Assembly (NCBI RefSeq): GCF_003076515.1
Contig: NZ_CP022390.1
Location: 1,550,001 to 1,614,000 of the forward strand
Source: Alcaligenes aquatilis
GTDB taxonomy: Bacteria > Pseudomonadota > Gammaproteobacteria > Burkholderiales > Burkholderiaceae_B
Length of the DNA: 64,000 nucleotides
Reading direction: 5' to 3'
The notes under the pieces were generated by a model. That model made no database searches. It saw only the letters and a list, made by a program, of their open reading frames with translations, and was not told the DNA's origin. Position numbers and translations under genes: made by a program. Positions 1 through 64,000 of the stretch are shown here, piece after piece (position 1 is the first letter of the stretch; every line of letters begins with the position of its first letter).

Positions 1-552
1 ATTCGTGTGGTGCGTCGCATCAGTGGCGGTGGCGCCATGTTTATCGAACCTGGCAATACCATTACCTATTCGCTTAGCGTGCCCAAACAATTTGTAGCCG
101 GCATGACCTTTCAGGAGTCCTACGAGTTTCTGGACTCATGGGTCATTGAAGCCCTGCGCGACATTGGTATTGATGCCTGGTACCAACCGCTGAACGACAT
201 TACCAGCGCCGGTGGAAAAATTGGGGGTGCCGCACAAGCACGACGTGGCAATGCCGTCTTGCATCATGTCACCATGGCCTACGACATTGATGCTGACAAG
301 ATGTTGGAAGTTCTACGCATCGGCAAAGAAAAGCTCTCAGACAAAGGCACCACCAGTGCCAAGAAACGCGTGGACCCTATCCGCAGCCAAACAGGTATGA
401 GCCGTGAAGCGGTTATAGAAGCCATGCTGGATATATTCCGCAAAAAGACGGCTCTTAAACCCGGCACACTACCCACTTCAACATTGGAACAGGCCGAAAA
501 ACTGGCACGCGACCGCTTCCTGTCAAACGACTGGACACAACTGGTGCCCTGA
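1..552 (+). CDS. Lipoate-protein ligase A family protein (5' truncated by window)
   Basis: The reading frame is open from base 1 and ends with TGA at 550-552, so the N-terminus lies outside the window. The visible part holds the hallmark RRISGGGAMF motif of the biotin/lipoate A/B protein ligase fold, followed by GGKIGGAAQARRG, where the lysine and the Gly/Ala-rich loop normally contact lipoyl-AMP, and a C-terminal region of the kind found in LplA. The expected role is attachment of lipoate (or octanoate transfer) to E2 and GcvH subunits in the cytoplasm. I cannot separate ligase from octanoyltransferase because the start is missing. The next gene (586-780) converges on it. Confidence 0.8.
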   Translation: MRVVRRISGGGAMFIEPGNTITYSLSVPKQFVAGMTFQESYEFLDSWVIEALRDIGIDAWYQPLNDITSAGGKIGGAAQARRGNAVLHHVTMAYDIDADKMLEVLRIGKEKLSDKGTTSAKKRVDPIRSQTGMSREAVIEAMLDIFRKKTALKPGTLPTSTLEQAEKLARDRFLSNDWTQLVP

Positions 553-585
553 TCGCCCCCTCTGGAGCAGCACAAGGACGTGGCT

Positions 586-780
586 TCAAAACCCGCCCAT
601 GCTGCCCAACCATAACAAGCCAGGAATACTGGCACCCCACACAGCAACCAAACACACATCCATGACCTTGGCTTTGAAAGACAAGGGCTTGTTAAATGGA
701 CTGGAAGAAGCTGCAGAGCGAACCGGGCCACGGAAACGTGGAGTGGCTTGCGGACGGTAATGACGGCTTGGACTAGACAT
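586..780 (-). CDS. Small predicted single-pass membrane protein under a LexA box
   Basis: A 64-residue protein that I do not recognise. Residues 1-38 are basic and Ser/Pro/Arg-rich (SRHYRPQATPRFRG), with no acidic residue. Residues 41-61 form one hydrophobic segment (VCLVAVWGASIPGLLWLG) with a central Ile-Pro-Gly, and only a few residues follow. The positive N-terminus suggests N-in topology in the inner membrane. I start it at the ATG at 778-780 because GGAG (787-790 on the plus strand as CTCC) lies six bases upstream; an ATG at 790-792 is in frame but would sit almost on the predicted transcript start. Promoter elements and a perfect LexA site lie directly upstream (794-832). By analogy with small SOS-induced membrane peptides it could block division, but this is inference; no homologue is known to me. 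Confidence 0.55.
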   Translation of the reverse strand: MSSPSRHYRPQATPRFRGPVRSAASSSPFNKPLSFKAKVMDVCLVAVWGASIPGLLWLGSMGGF

Positions 781-793
781 GGCTAACTCCATT

Positions 794-832
794 TACTGTT
801 TTCTTATACAGTACTGTACTTAAAACCAGCAA
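794..832 (-). promoter_or_regulatory. LexA (SOS) operator overlapping a sigma70 promoter
   Basis: Positions 794-813 read TACTGT-N8-ACAGTA, an exact CTGT-N8-ACAG LexA core with the flanking TA/TA of the E. coli consensus. On the minus strand a -35 TTGCTG (827-832) and -10 TATAAG (803-808) are spaced by 18 bases. The -10 lies inside the operator, so LexA binding would occlude it. The predicted start near 796 gives a short leader containing GGAG before the ATG at 780. A second overlapping palindrome, ACAGTACTGT, lies at 808-817. Confidence 0.7.
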
Positions 833-1021
833 CCAGTGCAATCAGTACCTATCATGATGTTGCGCTTGCCCCACTGACACACTGCAAACCCAGTCCTGAC
901 ACCACTTACAGCCAATTGGCCATAAAGCGTACCATCCCAGCCCTAACCGTCTTCGCGACTGAAAAGCCACTTGCATCCAGTGCTTTGCACAGTAGTTCCA
1001 TACCGTAACGATGCCCACAAA

Positions 1022-1052
1022 AAAGCCCTCGTGCCATAAGCAGGAGGGCTTT
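1022..1052. terminator. Rho-independent terminator after peroxiredoxin
   Basis: Perfect 9-bp stem AAAGCCCTC (1022-1030) / GAGGGCTTT (1044-1052). It lies 29 bases beyond the stop of the peroxiredoxin gene on the minus strand. Confidence 0.75.
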
Positions 1053-1080
1053 CTGTCTGAGCCTAAAGGCCAAGTAGCAA

Positions 1081-1722
1081 TTACTTGTTAGGCTGAGGCG
1101 TCACACGCAGGTAGGGACGAATCTCGGTGTAGCCTTTAGGGAACTTCTGCTTCAGAACTTCAGGATCTTTCAGGCTAGGAACGATAATCACATCGTCGCC
1201 GTCTTCCCAGTTCACTGGCGTAGCCACGCTGTGGCTGTCGGTCAGTTGCAGGGAATCGATCACGCGCAGAATTTCGTTGAAGTTGCGGCCCGTGCTGGCA
1301 GGGTACGTAATGATCAGACGCACTTTCTTGGCAGGGTCGATGATAAACACCGAACGCACTGTCACGGTGGTGCTGGCATTGGGGTGGATCATATCGTACA
1401 GATCCGACACCTTGCGATCCGCGTCAGCCAGGATGGGGAAATTAACGGTGGTTTTTTGAGTTTCGTTGATATCGTCAATCCACTTGCCGTGGGAATCAAC
1501 ATCATCAACGGAAACAGCAATTACTTTTACGTCGCGCTTGGCGAACTCGTCCGCCAGCTTGGCGGTATAACCCAGTTCGGTGGTGCACACAGGCGTAAAG
1601 TCGGCTGGGTGGGAGAACAAGACGCCCCAGCTATTACCCAGAAACTCGTGAAATTTGATGGTGCCGGCGGAGGATTTTTGTTCAAAATCAGGGGCCAGGT
1701 CACCCAGACGAAGTGTAGCCAT
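1081..1722 (-). CDS. 1-Cys peroxiredoxin (Prx6 type)
   Basis: A 213-residue thiol peroxidase that reduces peroxides in the cytosol. The peroxidatic cysteine is Cys46 in the PVCTTE motif, preceded by HPADFTP. It is the only cysteine in the protein, so no resolving cysteine exists within the chain, which together with the long C-terminal arm (NWEDGDDVIIVPSL) places it in the Prx6/1-Cys group rather than with AhpC. The start is supported by AGAGGAACGCA before the ATG. It appears monocistronic: a terminator follows, and another (1850-1886) separates it from the upstream-lying acyl-CoA dehydrogenase gene. The reductant partner cannot be told from the sequence. Confidence 0.93.
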   Translation of the reverse strand: MATLRLGDLAPDFEQKSSAGTIKFHEFLGNSWGVLFSHPADFTPVCTTELGYTAKLADEFAKRDVKVIAVSVDDVDSHGKWIDDINETQKTTVNFPILADADRKVSDLYDMIHPNASTTVTVRSVFIIDPAKKVRLIITYPASTGRNFNEILRVIDSLQLTDSHSVATPVNWEDGDDVIIVPSLKDPEVLKQKFPKGYTEIRPYLRVTPQPNK

Positions 1723-1849
1723 TGCGTTCCTCTTTTTGAAATGCAGCCGCGATCAGGAGATCGTCAACTTAAATGATCAGGACTAGTCAGATGATTTTGT
1801 CAGTATAAAGAGCGCGTTTCAAATAATTTAAAGCTATATCAATATACCG

Positions 1850-1886
1850 AAAAAAGGCCCGGCAGCCAAACAACTGCACGGGCCTT
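1850..1886 (-). terminator. Terminator of the acyl-CoA dehydrogenase gene
   Basis: Stem AAGGCCCG (1854-1861) / CGGGCCTT (1879-1886). On the minus strand it runs into a T-tract (the A-run at 1850-1855), just past the stop at 1908. Confidence 0.8.
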
Positions 1887-1907
1887 GATGGCTTGAGCCA
1901 GGTCAAC

Positions 1908-3725
1908 TTACAGCAGTTCGGTCGTCAGGTAAGGCATCAGCTCCGCACCATCAGCCACGGATTGAGCCAAAGCATTAGCACGTGGCAACAAGTGGCTGGC
2001 AAAGAACACGCTGGTCGACAGCTTGCGGCGCAGGAATGGATCCTGATCACCTTCGCTCAGTGCTTTTTCTGCTGCCAAGGCGGCACGAGCCATCTGCCAG
2101 CCGGTCAACACATAGCCGGACAGCATCAGGAAAGGTACGCTGCCCAGGAACACGGCAGGCAGGTCTTTCTGAGCGTTCATCAAGGTGAACATGGCAGCAC
2201 GTTCCACACTCTTGACACCTGCCTCCAAACGATCAGCGATCAGGGTCAGTGCAGCTTTGTGCTCACCACCTTGAGCCGCACGTTCACGCAGCTTGGCAAC
2301 AGTCGCGCCCAGCTCAGGAGCCAGGCCCTGGATCACAGCGCCGGCATCACGCAGCACCTTGCGACCGATAAAGTCGTTGGCCTGAATGGCAGTGGTGCCT
2401 TCATAAATAGGCAAAATGCGCGAATCGCGGTAGTGCTGGGCCGCACCGGTTTCTTCGATAAAGCCCATACCGCCATGCACCTGCACACCCAGGGAAGTGA
2501 CTTCCAGAGACATTTCAGTGCTGAAACCCTTGACCACAGGCACCAGGAATTCGTACAGAGCCTGATACCGCTTGCGGGCATTTTCATCTGCACTGTGACG
2601 CGCCTTGTCGTTCACACCAGCGGCGAAGTAAGCCAACGCGCGGGAGCCTTCCGTCAGGGCACGCATTTGCACCAGCATGCGCTGTACGTCGGGGTGATGG
2701 GCAATCGACACGGCCTTGCCGCCAGTCAGAGGCGCACCCTGCACACGATCGTTGGCGTATGCAAGGGCCTGCTGGAATGCACGTTCGGCCACAGCGATAC
2801 CCTGCACGCCCACCGCGTAACGAGCCGCGTTCATCATGATGAACATGTACTTCAGGCCTTCGTTTTCCTTGCCGACCAGGTAGCCGACAGCGCCCTCGCC
2901 CACATCGCCTTTGCCTGAGCCATACAACAGTACAGCGGTTGGGCTGCCATGAATGCCTAGCTTGTGCTCCAGCGATGCACACCAGACGTCGTTACGAGCG
3001 CCCAAAGAGCCATCGTCGTTCACCATGAACTTGGGCACGATAAATAGCGAAATCCCTTTCACGCCGGCAGGTGCGTCGGGCGTGCGGGCCAGCACCAGAT
3101 GGACGATGTTCTCGGCCATATCGTGCTCACCGTAAGTGATGAAAATCTTTTGCCCGCTGATGCGATAGCTGCCGTCATCTTGAGGAACTGCGCGGCTGGC
3201 AACCTGGGCCAGATCCGAACCGGCCTGAGGCTCAGTCAGGTTCATGGTGCCGGTCCAGCGGCCTTCCAGCAAAGGCGGCAGGAAGCGTTCTTTCTGTTCG
3301 TCTGAACCCACCATGGACACGGCTTCGATCACGCCATCGGTCAGCAAAGGACACAGGGAAAAAGCCAGGTTGGCGGCATTGATGTTTTCACACGCCACGG
3401 CACCGATCAGCTTGGGCAGACCTTGGCCGCCCAGTTCAGCTTCGTGCTGCAAACCTTGCCAGCCGGCTTTGGCAAATTCTTCAAAGGCTTTTTTAAAGCC
3501 GGGTGTGGTGGTGACCACACCGTCATTCCATTTGGCACCATTCTGATCACCGGCGCGGTTCAAAGGTGCGACTTCCTGCTCAACGAAGCGGGCGTTCTCA
3601 TCAATAATGGCATCGATCAACTCGGCCGAGAAATCCTCAAAGCCAGGCAATTCCAGCACACCAGGTAGATCAGCCAGCTCTTTAAGTGCAAAGCGGATGT
3701 CTTGGGTGGGTACACGATACGTCAT
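1908..3725 (-). CDS. Acyl-CoA dehydrogenase with C-terminal extension domain
   Basis: A 605-residue flavoprotein. The N-terminal, middle beta and C-terminal helical domains of acyl-CoA dehydrogenases occupy about residues 40-470 (MNLTEPQAGSDLA, GQKIFITYGEHD, LEVTSLGVQVHGGMGF, then IYEGTTAIQANDF with the usual catalytic-type Glu). About 120 further residues match the extra C-terminal domain of the roughly 600-residue DmdC-like subclass. I place the start at the ATG at 3723-3725, with AGGAG five bases upstream, rather than at upstream in-frame codons that translate into unrelated sequence. It lies just after etfB-etfA on the same strand, separated by a terminator, so electrons from substrate oxidation would pass to the ETF encoded next door. 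The natural acyl-CoA substrate is not evident. Confidence 0.9.
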   Translation of the reverse strand: MTYRVPTQDIRFALKELADLPGVLELPGFEDFSAELIDAIIDENARFVEQEVAPLNRAGDQNGAKWNDGVVTTTPGFKKAFEEFAKAGWQGLQHEAELGGQGLPKLIGAVACENINAANLAFSLCPLLTDGVIEAVSMVGSDEQKERFLPPLLEGRWTGTMNLTEPQAGSDLAQVASRAVPQDDGSYRISGQKIFITYGEHDMAENIVHLVLARTPDAPAGVKGISLFIVPKFMVNDDGSLGARNDVWCASLEHKLGIHGSPTAVLLYGSGKGDVGEGAVGYLVGKENEGLKYMFIMMNAARYAVGVQGIAVAERAFQQALAYANDRVQGAPLTGGKAVSIAHHPDVQRMLVQMRALTEGSRALAYFAAGVNDKARHSADENARKRYQALYEFLVPVVKGFSTEMSLEVTSLGVQVHGGMGFIEETGAAQHYRDSRILPIYEGTTAIQANDFIGRKVLRDAGAVIQGLAPELGATVAKLRERAAQGGEHKAALTLIADRLEAGVKSVERAAMFTLMNAQKDLPAVFLGSVPFLMLSGYVLTGWQMARAALAAEKALSEGDQDPFLRRKLSTSVFFASHLLPRANALAQSVADGAELMPYLTTELL

Positions 3726-3790
3726 GAACACTCCTACACAGAAACAAAAAGGACCGAAGCCACAACCAGGCCCCTGGGGTATACGCACTG

Positions 3791-3824
3791 AAAAAAAGCC
3801 TGCTGGAAAAGTATCCAGCAGGCC
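3791..3824 (-). terminator. Terminator after etfA
   Basis: Perfect 9-bp stem GCCTGCTGG (3798-3806) / CCAGCAGGC (3815-3823). On the minus strand a run of seven T follows (A-run 3791-3797). It starts 10 bases past the etfA stop. Confidence 0.9.
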
Positions 3825-3833
3825 GTTTGGCGC

Positions 3834-4763
3834 TTAGAGCGCTTTTTCTAACTCAGGCACAGCCTCAAACAGGTCCGCGACCAAACCGTAGTCAGCCACG
3901 CCAAAAATAGGCGCTTCGGGATCTTTATTGATGGCCACAATGACCTTGGAGTCCTTCATGCCAGCCAAGTGCTGGATGGCACCAGAGATACCCACAGCCA
4001 CGTACAACTGAGGAGCGACGATCTTACCGGTCTGCCCCACCTGCCAGTCGTTCGGTGCATAGCCGGCGTCCACTGCAGCGCGCGAGGCACCCAGGGCAGC
4101 ACCCAACTTGTCAGCCAGACCGTCCAGCAATTTGAAGTTTTCGGCGCTGCCCATACCACGGCCACCGGACACGACCACACCGGCACCTGCCAGTTCAGGA
4201 CGGTCGCTCTTGGCTACTTCACGGCTGACGAACGTCGAACGGCCCGAATCTGCCACAGCGCTCAGCTCCTCAACAGCGGCACTACCACCTTCAGCGGCCA
4301 CAGCGTCAAACGCGGTGGTACGCACGGTGATCACTTTCACGGCATCGCTGGACTGAACGGTGGCCACAGCGTTACCGGCATAAATCGGACGGGTGAAGGT
4401 GTCTGCCGACTCGACGGACAAGATGTCCGACAATTGGGCGACATCCAGCTTAGCGGCCACGCGAGGAGCAATGTTCTTGCCCGAAGCGGTGGCAGGGAAC
4501 AGGATGTGGCTGTAGTTCGAAGCAATGGCCAGCACTTGGGCTGCCACGTTCTCGGCCAGACCCTCAGCCAATGCAGGCCCATCGGCCAGCAGCACTTTGC
4601 TGACACCCTGGGCTTTGGCAGCCGCCTGGGCCACGCCAGCGGCCTGATTACCCGCGACCAGAACATGCACATCACCGCCGATCTTCTGAGCGGCAGCCAG
4701 GGCATTGAGTGTTGCAGCCTTCAGCTGCTGATTGTCGTGCTCGGCAATAACAAGGATAGCCAT
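3834..4763 (-). CDS. etfA: Electron transfer flavoprotein alpha subunit
   Basis: A 309-residue FAD-binding subunit of the ETF heterodimer, which carries electrons from acyl-CoA and other dehydrogenases to ETF:quinone oxidoreductase. The C-terminal ETF-alpha FAD domain is clear: [31 protein letters not shown] and [17 protein letters not shown]. The N-terminal half is the pseudo-symmetric adenine-nucleotide-hydrolase-like fold. The ATG is the base directly after the etfB stop codon, so translation of the two subunits is likely coupled. Length and order are typical for the family. Confidence 0.97.
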
Positions 4764-5513
4764 TTAAATCACCTTCGCTTCGTTCTTCAGTTTCTCGACC
4801 AGTGTGGCAACATCGGGCACCATGATGCCAGCAGCACGAGCTGGGGGCTCGGTCACTTTCAAGGTTTTGATACGAGGAGCCACATCAATGCCCAGTTCTT
4901 CAGGAGTCAGGGTTTCCAACGGCTTTTTCTTGGCCTTCATGATGTTGGGCAGTGTCACGTAACGAGGCTCGTTCAAGCGCAGGTCAGTAGTGATCACGGC
5001 AGGCAGGCTCAGTTTCAGTGTTTCCAGGCCACCGTCCACTTCACGAGTGACCGATACGCTATCGCCCGACACTTCAACTTTGCTGGCAAATGTGGCTTGT
5101 GGCCAGTCCAGCAAGGCAGCCAGCATCTGGCCGGTCTGGTTGGCGTCATCGTCGATCGCCTGTTTGCCCAGGATCACCAACTGAGGCTGTTCTTTGTCCA
5201 CCACGGCCTTGATCAGCTTGGCCACGGCCAAAGGCTGCAACTCGACGTCGGTTTGTACCAAAGTGGCCCGATCAGCCCCAATGGCCAGCGCCGTGCGCAA
5301 GGTTTCCTGGCTTTGCGCCACACCGCAAGAAACAGCAATCACTTCAGTGGCTGCACCGCTTTCTTTGAGGCGGGTGGCCTCTTCGACAGCGATTTCGTCA
5401 AAGGGGTTCATGGACATTTTCACATTGGCAATGTCCACCCCGGTTTGGTCAGATTTCACGCGTACCTTGACGTTATAGTCAACTACGCGTTTCACGGGTA
5501 CTAACACCTTCAT
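4764..5513 (-). CDS. etfB: Electron transfer flavoprotein beta subunit
   Basis: A 249-residue subunit that holds AMP and forms the docking surface for dehydrogenases. Diagnostic segments are [19 protein letters not shown] at the N-terminus, [11 protein letters not shown], and [22 protein letters not shown], which contains the family signature; the C-terminal recognition-loop region is also present. GGAG lies nine bases before the ATG. It is the first gene of an etfB-etfA transcript. The HDAC-like gene upstream ends in its own terminator (5560-5587), so the etf promoter should lie within about 85 bases. Confidence 0.97.
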
Positions 5514-5559
5514 GTAATGTTCTCCAGTGCAGTCTTAAATAAAAATTGTTCTGTTGAAA

Positions 5560-5587
5560 TAAGGCTTTGGAAGAATTCCAAAGCCCG
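5560..5587 (-). terminator. Terminator after the HDAC-like gene
   Basis: Ten-bp perfect stem GGCTTTGGAA (5563-5572) / TTCCAAAGCC (5576-5585) with a three-base loop. On the minus strand it is followed by TTATTTC. Confidence 0.75.
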
Positions 5588-5598
5588 GAGCCAATCGC

Positions 5599-6522
5599 CT
5601 AAAGCCCGGCGAAGGCCTTGATATGGGCCACCACGCTACGTCCCAGGGACGAGGGATCGTACCCCCCTTCCAGCATACTGACCAGACGATGTCCGGCACT
5701 GGGCGCACAGGCTTGGACCACCATGGCAGTCAATTCCGCATAATCGGCTTCAACCAGGCTTAGCTGTCCCATCTCGTCTTCACGGTGAGCATCAAAGCCT
5801 GCCGAGAAAAAGACCATTTCAGGGGCAAAAGCCTCTATGCGGGGCAAACAAACCTGCTTGAACAGATCGATAATCTGAGCAGACTTGGTGTAGGCCTCAA
5901 CCGGTATATTTACCATGTTTTGCGCTGCCGGGTCCTGAAAGGAATCAGGAAAAAACGGGGACTGAAAAAAACTGCACATCAGAACTCGATCGTCGCCGGC
6001 AAAAATCTGTTCGGTTCCATTGCCGTGGTGCACATCAAAATCGACGATCAGCACCCGCTTGAGGCCATATTTTTCCAAGGCATAGGCTACAGCGACAGCG
6101 ATATTATTGAAAAAACAAAACCCCATCGCCCGCGCCCGCTCGGCATGATGCCCAGGAGGTCGTACAGCACAAAATGCACCGGCCGCCCCTTCATTCATGA
6201 CGCCATCGACGGCATCCAGACCCGCCCCGGCAGCGGCATAGGCCGCTTCCAGGGTATGGGGATTCATCAGGGTGTCAGGATCGATATTGAAATACCCCTG
6301 CTTGGGCAATTGCTCTTTTAGCTTTTGCACATAAGCAGCATCATGCACCCGCAAAATATCCTCATCCGTGGCCAGCCGAGCTTGTCGCTGAGCCAGATAG
6401 GATGCCAGACCGCTGGATAGCAGTTGATCATTTATGGCATCGAGCCGCTGCGGACTTTCCGGATGCCATCGACCCATCTCATGCAAATGGCACGATGGAT
6501 GGATAAAATATAGTGTCTCCAT
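5599..6522 (-). CDS. Histone deacetylase-family amidohydrolase
   Basis: A 307-residue arginase/deacetylase-fold zinc enzyme (class II HDAC-like, acetoin-utilization/acetylpolyamine amidohydrolase group). It removes acetyl groups from lysine or polyamine amides; the real substrate is unknown. RPPGHH gives the His pair 125/126, DFDVHHGNG the zinc ligands Asp163 and His165, and FSAGFDAH the third ligand; EGGYD carries the active-site tyrosine loop. The N-terminus HPSCHLHEMGRWHPESPQRL is the conserved start of the family, so translation must begin at the ATG 6520-6522, only 11 bases from the divergent mltB start. There is no strong Shine-Dalgarno. Confidence 0.93.
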   Translation of the reverse strand: METLYFIHPSCHLHEMGRWHPESPQRLDAINDQLLSSGLASYLAQRQARLATDEDILRVHDAAYVQKLKEQLPKQGYFNIDPDTLMNPHTLEAAYAAAGAGLDAVDGVMNEGAAGAFCAVRPPGHHAERARAMGFCFFNNIAVAVAYALEKYGLKRVLIVDFDVHHGNGTEQIFAGDDRVLMCSFFQSPFFPDSFQDPAAQNMVNIPVEAYTKSAQIIDLFKQVCLPRIEAFAPEMVFFSAGFDAHREDEMGQLSLVEADYAELTAMVVQACAPSAGHRLVSMLEGGYDPSSLGRSVVAHIKAFAGL

Positions 6523-6533
6523 GAGGATGGATT

Positions 6534-7727
6534 ATGTTCAGACCCACTCGAATTTTGCAAGCAGTACTGATCGCGCTGAGCACTGCCGGCTGCGCTTCCA
6601 CCACTTCACAAGCTCCGTCTTCGGACACCAAACCCAATAACGGCGCGGTTTTCCTGACCCCAACAAAAAATACTGAGGCCATCACAATCAAGGCCTTAGC
6701 CGAACCCCAATCCATTCAGGCTGGCCAGTCCCGTTCTGGCCGGACACAGTTTTTTAAATTAAACGGTGAATTAAACGATGATATTGCGGCCTACGCCCAG
6801 GAAGTGGCAACAGCACGCGACATCCCATTGGATCTGGTCACTGATATTTTGCAGCAAGCCCAATATAACGAGACCGCTGCCAGATTAATGCGTCCCACCA
6901 AAGGGCGCATCAAACGCAGCTGGGTAACGTATAAAAAACGCAATGTAGACCCAGCCCGCATTCAAGGTGGCGTCCAATTCTGGCAAAAGCATCGATTGGC
7001 GCTGGAGCAGACCTCCAAAGACTATGGCGTGCCACCCTCAATTATTGTGGCCATCCTGGGCGTGGAAACCGTCTACGGAAAAATCATGGGTGATTTCAAG
7101 GTGCTGGACGCCCTATTTACGCTGGGCTTTGCCTATCCGGACGACAGTCGGCCCGAGCGCGGTCAACTATTCCGCGATCAATTGGCTGATCTGATCGAAC
7201 TTCACTATCAAGGGGAGCTGGATGCCCGGATTGCTCAAGGTTCGTTCGCCGGTGCCATGGGTATGTCCCAATTCATGCCCGGCAGCCTGATACGCTATGC
7301 CGTGGACGGTAACGGAGATGGCCGCATTGATCTGCGCAACAATCCCGCCGATGCCATGGCTTCGATTGCCAATTTTTTGCGGGCACATGGCTGGGAACCT
7401 GGCTTACCCGTTTTTGCGCCGGTTGAGTTGAGTAACGCGAACAAAGGCATGGTGGACGGCGGCATCTACCCCAAGCTGAGCTGGACTCAATTGACTAATG
7501 CCGGTGCCAAAATGAAGGGCCAGAGCCACAATGCAGGCCCTTGGCAGCAGGCTCAATTAGGTGTGGTGAACCTGGTGGATGAGCCACGCAATACCACGGA
7601 GTATCGCCTGGGTACGCCCAACTTCTTTGCCATTACCCATTACAACCGCAGTTATTTTTATGCCAGCTCGGTCGCCGACCTGGCTTCCGAACTGGCTAAA
7701 CAAATGGGTTATGGCAACCCTAATTAA
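6534..7727 (+). CDS. mltB: Lytic murein transglycosylase B (lipoprotein)
   Basis: A 397-residue peptidoglycan lytic transglycosylase that cleaves MurNAc-GlcNAc bonds, forming 1,6-anhydroMurNAc ends. The N-terminus has a signal sequence ending LSTAGC, a slightly atypical lipobox, so attachment to the outer membrane is likely. The MltB fold is shown by GVETVYGKIMGDF (catalytic Glu178 in the ETVYG motif), GAMGMSQFMPGS, and NPADAMASIANFLRAHGW. GAGG at 6523-6526 serves as ribosome site and lies directly against the start codon of the divergent HDAC gene, so the promoter must lie inside that gene. The last four bases overlap the cysM stop. Confidence 0.95.
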   Translation: MFRPTRILQAVLIALSTAGCASTTSQAPSSDTKPNNGAVFLTPTKNTEAITIKALAEPQSIQAGQSRSGRTQFFKLNGELNDDIAAYAQEVATARDIPLDLVTDILQQAQYNETAARLMRPTKGRIKRSWVTYKKRNVDPARIQGGVQFWQKHRLALEQTSKDYGVPPSIIVAILGVETVYGKIMGDFKVLDALFTLGFAYPDDSRPERGQLFRDQLADLIELHYQGELDARIAQGSFAGAMGMSQFMPGSLIRYAVDGNGDGRIDLRNNPADAMASIANFLRAHGWEPGLPVFAPVELSNANKGMVDGGIYPKLSWTQLTNAGAKMKGQSHNAGPWQQAQLGVVNLVDEPRNTTEYRLGTPNFFAITHYNRSYFYASSVADLASELAKQMGYGNPN

Positions 7728-8629
7728 TTAAAGATGCCAGTAGACAGGTAACGGTCGCCACGGTCGCACACAATAAAAACGATCGTGGCGTTTTCTACGC
7801 GCTGAGCAACGCGCATAGCGGCCACCAAGGCACCGCCAGACGAAATGCCTGCGCAGATTCCTTCTTCAGCGGCCAGACGGCGCGTCATGATCTCGGCCTC
7901 TTGCTGGCCGATTTCCTCGAACAGATCCACTTTGGATGGATCGTAAATCTTGGGTAAGTACTCTTCTGGCCATTTACGAATGCCGGCAATTTGCGCCCCT
8001 GGTGCAGGTTGAGCACCCACCACCACAATGCCACTGTTCTGGCTGCGCAAGTAATTACCCACACCCATGATGGTGCCGGTCGTACCCATAGCGCTGACAA
8101 AGTGCGTGACCTGCCCGTCGGTTTGCTTCCAGATTTCCGGACCAGTGCTGTGCACGTGAGCTGCTGGATTGTCCTTGTTGGCAAACTGGTTCAGCACCTT
8201 GCCCTGCCCTTCGGCCTGCATCTTCAGCGCCAGATCACGGGCGTACTCCATGCCTCCTTGATCGGCGGGCGTCAGAATCAACTTCGCACCATACGCTGTC
8301 ATGGACGCACGACGCTCCAGCGACAAGTTATCGGGCATGATCAAAATCATTTTGTAGCCACGTACGGCCGCAATCATGGCCAGCGCAATACCCGTATTGC
8401 CGCTGGTAGCCTCGATCAAGGTGTCTCCCGGCTTGATGTCGCCGCGACGTTCAGCCTCTTGAATCATGGAACTGGCCGCCCGGTCTTTGACTGAACCGGC
8501 AGGGTTATTGCCTTCCAGCTTGGCCAACAAGACATTACCGCGTGCCTGCCCAAACTCGCCCGGAATACGCTGCAAGCGCACCAAAGGGGTTTGGCCAACG
8601 GTATCTTCAATGGTGGGATAGTTTTTCAT
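7724..8629 (-). CDS. cysM: Cysteine synthase B (O-acetylserine sulfhydrylase B)
   Basis: A 301-residue PLP enzyme making cysteine (or S-sulfocysteine from thiosulfate) from O-acetylserine. Lys48 in NPAGSVKDRAA is the Schiff-base lysine; EATSGNTGIALAMIAAVRGY binds substrate and GISSGGALVA the PLP phosphate. The family is assigned as CysM rather than CysK from the short length, the GSVKDR motif and the ending RYLSTGIF. It is the last gene of the minus-strand housekeeping block after comEA and overlaps the convergent mltB by four bases. Confidence 0.96.
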   Translation of the reverse strand: MKNYPTIEDTVGQTPLVRLQRIPGEFGQARGNVLLAKLEGNNPAGSVKDRAASSMIQEAERRGDIKPGDTLIEATSGNTGIALAMIAAVRGYKMILIMPDNLSLERRASMTAYGAKLILTPADQGGMEYARDLALKMQAEGQGKVLNQFANKDNPAAHVHSTGPEIWKQTDGQVTHFVSAMGTTGTIMGVGNYLRSQNSGIVVVGAQPAPGAQIAGIRKWPEEYLPKIYDPSKVDLFEEIGQQEAEIMTRRLAAEEGICAGISSGGALVAAMRVAQRVENATIVFIVCDRGDRYLSTGIFN

Positions 8630-8728
8630 CGATCAATCTCTTACCTTGAACAAGAAGGCAGCCAGCTCGCACTGACTGCCCATGCAGACTCAACAAACCA
8701 CTAGCTTAAAGCGAGTCTACGCCCAGAG

Positions 8729-9115
8729 CTACGGCTTTCTTCTTATATCCGCGCCGGCCGTATTGGAAACGGCCTTGCTGGCCGCCTTGGCGGGCTCCAC
8801 TTTCAAGCCCGACTGCTCCATCGTAATAATCTTTTTGGCACCTATCCCTTTAACCCGATCTGCCAAATCCTGTAGAGAATCAAAGGGGCCACCACGCTGA
8901 CGTTCCTCAAGGATCAGCTCGGCCGTCCGGGGGCCAATGCCCTTGATTTGCTGGAGCTGCTGGGCATCCGCGGTATTCAGGTCGGTTGCCGTCGCCAAAC
9001 CCCAAGGCCCAAACAAACATAGGGCAAGCAGGACGCGCAAAACAGCACCACGCCAGCGTTGCATCGAACGCAACTGGCGATTGGAAACAGAAGACGACTG
9101 TGCAGAGGTACACAT
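8729..9115 (-). CDS. ComEA-like helix-hairpin-helix protein, exported
   Basis: A 128-residue protein with a signal peptide or membrane anchor (residues about 22-45, VLRVLLALCLFGPWGLATA) and one double helix-hairpin-helix module (LNTADAQQLQQIKGIGPRTAELI then FDSLQDLADRVKGIGAKKI). Such proteins bind double-stranded DNA in the periplasm and act in DNA uptake. I take the start at 9115 because AAGGAG stands eight bases upstream, whereas the later Met18 has none. That ribosome site lies within a 9-bp hairpin (9117-9145). Whether it serves competence here is unknown; no other uptake genes are in the window. Confidence 0.88.
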   Translation of the reverse strand: MCTSAQSSSVSNRQLRSMQRWRGAVLRVLLALCLFGPWGLATATDLNTADAQQLQQIKGIGPRTAELILEERQRGGPFDSLQDLADRVKGIGAKKIITMEQSGLKVEPAKAASKAVSNTAGADIRRKP

Positions 9116-9116
9116 G

Positions 9117-9145
9117 ATAAAGGCTCCTTGAAAAGAAGCCTTTAT
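9117..9145 (-). promoter_or_regulatory. Hairpin covering the comEA ribosome site
   Basis: Perfect inverted repeat ATAAAGGCT (9117-9125) / AGCCTTTAT (9137-9145) ending two bases before the ATG. The AAGGAG Shine-Dalgarno sequence is split between the loop and the 3' arm on the minus strand. No T-tract follows, so it is a weak terminator at best; ribosome-site masking is the alternative. Confidence 0.5.
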
Positions 9146-9231
9146 GGTGCCGCCTGGATGATTGAAAAAGCGGCCAGAAGCGCGCGTTTAGCCATGCGTG
9201 ACAGCCCGCATGGACTTTCTTGTCCTGGCTC

Positions 9232-10230
9232 TTAACGCAGAGCGCCTGACTGAAGCAGACGACGTACATACTCGGCCACACCGGTCTGCACGTCATGGAA
9301 AGGCTTGTCGTAGCCAGCGGCACGCAATTGAGTCAAGTCAGCCTGCGTGTGGCTTTGATAACGGCCTTTCAAATCATCCGGGAATGGGATGTATTGCAGG
9401 AACTGTTGCGTCACCAAATCTTCCAATTCCAAGGCAGGCAAACCATCGTGTTCGCGCAAGGTGTTGACGACCGTTTGGGCCACATCATTGAATGGCTGAG
9501 CACGACCCGAACCGCAATTGAAAACACCGGACTGCTTGTCTTGACCCAGGAAATGCAGATTCACCGACACCACGTCATCAATAAAGACGAAGTCGCGCTG
9601 CTGCCCACCATCCACATAACCATCCCAACCACCGAACAGCAGCACATGACCGTCACGGCGGTATTGCAGCATATTGTGATAAGCCACCGATGCCATGCGC
9701 CCTTTGTGCTGCTCTTGTGGACCGTAGACATTAAAGTAGCGCAAACCCACCACGGGTGCGCTCAGTCTATCCAGATGACGACGCAGCACTTGGTCGAACA
9801 GGAACTTGGAATAACCGTAAACATTCAAAGGGGCTTCGTTACTAAGGTCTTCGGCGTACAGCGGGCCCGCACCGTAAACAGCGGCGGACGAAGCGTACAG
9901 GAGAGGGATGCGCTTGGCCTGGCAATACTCAAAGATTTCCAGTGTCACGCGATAGTTATTGTCCATCATGAACTGGCCATTGCGCTCGGTGGTGTCCGAA
10001 CATGCGCCCTGATGCAGCACAGCTTCAATATTGGAGAACTCGTCCCGCGCCAAACGGGCACGGAAATCATCCTTGTCCATATAGTCGGCAATTTGACCAT
10101 GCACCAGATTGACGAACTTGTCGCCATCGCTCAGGTCGTCCACCACCAGAATGTCGGTCACACCCTGCTGGTTCAGGCCTTTCACCAAATTGCTGCCAAT
10201 AAAGCCAGCGCCACCGGTCACTACGATCAT
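9232..10230 (-). CDS. hldD: ADP-L-glycero-D-manno-heptose-6-epimerase
   Basis: A 332-residue short-chain-type epimerase that converts ADP-D,D-heptose to ADP-L,D-heptose for LPS inner core. The NADP-binding GGAGFIGSN is at residues 6-14, and the catalytic YGYSK motif and SSAAVYG strand are present. I start it at the ATG 10228-10230, which overlaps the hldA stop (ATGA), with AAAGGA upstream; the in-frame extension further upstream is hldA sequence in another frame. It follows the heptose kinase gene, as expected for one biosynthetic unit. Confidence 0.96.
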
Positions 10231-11156
10231 GCCAATTCCTTTGCCGTCACAATGGACGTACCCAATTTTCCGACCACGATACCACCGGCACGATTTGCCC
10301 AGCGCATGGCCTGCAACCAATCCAGGCCAGCCGCTCGCATCACCGCCAGCGTTGCCAATACCGTGTCCCCGGCACCCGAGACATCAAACACCTCTTGTGC
10401 CTGGGCATCCACATGCTCACGCCCCTGCTCGGTGAACAAGGTCATGCCTTGCTCGGAACGGGTAATCAGCAAGCATTCCAAATTCAGCTTGCGACGCAAA
10501 TCCTGGGCGCGTCGCATGAGATCATCTTCATCTTTCCAAGCACCCACGGCTTCCTGCATTTCCGAACGATTCGGGGTCAGAATAGTGGCGCCCTGGTAGC
10601 GCTCGTAGGTCTTGCCTTTGGGGTCGACCAAAACGGGAATATTCTTGGAGCGTGCCAAGGCAATCAGGCTTTCCACCTGCGCCAAAGCGCCTTTGGCGTA
10701 ATCAGACAAAACCAGCACCTGATGCTGATCCAACAGGTCGCTCATATTTTGCTGTAGCTGCTCCAGAGCGCCGTCAGCAGGGCTTTCTTCAAAGTCCACC
10801 CGCAACAACTGCTGCTGACGACCCAGTACTCTCAACTTCAAGGAAGTGGGCATCAGAGGGTCTTGCACCCAGTGGGCCTGAACATGGTCGGCTCTCGCCA
10901 AGTCTTGCACTGTCTTGCCCGCTTCATCCTGCCCAATCACGCCAAGCAAGCTGGCTTGAGCACCTAAAGCAGCAATATTGCGCGCCACGTTGGCAGCACC
11001 ACCCAAACGATCCTCCACCCGGCCCATCTTGACCACGGGAACAGGAGCCTCGGGGGAAATACGATCCACATCACCAAACCAGTAACGGTCCAGCATGACA
11101 TCGCCTACTACCAGTACACGACTGGCGGCGACGGCTTCACCTGGAAACGTCATCAT
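10227..11156 (-). CDS. hldA: D-glycero-beta-D-manno-heptose-7-phosphate kinase (single domain)
   Basis: A 309-residue PfkB/ribokinase-fold kinase of the ADP-heptose pathway (also called rfaE domain I). Evidence: [26 protein letters not shown], the [15 protein letters not shown] signature, [25 protein letters not shown], and the anion-hole/catalytic [11 protein letters not shown]. The enterobacterial HldE carries a C-terminal nucleotidyltransferase that is absent here, so a separate hldC/rfaE2 must lie elsewhere. ATG-ATG tandem starts at 11156/11153 overlap the lapB stop; GAGGAG lies just upstream. Confidence 0.95.
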
Positions 11157-12400
11157 TTCAACTCCTCAAGGCGCCGAGGGGCATACGTCTCCCAGGAGTT
11201 GCAACCAGGACATTGCCAGTAAAAATGGCGAGCCTCAAAGCCACAAGAACTGCAAGAATATCGATCCAGGCGCTGTGTATGCCTGTGAATCAAAGAACGC
11301 AGCAGACTTAAATCCGCGCCCGCAATAATTTGATCGACACCGACCGCTTCTGCGCCTTCGGCACCTTCCTTGCTCTGCCCTTGATCCTGGAGTTCGACTT
11401 CCAGCATCTTGTCCAGACCCAATAAAGAAGGATGGGCGCGCAAGGCATCGCGCGCAAAGGCCCAGGCCTGCAAATGGCCTTCCTGCTCACGCAGAACGCG
11501 GAACAGCACATTGAAAATATCCAGGCTGGGGTGCTGCTGATAATGACTGCGCAGCATGGCAACACCTTCTTCACCACGACCCAGCTTGCGATAACTGTCC
11601 AGCAACTCGGTAGCGTACAGACCCACATATTCGGGGGCACTGCTCAGGATGGACACCAGATAGGCACGCTCCTGCTCGTTCTGCCCTTGCATACGCGCAA
11701 CACGAGCACGCAAACCAGCAACCCGAGCCTGGGAGGCATACATGCCCTGGCCAGTACCCAATTTGCGAATGGCATTATCAGCCTCGTCCAAGGCTTTGGC
11801 AGCACGTTCGAAATCAGGCTGCTTGCCCTGCAAGGCCCCCTCGGCCTGCTCACACTGGTAATGCACCAACTGCGGCACGGGCTCATCGACCAGGGCTCGC
11901 AGGCGGCGCACCGCTTCGATCGCACGTGGCCAATCATGCTCGGACTCATAAATACGAATCAAAGCGCGCATGGCCGGTATCGCAAAACGCGTTTCACGCA
12001 CCGCCTCAAAAGCGGCTTCAGCCCGATCCAGCATGCCAGCTTTGAGGAAATCCTGGGCAATCTGAAACTGGGCATTTTCACGATCTGCAACAGGCAGATC
12101 GGCACGCGACAGCAAACTTTGATGCACACGGATAGCGCGCTCCATTTCGCCTCGACGGCGAAACAGGCTGCCCAGTGCAAAGTGCAGCTCGGTGGTTTCA
12201 GGGTCCAGTTTGGCCACTTCCACAAACGCATCAATGGCACGATCCGGCTCTTCATTGAGCAGGAAGTTCAACCCCTTGAAATAGGAGTCCGGCAACGTGC
12301 GGGTTTCGGACATCATTTGCCGAAAATCCACCCGTGCTGCGACCCAACCCAAGGCAAAAAGAATGGGTACAAAAACCAACCACCAGGTTTCAAAATCCAC
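11153..12400 (-). CDS. lapB: LPS assembly protein B (YciM), TPR/rubredoxin-like
   Basis: A 415-residue inner-membrane protein that controls LPS synthesis by steering LpxC degradation by FtsH. One N-terminal membrane helix (WWLVFVPILFALGWVAARV), about nine TPR-type repeats (for example DPETTELHFALGSLFRRRGEMERAI), and a C-terminal rubredoxin-like zinc module with CSSC and CPGC pairs are visible. The start codon is GTG at 12398-12400, with GGAG six bases upstream. It sits with lapA, as in most proteobacteria, and upstream of the heptose genes, so LPS assembly and core sugar supply share a transcript. Confidence 0.95.
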   Translation of the reverse strand: MDFETWWLVFVPILFALGWVAARVDFRQMMSETRTLPDSYFKGLNFLLNEEPDRAIDAFVEVAKLDPETTELHFALGSLFRRRGEMERAIRVHQSLLSRADLPVADRENAQFQIAQDFLKAGMLDRAEAAFEAVRETRFAIPAMRALIRIYESEHDWPRAIEAVRRLRALVDEPVPQLVHYQCEQAEGALQGKQPDFERAAKALDEADNAIRKLGTGQGMYASQARVAGLRARVARMQGQNEQERAYLVSILSSAPEYVGLYATELLDSYRKLGRGEEGVAMLRSHYQQHPSLDIFNVLFRVLREQEGHLQAWAFARDALRAHPSLLGLDKMLEVELQDQGQSKEGAEGAEAVGVDQIIAGADLSLLRSLIHRHTQRLDRYSCSSCGFEARHFYWQCPGCNSWETYAPRRLEELK

Positions 12401-12416
12401 TGTTTACTCCAACGGC

Positions 12417-12749
12417 TTACAAAGGCGCCAAGGGGGCGACGGTCTCGGGCGCAACAGCAGCCGTATTCACAGGCGCTTGCTGCACTTGCTCGAGCCTGTC
12501 TTGCAAACGGTCCATTTCGCGGCGCAAGCGGTTGACCTCGCGACGGCGGCGCATGACTGCACCCACCATCAAAAGCAGCCCCAACACCAAGCCTAAAATA
12601 AACGCGGCCAGCATCACGACGATCAGCGGGACGTCTTGAATAATATGCTCGGCAAAGAAGCTGACCTGCACGGGTTCGGTGTTTTTCAGTGCGAACAGCA
12701 GCACGATCACAAAAACGAGCAGACGCAGTACCCAGACTAGATAGCGCAT
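12417..12749 (-). CDS. lapA: LPS assembly protein A domain membrane protein (DUF1049)
   Basis: A 110-residue protein with two membrane helices (VWVLRLLVFVIVLLFALKN and LIVVMLAAFILGLVLGLLLM), the conserved NTEPVQVSFF loop, and a cytoplasmic coiled coil (RRRREVNRLRREMDRLQDRLEQ). It partners LapB in the inner membrane. The spacing to lapB is 16 bases. A terminator-like hairpin lies between ihfB and this gene (12818-12843), so lapA may begin a separate transcript. Confidence 0.93.
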   Translation of the reverse strand: MRYLVWVLRLLVFVIVLLFALKNTEPVQVSFFAEHIIQDVPLIVVMLAAFILGLVLGLLLMVGAVMRRRREVNRLRREMDRLQDRLEQVQQAPVNTAAVAPETVAPLAPL

Positions 12750-12817
12750 TTTTAGGGCTCCAACAGTGTTTTTATAATGTCTGATTGTACGTGCAAGCGG
12801 AATTTAGCGCACACGCA

Positions 12818-12843
12818 AAACAGGCCCTGTAAAGGGCCTGTGT
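12818..12843 (-). terminator. Hairpin after ihfB
   Basis: Stem ACAGGCCCT (12820-12828) / AGGGCCTGT (12833-12841) with a four-base loop. On the minus strand it continues TTTTGCG, so it is a moderate intrinsic terminator between ihfB and lapA. Confidence 0.65.
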
Positions 12844-12863
12844 AATCAGTGTGCAAGTAGGTC

Positions 12864-13223
12864 TTAACCGTGACGGACTCTCGCATTGAGCTGCTCGAAG
12901 GCTGAGGACTGGTCGTCCGCCTCGATTTGCTCTTGCTCAAGAAAGACAGAATCGACTCGCTCGCGCAACTCCTTACCCGCTTTGAAGTGAGGCACCTGTT
13001 TACCAGGCACCATCACTTTTTCACCGGATTTGGGATTGCGCCCTACCCGCGGCGAGCGGGTAGAGAGCGAAAAACTGCCAAACCCTCGGATTTCGATCCG
13101 CTGACCACTGGCCAGAGCCTGGGTCATCGAATCCAAAACCGTTTTCACGGCGAAATCCATATCGCGCAGAGCCAGCTGCGGATAGCGACTGGCCAACAAC
13201 GCGATCAGCTCAGACTTTGTCAC
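12864..13223 (-). CDS. ihfB: Integration host factor beta subunit
   Basis: A DNA-bending HU/IHF-family protein of 119 residues. [24 protein letters not shown] is the beta-arm signature with the intercalating proline region; [22 protein letters not shown] is the usual C-terminal helix. It is about 25 residues longer than E. coli IhfB, with an acidic/Gln tail ([24 protein letters not shown]), a feature shared by other Burkholderiales. The start codon is GTG at 13221-13223, five bases after the rpsA stop. The rpsA-ihfB linkage is conserved in many proteobacteria. Confidence 0.95.
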
Positions 13224-13228
13224 GCTGA

Positions 13229-14947
13229 TTAACCGTCGTCACGTTGCTGCTGGTCCAGCTTGGCACGCAGCAGAGCACCCAGATTGGTCGTACCGGACGA
13301 AGCGCTGGCTTCGGTCAGGCGGGCCATGGATTGAGCGGTTTCGGCAGTATCACGAGCCTTGATGGACAACTGAATCGAACGGGTCTTGCGATCCACGCTC
13401 AAGATCATGGTTTCGATTTCCTGACCTTCTTTCAGAGCCGTCGTGGCATCTTCAACACGACCCGAGGAGATCTCGGAAGCGCGCAGGTAGCCTTCAACGT
13501 CCAGCGACAGAGTAACAACCGCACCCTTGGCTTCGACCGACTTGACGACGCCGCTAACCACAGCACCCTTGTCGTAAGTCGCTACGAAGTTGTTGAATGG
13601 ATCGCCTTCCAGCTGTTTGATACCCAGGGAAATGCGCTCTTTGTCGGTATCGATACCCAGAACCACGGCGTCAACTTCGTCGCCCTTCTTGAAGTTGCGA
13701 ACGGCTTCTTCGCCCGTCTCGGACCAGGACAGGTCGGACAGGTGAACCAGACCGTCGATGCCGCCTGGCAGACCAACAAACACGCCAAAGTCGGTGATGG
13801 ACTTGATGCCACCGCGAACCTTGTCACCGCGCTTGAAGTTGATGGCGAAATCTTCCCATGGGTTGGCACGGCACTGCTTCATGCCCAAGGAGATACGACG
13901 ACGATCTTCGTCGATTTCCAGAACCATGACTTCGACTTCTTCACCCAAGGTCACAACCTTGCGTGGGTCAACGTTCTTGTTGGTCCAATCCATTTCGGAT
14001 ACGTGAACCAGACCTTCGATACCGTCTTCCACTTCAACAAATGCACCGTAATCGGTCAGGTTGGTAACCTTGCCGAACAAACGGGTGTTTTGTGGGTAGC
14101 GACGTGCCAGACCGATCCATGGATCTTCGCCCAGCTGCTTGACGCCCAGGGAGACGCGGCTCTTTTCCTGATCGAACTTGAGAACCTTGGCTTCGATTTC
14201 CTGACCCACCTGCAGAACTTCGGATGGGTGACGAACACGGCGCCATGCCATGTCGGTGATGTGCAGCAGACCGTCGATGCCGCCCAGATCCACGAACGCA
14301 CCGTAATCGGTGATGTTCTTGACGATACCTTTGACGATAGCGCCTTCGGACAGGGTTTCCAGCAATTTCTGACGCTCTTCGCCCATGGAGGCTTCCAGCA
14401 CAGCGCGACGCGACAACACAACGTTGTTACGCTTGCGATCGAGCTTGATAACCTTGAATTCCAGGGTCTTGCCTTCGTATGGCGTGGTGTCCTTGACAGG
14501 ACGCAGATCAACCAGCGAACCAGGCAAGAAGGCACGGATGCCGTTGGTCATGACAGTCAGACCGCCCTTGACCTTACCGGTGATGGTACCGTTGACCAGC
14601 TCGCCGGACTCAAGCGCTTGCTCGAGGGACAACCAGGCCGACAGACGCTTGGCGCGGTCGCGGGACAGGATGGTGTCGCCGTAGCCGTTTTCAAAGGCAT
14701 CGATAGCCACGGAAACGAAGTCACCTGCTTGAACTTCCAGTTCGCCCTGATCGTTCAGGAACTCTTCCAGAGGGATCAGTGCCTCGGACTTCAGGCCAGC
14801 ATTGACCAGAACGTAGTTGTGGTCAATACGCAGAACCTCGGCGGAGATAACTTCGCCGCTTTTCAGGTCTTGGTTTTTAATGCTTTCTGCAAACAAATCG
14901 GCAAAGCTTTCGCCGCCCGTTGCGTCTGTGTGAAGGTTAGTGGACAT
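13229..14947 (-). CDS. rpsA: 30S ribosomal protein S1
   Basis: A 572-residue protein with six OB-fold S1 repeats starting at roughly residues 35, 115, 200, 285, 372 and 460 (for example [24 protein letters not shown]). The first two repeats bind the ribosome; the others bind mRNA leaders during initiation. Length and repeat number match the gammaproteobacterial/betaproteobacterial type. It lies between cmk and ihfB, the standard arrangement. Confidence 0.98.
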
Positions 14948-15031
14948 TAAATCAATCCGTTAGCCAAAATGGCCATAAAAAACACACCAGGCAGAACCCG
15001 GTGGAGTGAACAAAGCCCGATCAGCACGGGA

Positions 15032-15709
15032 TTAGGCTGTCGGGACCGCAATACCCGACCAAAGGTCGAGCACCTTATTTACAACTTCCTGGATGCTGAG
15101 CTGGGAAGAATCCACAATATGGGCACCCTGCGCAGGCACGAGCGGGGCATGGGTTCGAGAACGATCACGTTCATCGCGCGCACGCAAATCCGCCAAAAGA
15201 CTCGTAAGATTAGCAGAAATACCCTTTTCGCTCAACTGTTTACAGCGTCTTTGGGCTCGCACTTCTGCATCTGCCAGCAAAAATATCTTTAAAGGCGCGT
15301 CCGGGAACACAACGGTGCCCATATCGCGCCCATCGCCCACCAAACCGGGCGCAACGCGAAAATCCCGCTGCCGTTGCAAAAGCGCCTCACGCACCAGCGG
15401 CAGAGCTGCCACTTGCGAAGCCAGATTACCTACTTCTTCCTGACGGATAGCATCACTGACATCGTCGCCGTCCATGTAGATATGGGGGTAGTCAAAACGC
15501 ACGTTCAGGTTCTGGGCGGCGTGCTGGACCTGAGCCTCGTCCTGCACATCCACACCACGACGCAGGCAGGACAAGGCTGTCAGGCGATACAAGGCACCGC
15601 TATCGAGCGTATGCCAGCCCAGCCGCTGCGCAACCAGAGAGGCAATCGTTCCTTTACCGGAAGCCGTAGGACCATCAATGGTAATGACGGGAATGCTCTG
15701 TTCTGTCAT
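15032..15709 (-). CDS. cmk: Cytidylate kinase
   Basis: A 225-residue P-loop kinase that phosphorylates CMP/dCMP. The P-loop GPTASGKGT is at residues 12-20, with [11 protein letters not shown] for CMP binding, [18 protein letters not shown], and the lid [13 protein letters not shown]. Its ATG overlaps the aroA stop (ATGA), implying translational coupling with aroA; rpsA follows 84 bases downstream. Confidence 0.97.
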
Positions 15710-17028
15710 GCCTGCACCAATTGTTCAAAAACAGAAAAATACTCGGGGAACGTCTTGCTGACGCAGGCAGGATCCAGAATAGTGACCGGCACCGAGCCAA
15801 AGCTGGCCAGCGAAAAACACATGGCAATGCGGTGATCATCATAGGTTTCAATGCTGGCTGAACGCCATTGATCGGCCGCAATAGGATGCACAGTCAGCCA
15901 ATCCGGCCCGGATTCCACTGTCGCGCCCAGTTTGCGCAATTCGGCCTGCATGGCATCAATACGATCCGTTTCCTTCACGCGCCAGCTGGCGATATTACGC
16001 AAGGTGCAAGGACCATCAGCAAACATGGCCATGGCCGCCGCCGTCATGGCCGCGTCGGGAATGTGGTTAAAGTCCAGATCAAAGGCCTTGAGCTTGTCGC
16101 CCTTGGCCACGGACAAGCCAGAGACAATCAGCTCGTTGGCATGGCGTTCGATACGGGCACCCATAGCCTGGGCCACATCCGCAAACTGAATATCACCTTG
16201 CAGACTTTCTGTACCCACACCCTGAATGCGCAGCGGACCACCCCCAATCGTTCCCAATGCAATGAAATACGAAGCGGACGAGGCATCGCCCTCCACGGCA
16301 TACAAACCGGGGCTGACATAAGTAGCATCGGCAGGGACCGTAAAGCTGCTCCAACCGTCGCGCTCTACCTGCACACCGAAACGCGCCATCATGGCCAGGG
16401 TGATTTCAATATAGGGCTGGGAGATCAACTCCCCTTGCACTTCAATACGTAAAGGCTGGCCCGTACGAGTGGTCAACAAGGGTGCGGCCATCAACAAGGC
16501 TGTCAGAAACTGGCTGGATACCGAGCCTTTCACCGACACGTAACGCTGATCTGCTTGGGCCAACTCACCAATCGCCAGGGGAGGATAGCCTTCCGCACCC
16601 AGGTAGTGCACCTCGGCCCCCAGGCTACGCAGCGCGTCTACCAGATCACCAATGGGACGCTCATGCATGCGAGCAATACCGCTAAGATTGAAGCGCCCTC
16701 CCATCAAACCCAAGGCAGCGGTCAAGGAACGGAAAGCCGTGCCGGCATTCCCCAAAAACAGATCGGCATCGCGATGTGCAAAAGGAGCGCCACCGTCAAT
16801 CACCACCACGCCCTGTCCAAGATCCTGCACCGCCACGCCCATTTGCTGCAAAGCAGCCATCATGACGCGGGTATCATCCGAGTGCAGCAAACCCTCCAGG
16901 CGGGTTTGCCCTTGGGCCAAAGCGGCCAGCAAAAGGGCTCGATTGGAAATGCTCTTGGACCCTGGCAATTGCAGTTGCCCACTGGCACGGCTGACCGGGT
17001 TCAAAACAAGACTGTCGCTCTGACTCAT
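15706..17028 (-). CDS. aroA: 3-phosphoshikimate 1-carboxyvinyltransferase (EPSP synthase)
   Basis: A 440-residue enzyme of the shikimate pathway that joins PEP and shikimate-3-phosphate. The [20 protein letters not shown]-terminal loop binds both substrates; [13 protein letters not shown] is the PEP loop with the Gly residue of class I (glyphosate-sensitive-type) enzymes; [15 protein letters not shown] is the C-terminal signature. It overlaps tyrA upstream and cmk downstream by four bases each. Confidence 0.97.
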
Positions 17029-17930
17029 TGCAAACCACTCCTACTTGCCCAAAAACGGCGCGCTAAAGCAGCGCGCTCTAAAAATTCGTATAAAGCCTGA
17101 CCATCCTGATCCTGCAAGGCCTGTTCAGCCTGATCCAAAGCCTGACGTACTTCCTGTAACTGCCCCAAGACAGCCTCACGATTGCTCAGGAAAATATCGC
17201 GCCACACCTCCGGTGAACCGGCGGCAATACGGGTGAAATCCCGAAAACCCGTCCCCGCCAAGGCAAAGCGTTGATCCGAGTTCGCACTGGAGGCTACCTG
17301 CCACATAAAGACCGAGGATAGAAAATGCGGCACATGGCTGACCGAGGCCAGCACTTCGTCGTGGGTCGCCGGGTCCATCAACATGACCCGCGCCCCGCAG
17401 GCCTCCCAAACCGCAATCAAACGTTCGCGTGCACTGACACTGTTTTCTTCCAGGGGGGTCAAAATGACATTACGGCCGTCGTAAAGATCAGCACGTGCGG
17501 CTTCCGGGCCTACGGTTTCCGCACCCGCAATAGGGTGGCCGGGAACAAACTGGCCGATACGATCCCCAAGCACCTCACGCGCCACACTGACCACATCGAC
17601 CTTGGTGCTGCCTGCGTCGCTAATCAATGTATGGTCGCGCAAATGGGGACGCAGGCTTTTCAATGTCGAAGCCATGGCACCAATAGGCGTAGCCAGCACA
17701 ATCAAGTCTGCTTGCTGCGCGGCTTGTTCCAGCGTGGCGACCTCGTCGATCAAGCCCAGCTCCTGAGCTCGTCGCAAGCTCTTCAGTTGCCGACCTACAC
17801 CCAGCACTTTTCCAACAGCCCCGGAGCGCTTGAGCGCCAGAGTCAAAGAGCCGCCAATCAAACCGACTCCAACGACCGCCAGCACTGGAACCAAGGGCGG
17901 CGACGCCATAGTTTCTGATGACGCTATCAT
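17025..17930 (-). CDS. tyrA: Prephenate (cyclohexadienyl) dehydrogenase
   Basis: A 301-residue NAD(P)-dependent dehydrogenase for tyrosine synthesis. The Rossmann GVGLIGGSLTLALKRSG loop is near residue 21; VDVVSVAREVLG, FVPGHPIAGAE and the SHVPHFLSS helix are family motifs. There is no fused chorismate mutase or ACT domain. The ATG at 17928-17930 has GGAAT upstream. It starts a tightly overlapped tyrA-aroA-cmk unit; 305 bases separate it from pheA. Whether it prefers prephenate or arogenate cannot be told. Confidence 0.94.
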   Translation of the reverse strand: MIASSETMASPPLVPVLAVVGVGLIGGSLTLALKRSGAVGKVLGVGRQLKSLRRAQELGLIDEVATLEQAAQQADLIVLATPIGAMASTLKSLRPHLRDHTLISDAGSTKVDVVSVAREVLGDRIGQFVPGHPIAGAETVGPEAARADLYDGRNVILTPLEENSVSARERLIAVWEACGARVMLMDPATHDEVLASVSHVPHFLSSVFMWQVASSANSDQRFALAGTGFRDFTRIAAGSPEVWRDIFLSNREAVLGQLQEVRQALDQAEQALQDQDGQALYEFLERAALARRFWASRSGLQ

Positions 17931-18235
17931 GATTAATTCCGTTCCCTCTCAGGCCGTCCATGCTGCGCGTATTGCGTGAAATAGCACCAGCAAAACCGGG
18001 ATATTGATGCAGACTTTGCCTGACTGCTGCGTGAACGCCATCAAGGGGTTAAAGCAATGCGCAAAGCCTCTATTCTGCCTAGCCACGTCTTGATGAAACA
18101 GAGCATCAAACGGCTGCTTAACACATGCCAAAACAAGCCGATTTTGCACAAACCACCTGTCGCAGCCCGTCCCAGCAGGCAATCAGGCCTTGAGAGGGAA
18201 AATTTCCCCACTCAGGCCTTTCTTGTTTCCGATGC
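17931..18235. other. Gap between pheA and tyrA
   Basis: A 305-base gap in an otherwise tightly packed operon. It holds the imperfect hairpin at 18185-18219 and presumably a tyrA promoter. Short open frames exist on both strands, but none has a ribosome site or recognisable product. Confidence 0.5.
18185..18219 (-). terminator. Imperfect hairpin after pheA
   Basis: AGGCCT arms (18185-18190 / 18214-18219) with inner GAG/CTC and GGGAAA/TTTCCC pairings and small bulges, starting 16 bases after the pheA stop. No T-tract follows on the minus strand, so it may be a weak terminator or an mRNA 3'-end stabiliser. Confidence 0.4.
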
Positions 18236-19327
18236 TTAAAAGTCGTTTACGGGGTAAGAACCCAGAATCTTGAAAAAGGCGACTTGTTTCTTCAATTCAG
18301 CCAAAGCCGCTGCCATGGCAGGCTCGTCACGATGGCCGATCAGGTCTACGTAGAAATAATATTCCCACTGCCCTGTCCGTGCAGGACGCGACTCCAGACG
18401 AGTCATGGAAACGCCATGTACCGCCAACGGAGACAGCATGTCATAGACAGCGCCAGCCCGGTTGGGCACGGCCAGAATGATGCTGGTCTTGTCGTTGCCG
18501 CTAGGCAAGGACTCGATGTTACCGATCGCCAGGAAACGTGTGCGGTTATGCGGATCGTCCTGGATACCGGCTTCCACCACGCCCAGATTCCAGGCAGTGA
18601 CAGCGGTATTACCGGCAATCGCCGCCACGGTGGGGTCGGAAGCCGCAATGCGAGCGGCCTCCGCATTGCTGGAAGCGGCTTCACGCAAAAGCTGGGGGTA
18701 GTGCTTTTGCAGCCAGTTCTGACACTGCGCCAAGGCCTGCGGATGAGCCATCACCCGAGTGACGCCTTCCATGGTGCCGGTCTGGGTCAGCAGATTGTGG
18801 TGTACACGAATGGAGCGCTCGCCCAGGACACGCAAGGGCGAGTTCAGCAAAAGATCCAAGGTGCGGTTAACCGCACCTTCGGTCGAGTTCTCGACGGGCA
18901 CCATACCCACTTCTGCTTGCCCCACCTCGACGCTGCGAAAAACCTCATCGAAGGAGTCACACTGCAGGCCATCCAGAGCATGACCAAAATGTTCGTAAGC
19001 GGCTTGCTCGGAAAAAGAGCCTTGTGGACCCAGGTAAGCCACGCGCAATACGCTTTCCAGACCGCGGCAGGCAGAAATAATCTGCCCCCACACGGCTTCC
19101 ACTGCGGCAGGAGTAAACGGGCCATCATTTTCAGACTGCAAGCGACGCACAATACGTGCCTCGCGCTCGGGCTTGAGGATGACTTCCTCTGTATTGAAGT
19201 CCTGCTTGATCTTGCCCACTTCCAAAGCCGCACGAGCACGCTCGTTGAGCAACTCCAGGATCTGGCGATCCAGCTCATCAATACGATTGCGCCAAGGGAG
19301 CAGGCGCTCAGTTAAGGTATTAGCCAT
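18236..19327 (-). CDS. pheA: Bifunctional chorismate mutase / prephenate dehydratase (P-protein)
   Basis: A 363-residue enzyme for phenylalanine synthesis. Residues about 10-90 form an AroQ-type chorismate mutase ([19 protein letters not shown], then VGKIK); about 95-275 the dehydratase ([35 protein letters not shown]); the C-terminal ACT domain has GAVYDML and [19 protein letters not shown] for Phe feedback. I choose the ATG at 19325-19327, overlapping the serC stop by eight bases, over an in-frame TTG 12 bases upstream. The site lacks a clear Shine-Dalgarno, so coupling to serC is likely. Confidence 0.95.
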
Positions 19328-20429
19328 TCCGTCGTTCAAAATCAGTCATGAAATCGATAAGTGCCTGCACACCCTCCAGCGGCATGGCGTTATAAATAGA
19401 AGCGCGCATACCACCCACGCTCTTGTGCCCTTTCAGAGAGGTCAAACCCGCTGCCGTGGCCTGCTCCAGGAACAAGGCGTCCAACGACTGATCACGCAAC
19501 AGGAACGGTACGTTCATGCGCGAACGGTAAGCCGGATGCACGGTATTGGTATAGAACTCGGAGGCATCCAGAAAGCCATACAAGGCCTCGGACTTGGCCG
19601 CATTGCGGGCCTGCATGGCCGCCACACCACCCTGGCGTTCCAGCCACTTGAACATCAGGCCAGCCATGTAGATCGAGTACGTAGGCGGCGTGTTGAACAT
19701 GGACTGTTGCTTTTCGATGTTGGCGTAATTGAACGCCGACGGGCACAGATCCATGGCATGGCCCAACAAGTCCCTGCGTATCATCATCAAAGCAATACCG
19801 GACATGCCGGCATTTTTCTGGGCACCCGCGTAAGCAACCGACACGCGCGAGAAATCAATCGGGCAGGACAAGATATTGGACGACACGTCGGCAACGACGG
19901 GGACATCCAGCTTGGGAATATCGTTGAACTCTACGCCACCAATGGTTTCATTGGTGCAGACGTGCAAGTAAGCTGCGTCCGGGCGCACATCCCATTGGGA
20001 AGGCTCGGGGAACCAGGTCCAGGGCGCCCACTCCTTGCCCTGGTCCTGCCAAGTCTGTCCGCTGGTGCCGGCAACACGAATGTCACCGTAGCGCTGAGCC
20101 TCTTCGCAGGACTTGACCGACCAGCTGCCCGAAAGCACGTAGTCGGCCTTGCCACTGCCATTGCGCTGGATCAGGTTCAAAGGCAGCAGGCCATTCTGGC
20201 CCTGTGCCCCACCCTGCACAAACAACACGGCGAAATCATCCGGCACGGACAGCAAAGCGCGCAAATCGGCTTCTGCCTCGTCACGCACCCCCATATAGTC
20301 CTTGCTACGGTGGCTCATTTCCATGATGGACATGCCTGTGCCGTGCCAATCGGTCATTTCAGCGGCAGCTTGTTCCAGCACCTCCAACGGCAGCATCGAC
20401 GGGCCTGCCGAAAAATTCCATACACGCAT
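19320..20429 (-). CDS. serC: Phosphoserine aminotransferase
   Basis: A 369-residue class V PLP aminotransferase of the serine (and pyridoxal) pathway. [16 protein letters not shown] is the typical N-terminus; [11 protein letters not shown] holds the PLP lysine; [15 protein letters not shown] and the C-terminal [20 protein letters not shown] match the family. The start ATG shares one base with the gyrA stop (TAATG), and the gene overlaps pheA, so gyrA-serC-pheA look co-translated. Confidence 0.97.
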
Positions 20430-23113
20430 TACTCGTTTTCCTCGCCAGAAGGGTCCGCCTGATCTTGGGCGGAATCCGTTTGATTGTCCTGCTCAAGACC
20501 TTCTGGCGCCTGACCGTCTTCGCCCAGCTCGGCGTCGACCTCGTCATCGGTCTCTACCACGCGGTACACACCAGACAGTTCGCTGTCGTCATCGACGCTG
20601 ATCAAGGTCACACCTTGCGTTGCACGACCCATTTCACGGATCTCGGCCACACGCGTCCGAACCAGCACACCCGCGTTGGTAATCAACATGATTTCGTCGG
20701 TTTCACGAACCAGGACGGCACCTACGACCTTGCCGTTACGGGCCGAAGTCTGGATGGCAATCATGCCCTTGGTGCCGCGACCGTGACGCGTGTATTCGCC
20801 AATCGGAGTGCGTTTGCCAAAACCGTTCTCGGTCGCGGTCAGCACGGATTGCGTTTCGTCCTCTGCCACCAGCAAGGCGATCACGGACTGCCCCTCTTCC
20901 AGAGTCATGCCGCGTACGCCACGGGCGGCACGGCCCATTGGACGTACATCGCCTTCATCAAAGCGCACCGCCTTGCCGGCGTCAGAGAACAACATGACGT
21001 CGTGAACACCGTCGGTTAGCTGAGCCCCGATCAGGTAGTCGCCCTCGTCCAGACCCACAGCGATAATGCCGGCCTTGCGAGGGTTGGAGAAGTCGGACAG
21101 CGGGGTCTTTTTGACCGTGCCGCGCGAGGTTGCCATGAACACGAACTGATCTTCGCTGAATTCCTTGACGGACAACACCACGTTGATCTTCTCGCCCTCT
21201 TCCAGAGGGAACATATTGACGATAGGCCGGCCACGCGAGTTGCGTGAACCTTGTGGCACTTCCCAGACCTTGAGCCAGTACACACGGCCACGGTTGGAGA
21301 AGCACAACAGGTAATCGTGCGTGTTGGCGATGAACAGCTTGTCGATCCAGTCGTCCTCTTTCATGGTGGTGGCCTGTTTGCCACGGCCACCACGACGCTG
21401 AGCTCGGTATTCAGACAGCGGCTGGCTCTTGATGTAGCCGGTATGCGAGAGAGTCACCACCATATCCATCGGGGTGATCAAGTCTTCGGTATCCAGTTCG
21501 GTCGCGTTGTGCTCAATTTGCGAGCGACGAACATCCTTGCCGGTCGCCGAGAACTCGTCGCGCACGGCGATCAGCTCGTCGCCAATAATGGCGGACACAC
21601 GGGCGGGACTGGCCAGGATGTCCAGCAAGTCGGCAATCTTGTCCATAACCTCGCGGTACTCGTTAACAATCTTGTCCTGCTCCAGGCCGGTCAAGCGCTG
21701 CAAGCGCATGTTCAGAATTTCCTGGGCCTGAACGTCGCTCAGACGGTACAGACCTTCCGAGCCCATGCCGAATTCGGCACCCAGATTATCCGGACGATAA
21801 GCCTGACGGCCACCCACAATGGCGCTGGTATCAGCACGGGCCAACATCTCGCGCACCAGACCGGAATCCCAGGAACGAGCCATCAGCTCGACGCGGGCAA
21901 CCGGCGGCGTAGGAGCGGCCTTGATGATTTCGATGAATTCATCAATATTAGCCAGGGCGACAGCCAGACCTTCCAGCACATGACCGCGCTCACGCGCCTT
22001 GCGCAGTTGAAACACAGTGCGACGGGTGACCACTTCACGTCGGTGGCTAAGGAAGTAATCGACCAACTGTTTCAGGTTAAGCAAACGGGGCTGGCCATCG
22101 ACCAGTGCCACCATGTTCATCCCGAAGGTCTCTTGCAACTGCGTGTTCTTGTAGAGGTTATTCAGCACCACTTCCGGCACTTCGCCACGCTTGAGCTCAA
22201 TGACCAAACGCATACCGTCCTTGTCGGACTCGTCGCGAATATCGGAAATACCCTCGATGCGCTTTTCGTTGACCAGCTCGGCAATGCGTTCTTGCAGCGA
22301 CTTCTTGTTGACCTGGTAGGGGATGGCGTCGACCACAATGGCCTGACGGTTGCCCTTTTCCATGTCTTCAAAGTGCGTACTGGCGCGCATGATGACGCGG
22401 CCACGACCGGTGCGATAGCCTTCACGCACACCGGACATGCCATAAATAATGGCGCCAGTCGGAAAGTCGGGAGCCGCAATGTATTCGATCAGCTCATCGA
22501 CCGTGCACTCGGGGTGGCTCAGGCAATACAGACAGCCATTGACCACTTCAGCCAGGTTATGCGGTGGAATATTGGTAGCCATACCCACGGCAATACCCGA
22601 GCTGCCATTCACCAGCAGGTTGGGCAGACGCGAGGGCAACAGGGCCGGTTCTTTTTCGCTGCCATCATAGTTGGGCACGAAATCCACGGTTTCCTGGTCA
22701 ATATCGGCCAGCAGTTCGTGGGCGATCTTGGCCAGACGAATTTCGGTGTAACGCATGGCTGCGGCGTTATCCCCGTCGATGGAACCAAAGTTACCTTGCC
22801 CGTCGACCAGGGTGTAGCGCATGGAAAAGTCCTGCGCCAGACGCACGATCGTGTCATAGACGGCAGAGTCACCATGAGGGTGGTACTTACCGATAACATC
22901 ACCGACGATACGAGCCGACTTCTTATAGGCACGATTCCAGTCGTTATTGAGTTCATGCATGGCGAACAGAACACGGCGATGCACGGGCTTCAAACCATCT
23001 CGCACGTCGGGAAGAGCACGGCCCACAATCACGCTCATGGCGTAATCGAGGTAGCTGCGGCGCATCTCCTCTTCAAGCGAAACGGGAAGCGTCTCCTTGG
23101 CAAAGGAATCCAT
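20429..23113 (-). CDS. gyrA: DNA gyrase subunit A
   Basis: An 894-residue type II topoisomerase subunit that introduces negative supercoils with GyrB. The catalytic tyrosine is Tyr122 (AAMRYTE). The quinolone-determining region carries Ser83 and Asp87 (GDSAVYDTI) with E. coli numbering, the sensitive-type residues. The C-terminal beta-pinwheel has the GyrA box QRRGGRGKQ and ends in an acidic tail. No clear Shine-Dalgarno precedes the ATG. It heads the long minus-strand block. Confidence 0.98.
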
Positions 23114-23553
23114 AGGTCAATTCTTTATAGATATGGGTTAAGCAGTAAGCCAGCCGTAAACGGACAAGGGGAAATTCTAGCACTTTCACATAGAGGGACG
23201 CAGCGTCGCGCGGCGACAAGGCAGGTGATAGGTGATTGAAAGGGTTGATCCATCAAAAATCTGCCATCCACTAAACGTATCGATCAGGAATTGGGGAAGC
23301 GACGCCACCCACCTCCTGTTGCCTAAAACCAACAATAACAGGAAAGAACAAGGCTAATTCCACGCATCTTCGCGAATCGTTCCTTGTCCCCCTCACGCAT
23401 AAGGCCGAAATGTCTTAAGATTCGACCTAACACGCATGAAACCCAGCGCAAGCAAGTCTTTGTTCCGTTCAAAGGATTGCTATACTGGTTCCGTTAATCA
23501 GCGGCAGGGGTTCGCTGCGGTCACTTAACAGCATCAGCTCAACGAGGAGAAAT
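23114..23553. other. Divergent promoter region gyrA / ompA
   Basis: A 440-base gap. On the minus strand TAGAAT preceded by TG (23174-23179 as ATTCTA on plus) is a possible extended -10 for gyrA. The ompA promoter lies at 23459-23486. The central 200 bases show no ORF with a ribosome site and only weak dyads. Confidence 0.45.
23459..23486 (+). promoter_or_regulatory. Probable sigma70 promoter of ompA
   Basis: TTTGTT (23459-23464), a 16-base spacer, then TATACT (23481-23486). A transcript from here would have a leader of about 60 bases with GAGGAG before the ompA ATG. Confidence 0.5.
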
Positions 23554-24150
23554 ATGAACAAACCCTCCAAAATCGCACTTGTACTCGCCATTGCCGCCGC
23601 ATCGGCTACTAGTGCAGTTTCCGCACAAGAGTCCGGCGAAGTTAACAACTGGCGCAATCCGTTCGGCGACGTTTGGAAAAACGGCACCAACGAACTGTGC
23701 TGGCGCAACAACTTCTGGACACCTGCTACAGGTATTCCAGGTTGTGACGGTGTGCCCGTTGCCCAAGCCCCCGAAGCTCCTGTCGTCGCTCCTACCGTCA
23801 CTAAAGTGACCCTGAACGCTGACACTTTCTTCGACTTCGACAAATCCACCATCAAGCCAGAAGGCCGCCAGGTTCTGGATCAAGTGGCTGACACTGTTCA
23901 AGCCATCGATCTGGAAACTCTGATCGCTACCGGTCACACTGACTCGATCGGCGCTGAAGCTTACAACCAGAAGCTGTCCGAGCGTCGCGCCAATGCTGTT
24001 AAAGCATACTTGGTCAACAAAGGCGTACCTGCTGACCGTATCTACACCGAAGGCAAAGGCGAAGCCAACCCCGTGGCGTCCAACAAGACCCGCGAAGGCC
24101 GTGCTCAAAACCGTCGCGTAGAAATTGAAATCGTGGGCAACCGCAAGTAA
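23554..24150 (+). CDS. ompA: OmpA-family peptidoglycan-binding outer membrane protein
   Basis: A 198-residue protein: signal peptide (cleavage likely after residue 24, SAVSA), a short linker region of about 50 residues with a Cys pair (NELCW and GIPGCDG), a Pro/Ala hinge (APEAPVVAPT), and a C-terminal OmpA domain (FFDFDKSTIKPEGRQVLDQVA, GHTDSIGAEAYNQKLSERRA, NRRVEIEI) that binds diaminopimelate. It lacks the eight-stranded barrel of E. coli OmpA, as in Bordetella homologues. GAGGAG gives a strong ribosome site and an intrinsic terminator follows, consistent with an abundant monocistronic product. Confidence 0.93.
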   Translation: MNKPSKIALVLAIAAASATSAVSAQESGEVNNWRNPFGDVWKNGTNELCWRNNFWTPATGIPGCDGVPVAQAPEAPVVAPTVTKVTLNADTFFDFDKSTIKPEGRQVLDQVADTVQAIDLETLIATGHTDSIGAEAYNQKLSERRANAVKAYLVNKGVPADRIYTEGKGEANPVASNKTREGRAQNRRVEIEIVGNRK

Positions 24151-24190
24151 TTCTTGCTGCATCACGTATTTCTGTAGCTAAGGCTACAAT

Positions 24191-24224
24191 TAAGGCTCCG
24201 CTTTTGCGGGGCCTTAATTTTTTT
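24191..24224 (+). terminator. Terminator after ompA
   Basis: Stem TAAGGC-T-CCGC (24191-24201) / GCGG-G-GCCTTA (24206-24216) with a TTTT loop and a run of seven T. It ends only nine bases before the ubiG ATG. Confidence 0.9.
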
Positions 24225-24233
24225 GGATAAGCC

Positions 24234-24956
24234 ATGACCGCTTCCACTGCCACTAACCTCAATGTCGATCCCGCAGAGATCGATAAATTCAGTGCACTGG
24301 CATCCCGCTGGTGGGACCCAGACAGCGAGTTCAAACCGCTGCACGCCATCAACCCTTTGCGTCTGGACTGGATTCTGTCCTACACCGGCTCCCTGGCGGG
24401 CAAGCAGGTATTGGACGTCGGTTGTGGGGGCGGGATTCTGTCAGAAAGCCTGGCTCAGTCCGGTGCCGACGTCACCGGCATTGACCTGGCCGAGCGCTCC
24501 TTGAAGATTGCGCGCTTGCACAGCCTGGAATCGGGTGTGCCGGTCAAATACGAAATGATCAGCGCCGAAGACATGGCCGATCAGCACCCGGAGCGTTTTG
24601 ACGTCGTCACCTGCATGGAAATGCTGGAGCACGTCCCTGATCCGGGCTCTATCATCGCGGCCTGCGCCAAGCTGGTCAAACCTGGTGGCTGGGTCTTTTT
24701 CTCAACACTGAACCGCAACCCCAAGTCCTTTTTGTTTGCCATTGTGGGCGCCGAGTATCTGCTGCGCCTGATCCCCAAGGGCACGCATAGCTATGAAGGT
24801 TTCATCAAACCCAGTGAGCTGATTTCCTCGGCCCGTCGCAGCGGTCTGGATGCCCTGGCCCTCAAAGGTCTGGAATACAACCCGATTACCGAGCACTACC
24901 GCCTGTCCGGCGACACTTCCGTCAACTACCTGCTGGCCAGCCGCCGCCAACGTTAA
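24234..24956 (+). CDS. ubiG: Ubiquinone biosynthesis O-methyltransferase
   Basis: A 240-residue SAM-dependent methyltransferase for both O-methylation steps of ubiquinone. [29 protein letters not shown] is the characteristic N-terminus; [25 protein letters not shown] is motif [17 protein letters not shown] motif II. It is followed six bases later by gph, the same pair seen in other betaproteobacteria. The ompA terminator lies just upstream, so the promoter must be read-through or overlap that hairpin. Confidence 0.97.
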
Positions 24957-24962
24957 GCACTA

Positions 24963-25658
24963 ATGAATAAACTAGTTCTATTCGATTTTGACGGCACCTT
25001 GGCCGATTCCGCGCCGGATCTGGCAGCCACCGCCAATCGTATGCGCAAAGAGCATGGCCTGCCTGAGCTGCCTTACGACGCGTTGCGTCCGTATGCCTCA
25101 CACGGAGCCCGCGGTCTGCTCAAGGTAGCACTGGATATCAACACTGATCATCCAAACTATGCTCAGTTGCGAGCACAGTTTTTGCAGGACTATCACGATC
25201 ACATGACAGAGTTGACCCATCTGTTTGAAGGCGTGGCCCCCATGCTCACACAGCTGGAGCAAGCAGGTTACACCTGGGGCATTGTCACCAACAAGTTGGA
25301 ATACCTGGCCTTGCCGCTGATTCGTCACCTTGGCCTGAATCAGTCGTGTGCCGTTACGGTAGGCGGGGATACCACCCAACATACCAAGCCGCATCCCGAG
25401 CCCCTGCTGTACGCTGCAAAACAAGCCGGCTTTGCGCCGGCAGACTGCCTGTATGTGGGCGATGACCTGCGTGACATTCAAGCAGGCCAGGCGGCTGGCA
25501 TGGCAACCATGGTTGCTGCCTACGGCTATTGTGCTGGCGACGACAGTATCATCACCTGGCAGGCTGATCTGACCGTGCACCACGCCAGCGATATCTGGGA
25601 AGGCGTAGAACGCTGGGCGAACGGTCAATTGCCGACCCCCACCCCGCTGGCCTGCTAA
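24963..25658 (+). CDS. gph: Phosphoglycolate phosphatase
   Basis: A 231-residue HAD hydrolase: LFDFDGTLADSAPDLAATAN (nucleophile and acid/base Asp), the VTNKLEYLALPLI motif II region, and VGDDLRDIQAGQAAGM motif IV. It clears 2-phosphoglycolate arising from DNA repair. Position directly after ubiG supports gph rather than another HAD phosphatase. Confidence 0.93.
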   Translation: MNKLVLFDFDGTLADSAPDLAATANRMRKEHGLPELPYDALRPYASHGARGLLKVALDINTDHPNYAQLRAQFLQDYHDHMTELTHLFEGVAPMLTQLEQAGYTWGIVTNKLEYLALPLIRHLGLNQSCAVTVGGDTTQHTKPHPEPLLYAAKQAGFAPADCLYVGDDLRDIQAGQAAGMATMVAAYGYCAGDDSIITWQADLTVHHASDIWEGVERWANGQLPTPTPLAC

Positions 25659-25664
25659 TCAGAC

Positions 25665-26531
25665 TTAAGGCAGCAGCTCCGACAGGCGCTGCTGCATCCA
25701 CACGGCCACCGTCGCCAACGATTGCCCCTGTCGCCACAACATCTGCACTGACAAAGGCGGCAAGGCTAGCTCCTTGCAATGTAGCTGCGCCAATTTATTG
25801 CGCAAGCTCTCGTACTCCGCAATATTCAAGGGCAAAATCGCCCAGCCCAAGCCGTCAGCCACCATATCGGCAATCACATAAAAACTGTCCGAGCGCCATA
25901 CGCTGGGCCTGACCACCGTTTGTTCTACCCCTTCGATATGAATCAGCAACTGTCTATGCGCTGTCAGTTCCTTACGGCTGACCTGCTGTTGGCTGGCTAG
26001 CTGGTGCGTACGCGCAACACAAATCGCCTGAGGCACCGCACCGATATAGCTCTGCGCAAAAGAGCTGACATCGGCCCCACGATCAAACTGAATGGCTACA
26101 TCAGAGCGCCCTTCACCGAGATAATCCATAACCTCGGCCGCCGTCCCGTTCCAGATCGTCAACTCCAGAGCAGGCCAACGCACCGCCAGCTCTTTCAGCA
26201 ATAAACGCAGTGGTCCTTGCGGCAAAGCCTCATCCAGACCGATTTCCAATCGGGCCGACTGCCCCTGAGACAAGTCCAGGGCACGGCGATTCAACCCGTC
26301 TGCCTGGCGCAACAAGGCCTTGGCTTCGAGCAACATGATTTCACCTGGTACCGTCAGGCTCAGGGTTCGGCGCGAGCGATCGAACAGCTCCAGGTTCAAG
26401 TCGGCCTCTAGCAGGGAAATTGAGGTGCTGACGGCAGACTGCACCTTGCCCAGCTCTTTGGCCGCTTGCGTCATGGAGCCAGTTTCAGCCACGGCCACAA
26501 AGTGTCGGATACGTTCTAAAGTCCAATCCAT
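25665..26531 (-). CDS. LysR-family regulator divergent from an exporter
   Basis: A 288-residue LysR-type regulator. N-terminal winged helix with TGSMTQAAKELGKVQSAVSTSISLLEADLNLELFDR; the rest is the periplasmic-binding-like effector domain. Divergent from the MFS gene with 57 bases between, so it probably controls that exporter. Its ATG (26529-26531) has no Shine-Dalgarno; a perfect 7-bp dyad (26533-26549) lies directly upstream, so autorepression is likely. The effector is unknown. Confidence 0.92.
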   Translation of the reverse strand: MDWTLERIRHFVAVAETGSMTQAAKELGKVQSAVSTSISLLEADLNLELFDRSRRTLSLTVPGEIMLLEAKALLRQADGLNRRALDLSQGQSARLEIGLDEALPQGPLRLLLKELAVRWPALELTIWNGTAAEVMDYLGEGRSDVAIQFDRGADVSSFAQSYIGAVPQAICVARTHQLASQQQVSRKELTAHRQLLIHIEGVEQTVVRPSVWRSDSFYVIADMVADGLGWAILPLNIAEYESLRNKLAQLHCKELALPPLSVQMLWRQGQSLATVAVWMQQRLSELLP

Positions 26532-26532
26532 T

Positions 26533-26549
26533 CATCTATTTTATAGATG
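26533..26549. promoter_or_regulatory. LysR-type operator (perfect dyad)
   Basis: CATCTAT-TTT-ATAGATG, a perfect 7-bp inverted repeat containing ATC-N9-GAT and T-N11-A, the usual LysR core. It begins one base from the regulator start codon. Confidence 0.6.
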
Positions 26550-26615
26550 CTAATTAACTTTGTCTGTTGATAATATTGATAGATCATAGTGGCTTTCCTA
26601 CCCTTCTGGCGTTCT

Positions 26616-28157
26616 ATGCTGCACAGCTCGATTACCCATCAAGCCCAAACTGCCCCCCTGTCTCCAAGCCGTCGCTGGTTGATCCTGGCGATTGTGTCGG
26701 CAGCCCTTTTATTGATTGTGGTGGACATGACGGTGCTCTACACCGCCCTGCCACGCTTGACACATGATCTGCATGCCTCGGCCTCGGACAAGCTCTGGAT
26801 TGTCAACAGCTACGCCTTGGTCGTGTCCGGCCTGCTCCTGGGCATGGGCACCCTGGGCGACCGTCTGGGTCACAAACGCCTGTTTCTGTGTGGCCTGGCC
26901 ACTTTTGGACTGGCCTCGATCGCGGCAGCCTATTCCCCCAACCCGACCGCCCTGATTGCCGCACGCGCGTTTCTGGGGGTGGCGGCAGCCATGATGATGC
27001 CGGCCACCTTGTCGCTGATCCGCATCACTTTTCACGATGAGCGCGAACGTGCCGTGGCCTTTGGTGTCTGGTCGTCAATTGCGTCGGGCGGGGCCGCTTT
27101 TGGCCCAGTCCTGGGCGGCTTCTTGCTGGAACACTTCTGGTGGGGATCGGTCTTTCTGATCAATGTCCCGATTGTGCTGATCGCCTTGCCTATGGGCTGG
27201 CTGCTGGTCCCCAGATCCGCGCCCAATACATCCCGCCCCTGGGACATCAAAGGCTCGTTGCTGATCATGGTGGGCCTGGTTGCCAGTACCTTGGCAATCA
27301 AAGAAATGGGCAAGTTGCACATCAACTGGGGGCTAGTCGCTCTCGCCCTGCTTATTGGCATTGCCTTTCTAAGCTGGTTTGTTCGTCAACAAAACCGCAG
27401 CCCTTTTCCTTTGCTGGATTTTTCCCTGTTCAAGGACGCCACGCTAAGCACCGCCGTGCTCTCTGCCTTGACGGCCTCGGCCGCCCTGATTGGCATGGAA
27501 CTGGTTTTTAGCCAACGTTTGCAATTGGTACTGGGTTTCTCGCCCTTAGAGGCAGGTCTGGCGATTCTGCCCTTGCCCCTGGCCGCTTTTGTATCAGGGC
27601 CCCTGGCTGGCCGCCTGTTGGTTGTCATTGGCAGCAAACATCTGTTGATCGGCTCTCTGAGCCTGGCGGGAACGGGCATGGCCGCCTATTTGCTGTGGCA
27701 TAACAGCGCGCAGTATCTACAAGTGACCAGTCTTGTGATGCTTGGTCTGGGCGTTGGTGCGGCCATGACCGCCGCTTCCAGCACCATCATGCAAAGCGTG
27801 CCGCCTTCGCGCGCCGGGATGGTAGCTTCAGTTGAAGAAATGTCTTACGAGCTGGGTGGGGCACTGGGCGTGACCATTATGGGCAGTTTGCTGTCCTTCG
27901 TATACAGCACCAGCCTGATCTTGCCGCAGGAGTTAAGTGATCGCCCATTGGCCTACGACAGTCTGGACCAAGCCTTGCTGATGGCAGAAACCATGCCGCA
28001 GAATCTGGCCCTCACCTTAAGTGAGTTGGCCCGCGATTCTTTTGATAAAGGCTATGTTGCCGTGCTGGCCAGTTGCACGGCCTTACTGGTGATGGCGGCC
28101 TTGGCTGTCTGGTACTTCCAGCGCAACAAAAGCAGCCACGCGAGTTCTGCCTATTAG
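26616..28157 (+). CDS. DHA2-type MFS multidrug efflux transporter
   Basis: About 513 residues and around 14 membrane helices, the DHA2 (EmrB/QacA) arrangement. Motif D1 in helix 1 (VDMTVLYTALPRL), motif A (LGDRLGHKRLFL), motif C in helix 5 (GGAAFGPVLGGFL). It would export drugs by proton antiport in the inner membrane. An in-frame GTG at 26589 could add nine residues; neither start has a good ribosome site. The pairing with a divergent LysR suggests inducible export. The stop overlaps the convergent fdxA by four bases. Confidence 0.9.
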   Translation: MLHSSITHQAQTAPLSPSRRWLILAIVSAALLLIVVDMTVLYTALPRLTHDLHASASDKLWIVNSYALVVSGLLLGMGTLGDRLGHKRLFLCGLATFGLASIAAAYSPNPTALIAARAFLGVAAAMMMPATLSLIRITFHDERERAVAFGVWSSIASGGAAFGPVLGGFLLEHFWWGSVFLINVPIVLIALPMGWLLVPRSAPNTSRPWDIKGSLLIMVGLVASTLAIKEMGKLHINWGLVALALLIGIAFLSWFVRQQNRSPFPLLDFSLFKDATLSTAVLSALTASAALIGMELVFSQRLQLVLGFSPLEAGLAILPLPLAAFVSGPLAGRLLVVIGSKHLLIGSLSLAGTGMAAYLLWHNSAQYLQVTSLVMLGLGVGAAMTAASSTIMQSVPPSRAGMVASVEEMSYELGGALGVTIMGSLLSFVYSTSLILPQELSDRPLAYDSLDQALLMAETMPQNLALTLSELARDSFDKGYVAVLASCTALLVMAALAVWYFQRNKSSHASSAY

Positions 28158-28486
28158 TCTTTTTGCAGCAGCGCCAACTTGTCAGTCTGAGTGGCCCAGT
28201 ACTCATGGTCCGGCAAGGGCGCTTTTTGTTGACTGATGCGCGTCCAGGCCGGGTTCTCGCTCAAAGTTCGATTCAGCTCGACATAGACCTGCTGTTCGGA
28301 CGTCACGTCCTGATCACTGACAATCGCCCCCACGGGGCATTCGGCCACACAAATGGAGCAGTCAATACATTCATCAGGATGAATGACCAGGAAATTCGGG
28401 CCTTCAAAAAAGCAATCCATGGGACACACCGTCACGCAATCGGTGTACTTGCACTGGATACAGGCTTCCGTCACTACATAGGTCAT
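28154..28486 (-). CDS. fdxA: 7Fe-8S ferredoxin
   Basis: A 110-residue FdxA-type ferredoxin. CIQCKYTDCVTVCPMDCF and CIDCSICVAECPVGAI give cysteine ligands for a [3Fe-4S] and a [4Fe-4S] cluster as in Azotobacter ferredoxin I; FFEGPNFLVIHPDECIDC is nearly universal in this family. The C-terminal 50 residues are the usual extension. It is a cytosolic electron carrier whose partner is not indicated by neighbours. Confidence 0.96.
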   Translation of the reverse strand: MTYVVTEACIQCKYTDCVTVCPMDCFFEGPNFLVIHPDECIDCSICVAECPVGAIVSDQDVTSEQQVYVELNRTLSENPAWTRISQQKAPLPDHEYWATQTDKLALLQKD

Positions 28487-28510
28487 GACACGGCTACTTC
28501 AACAAATAAA

Positions 28511-28575
28511 GACGGGGCATAGCATAACAGCTGAACATGAATATCATGTGTTCGCTGTCGGCCATGCCCCGCCTA
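28511..28575 (-). terminator. Long hairpin after the Ntn amidase gene
   Basis: Outer 8-bp stem CGGGGCAT (28514-28521) / ATGCCCCG (28565-28572), inner ACAGC/GCTGT (28528-28532 / 28555-28559) and CATG pairings near the tip, about 60 bases in all. On the minus strand it is followed by TCTTTATTTG. It lies between the amidase stop and the fdxA start. Confidence 0.55.
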
Positions 28576-28624
28576 TTCGGCCTGATTTCAGACCGTCCTG
28601 AAACGGCCCTAACTGCTCATGGCC

Positions 28625-29698
28625 TTAAACAGCAGGCCCCTTCGCTGGCAAGAACTGAAAGGGTTTGGCTGGCTTGAAGTGCTCCAGCGCTTCACCCATA
28701 TAGACCGTGCTTTGCTCAGGTCCCAGATCCAGCTTCATGACCTTGCCCGTCTCGGCCGAAAAATCGACCTTCTTCATGTCAACCCAGAACGCACCGGGCG
28801 ACAGCACCGAATCAAAGTAATACAGGCTGCGCTGGTGGTCGAACACCGTGCGCCAGCGTGTCGACGAGTTATTAGGCTGATCGGGCACCGTCATGCCGTA
28901 GGGGGTGGACGCATTGCGCATCACGCTCAGCACGCTGGCCACGGCCTTGTCATCGCTCAGATTGCGTGGCACGGCATCAATGTAGAAAGAAGCGCGAGCA
29001 AAGCGGTCGGCGGCACGGCTGGTGCCCGGCAACATATTCATGCCTCCTACCGACTGCCAGTAATCACGAATAGCCAATTGCTGGTCAAAAGTCGGCGAGT
29101 TCGTCATCACCTGATACTTGCGGCTGTGATGGATATGCTGCTTGCCATCGATGTACTCAATAATGGCACTGTCACCAGAGGAGTCCGACATGGACAAATG
29201 CAAGGTCGCCAAACGCTCTTCATTGGGAACCTTGTCGCTGATCACCACGAAGGGGGTCTTTTCCAAGGCAGCCACCGCTTCAGCCACCGTTGCGAAGTTA
29301 TCCAGAACATATTGCCCCCACAAGGACATGCTCAAGGTTTTGTCACCTTTTTGAGGGGTGGGGTACTCCGACTCCACCAACCACAGCAAATTGACGTTCA
29401 GTCCCTTTTCATTTGCTCCGTCTGTCGAGGCCAGGTCGTAACCCGAAGCAATCACGCTGCCATATTTGGATGTCCATTCAATCGACGATGGACCTGCTTC
29501 ACCGCTGCGCTTGGCGCCACGAGGAAAAATCCAGAGGTTGGTTCCAACGTCCAGCTTCCAGTCCATGGAACGACCGGTAATCACCTGACCGTTATCACCC
29601 AGAAAAACAGCTCGAGTACACGCCTGAGAGGCCGCAGGCACCAAAGCCAGCCCAACTGCGCAAGCCAGCAAAGTACGACGACATTTTTTTAGCAACAT
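28625..29698 (-). CDS. Secreted choloylglycine hydrolase / penicillin V acylase-family amidase
   Basis: A 357-residue Ntn hydrolase. A signal peptide (residues 1-26, ending PAASQA) is followed directly by Cys27, which becomes the N-terminal nucleophile (CTRAVFLGDNGQVITGRSMDW). The family splits linear amide C-N bonds in bile salts, penicillin V or, in several Gram-negative members, N-acyl homoserine lactones. The export signal puts it in the periplasm. Substrate cannot be set from sequence alone. It is divergent from a TonB receptor gene, with 235 bases between start codons. Confidence 0.9.
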   Translation of the reverse strand: MLLKKCRRTLLACAVGLALVPAASQACTRAVFLGDNGQVITGRSMDWKLDVGTNLWIFPRGAKRSGEAGPSSIEWTSKYGSVIASGYDLASTDGANEKGLNVNLLWLVESEYPTPQKGDKTLSMSLWGQYVLDNFATVAEAVAALEKTPFVVISDKVPNEERLATLHLSMSDSSGDSAIIEYIDGKQHIHHSRKYQVMTNSPTFDQQLAIRDYWQSVGGMNMLPGTSRAADRFARASFYIDAVPRNLSDDKAVASVLSVMRNASTPYGMTVPDQPNNSSTRWRTVFDHQRSLYYFDSVLSPGAFWVDMKKVDFSAETGKVMKLDLGPEQSTVYMGEALEHFKPAKPFQFLPAKGPAV

Positions 29699-29889
29699 CT
29701 TTCTCTCCAGAGACGGCTAGCCGCCCAATCAATCAAACAAAAAACCGACTGTTTAGACAGCCGATACATTGGACACGGGTGTAACAAAAACAGGATTAGG
29801 ACAGCGCGTCAAGCCAAGTGACAAGTTGTGGCAGAAGACCTACAGATACATGAAAAAGAGCTCTCTTGATTTGAGAAACACAGTGTTTA

Positions 29890-29915
29890 GATAATAATAA
29901 CTGTTCTCATTATTG
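29890..29915 (+). promoter_or_regulatory. Candidate Fur box at the TonB receptor promoter
   Basis: GATAATAATAACTGTTCTC (29890-29908) agrees with the 19-base Fur consensus at 13 positions by my count, and ATTATT follows. It overlaps an AT-rich -10 region downstream of TTGAGA (29871-29876). A 13-base palindrome AAACAC-A-GTGTTT (29876-29888) abuts it. Confidence 0.45.
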
Positions 29916-29933
29916 TTCCTTATTCTGATTTTT

Positions 29934-31946
29934 ATGTCTCTCTTGTTTCCTCTTTCTCCGGCTGCCCGTGCCGTAGCCATTCTTGCTGGCTCCATCGCCC
30001 CCTTCTCCTGTGCCTTGGCTCAACAAAGCGTCAACCAGCTCGACAATATCGTGGTTACTGCTTCCGGCTTTGAGCAAGCGGTTCAAGATGCCCCCGCCTC
30101 CATCAGCGTCGTACCACGTGCCGAACTGGAAAAGAGAGCCTACCGTGACGTCACCGACGCCTTGCGAGATGTACCTGGCGTGGTGATCACAGGTGGTGCA
30201 AGTGGTAGCGATATCAGCATTCGTGGTATGGCTTCGGCCTATACCCTGATCCTGGTTGACGGCAAGCGACAAAACTCGCGTGAGACACGTCCCAACAGCG
30301 ATGGTGCCGGTATTGAGCAGGGCTGGTTGCCTCCCATGCAGGCAATCGAACGTATTGAAGTGATTCGTGGTCCCATGTCCTCCTTGTATGGCTCAGAAGC
30401 CATGGGGGGAGTGATCAACATTATTACCCGCAAAGTTCACCAGGAATGGACCGGCTCGCTGCGCACCGAAGGCACCATCCAAGAGGACTCCAAGTCCGGC
30501 AATATTTATCAAGGCAATTTCTATCTGGCAGGCCCCATCAAGAAAGACATGCTGGGGCTGCAGATTTATGGCCAGGAATCCCGTCGCAATGAAGACAAAA
30601 TTCTTGACGGTTTCAACAAACAAAATACATCCTCGGGCACCGTCAAGCTGACCTTGACACCTTCGGCCAATCACGACTTTACCGCCGAGTTCTCCCGGAC
30701 TTTGCAAGAGCGAACCTCTACACCCGGCAAAAGCATGCCCGCCGAAACCTGCGGCAGAAACGGCAAATGCTCCCCCAACAGCATCTCCTCCAGCAAGTAC
30801 TCTCGCAATGTGTTCTCCGTGGGCCACAACGGTCGCTGGGGACGGGCTGTTTCCAACACCTACGTACAACGTGAAGAGATTGATAACCCCGGCCGTAGCA
30901 TGTTCCTGAAAAACACCGAGTTCAATACGCAATGGAGCCTGCCTTTAGGCGACCACATGCTGACCTCGGGCTTTCAGTATCTGCATGAGCAACTGCGCGA
31001 CAACGGCAACCAGTACAAGCCCGATGTCAATCGCCTAAGCCGTGAACAATGGTCGGTATTCGCGGAGGACGAATGGAGCATGACCGACAACTTTGCCCTG
31101 ACCGGCGGCTTGCGCATGACTCACGACGAGAACTATGGCAATCACTGGACTCCACGCCTTTATGGTGTCTGGCATGCCACCGAGCAACTGACCTTGAAGG
31201 GCGGCGTCTCCTCTGGTTTCAAGGCCCCTTCCCTGCGTTCGGCCGTGGCTGACTGGGGGCAGATCACCGGTGGCGGCGGCGTTCCTGCTGTGATCGTTGG
31301 CAACCCGAATCTGAAGCCGGAAAAGAGCCTGAGCCAGGAACTGGGCATTGTTTGGGACAACCAGAACGGTATGGTCAACAGCCTGACCTTCTTCAATACC
31401 AATTTCAAAGACAAGATCTCTGAAACTCGCCGTTGTACAGATCCGGATGGCCTGCCTAACTGCCACGTTTTCCCAGGCGATCAAGGCTACAAATTCGTAA
31501 GTGACCGCGTCAACGTAGACAAGGCCATCATGCGTGGTGTGGAGGCCTCCACAACCTGGTCGATTACCGATGACCTGCGTCTGGCCGCCAATTACACCTA
31601 CACCTACTCCAAGCAAAAGAGCGGTGAGTTCTCCGGCCAGCCTTTGAACAAGATGCCCAAGCATATGTTTAACGCCACCCTGGATTGGGATGCCAACGAA
31701 CAACTGGGCTTGTGGACACGTGTCAACTACCGTGGCAAGACTTCAGACTACCTGAGCCGCACCAGCATGGCGCAAGGCACCCCATCCTTCACCTTCCTGG
31801 ATGCCGGCCTGAACTACAAGGTCAACAAGACCACCACGCTTGGCTTTGGTATCTACAACATCTTTGACAAGCGCGTCACGGATGAAACCTTTGATGCTGT
31901 GTATGATGGGCGCCGTTACTGGGCTCAACTCACTGTCGGTTTCTAA
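29934..31946 (+). CDS. TonB-dependent ferric-siderophore receptor (FepA/CirA-like)
   Basis: About 670 residues. A signal peptide ending CALAQ, then the TonB box region (DNIVVTAS), a plug domain (ISVVPRAELEKRAYRDVTDAL, SDISIRGMASAYTLILVDGKR, IERIEVIRGPMSSLYGSEAMGGVINIIT) and a 22-strand barrel ending in aromatic VGF. The RGPMSSLYGS motif and a Cys-bearing extracellular loop (RRCTDPDGLPNCHVF) suit catecholate-siderophore receptors. I use the ATG at 29934; an in-frame TTG seven codons earlier is possible. A Fur-like site overlaps the promoter, and a terminator follows. The ligand is not known. Confidence 0.92.
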   Translation: MSLLFPLSPAARAVAILAGSIAPFSCALAQQSVNQLDNIVVTASGFEQAVQDAPASISVVPRAELEKRAYRDVTDALRDVPGVVITGGASGSDISIRGMASAYTLILVDGKRQNSRETRPNSDGAGIEQGWLPPMQAIERIEVIRGPMSSLYGSEAMGGVINIITRKVHQEWTGSLRTEGTIQEDSKSGNIYQGNFYLAGPIKKDMLGLQIYGQESRRNEDKILDGFNKQNTSSGTVKLTLTPSANHDFTAEFSRTLQERTSTPGKSMPAETCGRNGKCSPNSISSSKYSRNVFSVGHNGRWGRAVSNTYVQREEIDNPGRSMFLKNTEFNTQWSLPLGDHMLTSGFQYLHEQLRDNGNQYKPDVNRLSREQWSVFAEDEWSMTDNFALTGGLRMTHDENYGNHWTPRLYGVWHATEQLTLKGGVSSGFKAPSLRSAVADWGQITGGGGVPAVIVGNPNLKPEKSLSQELGIVWDNQNGMVNSLTFFNTNFKDKISETRRCTDPDGLPNCHVFPGDQGYKFVSDRVNVDKAIMRGVEASTTWSITDDLRLAANYTYTYSKQKSGEFSGQPLNKMPKHMFNATLDWDANEQLGLWTRVNYRGKTSDYLSRTSMAQGTPSFTFLDAGLNYKVNKTTTLGFGIYNIFDKRVTDETFDAVYDGRRYWAQLTVGF

Positions 31947-31968
31947 AAACACCGCTTCATGCAGAATC

Positions 31969-31995
31969 AAAAACGGCCCTTCACGGGCCGTTTTT
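31969..31995 (+). terminator. Terminator after the TonB receptor
   Basis: AAACGGCCC (31971-31979) / GGGCCGTTT (31985-31993) with a five-base loop, flanked by A and T runs, so it can act in both directions for the convergent gene ending at 32019. Confidence 0.85.
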
Positions 31996-32018
31996 ACAGC
32001 TCAGTTCAAACCAGCCAT

Positions 32019-32348
32019 TCAAAACTCCAGGCAGTCAAAAAACCCTGGCAATCTTGCGTAGCTGTCCATGAGCTGATCAATCAGATACGCACTGTCTCGG
32101 GTTTCCAGAGCCAACAGATTTTCCCGGTAGTCCTCATCAGCCAAACCAACCGCACTGCGGCCCGGATCAACTCGGGCACCGGCCAGAAGCTCGGACAGCT
32201 TGGGGTCTTGTAAACCCTCCAGAGCAGCGCGCAAGGCCAACTCTTGATCAGTAAAACCGACTTGCCCGCCTTGGCCAGCGTGTAACGCCGCTTGCACTAG
32301 GGGCAACAACTTATCAATATCTTGCTTGCTAAGGTAAAACACATGCAT
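32019..32348 (-). CDS. Uncharacterised 109-residue protein
   Basis: I do not recognise this protein. It is soluble, acidic and rich in Leu and Asp, begins MHVFYLSKQDIDKLLPLV, has no signal peptide or membrane helix, and ends PGFFDCLEF. Predicted mainly helical. The start is set at the ATG 32346-32348 with GGAG nine bases upstream; an in-frame extension upstream lacks support. Codon use resembles the neighbours. It stands alone, convergent with the TonB receptor and divergent from an exported protein gene. Confidence 0.65.
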   Translation of the reverse strand: MHVFYLSKQDIDKLLPLVQAALHAGQGGQVGFTDQELALRAALEGLQDPKLSELLAGARVDPGRSAVGLADEDYRENLLALETRDSAYLIDQLMDSYARLPGFFDCLEF

Positions 32349-32449
32349 GACACGTTCTCCACGGATTGGTGATCGGCTGGTCCAGCATACCGAAAGAAAC
32401 AAGGCCGGCGCTAGTACGCCATCATTTACAGAATTAAAAAAGGGAGCCC

Positions 32450-33265
32450 ATGACAGTAATGCGTAAACTCACTCACTCCCGCTGGCTACTGTTGGGGCTT
32501 TTGCCACTGACCACCCTGGCACAAGCCCAAACGACGGATCTCAATTCGGTAGCACTGCCCGAAACCAACACCTGGGGCTCCACACCTTACGCATTACAGA
32601 TCACCCCCTACGCCTGGATTACGGGCTTGTCCGGTGAATCTTCTCCATTCAAGCGCGCACCCTCGCTGGATATCGAAAAGTCCTTTTCCGATGTGCTGCA
32701 CAATCTGCGTGCCGCCGCCTTTCTAAACACCTGGGCGCGGCGCGACCGCTATGTACTCAATAGCGACCTGCTCTACGTGAACACGCGTGAAAGCGAGGTA
32801 GTGGGAGGCTTGCCCTTGGTCGGCGCCGCCCAGGGAACGGTAGACACGCGCCTGTTCATGGCGACCTTGCAAGGCGGGTATCGTGTCTATGATTCCGAAC
32901 AAGCCAGCCTGGATGCACTGGCCGGCTTTTCGTATTGGGATATTCGCACTCGTGCCCATCTGAGCACAGCGGGCCGGACCAAACACCACGAAGAAAGCTT
33001 TAGCTGGGTGGACCCCATGATCGGACTGCGTGCGTTCTACCGCTTCACACCCGAGCTGTCCACTCATGCTCAGATCCATTTAGGCGGATTTGACGTGGGC
33101 TCGCGTCTGAGCTATCAGGCCACGCTGACGCTGAACTACGACCTGTCAGAGCACTTCTCGCTTGCCGCCGGATACAAAGTGCTGGATGTGAATTACCGTC
33201 GCGCCGGTCATGTCTTTGATACTCGTATGTCCGGCCCCGTACTGGGGCTTAGCTGGCGGTACTGA
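32450..33265 (+). CDS. Exported outer-membrane beta-barrel-like protein
   Basis: 271 residues with a cleavable signal peptide (LLLGLLPLTTLAQAQ). The mature part alternates polar and aromatic residues (ALQITPYAWITGLSG, RLFMATLQGGYRVYD, SLDALAGFSYWDIRT, TLTLNYDLSEHFSLAAGYKVL) and ends in WRY, typical of outer-membrane strands with a C-terminal aromatic. I see no known porin motif and propose no function. GGGAGCCC precedes the ATG. A terminator follows, shared with katE. Confidence 0.75.
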   Translation: MTVMRKLTHSRWLLLGLLPLTTLAQAQTTDLNSVALPETNTWGSTPYALQITPYAWITGLSGESSPFKRAPSLDIEKSFSDVLHNLRAAAFLNTWARRDRYVLNSDLLYVNTRESEVVGGLPLVGAAQGTVDTRLFMATLQGGYRVYDSEQASLDALAGFSYWDIRTRAHLSTAGRTKHHEESFSWVDPMIGLRAFYRFTPELSTHAQIHLGGFDVGSRLSYQATLTLNYDLSEHFSLAAGYKVLDVNYRRAGHVFDTRMSGPVLGLSWRY

Positions 33266-33274
33266 TTGAACGGG

Positions 33275-33300
33275 AAGGGGCGGCCTGGACCGCCCCTTTT
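33275..33300. terminator. Bidirectional terminator between the barrel gene and katE
   Basis: AAGGGGCGG (33275-33283) / CCGCCCCTT (33290-33298) with a six-base loop and TTTT on the plus strand. Confidence 0.85.
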
Positions 33301-33309
33301 CCCATCAGA

Positions 33310-35385
33310 TCAAGCCATACCATCTACTTGATGACGACGTTCCCAGAAACGCGAAGCCACCTTGCCAAGCAGGTCGTCCCCGGTTTTGATAACAAACACC
33401 CCTTTGTCTACGGACACGCCCGCCCGATCCAATAGAGGCTGGGCCGCACCGTTGTGGCCAATGGCCTTCAAGTGCCCATAGGCGTCTGCCACAAAATCAA
33501 CTGCGGCCTTGTTATTACACAGCTTTGAAGCCTGCTCCTGTGTCAACAACAAGGCGACCGCATCAAAAAGCACCGACGGAGCACCAGCGATCTTTTCATC
33601 AGCGGCCAACTGGGTGCCGTCCGACAAGGTTACGCCCCCAACTTGCGGAGCAATCAGCTTGACGGCCACACCGGCCTCTTGAGCGCCCGTCAGCAACATC
33701 TCCAGCAAGCCTTTATCCGCCCCATCCGTCACCAGTATGCCCAGCATCCGGCCTGCAACAGGTGCTTTCTGAGCCAATATGGACAAGGCTTTAGAGGGTG
33801 GCATATCTACTGGTTTGCGGGCAGGTTTGGCAGGCGGCGGCAAATCCAGGCCCAAGCCCTGGGCTGCTCGCTTGGCCAGATCCTCATCAATCACACGCAG
33901 ATGAGAGAGCACCCGCACACGAACATGATTGAGTTGAACCTTGGATAGCTCAAAGACCAAACCGGCAATCAGATGCTCTTGCTCGACTTCCGTCTGCGAA
34001 CGGTAAAACAAACGGGCCTGACTGTAATGGTCAGCAAAAGACTCCGCCCTTACCCGCAGTTTCGCCCCGTCGTCTACCGTGCTGGGCAAGCTGCGAAAAC
34101 CATGGGCCTGGGCACGGGGGCCAGCAGACTCGCCCGCCTCATCCAGGCTGTTAGGCTCATAGGTCGCGCGGCCTTTGGGAACCTGAGTTTGCATCATGCC
34201 GTCGCGCTGCATATTACTGAACGGACAACGTGGCGCATTAATGGGAATCTGATGAAAATTGACTGTTCCCAGACGAGACTTCTGTGTATCCAGGTAGGAG
34301 AACAAACGGCCTTGCAGCAAAGGATCGTCCGTAAAGTCGATGCCCGGAATAAGGTTGGACGGCAAGAAGGCGACTTGTTCGGTCTCTGCAAAAAAATTAT
34401 CGGAATAACGATCCAGCACCATGCGACCCACAATTTTGACCGGCACGCTTTCTTCGGGAATGAGCTTGGTCGCATCCAGCACGTCGTAGTCCTGCTTGTC
34501 GGCCCACTCCTGGTCGAAAACCTGCACGCCAAGCTCCCACTCCGGGAAGGCTTGGCTTTGAATGGCCTCGTACAAATCGCGGCGCAGGTAATCCGAATCC
34601 GCGCCGGAAATCTTGACCGCTTCGTCCCACAAGGTCGACTGCAAACCCTGTTTGGGCTTCCAGTGAAACTTCACAAAATGCGACTTGCCCTTGGCATTCA
34701 CAAAACGGAAGGTATGCACACCAAAGCCCTGCATCATGCGAAATGAGCGCGGCAAGGCTCGGTCCGACATCAACCACATGACGGTATGCAAAGACTCAGG
34801 CATCAGGGAGACAAAATCCCAGAAAGTGTCATGAGCTGACGCTGCCTGTGGAAAGCCCCGGTCTGCCTCCGGCTTGACGGCATGGATCAGGTCCGGAAAC
34901 TTGATGGCGTCCTGGATAAAAAAAACGGGCATATTATTGCCCACCAGATCCCAGTTCCCCTGCTCGGTATAGAACTTGACGGCAAAGCCACGCACATCAC
35001 GCGGCGTGTCTTTGGAGCCTTTGGAACCGGCCACTGTTGAAAAACGGCAGAACACCGGCACCCGGTGTCCTTCCTTTTGAAACACACAGGCCTGAGTCAA
35101 CTCCGGAATGGCCTGCGTACATTCAAAATAGCCATGTGCGCCCGTGCCGCGAGCATGAACAATCCGCTCCGGGATGCGCTCGTGGTCGAAATGGAATATT
35201 TTCTCGCGCAGGACAAAATCTTCCAACAAAGTCGGGCCGCGCGCGCCAAATCGCAAGGAGTTCTGATTGTCCGATAGGGGCACGCCATGATTGGTCGTCA
35301 AGCCAGTTTGGCCAAACTGATGCAACTCCCCGCCTTGACCCACGGCATCCTGATTGGTCCTGGTTGAGGATTTTTTCGTCACCAT
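33310..35385 (-). CDS. katE: Large-subunit catalase HPII
   Basis: A 691-residue haem catalase with a C-terminal flavodoxin/GATase-like domain ([22 protein letters not shown] onward), the clade 2 layout. His77 in [12 protein letters not shown] is the distal histidine; Tyr364 in [12 protein letters not shown] the proximal haem ligand; the Asn is in [16 protein letters not shown]. It removes hydrogen peroxide in stationary phase. I set the start at the ATG 35383-35385, where GGAGG lies four bases upstream; the 47-codon upstream extension is not coding-like. Confidence 0.96.
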
Positions 35386-35878
35386 ATGTCCTCCAGTCGA
35401 GTCACCTAACAAACCCCGCTCTGCAGGTTTGAATTCAGTAGTGATACGCAACGATGTGGTGTTCAGGCGAAAAAAACCAAACCAGACTGCCAGGGTGTGC
35501 CGGCACTCGGCACCAGAACCTCGCAAGCAGGGTTTGTCTGAACGATGAGCGTGAGCCTGCCATCACCGCGCGCTCCCAATAAACTACACACGTCAAACCC
35601 AGACGTGTCCTGTTTCAAGCTCACCCATTCCTTCGGGATGCACCCTATTGATCCTGCAAATCGTGCAACTTGAAACAAGGAGCAGGCACCCCGTCCTGCT
35701 GGGGTGCCCTTGGAAAAAGCCTAGGAGTTTTAATGACTTGATGTGCGAACCAATCTCTCGAAACGTAAACAAGCATGTCCACATTTTTTTCGTGACAAGC
35801 CGGTAACTGTCAGGCCCGCTCTGGCATCATGCGCATTTTCTCGCTCTATACTGAGCACGCTTTAGCGCATGCCCAAGC
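35386..35878. other. Long divergent intergenic region katE / metallophosphoesterase
   Basis: A 493-base non-coding stretch. It contains a perfect hairpin GGCACCCC (35685-35692) / GGGGTGCC (35701-35708) and a wider inverted repeat TGTTTCAAG (35611-35619) / CTTGAAACA (35669-35677). TATACT near 35849 could be a -10 for the plus-strand gene. No convincing ORF. Confidence 0.5.
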
Positions 35879-37033
35879 ATGTGCTCCGTTTCTTTTTGGA
35901 ATGATTTTGTGTTTCAAGCCACTGCCCTCGTCTTCGCTCTATATGTCGCTTGGCGACTGATCAAACCTTTACCGATCAAACCCTGGATCAAGTGGCTGTT
36001 AAGTGCCTTGGCCATTGCCGCCACCCTGCACCATTACACCGTCGCCCTGTTTTGGGGCTCCCGCGCTTCTCCGGAAATTCCCGCCCAAGTCATCATGATC
36101 CTGGGATGGGCTTTTGGAGCTGTCTTGCTGGCCACCTGCTTGACCTTGATCACCGATCTGGCAGGTTTGCTAATGCGCGTCCTGTACAAACCTGCCGGAC
36201 GGGTGCTGCTGCGCTCCCCCACCTTGCGCGGTGTGCTAGGTATCGCCGCTGTCAGTCTTTCCGCATTGGGCGTGTGGCAGGCGGTGCAAGTCCCGGAAGT
36301 AAAATCCATCGACGTAAAGGTGAATGGCTTACCCCCTAGCCTGGATGGTTTCAAGCTGATGCAACTGACCGACCTGCACGCCAGCCGTCTGCTGCAAGGG
36401 CCGTGGGTACAGGCCATCGTGGACAAAACACAGGCCTTAAAACCGGACTTGATTGCAATTACGGGCGACTTGGTCGATGGCACGGTGAAAGCTCGTCGCG
36501 AAGATGTCGCCCCCTTGCAAGCCCTGTCTGCCCCCAAAGGGGTTTGGGTCATTGCAGGCAACCACGAGTACTACACCCAGTATCAGCCCTGGATAGAACA
36601 CTTCAACAGTCTGGGGCTACGTTTGCTCCTAAATGAGCACAGCATTATTGAGCAAGGCGATGCCGCTTTCGCCTTGGCTGGCATCACGGACAAGTCAGCG
36701 GCCGTGCATGGGCAGCCCACGCCCGACGTGGCTGCGGCGGTCGCCGGCATCCCGGTCGGCATGCCCATCATCATGCTGGCCCATCGCCCCGATACCGCCA
36801 AAGAAAGCGCAGCGGCCGGCGTGGCTTTGCAACTGTCCGGCCATACACACGGCGGCCATATCTTAGGCATGCACAAGATCGTGCAAATGGCCAATGACGG
36901 CTATGTAGGCGGACTGTATCAAGTCGATGATATGCAGCTCTATGTCAGCTACGGCGCCGGGCTGTGGCCAGGTTTCCCCCTGCGTCTGGGGCGCGCCTCG
37001 GAAATTACCTTGATTACCTTGCGCGCCTCCTGA
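35879..37033 (+). CDS. Membrane-anchored metallophosphoesterase (YkuE-like)
   Basis: 384 residues. About four N-terminal membrane helices (residues 12-150) precede a calcineurin-like phosphoesterase domain with the full metal-binding series: TDLHASRL, TGDLVDG, GNHEYY, AHRPD and SGHTHGGH. Two metal ions would be bound on the side of the membrane carrying the C-terminal domain. The family includes UDP-diacylglucosamine-type and cell-envelope hydrolases; substrate unknown. The start could also be GTG at 35909; neither has a strong ribosome site. Confidence 0.88.
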   Translation: MCSVSFWNDFVFQATALVFALYVAWRLIKPLPIKPWIKWLLSALAIAATLHHYTVALFWGSRASPEIPAQVIMILGWAFGAVLLATCLTLITDLAGLLMRVLYKPAGRVLLRSPTLRGVLGIAAVSLSALGVWQAVQVPEVKSIDVKVNGLPPSLDGFKLMQLTDLHASRLLQGPWVQAIVDKTQALKPDLIAITGDLVDGTVKARREDVAPLQALSAPKGVWVIAGNHEYYTQYQPWIEHFNSLGLRLLLNEHSIIEQGDAAFALAGITDKSAAVHGQPTPDVAAAVAGIPVGMPIIMLAHRPDTAKESAAAGVALQLSGHTHGGHILGMHKIVQMANDGYVGGLYQVDDMQLYVSYGAGLWPGFPLRLGRASEITLITLRAS

Positions 37034-37055
37034 ACCTGAAACGCAAACCGAAGTA

Positions 37056-37832
37056 TCAAGATACGCTGCGCAGTGCCCGTCGACACAGGCGCTGCACAGC
37101 CGCATTATCCGGTGATTGCACCTGCCATTGAGCACATAAATCGCGCACCCACTGTGGCTGATCCTTGGCTGCATCATTCAAGAAGTTGGCCACCGAGTCT
37201 TGCACATACACGCTGTCATCCCGATACAAGGTTTCCAGAATCGGCAACATGCGCTCCGGTTCCTTTTTCAGAATAGCGATATGCGCGCACCACACTCCCC
37301 GAGGGCGCAGGGCTTCACACGCAAAGCGGCGCAGATATTCCGAGTCTGAACGTGCCCACTGCTGCAAGGTCTGAATCGATACCTCCAGCTCGGCCACCAG
37401 TTGAGGCCGTACCGCCATCCAGGCCCATTCGCGCACACCAAAATGCGGATCATCCGCCAAGGGACGCAGTGCGTCCAGACGCTGGGAGACACTTAGCGGC
37501 TCGCGCGCTCCCACCATAAAGCAAGCCCAGCCACGCACCACATCGGCCGGATGATTCAGGCAACGCATCCAGGCCATCTCACCATAGGTTTGCAGCAAAT
37601 ATTCCCCTATGGCTTTCATGCGCTTGAGAATGCCCAATTCGGCCAGGGCGTCGATGTGCTGCGCGCCCTGCTCATCCAGTTCCGGAAAAACAGTGGCCAC
37701 CAGCACACGCTGATCAATCGCCAGCGACTCCGTCAGGGTAGCGCCCTGGATTTCCCCCTTGGACAGGGCCAACAAAATATCAGCGGGTATGTCCGCGACC
37801 CTGGCATAACCCTTGCGGTTTTCTGTACTCAT
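37056..37832 (-). CDS. AlkC/AlkD-like DNA alkylation repair protein (HEAT-like repeats)
   Basis: 258 residues of HEAT-like helical repeats: RGWACFMVGAREPLSVSQRL, HFGVREWAWMAVRPQLVAEL, SDSEYLRRFACEALRPRGVWCAHI, DDSVYVQDSVANFLNDAAKDQPQWV. The RRFA..RPRGVW and SVAN.LND.AKD.P signatures belong to the bacterial DNA glycosylases that excise 3-methyladenine or 7-methylguanine lesions without base flipping. The ATG (37830-37832) overlaps the stop of the MarR gene; GGAG lies ten bases upstream. An upstream in-frame extension is MarR sequence in another frame. Confidence 0.85.
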   Translation of the reverse strand: MSTENRKGYARVADIPADILLALSKGEIQGATLTESLAIDQRVLVATVFPELDEQGAQHIDALAELGILKRMKAIGEYLLQTYGEMAWMRCLNHPADVVRGWACFMVGAREPLSVSQRLDALRPLADDPHFGVREWAWMAVRPQLVAELEVSIQTLQQWARSDSEYLRRFACEALRPRGVWCAHIAILKKEPERMLPILETLYRDDSVYVQDSVANFLNDAAKDQPQWVRDLCAQWQVQSPDNAAVQRLCRRALRSVS

Positions 37833-38317
37833 GATGCTTGTTCTCCTGCGGCCGCTTTGTTCAACAAGGTGCTTAACTGCGCGCATTCCGCCTCGGACAA
37901 ATGCCTGAACAGATTGCCTATCCACTGGGCATGTGTCCCCACCAGGGTCTTGGCCAGCTCCTCCCCCTGAGGACTGAGTTTCACCATGACGGAACGCCGA
38001 TCCGCCTCGGCCGCAAAGCGTTGCACCCAACCCGCTTTAAGCAGTCCATCCACCAAGGTGGTGACCGTTGCGCGCGTAACACCTGCCCGCTCAGCCAGGA
38101 TATGCGAGGGCATACCCTCGGGTGCCTCTTTCAGCAAAAACAAAAGCACAAAACGGGCTTCGCTCAAGCCATAGGGTGCCAACAAGGCGGCGCAGTCTCG
38201 ATCAATACGAGCGGACAAGGACAAGAGCTGAAAACAAAGAGACATTCCCTGTACGTTAACGTCCTGGTGCTGCTGTGCATGCGAGAGTAAGGCCTGATAT
38301 TTCGCTTCCAATTTCAT
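37829..38317 (-). CDS. MarR-family transcriptional regulator
   Basis: 162 residues, winged-helix MarR: SEARFVLLFLLKEAPEGMPSHILAERAGVTRATVTTLVDGLLKAGWVQRFAAEADRRSVMVKLSPQG, with the DRR wing. It overlaps the alkylation repair gene by four bases, so both form one transcript. A double palindrome sits directly upstream of its ATG (38320-38347), so it very likely represses its own operon. The ligand is unknown. Confidence 0.93.
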   Translation of the reverse strand: MKLEAKYQALLSHAQQHQDVNVQGMSLCFQLLSLSARIDRDCAALLAPYGLSEARFVLLFLLKEAPEGMPSHILAERAGVTRATVTTLVDGLLKAGWVQRFAAEADRRSVMVKLSPQGEELAKTLVGTHAQWIGNLFRHLSEAECAQLSTLLNKAAAGEQAS

Positions 38318-38653
38318 AGTTTGAGATCAAATTATTTGACATCAAATCTTAATATTGGATTCCATCAAAAACAAGAAAAATAAAAGAGACTTGCTTATCC
38401 GAAATGAACGTGCGCAGATTTCATATCATGCCAATCCAAACCACAAAGCGAAATATGCCCAATGGTAAGGAACCTATCCATAAATACAGCCGATCTTCTG
38501 ACAAAAAGAGTGTCGCCAAAACTCGACAATGCCACATTTTAAGCTTGATGCTTACCAAGCGAACCCCTCGCATGCGGTAAGGTAGAAGGCTGGTCAGGCA
38601 TCAGCCCTGCCAACTATCCTCTGCAGCACACATGGAATCCGAGTACCAGCATC
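38318..38653. other. Divergent region MarR / alaA
   Basis: 336 bases. The MarR-proximal end holds the operator array at 38320-38347. The remainder is AT-rich near 38350-38400 and otherwise featureless; no ORF or strong hairpin seen. Confidence 0.5.
38320..38347. promoter_or_regulatory. Tandem MarR operators
   Basis: Two palindromes of the same geometry: TTTGA-GA-TCAAA (38320-38331) and ATTTGA-CA-TCAAAT (38334-38347), centres 15 bases apart. A third pairing, TCAAAT-T-ATTTGA, spans the middle. The array starts three bases upstream of the MarR ATG. Confidence 0.65.
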
Positions 38654-39937
38654 ATGAATAGCATCAAGAAATCGAACAAATTGGCGAATGTTTTGTACGA
38701 TATTCGCGGCCCCATCATGGACCGGGCCAAGCAAATGGAAGACGAGGGTCAGCAACTGATCAAGCTGAACATCGGCAATTTGGCGGTATTCGGTTTTGAT
38801 GCCCCGGAAGAGATCCAGCTCGATATGATCCGCAACCTGCCCAATTCCTCGGGCTACTCGGACAGCAAAGGTATTTTTGCCGCGCGCAAAGCCGTCATGC
38901 ACTACACCCAGGAACAAGGCATCAAGGGCGTGACGCTGGAAGACATTTACCTGGGCAATGGTGCTTCTGAACTGATTGCCATGGCGACCAATGCCCTGCT
39001 GGACGACGGCGACGAGCTGCTTTTACCCATGCCCGACTACCCGCTGTGGACGGCTGTCACCAGCCTGTCCGGCGGTACGCCCGTCCATTACCTCTGTGAT
39101 GAAGCCAATGGCTGGATCCCTGATCTGGACGATATCCGCTCCAAGATCACCCCGCGCACCAAAGGTCTGGTGGTCATCAACCCGAACAACCCCACCGGCG
39201 TGCTCTACCCCGACTCGGTGCTGCAAGCCCTGATCGATATTGCCCGCGAATTCAATCTGGTGCTGCTGGCCGACGAAGTCTACGACAAGGTCTTGTTTGA
39301 CGACATGAAGCACACCGCGATGGCCAGCCTGTCCACCGACGTGCTGACCTTGACCTTCAACTCCTTGTCCAAAAGCTACCGCGCCTGTGGTTACCGCGCA
39401 GGCTGGCTGGTGATTTCGGGCGACAAGCAGGCTGGCGCTGACTATATCGAAGGGCTGAGCATGTTGGCCAATATGAAGCTATGCGCGAACGTGCCCGGCC
39501 AATGGGCTATTCAAACGGCCTTGGGTGGTTATCAGAGCATTAACGACCTGGTTTGCGAAGGCGGACGCCTGCGTCGTCAACGCGATCTGGCATACGAACT
39601 GATCACCGCCATTCCCGGGGTCAGCTGCGTCATGCCCCACGCTGCTCTGTACATGTTCCCGCGTCTGGATCCCGAAATTTACCCCATCAAGGACGACCGT
39701 CAGTTCTTCCTGCAACTGCTGGAAGCCACCCGCGTGATGCTGGTGCAAGGTACGGGCTTTAACTGGCCTCATCCGGACCACTTCCGCATGGTGTTCCTGC
39801 CCCACGAGCCCGACCTGCGCGAGGCCATCGGCCGCATGGCCAAGTTCCTGAAAGACTACCGTGTCAAGCACGGTACGGAACGGCCTGAGTTTGCGCAAGC
39901 AGCACTTCCCGCTGAGAGTACTGTGCAAACCGCCTAA
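38654..39937 (+). CDS. alaA: Alanine-synthesising transaminase AlaA
   Basis: A 427-residue class I/II PLP aminotransferase matching E. coli AlaA (YfbQ): IKKSNKLANVLYDIRGPI at the N-terminus, LNIGNLAVFGF, NGASELIAMATNALLDDGDE, NPNNPTGVLY, and the PLP lysine in NSLSKSYRACGYRAGW. It makes alanine from pyruvate and glutamate. It is monocistronic with a strong terminator at 39994-40024. The C-terminal 15 residues (AQAALPAESTVQTA) are extra relative to E. coli. Confidence 0.94.
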   Translation: MNSIKKSNKLANVLYDIRGPIMDRAKQMEDEGQQLIKLNIGNLAVFGFDAPEEIQLDMIRNLPNSSGYSDSKGIFAARKAVMHYTQEQGIKGVTLEDIYLGNGASELIAMATNALLDDGDELLLPMPDYPLWTAVTSLSGGTPVHYLCDEANGWIPDLDDIRSKITPRTKGLVVINPNNPTGVLYPDSVLQALIDIAREFNLVLLADEVYDKVLFDDMKHTAMASLSTDVLTLTFNSLSKSYRACGYRAGWLVISGDKQAGADYIEGLSMLANMKLCANVPGQWAIQTALGGYQSINDLVCEGGRLRRQRDLAYELITAIPGVSCVMPHAALYMFPRLDPEIYPIKDDRQFFLQLLEATRVMLVQGTGFNWPHPDHFRMVFLPHEPDLREAIGRMAKFLKDYRVKHGTERPEFAQAALPAESTVQTA

Positions 39938-39993
39938 GCAAAAAACGTTGCCAAGCAGGGACTGAGAAGTCAATAGACCTTGATGTAGTGACC

Positions 39994-40024
39994 AACGCCC
40001 GATACAGCACATCGGGCGTTTTTT
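39994..40024 (+). terminator. Terminator after alaA
   Basis: Ten-bp stem AACGCCCGAT (39994-40003) / ATCGGGCGTT (40011-40020) and a six-T run; it can also serve the convergent TetR gene. Confidence 0.9.
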
Positions 40025-40039
40025 ATTCTGAAAATCGAC

Positions 40040-40633
40040 TTATTGAGGACAAGCTTCCCCACCAGGCAATGCGGCCAGAACAGCCGCCTGCATACTTTGC
40101 GTCAACACGGTATCACCCATGGCCCGGCTGATCATCCCTGTCCCCAACATGGCGGCAAACAAGAGCATGACTTGCTCTTCGGACTGCTCGGCACAGGCTT
40201 GCAAGGCAAGGCGGCGAAACTGCTCAAACAAGTGCTCTACCCCTTCACTGTAAATTGCCGTGGTCTGCGCATCAGCAGGCAGGCCGCTAGCCAGGGAAGA
40301 AAAGGCCAAAATCGGGCAGCTTTGAGTTTGAGGACGATGCTTGAAGTAACGTCGCATCAAGGCTTGAAAACCTTGTACGGCATCTTCTTCATAGCGTTGG
40401 TTGATACGCTGCCAGGATGCCGAGGACTGCGTAAAGGCAAAACGGGAAGCCTCCTCAATCAAGGCCTCTTTGGAGGCAAACTGTTTGTAGAAGGCGCCAG
40501 CCGTCAGACCCGCATCATCCATGATGTCCCCGATCGAGACCCCTTCCACCCCATGTTTGCGAAACAGCCGGCATGCCGTTTCCAGCACCCGTTCGCGGTT
40601 GCGTTCGGCCTGCTCGCGCGAGACACGCCCCAT
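40040..40633 (-). CDS. TetR/AcrR-family regulator
   Basis: 197 residues. The N-terminal helix-turn-helix is clear: RVLETACRLFRKHGVEGVSIGDIMDDAGLTAGAFYKQFASKEALIEEA. The C-terminal ligand domain has one Cys in QSCPILAFSSLASGLP, a pattern of the large TetR subgroup near NemR-like proteins. GGAGG lies five bases from the ATG. It begins at the base next to the MaoC stop, so regulator and MaoC protein share an operon. Confidence 0.92.
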   Translation of the reverse strand: MGRVSREQAERNRERVLETACRLFRKHGVEGVSIGDIMDDAGLTAGAFYKQFASKEALIEEASRFAFTQSSASWQRINQRYEEDAVQGFQALMRRYFKHRPQTQSCPILAFSSLASGLPADAQTTAIYSEGVEHLFEQFRRLALQACAEQSEEQVMLLFAAMLGTGMISRAMGDTVLTQSMQAAVLAALPGGEACPQ

Positions 40634-41089
40634 TCAAACCTCCGGACGACGAAAAGCAATCAGCTTGGCAATCAAGCGCTGACACACTTCATTATTTTGA
40701 TTCATGGTGTGAGACTCCACCGTCACCATCCCCCTGTCCGCTTTAGAACGAGAGGGCTGAATGTCGATGATTTTACTGAGCACATGCAAGACATCACCAG
40801 CACGCGTGGGCCGTGGCCAGTCTATCTGCCCGCCGGCACCAATAATTCCCTGACTGAATTCCAAGCTGTCCACCAACAGCTTCATGGTGATGGCAGCAGT
40901 GTGCCAACCGCTTGCAGCCAAACCTTGAAAGAACGTGTCCTTGGCCGCTTCCGCATCCAGATGGAAAGGCTGCGGATCAAACTGGCGGGCAAAGCTGATA
41001 ATTTGCGCCTCATCCAGAGCATGCTCTGCGCTGCGAAACTCCATCCCCAGGGCCAGATCGTCAAGATAAACAACTGCGGTAAGACTCAT
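40634..41089 (-). CDS. MaoC-family (R)-hydratase/dehydratase-like protein
   Basis: 151 residues with a single hot-dog fold. FARQFDPQPFHLDAEAAKDTFFQGLAASGWHTAA carries the hydratase-2 signature with Asp and His of the MaoC catalytic dyad. Probably hydrates an enoyl-CoA. It is transcribed just before a TetR regulator, suggesting lipid or acyl-CoA-responsive control. GGAG is nine bases before the ATG. The substrate is unknown. Confidence 0.88.
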   Translation of the reverse strand: MSLTAVVYLDDLALGMEFRSAEHALDEAQIISFARQFDPQPFHLDAEAAKDTFFQGLAASGWHTAAITMKLLVDSLEFSQGIIGAGGQIDWPRPTRAGDVLHVLSKIIDIQPSRSKADRGMVTVESHTMNQNNEVCQRLIAKLIAFRRPEV

Positions 41090-41376
41090 CCGACTATTCT
41101 CCAGAAAGTGTGCGAGTGCGTATTGCTGCCTACATAAATAGATTATGAATAGCAGCTATCCTTGCACAAGCTTTTCTGAAAATCAACAATAGATTACAGA
41201 CATACTCTATTTTGAAAATGGTGATTACTCTGCTTTGTTACCTGAAAGCCATTCAGTAGAGCGTTTGAGAAAATGCGCCTTGAATAGGGCACATCGCCCC
41301 ACAGACCAGCAAGACATAAAGGAAAGCCACCCTTTGCTAGCAGACTCCTCAAGGGGCTGCCTTCATCTGCTGGGCT

Positions 41377-41880
41377 TTAGCCTGCTAAATCCAGTACCAA
41401 GGTCTGCGACATCAAAGACGAGCCTTCACGCAACGGCTCAGGTTCACCGCTAGGCGAAAAACCATACTTCTTATACAACTGGACGGCTGCCGCATTCGTC
41501 AGAGTCACACTCAAACGTATACAAGCCGCCTGCTTACTGTTTGCCCATTTCACTGACGCATCCAGCAGGCCATAGCCTACCTGTAAGCCACGCGCGGAGG
41601 GTGCCACCCACATCTGATAGATATCAGCCACGGCAGGTTCCGAGGCGGGCAGCTTGCACCAGACCAGACCACACGCTTGCCCCTCCTTGTCAGCTAACAA
41701 GACATGGTCTGCCTCGGATGCACAAGCGGTTTGGATCCGCTCCTGCCAGAAATGCTCAGAATGTGCGGACTCCACGGCATAGGTACTCCCGAAAGCATCG
41801 GGAGAATCACGCAAGGCACTGAGGCGCAATGCTTGATACGTGCGCCATTCATGCGCCTGAACCGGACGAATAGAGATCAC
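41377..41880 (-). CDS. GNAT-family N-acetyltransferase
   Basis: 167 residues. ADIYQMWVAPSARGLQVGYGLLDASVKWA is the acetyl-CoA pyrophosphate loop (Q/R-x-x-G-x-G/A variant), and LSVTLTNAAAVQLYKKYGFSPSGE the C-terminal motif B. Substrate not predictable. The start is GTG at 41878-41880 with AAAGGA eight bases before it. Fifty bases separate it from the exporter gene upstream on the same strand. Confidence 0.85.
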   Translation of the reverse strand: MISIRPVQAHEWRTYQALRLSALRDSPDAFGSTYAVESAHSEHFWQERIQTACASEADHVLLADKEGQACGLVWCKLPASEPAVADIYQMWVAPSARGLQVGYGLLDASVKWANSKQAACIRLSVTLTNAAAVQLYKKYGFSPSGEPEPLREGSSLMSQTLVLDLAG

Positions 41881-41929
41881 AACACATCCTTTATAAAGAG
41901 AGTCAGGTACCGATCAGGGACCACAACGC

Positions 41930-42547
41930 TTAATGCAAGGGCCGCAACAGCAATACAGCGCACAAAGCCAGCATGAAAACAGCGATGCTGGCATCCAGCA
42001 CACGCCAGGCCAAAGGCTGACGAAACACGGGTTGCAACAATCGCGCCCCATAGCCCAAGGCCAGAAACCAGCTGGCACTGGCTGCACAGGCCCCCAAGGC
42101 AAAGGCCCACTGCAAGTGGCCAGGATACGGCGTAGACAGGCTACCTAGCAGCACCATCGTATCCAGATACACGTGAGGATTCAAAAAAGTAAATGCCAGA
42201 CAAGTGAGCAAGATACGACGACGGTTGCGCTCGCTACCCTGCCCAGCCATCAAGCTGCCCTTGCCCGTCCAAGCCCGTTGTGCGGCCAACAGCCCATACC
42301 AAGCAAGAAAAGCCGCGCCGCCAAAGCGCAGAACTTGCAGCAAGCCTGGCCATTCCTCTACCAAGGTACCAATGCCAGCCACGCCCCCTAGAATCAAGAC
42401 GATATCGGCCAAGGCACAGATAGCGACCACCAAGCCCACATGCCTACGCTCCAGCCCTTGCCGCAAGACAAAGGCATTTTGTGTGCCTATGGCCATGATC
42501 AGGCCAGCACCCGTCAAAAAACCAGTCGCAAGCACAGAGAAGAACAT
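41930..42547 (-). CDS. LysE/ArgO-family basic amino-acid exporter
   Basis: 205 residues and about six membrane helices. FLTGAGLIMAIGTQNAFVLRQGLERRH is the ArgO/LysE signature with the NAFVLRQG loop; LTCLAFTFLNPHVYLDTMVLLGS is the second conserved half. It exports arginine or lysine, preventing toxic build-up. I prefer the ATG at 42545-42547 (GGTGG seven bases upstream) over the in-frame GTG nine bases earlier. Divergent from an ArgP-like regulator, the classic arrangement. Confidence 0.93.
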   Translation of the reverse strand: MFFSVLATGFLTGAGLIMAIGTQNAFVLRQGLERRHVGLVVAICALADIVLILGGVAGIGTLVEEWPGLLQVLRFGGAAFLAWYGLLAAQRAWTGKGSLMAGQGSERNRRRILLTCLAFTFLNPHVYLDTMVLLGSLSTPYPGHLQWAFALGACAASASWFLALGYGARLLQPVFRQPLAWRVLDASIAVFMLALCAVLLLRPLH

Positions 42548-42615
42548 GCCATCCACCCACGAAATTCAACAATTGCGATAGGATGCTGTCATTTACGATT
42601 TAAGAAAAGCTAATT

Positions 42616-42636
42616 ATTCTTTACTTAATTAAGAAT
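42616..42636. promoter_or_regulatory. ArgP/LysG-type operator dyad
   Basis: ATTCTT-N9-AAGAAT with an AT-rich centre, containing T-N11-A (42620/42632). It lies between the divergent exporter and argP starts. Confidence 0.5.
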
Positions 42637-42657
42637 TTCTAAATACATAGGCGAATC

Positions 42658-43557
42658 ATGGATCTGTTGCACCCGCAATTAAGAGCGTTTACGGCAGTTC
42701 TGGAGGAAGGCAGCTTTGAAGCGGCCGGACGCAAGCTATACATCACCACGTCGGCTGTCTCGCAACGTATCAAAGCGCTGGAGGACAGACTGGGACAGGT
42801 TCTGGTCCTGCGCCAACCACCTTGCCGTCCTACACCAGCAGGCGAGTTGCTGCTGCGTCGTGTACGTCCCATGCAAACCCTGGAAGCAGAGGCTGTCGCC
42901 GATTTTCTGCCAGAACGAACTGGCCCACGTAGACCCATCGCCATTGCGGTCAACAGTGACTCGCTGGACACCTGGTTTCTGCAAGCCCTCTCCCAACTAA
43001 GCCAGGAACATGGCTACCTGTTTGATGTGCGCGTGGATGACCAGGACCACACGCTGGAACTGATACGCAATGGCTCCGTACTAGGTGCCGTCACCGCCGA
43101 ACCGACACCCCTGCAAGGTTGCAAAGTTCAAGCACTGGGCATCATGCGCTACCAAGCCATTGCCTCTCCAGAATTTGTAGCCCAGTACTTCAGTTCAGAA
43201 GTAGACGCAGGCTCGTTGGCCCAAGCCCCCATGATTGTCTTTAACCGCAAGGACGAATTGCAGTGGCGTTTTATACGTCAGATCACCACTGAATCTGTCA
43301 CCCCTCCCATCCACTATCTGCCCACCTCTACCGGCTTTGTGAAAGCGGCGGCTTTGGGCCTGGGCTGGTGTCTGGCACCGGACTCCATGGTCAGCAATGC
43401 CTTAGCCTGCCAGGAACTGTCCTTGATCGCCCCCGGCCTTTGGCTGGATGTGCCTTTGTACTGGCAACATGCCGCTATCCGCTCCGACACCTTGCACAAT
43501 ATGGGCAGGGCCCTTGAGCAGGCAGCCAGCACCTCATTACTGCCAGTTCCAGCGTAA
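42658..43557 (+). CDS. argP: ArgP/LysG-family transcriptional regulator
   Basis: 299 residues. LysR winged helix with LLHPQLRAFTAVLEEGSFEAAGRKLYITTSAVSQRIKALEDRLGQVLVLR, typical of ArgP (IciA)/LysG, and the effector domain NSDSLDTWFLQAL. It would activate the divergent exporter in response to lysine or arginine. No strong Shine-Dalgarno precedes the ATG. Confidence 0.9.
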   Translation: MDLLHPQLRAFTAVLEEGSFEAAGRKLYITTSAVSQRIKALEDRLGQVLVLRQPPCRPTPAGELLLRRVRPMQTLEAEAVADFLPERTGPRRPIAIAVNSDSLDTWFLQALSQLSQEHGYLFDVRVDDQDHTLELIRNGSVLGAVTAEPTPLQGCKVQALGIMRYQAIASPEFVAQYFSSEVDAGSLAQAPMIVFNRKDELQWRFIRQITTESVTPPIHYLPTSTGFVKAAALGLGWCLAPDSMVSNALACQELSLIAPGLWLDVPLYWQHAAIRSDTLHNMGRALEQAASTSLLPVPA

Positions 43558-43673
43558 TGAGCTCTTTGGCGTCCTTCGCAGGAAAGCAATGGCCAGGGTT
43601 TGCCCCTCGCAGTAAATGGTAAAAAAGCGGGCTCACGCCAGCTTTTGCAACAGACTTATCAAGAGAATCGAAC

Positions 43674-45182
43674 TCAAGGCTTTCTTTTGGTCTTGGAAGG
43701 TCGAGCCTGCTCAGAAATAATGCGCGCCAGTTTCTGCGCCGCCTCCTTCATTTGCTCTGGACTGAACGCACTCAGGCCCAAAATCAGCCCTGGGGGGCCC
43801 TCACCGGCGTGATACATGGCAGAGACCGGACGCACGGCCACGCCCTCTTTCATGGCCTGCTGCGCCACCGCCACATCGTCAATCTGTGCGGTCAACCACA
43901 AGACCGAGTGCATCCCTTGATCGCTGGGTTGCAGACGCGTCAAATCATCAGGCAAGACATCACGCACAATCTCAAAAAGATGGTTGCGACATTGAGTGTA
44001 GACCCCACGCATACGCCGAATATGCCGCTCCAGATGCCCCTCTGCAATAAAGCTGGCCAGGACATGCTGGTCTGCACTGGGCGGATGCCGATCCAGCAGG
44101 ACTCGCGCTCCGCAAAAAGCCTGTACCAACGGTGGCGGCACAATCGCATAGCCCAGACGTAGCGAGGGAAACAGCACCTTGCTAAAGGTTCCAAGATAGA
44201 TCACTCGCTCCGGGTCCAGGCCCTGCATGGCAGGAAAAGGATGGCCGCAGTAGCGGAACTCGCTGTCGTAATCATCCTCAACAACCCAGGCGGACTTATC
44301 GCGTGCCCACGCCAGCAAGGCATTGCGTCGTGCCATGCTCATGGGCATGCCCAAAGGGTATTGATGCGAAGGAGTCACAAAGGCGACCCGCGCATCGGCT
44401 TGCAAGCGTATGCCCGCAGCCACATCCAGCCCCTCTTCATCCACAGGCACACGAACCATACGTTCCGGCGAACCTACCGTATTCAAAATCGCGGTAATGC
44501 CAGGATAAGCCGGGTTCTCTACCCAGGCGAAATCCTGCCTGCTCATCAAGACCAGACAAGCCAGAAACAAACCTTGCTGAGTGCCCGTTGTCACAATTAC
44601 CTGCTCGGCCTCACAGCGTACCGAGCGGGAACGGCGCACGTATTCCGCGATGGCTTCCCGTAAAGGCAAGGCACCCTGAGGATCACCATAGCCACCTGGC
44701 GCGCCCTGACCATGTGCCCGCAAACGATTTCCCAAGCGTCGCCAGATAGGTCCGGGTGCAGCAGCACCCAAGGGAATCGACACAGCAAACGGGGCTGACG
44801 GCAAAGGCTGGAATTGAGCCGCAACCGTATTGAATGGCTGGGCAGCGGGTGGCGCAGGCTGGGCAGGCAGCGATGCCGCCCTGCGCTTCTTGGCGGCATC
44901 CTTGGGATGGCCCAGCGACGGGGCGATATAAGTACCTACGCCCGGCAAGGACTCCAAAAAACCTTCGGCAATCAATTGCTCGAAAGCTTCCACGACCGTG
45001 CCACGGGCCACACCCAAGGATGCCGCCAAGGCTCGCGTGGACGGTAAGGATTCACCCGGTTTGAGCGCACCGTTTTTTACTGCTTCGCGCAGCTTCTGCG
45101 CTAGCTGACGCCCCAGGGTGCCTGCGCTTCGGTCCAGCTCACCAAGGGAAGGAATCTTCGGATTATGGGCGGTACGAGACAT
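43674..45182 (-). CDS. MocR-type regulator (GntR HTH fused to aminotransferase)
   Basis: 502 residues. Residues about 15-80 are a GntR winged helix (LRRAVKNG-like LREAVKNGALKPGESLPSTRALAASLGVARGTVVEAF); a Pro/Ala linker follows; about 125-490 form a class I aminotransferase fold (VIVTTGTQQGLFLAC, VVEDDYDSEFRY, YLGTFSKVLFPSLRLGY with the PLP lysine). MocR proteins bind PLP and regulate rather than transaminate. I start at the ATG 45180-45182; upstream in-frame codons have no ribosome site. It is divergent from a PaiB-like gene, with direct repeats between. Confidence 0.92.
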   Translation of the reverse strand: MSRTAHNPKIPSLGELDRSAGTLGRQLAQKLREAVKNGALKPGESLPSTRALAASLGVARGTVVEAFEQLIAEGFLESLPGVGTYIAPSLGHPKDAAKKRRAASLPAQPAPPAAQPFNTVAAQFQPLPSAPFAVSIPLGAAAPGPIWRRLGNRLRAHGQGAPGGYGDPQGALPLREAIAEYVRRSRSVRCEAEQVIVTTGTQQGLFLACLVLMSRQDFAWVENPAYPGITAILNTVGSPERMVRVPVDEEGLDVAAGIRLQADARVAFVTPSHQYPLGMPMSMARRNALLAWARDKSAWVVEDDYDSEFRYCGHPFPAMQGLDPERVIYLGTFSKVLFPSLRLGYAIVPPPLVQAFCGARVLLDRHPPSADQHVLASFIAEGHLERHIRRMRGVYTQCRNHLFEIVRDVLPDDLTRLQPSDQGMHSVLWLTAQIDDVAVAQQAMKEGVAVRPVSAMYHAGEGPPGLILGLSAFSPEQMKEAAQKLARIISEQARPSKTKRKP

Positions 45183-45233
45183 TGTTTGTGGTCCATGAAA
45201 ATAGCACCAAACTGGCACAGTTCAATGAGCCAG

Positions 45234-45251
45234 AATAGACCAATAATAGAC
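45234..45251. promoter_or_regulatory. Direct repeat between MocR and PaiB-like genes
   Basis: AATAGAC-N4-AATAGAC (45234-45240 and 45245-45251), repeat distance 11 bases, i.e. one helical turn. MocR regulators commonly bind direct repeats. Confidence 0.5.
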
Positions 45252-45287
45252 ACATTGATCCTCAATCCCAAGCCCAGACAGACGACG

Positions 45288-45941
45288 ATGTATATCCCCG
45301 CACACTTCAATGAATCCCGACCTGAACCACTGCACGAGCTGATCGCCCAGCATCCGTTGGGCATTCTGGTCGCCAATGGCAAAAGTGGTTTAAGTGCAAA
45401 TCACCTGCCCTTCATGCTGCATCCCAAAGAAGGCGCACAAGGGGTATTGCACTGTCACGTCGCCAGAAACAACCCCGTATGGCAAGACCTGGAGAACGGC
45501 GACGAAGTGATGGTGATATTTCGAGCAGGGGACGCCTATATCTCTCCGCAATGGTTTCCCAGCAAGCTGGAAACACATAAGCAAGTCCCGTCCTGGAACT
45601 ACATCGTGGCCCATGCCTATGGGCAGGTGACGATACGCGATGAGGAACGCTATGTTCGCGGTGCCGTGGCGCGCTTGACCCGCATCCACGAAGCCAGCCA
45701 GCCCATGCCCTGGAAGATGACGGATGGGCCCAAGGACTATATCGACGCCATGCTCAAAGCCATCGTTGGGATTGAAATTGAGATCACTAGCCTGATCGGC
45801 AAAACCAAGCTGAGTCAGAATAAAGAGGCTCGGGATGTGGAGGCGGCATCAGCAGCCTTAATCCGCCAAGGGGACGATTTCATTGGCAGCGCGATGCAGG
45901 CGGTGGCAGCAGAAAAACAGGTGCAGGAGAGCAAGGCCTAG
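45288..45941 (+). CDS. PaiB-like FMN-binding split-barrel protein
   Basis: 217 residues: MYIPAHFNESRPEPLHELIAQHPLG is the characteristic PaiB start, then NHLPFMLHP, CHVARNNPVWQ, GDAYISPQWFPSK and VPSWNYIVAHAYG. The fold is that of pyridoxamine-phosphate-oxidase-like flavoproteins; Bacillus PaiB is a repressor but an enzymatic role is equally possible. The ATG at 45288 is the start of homology; longer in-frame versions would run into the MocR gene. Confidence 0.88.
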   Translation: MYIPAHFNESRPEPLHELIAQHPLGILVANGKSGLSANHLPFMLHPKEGAQGVLHCHVARNNPVWQDLENGDEVMVIFRAGDAYISPQWFPSKLETHKQVPSWNYIVAHAYGQVTIRDEERYVRGAVARLTRIHEASQPMPWKMTDGPKDYIDAMLKAIVGIEIEITSLIGKTKLSQNKEARDVEAASAALIRQGDDFIGSAMQAVAAEKQVQESKA

Positions 45942-46028
45942 AAAAACCGCTCCCCTGCAACGAATAAGCTTAGGTTTATTGTTTGAGCCCTGAATGAGCC
46001 TGTGAGACTCCCCAAGGTAGCAACGTGC

Positions 46029-46652
46029 TCAGGCAGCGGCCTCGGCCACGGCCTTACGCACAGCCTCGCGCGCGCCCACCCGCTCCAGATAGGCACTTAG
46101 TTTAGGGAATTGGCTCATATCAACGGCATCCCCCTCCAGCCAGCCACCCACGGTGTACAGATACGCATCGGCCACACTGAATTGCTCGCCCAACGCCCAG
46201 GGACCAACAATCAAGGATTCCAGATAAGCCGCACACGCCGTCATGTTTTGCGGAACCTTAGCGCGCATGGCTTCTTCCACAGCAGGATCATCGACCCAAC
46301 GAGAGCCACGACGCTTGTGCGCGTGGGCCACGTGCACCGTAGATGCCAGGTAGCTGTGCAGCTCCTGCATACGAGCGAATGCAAAAGGATCATTCAACGG
46401 TGCCAGCTTGGCAGCCGGAAAGCTCTGTGCCACAAAAGCCAGCAAAGCCGGGGTTTCCGTCAACGCTCCCTGCTCTGTCACCAGTGCCGGAACACGCCCC
46501 TTGGGATTGACACGCAGAAACTCCGGGCTTTGCTGTTGATTGGCACCAAAATCCAGCTTGACCACATCAAAGTCTGCCCCTGCTTCATGCAGTGCAATAT
46601 GAGTGGCAAGCGCGCAGGTCCCTGGCGCGCAATAGAACACCCAACGAGACAT
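46029..46652 (-). CDS. Glutathione S-transferase
   Basis: 207 residues. The N-terminal thioredoxin-like domain starts YCAPGTCALATHIALHEAGADFDVVKLDF with a cysteine (as in beta-class GSTs) and has NPKGRVPALVTEQGALTETPALLAF; the helical C-terminal domain has FSVADAYLYTVGGWL. Conjugation or peroxidase roles are possible. GAGGGG is five bases from the ATG. The gene sits downstream of the tmRNA terminator on the same strand. Confidence 0.92.
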   Translation of the reverse strand: MSRWVFYCAPGTCALATHIALHEAGADFDVVKLDFGANQQQSPEFLRVNPKGRVPALVTEQGALTETPALLAFVAQSFPAAKLAPLNDPFAFARMQELHSYLASTVHVAHAHKRRGSRWVDDPAVEEAMRAKVPQNMTACAAYLESLIVGPWALGEQFSVADAYLYTVGGWLEGDAVDMSQFPKLSAYLERVGAREAVRKAVAEAAA

Positions 46653-46721
46653 ATTGATCCCCTCTTGTATTGTAAATGAAGGGATTATTATGACCCTAAA
46701 GCGTTGTTGAGCAAGCAGAAA

Positions 46722-46756
46722 ACAAAAAACCCAACAGCCGTTACGCTGTTGGGTTT
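46722..46756 (-). terminator. Terminator of ssrA
   Basis: Twelve-bp perfect stem AAACCCAACAGC (46727-46738) / GCTGTTGGGTTT (46745-46756) with a six-base loop; on the minus strand it runs into a T-rich tail. Confidence 0.9.
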
Positions 46757-46768
46757 CTTGGGATTTCT

Positions 46769-47130
46769 TGGTGGAGTCGGGGGGAATTGAACCCCCGTCC
46801 GCAAGCCGTCCACAGACAGTTCTACATGTGTAGTCAATTAATTTTAAGTTTTAACCTTGGACTATGCCAATTGACAGGCCTTTCCTTGGCGATCCACTAA
46901 GTTTTAGAACCGGACTACGTGGCACAGGCCGATTCGATTCTTTGTAAATAACACTGCTGTAGGTTGCCCTACCTAACCCAAAGACAAATTAGTGCAGTGG
47001 CCCAGCCTTAAGCGGCTAGAGCGAAACGCTCGTCGTTGGCGTTTGTAGTTTTCCAGTGGATTTACGAGCGTACTGGTGCTCGACACGCCCTGTGCTGCTT
47101 CTTGACCCACGTCGAAGCCATGTCGACCCC
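46769..47130 (-). ncRNA. ssrA: Transfer-messenger RNA (tmRNA)
   Basis: 362 nt. The 3' end reads CCCCCGACTCCACCA with the T-arm GGTTCAATTCC; the 5' end GGGGTCG pairs with CGACTCC to form a 7-bp acceptor stem including one G-U. The resume frame (47040 down to 47008) encodes [10 protein letters not shown] followed by TAA, the betaproteobacterial tag. It rescues stalled ribosomes with SmpB. A likely promoter on the minus strand has TTTTGT (47161-47166) and TACTAA (47138-47143) with a 17-base spacer. Confidence 0.97.
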
Positions 47131-47160
47131 ATGTGGATTAGTAACCATACCACATCGGCT

Positions 47161-47233
47161 ACAAAATGTATAGCGCCTGGTGCTAGAATAACCGTCTTCC
47201 GCGCTCTGGCTGAGTCCTCGCCAGGGCGTTTTT
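47161..47233 (+). promoter_or_regulatory. sstT leader: extended -10 and terminator-like hairpin
   Basis: TGC-TAGAAT (47181-47189) is a good extended -10. Just after the predicted start, CGCTCTGGC (47202-47210) pairs with GCCAGGGCG (47220-47228, one G-U), followed by five T (47229-47233). No other plus-strand gene ends here, so this is either an attenuator in the sstT leader or a 5' stabilising hairpin. Confidence 0.45.
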
Positions 47234-47274
47234 CACGTACGTCACACCTACCCTTTTGTCTGGAGTCGCTTTCC

Positions 47275-48501
47275 ATGACCCATCCCGCCAGTCAAGCCAG
47301 AGGCCCGTTAGGCTTTATCCTGCACGGCAGTCTTGTTACTCAAATTGTGATCGGTTTGTTCGCCGGTATTTTGTTGGGGCACTTTGCACCGGCAGCTGCG
47401 CAGTCGATCGCCTTGCTGGGCCAATTGTTTGTCTCTGCCTTGAAGTCGGTAGCACCGATTCTGGTGTTTGTGCTGGTGATGTCCTCTATCGCCAATCAAA
47501 AAGCCCAGTCCTCCAGCCGCATGGGCCCTATTTTGCTCTTGTACGTGATGGGCACCTTTCTGGCCGCACTGGTTGCCGTGATCGCCAGTTTCGCCTTCCC
47601 CGTCAAACTCAAACTGGATCTGGCCGACACCACACTGAATCCGCCCAGCGATATCACCGAGGTGCTGCTGGATCTGTTGACCAATATTGTGGTGAACCCG
47701 ATTGATGCCTTGCTTACCGCCAATTACATGGGCATTTTAGCGTGGGCCATTGCCTTGGGCCTGGCCTTGAAACATGGTTCACAAAGCTCTCGTGACCTGC
47801 TCACTGATATGGCCAACTCGGTCTCTTCCCTGGTACGACTGGTGATTCGCTTTGCGCCGTTGGGGATCTTTGGTTTAGTGGCTGTAACCGTTGCAGAGTC
47901 TGGCTTTGATGCCCTGCGCCAATACGGCCTGCTGCTGATCGTGCTGGTAGGCTGCATGTTGGCGGTGGCCCTGATCGTCAACCCCCTGATCGTATTTGCC
48001 AAGTTGCGTCGCAACCCCTACCCGCTGGTCTTTACCTGCCTGCGTGAAAGCGGCATCACGGCTTTCTTCACCCGCAGTTCTGCCGCCAACATCCCCGTGA
48101 ACATGGCATTGTGCGAACGTCTGGGACTGAATAAAGACACGTACTCCGTTTCAATTCCATTGGGTGCCACCATCAATATGGCTGGCGCTGCTGTCACAAT
48201 TACGGTGCTGACACTGGCCGCTGTACACACACTGAACATTCAGGCTGACTTGCCCACTGCCCTACTGCTCAGTCTGGTGGCCACGGTTGCGGCTTGCGGT
48301 GCTTCTGGCGTGGCCGGTGGCTCGTTGCTGCTAATTCCATTAGCATGCAATATGTTCGGCATTACCGACGATATCGCCATGCAAGTTGTGGGCGTCGGTT
48401 TTGTGATTGGGGTGGTGCAAGACTCAGTCGAAACGGCGTTGAACTCCTCGACGGATGTGCTGTTTACTGCCGCAGCCACACTTGAACCTGGCCGTGCCTG
48501 A
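47275..48501 (+). CDS. sstT: Serine/threonine:sodium symporter SstT
   Basis: 408 residues of the dicarboxylate/amino acid:cation symporter family, with eight or so membrane helices and two re-entrant loops. [23 protein letters not shown] carries the serine-rich HP1 loop; [17 protein letters not shown] is the helix 7 sodium/substrate motif; [26 protein letters not shown] the HP2/TM8 part with the substrate-binding Asp/Asn. Start at the ATG 47275 with GGAG nine bases upstream; longer in-frame translation runs back into ssrA. Confidence 0.95.
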
Positions 48502-48521
48502 TTTGACACCTTGACTCACAA

Positions 48522-48550
48522 GGGGCCAGCCAGTCAGGCTGGCCTTTTTT
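48522..48550 (+). terminator. Terminator after sstT
   Basis: GGCCAGCC (48524-48531) / GGCTGGCC (48537-48544) with a five-base loop and a T6 run. Confidence 0.92.
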
Positions 48551-48658
48551 GTATGTAATCCGAACCCGATTGCCTCAGCCCAGACACCAGTCACCGTACT
48601 TTGGGGTGTGGGCATCTGCCAGATGCTTGCGCAGTCAGGCGCTTATCAAGGAGTCTTC

Positions 48659-49291
48659 GTGGATGTAGCCAGTCTTTCTCTGTATATCGTTGCCGTCGCG
48701 GCTGTCACCGTCATTCCGGGACCAACGATGCTGCTGGCCCTGAATAATGGCGCTCATGGGGGAAAACGAATCGCGGCCTGCGGTATTGCGGGTGCAGCGC
48801 TCTCGGACCTGATTCTGATCGCCGCCGTAGGCGGTGGACTGGGAGCACTGCTGCTTGCCTCTGAACAGCTCTTCTCGGTCGTAAAATGGATCGGTGCGGC
48901 CTACCTGCTGTACCTGGCCTATGGACTGTGGCACGCCCCTGTCCGAACCATCCAGACAGGAGCTCCCTTGAGCAATACCCTGTCAGGTCGCACCGCCTTC
49001 CTACGCTCCTTGCTGGTGGCTTTATCCAACCCTAAAGGATTACTGTTCTTCTCGGCTTTTCTGCCACAATTCATCCGCCCAGAAGAGGCCATTGCAGCCC
49101 AGTACATCACACTGGCACTGGTCACGGCCCTCATTGATATTGCCCTGATGACGGTATACGCCGTAGGCGGTCATCACGCCATGCGGCTGCTTTCTGGCCA
49201 GGCCATGCGTTGGTTAAACCGGGGCTGCGCAGGCATGCTGGCAGGTCTGGGGATTGCTTTGAGCTTGTATCGACGCAGCAACTCCAACTAA
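48659..49291 (+). CDS. RhtB/LysE-family amino-acid exporter
   Basis: 210 residues and about six membrane helices: VTVIPGPTMLLALNNGAHGGKRIAACGIAGAAL is the RhtB signature, then LLVALSNPKGLLFFSAFLPQF. It probably exports homoserine, threonine or a related amino acid. GTG at 48659 is chosen because AAGGAG stands five bases upstream; an upstream in-frame ATG lacks a ribosome site. Its position after sstT (a Ser/Thr importer) hints at amino acid balance, but a terminator separates the two genes. Confidence 0.9.
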   Translation: MDVASLSLYIVAVAAVTVIPGPTMLLALNNGAHGGKRIAACGIAGAALSDLILIAAVGGGLGALLLASEQLFSVVKWIGAAYLLYLAYGLWHAPVRTIQTGAPLSNTLSGRTAFLRSLLVALSNPKGLLFFSAFLPQFIRPEEAIAAQYITLALVTALIDIALMTVYAVGGHHAMRLLSGQAMRWLNRGCAGMLAGLGIALSLYRRSNSN

Positions 49292-49619
49292 GGCTCACAA
49301 CGCTTTGCAAGGCAAGAAGGGATCTGAACTGGTCCCTTTTTCTTGTGTGTGGCAACCCGGGCTTGCCAGCTACGAAGCGGCCCATCACCATCCATGACGC
49401 CGCAGCAACAGGCAAAACGACAAAGCACAAAACCGGACCAGATACCTGCACCCGGCACCATGCTCAGGCCGATGGGATCGTATATCATCATTCAGGTGGC
49501 CACCCCGAATGCCCTGCTACGGTTCAATGTCGCCATATCCTCACGAACTCCGGTATATCAAGGCTTAGCGCCTGGACCGGCATGGTTTTCCACTTAGCCC
49601 GATGCAACAAGGAGTCAAG
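49292..49619 (+). other. Gap between exporter and deoxyribosyltransferase
   Basis: 328 bases. A terminator-like stem AAGGGATC (49317-49324) / GGTCCCTT (49331-49338) with trailing T ends the exporter gene. The rest shows no ORF with a ribosome site and no clear dyad. Confidence 0.5.
49317..49342 (+). terminator. Terminator after RhtB-type exporter
   Basis: Eight-bp stem with one G-T pair, six-base loop, followed by TTTTT. Confidence 0.7.
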
Positions 49620-50123
49620 ATGAAGCGTATCTATTTAGCGGGTCCTGACGTGTTTTTCAGCGATGCCGCCGAGCGTGCCACACTGCACAAGCAATTGGTA
49701 CGAGACTTTGGCTTCCAACCCTTGCATCCCGTTGATCAGGAAGAAATCGAAGCCTCCTCCATCTATCATCACAATATCCGCCTGCTGGATCAGGCCGATG
49801 CAGTACTGGCCAATATCACGCCCTTTCGAGGTGCGGAAATTGATACTGGCACCGCCTTTGAAATTGGCTATGCCGTGGCTCAGGGTTTGCCTGTTTTCAC
49901 CTACCGTTCTACCGCCGATACGGTTCTGGATACCGTGCGCGAACACTACAGCCCGGTCGTACTGGACCCGGCCACCCAGATATGGCGCGATCGTAATGGC
50001 GCACTTATTGAGGACTTTGGCCTGCCCTCGAACTTGATGGTGGCAATCAGCACGGAGTTTGTACATGGCACGTTTACCGATGCCTTGATCGCTGCGCAGG
50101 ACTATTTCAAAGCCATCGGCTGA
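49620..50123 (+). CDS. Nucleoside 2-deoxyribosyltransferase
   Basis: 167 residues. KRIYLAGPDVFFSDA is the N-terminal nucleoside-binding strand; NITPFRGAEIDTGTAFEIGYA includes the conserved Asp and the nucleophilic Glu of the family (DTGTAFE.GYA). It exchanges bases between deoxynucleosides, or hydrolyses a modified nucleotide, for purine/pyrimidine salvage. AAGGAG is six bases from the ATG at 49620. No operon partner. Confidence 0.9.
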   Translation: MKRIYLAGPDVFFSDAAERATLHKQLVRDFGFQPLHPVDQEEIEASSIYHHNIRLLDQADAVLANITPFRGAEIDTGTAFEIGYAVAQGLPVFTYRSTADTVLDTVREHYSPVVLDPATQIWRDRNGALIEDFGLPSNLMVAISTEFVHGTFTDALIAAQDYFKAIG

Positions 50124-50179
50124 TTCACACGCAGAGAAAGTTCTGCTTAGCAATCAAGGACAAACTCTCAAACAGGCTT

Positions 50180-50210
50180 GAAATTAAACGAACCCCAGCG
50201 AAATTAAACG
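50180..50210. repeat. Direct repeat upstream of the RpiR regulator
   Basis: GAAATTAAACG occurs at 50180-50190 and 50200-50210, repeat distance 20 bases (about two helical turns). Confidence 0.6.
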
Positions 50211-50331
50211 CCGTAGATTCTCTGGTAGGATGGGGCCTTGAGATCTTCAAACAATACCCACGAGCTGCATAATAAGCTCCCCGCATCACCCGCTTTTCTT
50301 GACTCAAAAAAACAGGGCTACGCCCAGTACC

Positions 50332-51168
50332 ATGCCAGACACCAGCAACATCTCTTTTCTTGAGCGCGTACGCGCCATCCTTAGTGACCTCCCCGCTTCC
50401 GAGCGACGTCTGGCCCAATTCACACTGGATTTTTCGGGGGATCTGTCCAGCTACAACGCCTCGGAGCTGGCCAGCCTGGCCCAAGTGTCCAATGCCACGG
50501 TCACACGCCTGATCCGCCGCCTGGAATACGCCAACTACGAAGCGGCACGCAAACAGATTCGCTCGGAAAGAACAGATGATTCTTTCACCCCCGTCAACTC
50601 GCCTCTGTCTCCGGGTGAGACAACCTTGCACTCGCACCTGCAGGAAAGCTATAGCAAGCTGGGCAACACCTACCGGCATCTGTCCCAGTCGGCACTACTG
50701 GAAGCCAGCCAGGCTATCAGTCGTGCGCGGCAGGTTTGGCTGATAGGTTTGCAGGCAAACTACTTTCTGGCCGGGCATTTCCATTGGCATTTGTCCAAGT
50801 TCTTGCCGGGGGTCAGACTCATCCCCGGAGCAGGTCAGACAGTCTCCGAATACCTGACTGACATCCAGCACCAGGATGTGCTCATTATTTTTGATTTGCA
50901 TCCACGCGCCAGCCCAATGCCGGAGCTGATCCAGCACCTGGAAGCACGCTGTGCGGACATCGTGCTGATCACCGACCAGGATTACAAACAGCGGCCCAAG
51001 ACCCGCTGGTCCCTGCCCTGCCAGCCCGGACGTGAACAGTTGCCTGATAATTCGGTGGCCGTTGCCAGCCTGTCCCATCTTCTCCTGTCCGAAGTACTGA
51101 AAGCGCGTGGTGCCGACCGCCGCGATGAATCGGCACAAGAGCTTGCCGCCGCTGAAGCGCTGTTTTAA
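50332..51168 (+). CDS. RpiR-family transcriptional regulator (HTH + SIS)
   Basis: 278 residues. N-terminal RpiR helix-turn-helix (FLERVRAILSDLPASERRLAQF, YNASELASLAQVSNATVTRLIRRLEYANY) and a C-terminal SIS sugar-phosphate-binding domain (QVWLIGLQANYFLAG, DVLIIFDLHPRA). Such proteins sense phosphosugars. No sugar gene is nearby, so the target is unknown. The start could be the in-frame TTG at 50299; I prefer the ATG. Direct repeats lie upstream. Confidence 0.88.
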   Translation: MPDTSNISFLERVRAILSDLPASERRLAQFTLDFSGDLSSYNASELASLAQVSNATVTRLIRRLEYANYEAARKQIRSERTDDSFTPVNSPLSPGETTLHSHLQESYSKLGNTYRHLSQSALLEASQAISRARQVWLIGLQANYFLAGHFHWHLSKFLPGVRLIPGAGQTVSEYLTDIQHQDVLIIFDLHPRASPMPELIQHLEARCADIVLITDQDYKQRPKTRWSLPCQPGREQLPDNSVAVASLSHLLLSEVLKARGADRRDESAQELAAAEALF

Positions 51169-51560
51169 GCAAACAAAGCGCGTTCTTTTGAATCTCTGCG
51201 GCCGACTCAGAGCAGAATAGACAAATCTTGTACCTGCAAGGATCCTGCGTCATTTACTTCCCCTCGCCGATTGAAATATCGCATTCTTTTCGTCACACGA
51301 TATAAGACCACCCTCCTCCAAAAAAAAAACCAGCATCGCTTGTCGATTACGGCGTAATGCCGTGCCGTCGTCCAGCCAAATCAAGGCTCCGAAACCAGAG
51401 CCTTCGCCCACCATCTACGACCAAAGTCGCCTATTGGGAAACGTTGATTCGTTCTATACATGCTGTACACAGAGCGCCCGCAAGCGCCAACTCCCTGTAC
51501 ACGCCGTGTTTAGAGAGCCTCGATGCCAAGAATCATCAAACCCCATAAGGAGACATAAGA
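51169..51560. other. Leader region of yjcH-actP
   Basis: 392 bases with an A-run at about 51320 and no convincing ORF or hairpin. It must contain the promoter of the acetate symporter operon, probably under the CrbR-like regulator encoded downstream. Confidence 0.5.
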
Positions 51561-51872
51561 ATGAGTTCAGCCAATACTGTCGTGACGGCAGTCACCCAGC
51601 ACCCTGCCTATCAAGAGCTGCTTAGAAAACGCAACCGCATGAGTCTGATCTTTTTCGGCTTGACCGTGATTGTGTACGCCGGTTTTATCCTGACCCTGGC
51701 CTTTGATCCCGAACTGTTCAGCCGCTCCGTTGGCTCCATGACCATGACCATCGGCGTACTGAGCGCTGTCATTGTGCTGCTGAGCGCCGTCGTGCTGGTG
51801 TCCGCCTTCGTCTACATTTCCAACAAGGTGTATGACCCCTTGCTGGCTCAAGTCATGAAGGATGTGACATGA
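51561..51872 (+). CDS. yjcH: DUF485 membrane protein (YjcH)
   Basis: 103 residues with two membrane helices ([19 protein letters not shown] and [19 protein letters not shown]). The [13 protein letters not shown] start and ISNKVYDPL end are family signatures. It is the small partner always found before actP; AAGGAG lies eight bases from the ATG. The stop overlaps the actP start by four bases. Its exact role in acetate transport is not established. Confidence 0.94.
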
Positions 51873-53533
51873 AGACATTCCTTCTGAGCCTGGGCCTGTT
51901 CAGTCTGGCCAGCGGCAATGCCATGGCGGCCTCGCCCGGCCAGGCCAATACCTCTGCCATTGTCATGTTCCTGATCTTTATTGCCGGGACTATGGGCATT
52001 ACCTGGTGGGCGGCCCGCCGCACACGCACCACGTCAGACTTTTATACCGCCGGTGGCGGTTTGACCGGCTTTCAAAACGGCCTGGCCATTGCCGGGGACT
52101 ATCTGTCCGCCGCCTCCTTCCTGGGGATTGCAGGCATGGTGTACGTCAGCGGTTTTGACGGCATGATTTACGCCATCGGTTTCATGTTCGGCTGGCCGGT
52201 TGTGATGTTTCTGATTGCCGAGCGCCTGCGCAATCTGGGCCGCTACAACTTTGCTGACGTGACCTCGTTTCGCCTGTCCCAGAACCCCATGCGGATTCTG
52301 GCGGCCAGCGCCTCGCTGCTGATCATTGCCCTGTACCTGATCGCGCAAATGGTAGGCGCCGGCAAACTGATCGTGCTGTTGTTTGGTCTGGACTACAACG
52401 TGGCCGTTGTCATCGTAGGCTCGCTGATGATGATTTACGTCACCTTTGGCGGCATGACGGCCACCACCTGGGTACAAATCATCAAAGCTGTCCTGATGCT
52501 GTTCGGTGCGACGCTGATGACGATTCTGGTTCTGGCCGCTTTCTACTGGGATGTCGATGCCATGCTGGCCGCAGCCGTGGAAACGCACCCCACCGGGCAC
52601 GCCATTCTTGAGCCCGGCGCTGCCGTCAGCAGCAACCCGCTGAACGTGCTGTCCCTGGGGATTGCGCTGGCCTTCGGTACCGCTGGCCTACCCCATATCC
52701 TGATGCGTTTCTTCACCGTGGCCGATGCCAAGGAAGCTCGCAAATCCGTGATCTACGCCAGCAGCTTTATTGGCTACTTCTACCTGCTGACCTTCATCAT
52801 CGGTTTCGGTGCCATCGCCTTGCTGGTCAAGCACCCCGAGTACTTCCAGACTGGCCCGGATGGCTCTTTCAACATGCTGACCAATCTGATTGGTGGCACC
52901 AATATGGTGGCGGTTCATCTGGCCAATGCCGTAGGCGGCAACCTGTTGCTGGGCTTTCTGGCAGCGGTGACCTTCGCAACCATTGTGGCTGTGGTCGCAG
53001 GCTTGGCTCTGGCTGGTGCCGCAGCTATTTCGCATGACTTGTACGCCAACGTCATCGCCAAAGGACGCGCGACCGAAAAAGACCAGATGCGCATTTCGCG
53101 TATCTCCACGGTGGTGCTGGGTGTGCTGGCGATTTTGCTGGGCATTATTTTTGAGAACCAGAACGTCGCCTTCATGGTGGGCCTGGCCTTTGCCATTGCC
53201 GCCAGTGCCAACTTCCCGGTTCTGGTGCTGTCAATTGCCTGGCGTGGCTGCACCACACGAGGCGCCACGATTGGCGGCTTCCTGGGTCTGGTCACCGCCA
53301 CAGTGTGGGTGGTCTTGAGCAGCACGGTGTGGGTGGATGTATTCGGTTTTGCCGAGCCCATCACGCCTTTCCCTAACCCTGGCATCCTGTCCATCCCGCT
53401 GGCTTTCTTCTCGATCTGGCTGTTCTCGACCCTGGATAACAGCGCCCGCGCTACCCAGGAACGAGAAGCCTTCGAGGCTCTGACCGTACGCAGTCAAACC
53501 GGCATTGGTGCTGCCAGCGCCAGCGCTCACTAA
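51869..53533 (+). CDS. actP: Cation/acetate symporter ActP
   Basis: 554 residues, sodium:solute symporter family with about 13 membrane helices after a signal-like N-terminus (SGNAMAA). [36 protein letters not shown] is the ActP/YjcG signature; [20 protein letters not shown] is the second. It imports acetate and other short-chain carboxylates. It is coupled to yjcH and ends in a terminator; the regulator genes follow. Confidence 0.96.
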
Positions 53534-53569
53534 GGCTTTTACGCTGATTTGATCAGCATGCAGGAACAG

Positions 53570-53598
53570 AAAACAGGGCATTTCGGTGCCCTGTTTTT
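53570..53598 (+). terminator. Terminator after actP
   Basis: Eleven-bp stem AAAACAGGGCA (53570-53580) / TGCCCTGTTTT (53587-53597) with a six-base loop and T tail. Confidence 0.92.
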
Positions 53599-53661
53599 AC
53601 GAATGTGCAGCTCATCCTGACAAGCACTATGACAGAAACGTGAACATGGCATAATCCTCAC

Positions 53662-54324
53662 ATGAATGAACTGCTCATTGCTGACGATCACCCGCTGTTT
53701 CGTGAAGCATTACGAGGCGTCGTAGCCAGCCTGTTTCCCGGCACCGCCATTTACGAAGCGGATCGCATCTCCAATTTATACCCCCTGGTCGACGACCATC
53801 CGGACGCCGATCTGCTCTTGCTGGATCTGGATATTCCAGGGGCAATTGGCTTTAGCGCCCTGGTTCATTTGCGCGCAACCTATCCCTGCCTGCCCATCAT
53901 TCTGGTTACCGCCCATGAACAGGCCCGCTTCATGCGCCGCGCCATGGATCACGGCGCCATGGGTTTCATCCCCAAATCTATTGACTCTCACACCCTGGGC
54001 GTGGCCTTGCAGGTAGTTCTGGACGGCGGCACCTGGCTGCCGGAAATCGGCTCTTGTGCCCCTGGCATCAGCCTGGACGAACGCGAAGTGGCCGCGAAAT
54101 TGCGCGAACTGACCCCACAACAATTCCGCGTGCTGCAAATGCTCAGCACAGGCCAACTGAACAAGCAGATTGCCTACGAGCTGAACGTCTCGGAGGCCAC
54201 CATCAAGGCTCACATGACGGCTATTTTGCGCAAATTGGGTGCCTCCAATCGTACCCAGGCCGTCTTGATGGCCAGTCACCTTGGCCTGAACCAGGACGAG
54301 TCCCAGGACGCTAATACGTTTTAA
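53662..54324 (+). CDS. crbR: LuxR-type response regulator (CrbR/ErdR-like)
   Basis: 220 residues. Receiver domain with acidic pocket Asp8/Asp9 (ADDHPLFREAL) and phospho-acceptor Asp55 (LLLLDLDIPGA), then a NarL/LuxR helix-turn-helix (LTPQQFRVLQMLSTGQLNKQIAYELNVSEATIKAHMTAILRKLG). Location between actP and the convergent symporter-kinase gene matches the CrbS/CrbR (MxtR/ErdR) acetate switch. No Shine-Dalgarno precedes the ATG and CATAAT ends six bases before it, so the mRNA may be leaderless. The last 14 bases overlap the kinase gene. Confidence 0.85.
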   Translation: MNELLIADDHPLFREALRGVVASLFPGTAIYEADRISNLYPLVDDHPDADLLLLDLDIPGAIGFSALVHLRATYPCLPIILVTAHEQARFMRRAMDHGAMGFIPKSIDSHTLGVALQVVLDGGTWLPEIGSCAPGISLDEREVAAKLRELTPQQFRVLQMLSTGQLNKQIAYELNVSEATIKAHMTAILRKLGASNRTQAVLMASHLGLNQDESQDANTF

Positions 54325-57300
54325 TTTGGGCAGCCAAAAAAGCGCGCAACGAAGCGGGCTTGACCGGTTTGGTCAGCACCAGGTAACCATATTGCCGAGC
54401 TGCCGCTTTCAACTCATCGCTACCATCGGCCGTCAACAAAGCACCTTGCGCATGGGGCAAATGCAAGCGCAATAATTGCAGTGCCTGCAAGCCGTCCAAT
54501 CGATCATGCAAGTGGTAATCCACCAGCAAGACCTCGGGATGCAAGTCGATTTTTTCCAAAGCACCATCGACCGTATTGGCGGTAATGATTTGCGCTCCCC
54601 ACCGACCCAACAGCACTTCCATACCCGCCATAATATCCAGATCATTATCCAGGCAAAGTACCCGCAAGCCCGTCAAGGGCAGGCCGTCTGCAGGCTTGCT
54701 GGACTCGTTATTTGGATAGCTGCCAGGTTCGGTAGCCTGGCTCAAGGGAACACGGATGGAAAACATGCTGCCGCGCCCCACTTGGGATCGCACATCCAGC
54801 GTGTGTCCCAACAGGACGGCAATACGTTGGCAGATAGACAAGCCCAACCCAAGGCCACGACCATCCCAATCGAAGGCTTGCTCATAGCGATGAAACTCTG
54901 CATAAATCTGCTGAATATGATGAGACGGAATGCCCTGTCCTGAATCCCAAACCTGAAACTCCAGTTCCTTACCCCGAACCCGCACACCAAACACCACCCT
55001 CCCCTCCTGCGTATATCGCAAGGCATTGGCCAGGAAATTTTGCAGCACCCGACGCAGCAAGCGATGGTCGCTATACACCTGCAAAGGTCGTGCATGAACC
55101 CGCAGTTGGATACCACGCCGTGCCGCCATGGCCGCATATTGATCCGCCAAATGCTGCAGCAAGTGCTGAACATCGATCACGCCCAAATCCGGCTTCAAGG
55201 CCCCAGCATCCAGACGGGAAATATCCAGCAGACCCTCCAGCAATTCTTCTGCCGTACGCAAAGAAGTGTCGACCCGCTCGGCCAGATTAGGCATCTCTGC
55301 AAGGTCGTGAGTATCGCGCAATGCCGAGGCAAACAGACGCGCCGCATTAATCGGTTGCAGCACATCATGGCTGACCGCCGTCAGGAAACGGGTACGGGAC
55401 TCCTGGGCTTTTTCCGCCTCTTGTGTACGCACCGCAACGCGCTGCTCCAGGCTATCATTCATTTCGCGCAATTCGCGCTCCACGCGCTTGTACTGCGTGA
55501 TATCGCTATAGCTGGTGACGTAACCGCCCCCCGGCAAAGGTCGCCCCCGCAGCTCGATCACCTGCTTGTCATTCAACATGCGTTGAGTCACATAGGAAGA
55601 GCCTTCGCGCATGAACTGAATACGACGTTCTATGGCTTGTTCCACCCCTATGCTTTCCACGCCATCGACCTTGCCCCGCTCGGCATTAAAGCGAATCAGG
55701 TCCGCCACAGAGCGGCCCACATACAGCATGCTGGGTGGATAATCGAACAACTGCTGGTAGCGCTGATTCCAGGCAACCAGACGCATGTCCGCATCCACCA
55801 CGCTGACGCCCTGATCAATATTTTCCAGCGTAGCCAGCAAAATATCCCGATTGAAGCGCAGCTCCTGCCCCGCCTCGTCCAGCACGGCCATGATGGCGGC
55901 CACTTCCATGCCCGAACCACGCAAGGCACTGGTCAGCACCAAACGCGCAGACGCCGCCCCCACCGCTGCCGCCAATAGCAATTCGGTGAAATGCACCCAG
56001 GCACTATCAGCCCGCAGACCAGGTTCCAGCACTTGCTTGACCTGCCTGGCCTGCGTCTCAAAAGCACGACGCGCCATTTTTTTGCCGACAATCCGTTCCG
56101 CTAATACCAGTAAATCGTGTACCGACAGATCCCCATAAGAATGCCGGGCCGCCAGCGTCTGTCGCTCTGCATAAGGATCCAGAAAAGGCTCGGCACGCAA
56201 ACGTTCTCCCAAGCCCGGACGTCTGCGCCACGAAACCCACAAAAATGCGCTGATATTGCACAGCAAGGACCAGAAAGTGCCATGCGTCAGCGGGTCCCAG
56301 CCTTCTACGCCAAACAACTGATAAGGGCGCAGCCAGGACAGTCCAAAAGGCCCTTGATGCAACCAGTCATCTGCCAGCAAACCAACCTCGGTCAGCGTTG
56401 GCAGGAGCAAGGTATAAACCCAGATGGCAAAGCCCAATAAAAGACCGGCCTCCACCCCTTGCCGACTGGCACCGCGCCAATACAAGCCACCGATCAAGCC
56501 CGGCCCAAACTGCGCGACCGCCACAAAAGCCATCAAGCCGTAGGCAGCCAAGGTCGTATCGCTGCCGCTGAGCATGTAATAGCCGTAAGCCACACCGGCC
56601 AGCGCCATGATGGCAACACGACGTATCCATAACACCGTGGAAGCGACTGTGCTTTGCTGGTATTGCGCCCAACCTCGGCGCAGCAACAAGGGCATCACCA
56701 AGTCATTACTGACCATGGTCGAGAGCGCTACGCTGGTCACAATCACCATGCCGGTTGCTGCCGAAAAACCGCCTATATAAACCATCAAGGCCAGGCCCAC
56801 CTGGTTTTGCGACAAGGGCAAGGCCAGCACAAAGCTATCGGGTGCCACCCCCTCGCCCCCGACACCAAACAAGCTGACACCTGCCGCAGCAATGGGCACA
56901 ACCATCACGCTGACCAGCACCAGATACGCGCCGAACAACCAGCGCGCCCGCCGTATATCCACCACATCCCCACATTCCACAATGGCCACATGGAATTGAC
57001 GGGGCAAGCAAATAATGGCGGCAAAAGCCAGCAAGGTCTGCCCGACAAAGCCCACGGGGGGACTGTTCTCGAACAAGGTGGTGACCGCTCCCACCATATT
57101 GAGTTCAGCCTCCCCAAACCAGCGAAACGCGAACACACCAACGGCAACCAACGCCACCAGTTTCACCACCGACTCAAACGCCACTGCCAGCATCAAGCCC
57201 GGTCGATGCTCAGTGGCATCCACTTGCCGTGTTCCAAACAGGATGGCAAACAAGGCCATCAAAACGGCAACATATAAGGCCGGATCACCTAATAGGCCCA

Positions 57301-57754
57301 CATGAAATTCCGTCCCTGCCAGCACACTCAAACTCAAGGCGACCGCCTTGTATTGCAGGGCCAGATACGGAACGGCAGCCACCACAGCAATCCCCGCCAC
57401 CATCGCCGCCAAACGCTGCGAACGCCCATAACGACTGGCCATGAAGTCCGCAATGGACACCGTATTCTGGGATTGAGCCACCAGCGCCAGGCGTTCAATA
57501 ATCCGCCAGCCAAACAGCAGCATCAGCATGGGGCCTAAATAAATAGGCAAAAAACCAATGCCATAGCGCACGGCCGAGCCGACCGCACCATAAAAGGTCC
57601 AGGAAGAACAGTACACAGCCAAGGCCAGGCTGTAGACCGTGGGTCGCAGCCAAGGGCGCTGGGTATACAAAGGATTCCTGTCTCCGAACCAGGCAATGGC
57701 GAACAAGATGGCGGCGTAAATCAAGGAAGCCAACACGACCCAAGCTGGCGTCAT
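54311..57754 (-). CDS. crbS: Hybrid sensor histidine kinase with SSS-type transporter domain (CrbS/MxtR-like)
   Basis: 1147 residues. Residues about 1-500 form a sodium:solute symporter-like module of about 13 helices (YCSSWTFYGAVGSAVRYGIGFLP, ISIADFMASRYG-like region). A PAS domain follows (about 640-760: LENIDQGVSVVDADMRLVAWN), then HisKA with His796 (FLTAVSHDVLQPINAARLF), HATPase (GRGLGLGLSICQRIAVLLGH) and a C-terminal receiver with Asp1079 (LLVDYHL). ATG at 57754 has AGGAG nine bases upstream; a GTG two codons earlier is possible. It probably senses acetate flux and phosphorylates the convergent CrbR-like regulator. Confidence 0.87.
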   Translation of the reverse strand: MTPAWVVLASLIYAAILFAIAWFGDRNPLYTQRPWLRPTVYSLALAVYCSSWTFYGAVGSAVRYGIGFLPIYLGPMLMLLFGWRIIERLALVAQSQNTVSIADFMASRYGRSQRLAAMVAGIAVVAAVPYLALQYKAVALSLSVLAGTEFHVGLLGDPALYVAVLMALFAILFGTRQVDATEHRPGLMLAVAFESVVKLVALVAVGVFAFRWFGEAELNMVGAVTTLFENSPPVGFVGQTLLAFAAIICLPRQFHVAIVECGDVVDIRRARWLFGAYLVLVSVMVVPIAAAGVSLFGVGGEGVAPDSFVLALPLSQNQVGLALMVYIGGFSAATGMVIVTSVALSTMVSNDLVMPLLLRRGWAQYQQSTVASTVLWIRRVAIMALAGVAYGYYMLSGSDTTLAAYGLMAFVAVAQFGPGLIGGLYWRGASRQGVEAGLLLGFAIWVYTLLLPTLTEVGLLADDWLHQGPFGLSWLRPYQLFGVEGWDPLTHGTFWSLLCNISAFLWVSWRRRPGLGERLRAEPFLDPYAERQTLAARHSYGDLSVHDLLVLAERIVGKKMARRAFETQARQVKQVLEPGLRADSAWVHFTELLLAAAVGAASARLVLTSALRGSGMEVAAIMAVLDEAGQELRFNRDILLATLENIDQGVSVVDADMRLVAWNQRYQQLFDYPPSMLYVGRSVADLIRFNAERGKVDGVESIGVEQAIERRIQFMREGSSYVTQRMLNDKQVIELRGRPLPGGGYVTSYSDITQYKRVERELREMNDSLEQRVAVRTQEAEKAQESRTRFLTAVSHDVLQPINAARLFASALRDTHDLAEMPNLAERVDTSLRTAEELLEGLLDISRLDAGALKPDLGVIDVQHLLQHLADQYAAMAARRGIQLRVHARPLQVYSDHRLLRRVLQNFLANALRYTQEGRVVFGVRVRGKELEFQVWDSGQGIPSHHIQQIYAEFHRYEQAFDWDGRGLGLGLSICQRIAVLLGHTLDVRSQVGRGSMFSIRVPLSQATEPGSYPNNESSKPADGLPLTGLRVLCLDNDLDIMAGMEVLLGRWGAQIITANTVDGALEKIDLHPEVLLVDYHLHDRLDGLQALQLLRLHLPHAQGALLTADGSDELKAAARQYGYLVLTKPVKPASLRAFLAAQIKTY

Positions 57755-58215
57755 CTGCACTGTCTCCTACTTTGGTATAACTCGATGATTTTTCTCGTGA
57801 TTGTAAGTAATACTAGGACAGTTCCTGCGGGATCTGGCCATGAAAATCTAGGGCTTATCACCTATACCCAATTTGAATTTCAAGGCAGATCTCCTGGGGC
57901 AAGCAACCGCCGCAGCATCATGGGCCACGGTGAAGATCACCTCACCTGCCAAGCAGCCCGACACGGTGCCTGTATCCCTGTCGTCATGCCGTATCAAACG
58001 ACCGCAGCAAAACGATGCGCAAGCGGTACTCAAGCCAGCGCTGCATCACCTGTTCGGACAAGGATTTTTCGTCCGACATCACAAGAAGAAATAGAGCGTT
58101 TGAAAGCAAAGAGCATCTGCTCCGGCCCAGAGCACATCTATCACCCAACACCAGAAAAACGCCCCGACAAACAACTATCTTTCATCATCACGCGGGGCAC
58201 ATTAAAGGAGGCAAT
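57755..58215 (+). other. Long leader region of sat
   Basis: 461 bases between the kinase start and sat. Several frames stay open for 60-140 codons, but none has a ribosome site, a recognisable product or neighbour-like codon use. GCCCCG (58162-58167) can pair with CGGGGC (58193-58198) shortly before the sat ribosome site. An unrecognised leader RNA is possible. Confidence 0.45.
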
Positions 58216-59925
58216 ATGAAGCACTCAACATTGAACTTTGACCGCTACCCCCAGCAGCCGCATGGTGGGACGCTGGTCAACCAGGTCGTCCCGGAAGATC
58301 GCGTCAAGGACGAGATCGAACGTGCGCGCTCCCTGCCCAGCATCCGCGTGGATCTGGAGGCGGTCATCACCATCGAGATGATTGCGACCGGGGTGCTCTC
58401 TCCCAACAAGGGCTTCATGAACGAGGCCGACTACAACTCCGTGCTCAAAGAGGGTCGTTTGAGTAATGGTGTGGTGTGGCCTGTGCCCTTGAGCTTTGCT
58501 CCCATTGGCGATCGCAACCGCGACATTATCAAAGACCTTTCGGTTGGCTCTGAAGTGGCGCTGACCAATAGCGACAACGAACCAGTTGCCATCCTTAGCA
58601 TCGAGGACATCTTCTCCTACGACAAGGAGCAGCGCGCCCAGCAATTGTTTGGCACGACAGACAGAAACCACCCCGGTGTGGATTCCATTTACCGACGCAT
58701 GGGCGATGTGTCCCTGGGCGGCACCTTGCACCTGCTGCAGCGTGTGGACTGGGGCCCATTCGAGAAACTGCGGCGCGAACCCAAGGACACCTGGCATCTG
58801 TTCTACGAAGAAAAGAAATTCAATTCCGTGGCGGGCTTTATCACCGGCGCAAACCCACTGCACCGGGGCCACGAGTACATTCACCGCAATGCGCTGGAGG
58901 GGATTGATGGCCTGTTCCTGCAGCCACTGGTAGAGATGGCCAAGCGTGAATACGTGCGCCATGAGTTCCGCATGATGGCCTACCGGAACGTGCTCGATAC
59001 CTACTACCCCAAGGACCGCGCCATCCTGTCACCGTTGCGTGTCACCTATATTTTTGCGGGTCCGCGCGAAACCATTTTGCATGCCCTGATCATGAAGAAC
59101 TACGGGTGTACTCACGCCCTGATTGGGCGGGATCACGCCGGGATTGGCAGCTACTACGACAAGTACGCCAGCCACAGCATTTTTGATCAGTTCAGCCCCA
59201 AGGAAATGGGCATTGATGTGCGCCTGTTCCACGAGGTGTTTTACTGCACTCGCTGCGCCTGCCACGCTACTTCCGAGACTTGCCCGCACGATGATCGCTT
59301 CAGGCTGACCATCTCCGGCACGGGCATTCGTGAGATGCTGCGTCACGGCATCATGCCGCCCAAGGAGATTTGCCGCCCCGAATCCATCCTGCCCGCCATG
59401 CAAGGCGTGCAACCCAAAGGTCTTTGCGAGGAAGGCGAGGCGATTCAGCCCGTCAGCAAGGTGATCCAGAGCATGTTCCCCTACTACACCCAGTACACCC
59501 GTCTGGGCGGGGCCAAGCGCAGCGAACCGCTGGATCCATCTCAACTGACGGTGCGTGATCTAGAAATCGCCAGTCACGACGTCCGACACCATGCGGGGGA
59601 TATTTATAACGGTGTCTACACCGAGTACAGCGCCGTGGTGGACCATAACCGCAGCATGCAAGCCGCCTGGATTGAAGATGCCCGTGCTGCCTTGCGCTTT
59701 CAGCAAGAGCGTCTGATCAGCGATCTGGAAGAAAAACAGCAGCAAGCACCGGAAGAGGCCTCGGACGAGTTCATGTATCAGGACAAGCAAGAGGTCGTGC
59801 GGGAACTGCATTCAGCCCGCAGCCTACTGGACGATATTCCAGCGGTGATCTCTGCCAAGCAATTGACCACACGTACCTGGAACGTCCTGCCCTACCAGCG
59901 CTATCGTGGGGCGGATAAGGAATAA
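58216..59925 (+). CDS. sat: ATP sulfurylase (sulfate adenylyltransferase) with C-terminal extension
   Basis: 569 residues. N-terminal PUA-like domain (about 10-170) and catalytic domain with HRGH at 216-219 (NPLHRGHEYIH), GRDHAG at 304-309 and SGTGIREMLRHG. Cys344, Cys347, Cys356 and His358 form a zinc-type cluster seen in Sat/sulfur-oxidiser enzymes. It makes APS and PPi from sulfate and ATP, or the reverse. About 130 residues after the catalytic domain are not part of the usual 390-420-residue enzyme and are not an APS kinase (no P-loop). AAAGGAGG gives a strong start at 58216. No cysD/cysN or aprAB lies nearby. Confidence 0.9.
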   Translation: MKHSTLNFDRYPQQPHGGTLVNQVVPEDRVKDEIERARSLPSIRVDLEAVITIEMIATGVLSPNKGFMNEADYNSVLKEGRLSNGVVWPVPLSFAPIGDRNRDIIKDLSVGSEVALTNSDNEPVAILSIEDIFSYDKEQRAQQLFGTTDRNHPGVDSIYRRMGDVSLGGTLHLLQRVDWGPFEKLRREPKDTWHLFYEEKKFNSVAGFITGANPLHRGHEYIHRNALEGIDGLFLQPLVEMAKREYVRHEFRMMAYRNVLDTYYPKDRAILSPLRVTYIFAGPRETILHALIMKNYGCTHALIGRDHAGIGSYYDKYASHSIFDQFSPKEMGIDVRLFHEVFYCTRCACHATSETCPHDDRFRLTISGTGIREMLRHGIMPPKEICRPESILPAMQGVQPKGLCEEGEAIQPVSKVIQSMFPYYTQYTRLGGAKRSEPLDPSQLTVRDLEIASHDVRHHAGDIYNGVYTEYSAVVDHNRSMQAAWIEDARAALRFQQERLISDLEEKQQQAPEEASDEFMYQDKQEVVRELHSARSLLDDIPAVISAKQLTTRTWNVLPYQRYRGADKE

Positions 59926-59989
59926 GGCGGTATCTTGCTACACCGTCCTGCTTGGATTGAGATCGGGCAGGACGGCCCGTGGCAGATGC

Positions 59990-60934
59990 CTATCTCGATG
60001 ATGGAAAACCATGTGAGCGAGCAACTCCAGTGACCACTAATGCCGCGACAAGCAGCACCAGCACACTCCACGGAAAGGCAGACACGCTGAAGGTTTCGAG
60101 CAAAATGCCGCCGACAATTCCGCCACCAGCAATAGCGATGTTCCAGACCGTCACCATCATGGACTGCGCTACGTCGGTGGCTTCCCCTGCCGTCTTGGCC
60201 AAAGCCGTTTGAAAGAGCGTCGCCGAACCACCAAAGGCTAGCCCCCAGACGGCGACAGACGCGTAGACAGCAGCCGGTACGTTGCCGACAAGGCCAAGTG
60301 CCAATGCGGCAAGCGCGAACAAGGTCGTGCTGATCAGTACCAGTTCACGCAAGCGGCGGTCGATCAACACACCCACAATCCAGATGCCCAGTAACGCAGC
60401 GACGCCAAAAACCAGCAGGACAAGATCGATCCGATCCGCGATGCCAACCGGGACGAGAAAGGGGGCTATGTAGGTGTAGAGGATGTTATGGGCCAGCACA
60501 TAAACTAGCGTGACAAACAGAATCGGCCGAATGCCCGGTAAAGTAAAAACCGTCCTGAGTGCAAACCCCTTTCCGCGTGCTTGTCCTGGAAAGTCCGGCA
60601 CCTTGGCAGTCACCCAGACCACGAGAATCACCGTCAGAATGCTCATAAGACCAAAAGTCACGCGCCAACCCCAAGCCGCACCCAGAAAAGTGCCGGCCGG
60701 AATGCCCAGGGAAAGTGCAATCGGCGTACCTGCCATGGCGATCGCGATGGCGCGGCCCTTCAGGTGCTCGGGCACCATGCGGGCCGCATAGCCGGCCACC
60801 AAGGCCCACAACAGTCCTGCAAATACACCAGCAAAGAAACGGGCGACAAGTGTGATGGTATAGCTGTCAGAAACAGCCGTCACCGCATTGACAACAGCGA
60901 AGCCGCTGATGGCGATCAGCAACAATGGCCGACG
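59990..60934 (-). pseudogene. MFS transporter remnant lacking its N-terminus
   Basis: About 314 residues of an AraJ/YdhP-like MFS (DHA1) transporter remain, from mid helix 3 region (RRPLLLIAISGFAVVNAVTA) to the C-terminus (VTGVARSHGFPSSR), with RFFAGVFAGLLWALVAGYAARMVP and GRAIAIAMAGTP intact. The first two helices and the start codon are missing. Upstream the frame runs into out-of-frame sequence of the serine hydrolase below, so a deletion has fused two same-strand genes near 60930-60945. Probably non-functional. Confidence 0.8.
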
Positions 60935-61196
60935 CCACCAATACCAGTGCGGCGGTGGAGACAATGGGCTTGCTCACGGAGGCCAGGCGAAAGACCGTAT
61001 CCACCGTCATCGCACGACGACTTTCATGGTCGGCCCAGCCGTAAGCCTGGTGATGGATCAGCTTGCCATCGCGGGCCACCAGCACGACCGCACCGACCAG
61101 GCGGCCTTGGTCCAGTGCCTGTTGAGCTATGGTCTGTACACGGGTGGAAAGATGCGCAGGCGGGGCGTCGGCGCATCGCGTAATTACGGAAGTCAT
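60867..61196 (-). pseudogene. Serine beta-lactamase-like hydrolase, truncated after SxxK
   Basis: The first 88 or so residues match class C/beta-lactamase-related hydrolases: GRLVGAVVLVARDGKLIHHQAYGWADHES and the active-site Ser73-x-x-Lys76 in FRLASVSKPIVSTAALVLV. After about 60933 the frame continues only as an unrelated tail over the MFS remnant (to 60867). The Tyr-x-Asn and later motifs are absent, so it cannot be active. AAAGGA precedes the ATG (61194-61196). Divergent from a LysR gene. Confidence 0.8.
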
Positions 61197-61270
61197 TACA
61201 GGTAATTCCTTTCATCAGTGGACCCAAACGTCATGATAGAAAGCCTGAAATTAAAGAAAAAGTCAGGTAG

Positions 61271-61291
61271 AGTTCCGTGTTAAGCGGAACT
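61271..61291. promoter_or_regulatory. Dyad between LysR gene and hydrolase remnant
   Basis: AGTTCCG-N7-CGGAACT, a perfect 7-bp inverted repeat in the 120-base divergent region; a candidate LysR binding site. Confidence 0.5.
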
Positions 61292-61316
61292 TTATGTCCG
61301 TAATTGAGGGGTGATG

Positions 61317-62249
61317 ATGGACAGTCTCAACAGCTTCGTGGTGTTCGTCCAAGTGGCTGAAGTGCGCAGCTTCGTTGCAGCTGGTCGGCTGCTGGGCGTG
61401 TCGGCCTCTGCGGTTGGTAAGAGTGTGGCGCGGCTGGAGGAAAAGCTGGGTGTGCGCCTGTTCCACCGTAGCACTCGCAGTGTCTCGCTGACAGCCGAGG
61501 GCTCGCTGTTCCTGGAGCGCAGCCGCCGCATCCTTGCCGAAATCGAGGCGGCAGAACAGGAACTGTCGCAGGCGACGACTATGCCGCATGGCCGGTTGCG
61601 AGTCAGCCTGCCTTTAGTCAGCTCGCTGTTACTGCCCGTGCTCGGCGAGTTCATGCGCGAGTACCCGGAGATCGAGCTGGACCTGGATTTCAGCGACCGG
61701 CTCGTTGATGTGATCGAGGAAGGTTTCGACGCCGTAGTCAGAACGGGCAACCCCACTGACTCGCGCCTTTCCGCTCGTCGGCTTGGCTCTTTTCGTTCGA
61801 TGTTGGTCGCCTCACCCGACTATCTGGCGCGGCAAGGAATACCCCAAGTACCTGCTGATCTGCTGAATTACACCTGCCTGCACTACCGCTTTCCCAACAG
61901 CGGCAAGCTGGAGCCGTGGGCCTTGCACCGCGCGACCGATGAGCCCGAACTGACGCTACCAACTTCGATGATTTGCAACAACATCGAGACACGCGTGTGC
62001 TTTGCCGTGCAGGGTTTGGGCATCGCCTATCTGCCAGAATTCTCGATCAGCGAGCCTCTGGCAGATGGGCGGCTACAAACCGTTCTGGACGACTATGCAG
62101 AACGCACTGGCGTTTTCTACATCCTCTGGCCTGCCAGCAAACATCCTTCGCCCAAAGTCAGAGCCTTCGTCGATTTCCTGTGCGCCCGTGTGTTTCCGGC
62201 TGCTCTGGACACGTCTCAAACCCAAGCCCGCCGCGTGAGCGGCCAATAA
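61317..62249 (+). CDS. LysR-family regulator
   Basis: 310 residues. Winged helix SLNSFVVFVQVAEVRSFVAAGRLLGVSASAVGKSVARLEEKLGVRLFHRSTRSVSLT, and an effector domain of the CrgA-like group (GRLRVSLPLVSS, DFSDRLVDVIEEGFDAVVRTG). Three start codons lie in tandem (GTG 61311, ATG 61314, ATG 61317); I choose 61317 for its spacing to AGGGG. It probably controlled the divergent, now broken hydrolase gene, so its present target is uncertain. Confidence 0.92.
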   Translation: MDSLNSFVVFVQVAEVRSFVAAGRLLGVSASAVGKSVARLEEKLGVRLFHRSTRSVSLTAEGSLFLERSRRILAEIEAAEQELSQATTMPHGRLRVSLPLVSSLLLPVLGEFMREYPEIELDLDFSDRLVDVIEEGFDAVVRTGNPTDSRLSARRLGSFRSMLVASPDYLARQGIPQVPADLLNYTCLHYRFPNSGKLEPWALHRATDEPELTLPTSMICNNIETRVCFAVQGLGIAYLPEFSISEPLADGRLQTVLDDYAERTGVFYILWPASKHPSPKVRAFVDFLCARVFPAALDTSQTQARRVSGQ

Positions 62250-62440
62250 ATGCCCACCCTCAATCCGCTCCACTTCCCACGCCTGCACTGCTGCACACCG
62301 TTGCGATGCCCCACCCCTGCCCTAGGGCGGACTTTTGACGCGCGCCTGAGCGTATATTGACCTTGTCTCAGCCATTGCTAAACCTGCTCTATAAAGCTTC
62401 GACTCAGTGCGACACATGGCGCACTGACAGCATCGCGGAC

Positions 62441-62475
62441 AAAAAAAGCCCCTGATCTACTTGAGATCAGGGGCT
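62441..62475 (-). terminator. Terminator after the SpeD-SpeE fusion gene
   Basis: Twelve-bp perfect stem AGCCCCTGATCT (62447-62458) / AGATCAGGGGCT (62464-62475) with a five-base loop; on the minus strand a T-run follows. Confidence 0.93.
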
Positions 62476-62530
62476 CTATTTCTAGCAAAGTCAGCGGATC
62501 GCCAAGCTTTGGCCGTTTATCGCGGGCGGC

Positions 62531-63808
62531 CTAACAGACCTCTTCCAGATTGGCCTCGTTCACCGGCATCAGGCGGCGGTAGAAAGTAGGCAGAGCAAAC
62601 AAGGCGCCATGAAGATCAGCGTTGTAGAACTGCAGAGAATCCTGATTCTCGCTGCTCATGCGCTGTTCCAGACGTTCCTGGATTTGCTCGGCGCAGAACG
62701 CACGCGGGTTCAGCTCGTCGGAAGCAATCGCCAGCCCCCAGTAAGAACCGTACAGCGGAATATGCAGACCGTAACCATGCACCTGCGCAAACACGCTGGC
62801 CAGGGATGCGCTCAGGTTCTTGACCTGCTGGCTTTCGTGGAAAGGCGAACCCAGGTGCAAGACCAAAGCACCACCGCTTGCCAGCGCGCGTTTGCAGGAC
62901 TCAAAGAACGCGGCGGTGTACAAAGGACCAGCCGGCGTTTCGGGGTCGGTCAGATCCAGGTAAATCAGATCAAACCGCTCCTGTGTATTGGCCAGAAATT
63001 TCGCGCCGTCTTCAATCTGAATCTGCACACGCGGGTTATCAAAGGCCCCCTTATGAATAGACTGCAAGTGCTCGCGAGCCACCTCGATCACTTCGCCATC
63101 CAGCTCAACCAAGGAGACTCGCTCCAGGCTGGGGTACTTCAACAGTTCTTCCAGGGCACCACCATCACCACCGCCCACAATCAAGGCGCGACGTGGATTG
63201 GGGTGTGCCATGGCGGCCGGGTGAATCAGGCCCTCGTGGTAGAAGAACTCTTCGGCCTCGGAGGTCATCATGCAGCCGTCCAAGCGCAAGGTCGTACCCA
63301 GGGTTTCGGAACGCAGCAATTCCAGACGTTGGAAAGCGGTCTGACGCTCCAGCAAACGCTCGGTAAAGCGAAAGCCGTACAAGGCATCCTGGTTCAGGTT
63401 TTCCGTCAGCAGTTCGCCTGCATGAGCCGGGCCATCGGCCTCGCCACGCCACAAGCGATTACGCTGGGCCTGGCCGGGCTTGAAAGCCTGCTCAATACCG
63501 TTAATCAGGCGGGTCGCCTTGCCTGAGTTGTCTTGCATGAAGTTGCAAACATACACGTCCAGCGTCACGCCGTCGCGCTCTGGCCAGGTATGAATGGCTA
63601 AATGAGACTCCGCCAGCAGCAGGACACCGGTGACACCACCGGGCTGCCCTTCAAACTCGGGAAATGCCTGCCACTCTTCACCAACAATCGTCAGCCCAGC
63701 ATCGATCGTCTGCTGGCGGCAAAAATCAGCCAGTTTCTGGGCATCGATCAGCAGCTCCGGGCTGCATGCACATTGGTAAAGGTCTGCGGTCAAGTGCAAG
63801 CCTTGCAT
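62531..63808 (-). CDS. speE: Fused AdoMet decarboxylase-spermidine synthase (SpeD-SpeE)
   Basis: 425 residues. Residues 1-125 are a class 1b AdoMet decarboxylase: Ser68 (pyruvoyl precursor) in LLAESHLAIHTWPE, His73, and Cys88 (DVYVCNF), with spacings 5 and 20 that match the Thermotoga enzyme. Residues about 150-420 are an aminopropyltransferase: GGGDGGALEELL, LVELDGEVIEVAREHL, and the catalytic LDLTDP. One chain would make decarboxylated AdoMet and pass it to putrescine. AAAGGAG is nine bases before the ATG. A strong terminator follows. Confidence 0.93.
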   Translation of the reverse strand: MQGLHLTADLYQCACSPELLIDAQKLADFCRQQTIDAGLTIVGEEWQAFPEFEGQPGGVTGVLLLAESHLAIHTWPERDGVTLDVYVCNFMQDNSGKATRLINGIEQAFKPGQAQRNRLWRGEADGPAHAGELLTENLNQDALYGFRFTERLLERQTAFQRLELLRSETLGTTLRLDGCMMTSEAEEFFYHEGLIHPAAMAHPNPRRALIVGGGDGGALEELLKYPSLERVSLVELDGEVIEVAREHLQSIHKGAFDNPRVQIQIEDGAKFLANTQERFDLIYLDLTDPETPAGPLYTAAFFESCKRALASGGALVLHLGSPFHESQQVKNLSASLASVFAQVHGYGLHIPLYGSYWGLAIASDELNPRAFCAEQIQERLEQRMSSENQDSLQFYNADLHGALFALPTFYRRLMPVNEANLEEVC

Positions 63809-63875
63809 AATCGTGTGCTCCTTTAACGGATTTTGCGCTCCCTACCAACGAGATGACCGCAACATAAAAACTTCA

Positions 63876-63911
63876 AAGCGAGGTGCACCTGAAAAGGCGA
63901 TCACCTCGCTT
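63876..63911 (-). terminator. Stem-loop upstream of speD-speE
   Basis: Ten-bp perfect stem AAGCGAGGTG (63876-63885) / CACCTCGCTT (63902-63911), inner CCT/AGG pairing, and on the minus strand TTGAAGTTTTT follows. Best read as terminator of a minus-strand gene beyond the window edge; it could be a leader element if the polyamine gene is transcribed from further upstream. Confidence 0.5.
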
Positions 63912-64000
63912 CATCGAAAAGAGGGCAAATTGTACCTTATATCAAACTTAAATATATGAAAATAACCCTATTTTAGGGAAGATTAAGGTATATACGACGC

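Follow-up and report, generated by a model that had tools for sequence, protein, structure and literature searches.

Gene X and its upstream region

The 64-kb stretch of DNA analysed here (the window) carries near one end a short minus-strand gene, hereafter X, preceded by a ribosome-binding sequence, a candidate promoter, a LexA box and a second, LexA-like box, and neighboured by genes for a peroxiredoxin and a lipoate-protein ligase (Table 1). Its frame translates into a protein of 64 residues, and the uninterrupted frame, the ATG and the ribosome site ahead of it are all as the first-pass annotation had given them. Because an alternative in-frame ATG, four codons 5′ of this start in the window's genome, is replaced by ACG in seven same-genus genomes, the listed ATG is likely to be the start of X. 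The minus strand at 619–633, inside X, could form a terminator-like hairpin, probably by chance (0.7 expected in shuffles).

Table 1. Features of the X locus, in window coordinates
Feature	Position	Strand	Remarks
Lipoate-protein ligase, convergent neighbour	1..552	+	NCBIfam NF053751, E 7.9e-89, 298 bits, below the cut-off of 550; frame partial at window edge
Gene X, 64 codons and stop	586..780	-	Coding part 589-780, stop 586-588, ATG 778-780
Predicted single transmembrane helix of X	598..678	-	Codons 35-61; AlphaFold2 and hydropathy
Ribosome-binding GGAG	787..790	-	Six bases 5′ of ATG; kept in 10 aligned same-genus loci
LexA box 1, TACTGTATAAGAAAACAGTA	794..813	-	TACTGT-N8-ACAGTA; retained in sister species
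LexA-like box 2, TGCTGGTTTTAAGTACAGTA	812..831	-	7/8 core bases; two bases in common with box 1
Candidate promoter TTGCAC-N17-TACAGT	813..841	-	Overlaps the LexA boxes
Peroxiredoxin, neighbour upstream of X	1081..1722	-	NCBIfam NF009668, 219 bits against a cut-off of 211

Box 1 is the exact CTGT-N8-ACAG site with TA flanks that had been predicted from the sequence, and X starts 13 bases below it. Taken by itself the bare CTGT-N8-ACAG is unsurprising, with one occurrence in the window against 0.86 expected; the flanked form TACTGT-N8-ACAGTA occurs in the genome of 3 838 299 bases only at X, and the reversed-pattern control gave none. Box 2 was absent from the first-pass annotation. The −35 element proposed there (TTGCTG, 18 bases ahead of TATAAG) did not hold up, as the window's genome has it but nine other loci from the genus lack it, while TTG-N3-N17-TACAGT, the candidate listed in Table 1, is found in 10 of 10 same-genus loci. 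A generic sigma-70 scan of 540–1100 gave no match at its threshold on either strand, so neither candidate promoter is near consensus. No plus-strand frame of at least 40 codons starts in 813–1230, from which we conclude that the boxes serve X.

Relaxing the pattern to TNCTGT-N8-ACAGNA gave five sites in the window's genome, compared with one for the reversed control. Such sites lie at X, just 5′ of imuA, upstream of a frame with an SRAP domain and, as the strong box TGCTGTATGGATGAACAGTA (G000 C1:906110-906129), just above a 113-codon frame for which no NCBIfam or Pfam family was found. A LexA-like site is also present at G000 C1:2335596-2335615 (TCCTGTGCATAAAAACAGAA); the control leads one to expect about one site of this kind. 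The lexA gene of the window's genome has its own box, TACTGTATATATATTCAGCA.

Distribution and conservation of X

The first-pass annotation had described X as a betaproteobacterial, apparently undescribed small protein, and had named as checks the conservation of its frame in Alcaligenaceae, the ratio of synonymous to non-synonymous change and the conservation of the LexA site in sister species; the comparisons below favour it throughout. Searched with a profile of 47 orthologues, 31 of the 37 family genomes contain X (E 7.9e-9 or better), against none of 24 genomes that represent other families in the order. In a wider draw of 300 genomes of the order, searched by profile with scoring limited to 19 candidates per genome, six had a match to X, all six within the window's family. 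The six family genomes without X measure 0.8 to 2.7 Mb and those with it 3.1 Mb or more. lexA was found in all 31 family genomes with X and in five of the six without it, and X is therefore dispensable.

A scan of named genomes located 87 X loci, of which the best 80 were kept; these represent Alcaligenes, Achromobacter, Bordetella, Pusillimonas, Pollutimonas, Candidimonas, Castellaniella and others, together with two bins labelled only Burkholderiaceae. The X profile matched 349 database proteins. Among the 120 matches listed, the named ones belong to Alcaligenaceae or to a 'Burkholderiaceae bacterium' and are called 'hypothetical' or 'uncharacterized', except for one automatic 'RDD family' label to which Pfam scans of 21 aligned orthologues give no support. 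Left out of the X counts were a match in G030 (E 0.035) and second short matches in G000, G002, G003, G006 and G007 (E 0.02 to 0.044); a weak match in G054 (E 0.009, one internal stop) was gone in the profile search. Titles and abstract openings among the literature matches listed held no description of X. X would form a new family inside a known functional class.

Eight Alcaligenes orthologues gave a pN/pS of 0.048 for X (487 synonymous against 73 non-synonymous differences, summed over 28 pairs), with 10, 1 and 36 variable sites at codon positions 1, 2 and 3, respectively. Each of the other five reading frames has a stop in at least two of the eight sequences; one antisense frame also shows a low pN/pS (0.19) but is interrupted in all eight. 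In an alignment judged by eye, the DNA 5′ of X has mostly diverged except for the promoter and the boxes. That X is a real gene under purifying selection is well supported by these comparisons. Being short and without a family match, X might have been a chance open frame whose box serves something else, but the selection test already refutes this, and both the orthologues across the family and the lack of a plus-strand frame beyond the boxes argue against it, leaving it vanishingly improbable.

A LexA box is present at 76 of the 80 named loci, and the remaining four end at a contig edge with 170–202 bases upstream. By a criterion of 7/8 core bases and 12/20 overall, at least one box lies upstream of X itself in 48 of the 80, and 46 have two, spaced 18 to 34 bases; in 27 further loci, and likewise at locus L098 (28 of 80), a radical SAM (rSAM) gene lies directly 5′ of X and the box is at its start. 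Two boxes were found within 340-base windows at 44 of the 46 testable loci among these 48, which were chosen for having a box and, like the named loci as a whole, come from related and in many cases close species, so that they are not independent trials. As controls, none of 267 downstream windows had even one box, and of 920 single-base shuffles 18 had one and none had two. A LexA box over the promoter that is kept in relatives, the mark of SOS regulon membership, is thus found at X, and its assignment as a LexA-repressed SOS gene is well supported at the sequence level.

Predicted structure of the protein

AlphaFold2 modelled X as one helix (residues 35–61) with a low-confidence tail (mean pLDDT 63.6, pTM 0.32), the pLDDT reaching 78 for residues 31–40 and 85 for residues 41–50, and the Kyte-Doolittle maximum of 1.69 falls on residues 39–57. 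These predictions agree with the basic N-terminus and single membrane helix put forward by the first-pass annotation, and give X the one membrane helix of the SidA/YneA-type class. The model points to a basic, probably disordered tail followed by one C-terminal helix. Across 48 orthologues, whose starts were chosen by script, the tail has a net charge between +2 and +12.

Residues D41, W48, I52, P53, W57, G63 and F64 are invariant in the 47 stand-alone orthologues; outside this set, the G034 orthologue has F and V in place of W48 and I52, and the G017 orthologue ends GY. By this comparison the helix is conserved well beyond a plain anchor. A one-sided helix face of conserved residues was not significant (p 0.07, 0.17 and 0.17). 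No family was found for X in Pfam, PHROGs or PADLOC (21 orthologues) or in NCBIfam (window's protein only), and no solved structure was matched; DUF5976 was rejected as a candidate, having been touched by one of the 21 members only (E 0.13).

TisB and DinQ of Escherichia coli are single-helix peptides under SOS control, and both are held by antisense RNAs. DinQ is described in an excerpt of PMC3567139 as a toxic single-helix peptide. X has SOS control, small size and a single helix in common with these peptides, and might likewise depolarise the membrane and slow growth after heavy damage. An antisense RNA was, however, not found for X, a weak point that comes from the lack of any Rfam match in 400–1200 and of any promoter-like site on either strand in 540–1100. 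The distance between box 1 and the start codon leaves no long leader, in 27 loci X follows rSAM in an operon and has a ribosome site of its own, and the aspartate at the helix start and the internal proline, kept in 47/47 orthologues, suggest specific binding. We consider a depolarising role distinctly unlikely.

Gene neighbourhood and the radical SAM operon

X occurs in two architectures, either standing alone or, in Achromobacter and Bordetella loci, behind an rSAM gene. In several genomes the stand-alone X lies between a peroxiredoxin gene and rplS (both named by eye), and rplS is present in the window's genome too. At locus L037 (G018, on a contig shared with L106, Paracandidimonas soli) the peroxiredoxin gene and X are separated by an additional gene on the opposite strand, which has ~440 codons and looks HD-GYP-like by eye.

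In the 27 named rSAM-X loci, the rSAM gene and the first ATG of X are −4 to 111 bases apart. One rSAM protein from these loci was scanned and belongs to the PA0069 family (NCBIfam NF033668, 453 bits against a cut-off of 360). The motif [KRN]WPF is found in X at 27/27 of these loci, compared with 30/48 stand-alone loci, none of them in Alcaligenes. A C-terminal QLxLF-like motif, which we take to resemble sliding-clamp motifs, occurs in 26 of the 27 linked rSAM proteins. PA0069-type rSAM genes score over the cut-off in 12 of the 37 family genomes, and all 12 have a box near their start; among ten rSAM genes in genomes outside the family the box is strong in two, weak in one and absent from six, with one unscored by the script. 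PA0069 itself belongs to the Pseudomonas LexA regulon, a point on which our literature search found nothing. The LexA regulons of Gram-positives and of Balneolaeota are reported to include radical SAM proteins (excerpt of PMC7739468).

The arrangement raises the alternative that X serves SOS repair at the membrane, as a partner or an anchor, above all of the PA0069-type rSAM protein. The rSAM gene directly 5′ of X in 28/80 named loci fits this, as does the presence of X in all 12 rSAM-bearing family genomes, but in six of those 12 the rSAM gene is linked to X and in the other six it lies elsewhere. Moreover, no rSAM scores over the cut-off in 19 of the 31 X-bearing family genomes, among them all ten of Alcaligenes, and we regard a dedicated repair partner as very unlikely.

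SulA and ImuA

If X arrests division, its part in the response would correspond to that of SulA of E. coli and Pseudomonas, which is a soluble protein. SulA stops FtsZ polymerisation (excerpt of PMC13396833). We found no SulA match in the window's genome, and X itself matches neither the Pfam SulA model (PF03846) nor any other Pfam family. Across 61 genomes, PF03846 matched 12 at E 0.01 or better, six of them over the cut-off; 11 lie outside the family and the other is G020. By the profile search none of these 12, G020 included, has X, which looked like mutual exclusion. Ten of the 12 matches adjoin a lexA match, and the three that were scanned against NCBIfam (G053, G040 and G041) are ImuA over the curated cut-off, the others having been read by eye only. 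The idea that X replaces SulA was dropped, the three scanned matches being ImuA and the window's genome encoding an ImuA of its own behind a LexA box. In Burkholderiales the PF03846 model catches ImuA, which makes the SulA label an annotation trap there.

A possible SOS division checkpoint

SidA of Caulobacter crescentus, a 29-residue inner-membrane protein under SOS/LexA control, binds FtsW and arrests division (excerpt of PMC4211646). X, too, is a very small LexA-controlled (judged by its boxes) and inner-membrane (by prediction) protein, but it has 64 residues, and FtsW binding, shown for SidA, is for X a proposal. DidA, from the same species and excerpt, is also a small membrane protein; it is damage-induced, blocks division and binds FtsN, but is induced by DriD and not under LexA. 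According to an excerpt of PMC13396833, YneA of Bacillus subtilis is SOS-induced and has one membrane helix that docks on FtsW, where low-confidence models place ChiZ, SosA and SidA too; outside the cell YneA and ChiZ carry a LysM domain, and the helix of SosA is extended, whereas X ends at the membrane.

By analogy with these systems, we postulate that X serves as an SOS checkpoint protein in the membrane, specific to this lineage and most likely inhibiting the late divisome in the manner of SidA or YneA, and give this reading a probability of about 0.5. RecA filaments would trigger LexA self-cleavage, the two boxes over the X promoter would clear, and a short single-pass inner-membrane protein would be made. 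Its tail, because it is basic, would remain in the cytoplasm (positive-inside rule), with one helix crossing the membrane and the C-terminal GF at the outer face. We infer that the conserved helix would bind a membrane partner, most likely in the late division machinery (FtsW/FtsI/FtsN), and that X bound at the divisome would pause septum synthesis during DNA repair.

Division inhibition is preferred for three reasons. First, among the small single-pass proteins under SOS control in the excerpts of PMC4211646 and PMC13396833, it is the function reported most often. Second, conservation of the helix exceeds what a plain anchor would need. Lastly, the window's genome gave no SulA match, which is a weak point because SulA is hard to detect and the apparent exclusion between SulA and X rested on ImuA. 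The target might instead be a transporter, a protease, or a lipid or wall enzyme outside the divisome, in that nothing in the sequence names the partner and the conserved helix would fit any specific membrane partner; the prevalence of division arrest among such proteins speaks against another target, which we think unlikely. Several observations count against a division inhibitor as well. No characterised inhibitor came up as a homologue of X in the library scans, and X lacks the periplasmic LysM domain that YneA needs besides its helix (excerpt of PMC13396833). Its conserved residues form no significantly one-sided face, and their invariance breaks in the G034 and G017 orthologues. X is missing from five family genomes with lexA, and an rSAM gene beside it in 28 loci fits a repair-linked role equally.

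Our literature search found no description of how Alcaligenaceae restrain division under DNA damage. Alcaligenes, Achromobacter and Bordetella all carry X, which is short, can be deleted and has a predicted inducer, so that the question becomes open to direct testing; X also connects a membrane protein with a radical SAM gene that has an SOS box. More tentatively, X may represent a new SOS checkpoint family, specific to Alcaligenaceae, whose members would act within the membrane to halt septum synthesis in bacteria that gave no SulA match. In Achromobacter and Bordetella it would share one LexA-boxed operon with an rSAM protein carrying a C-terminal, sliding-clamp-like motif, and a single transcript would there couple division arrest to the repair of lesions. 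Should X bind FtsW, this would be a further, independent case in favour of a recently proposed convergence of unrelated SOS membrane proteins on FtsW (excerpt of PMC13396833).
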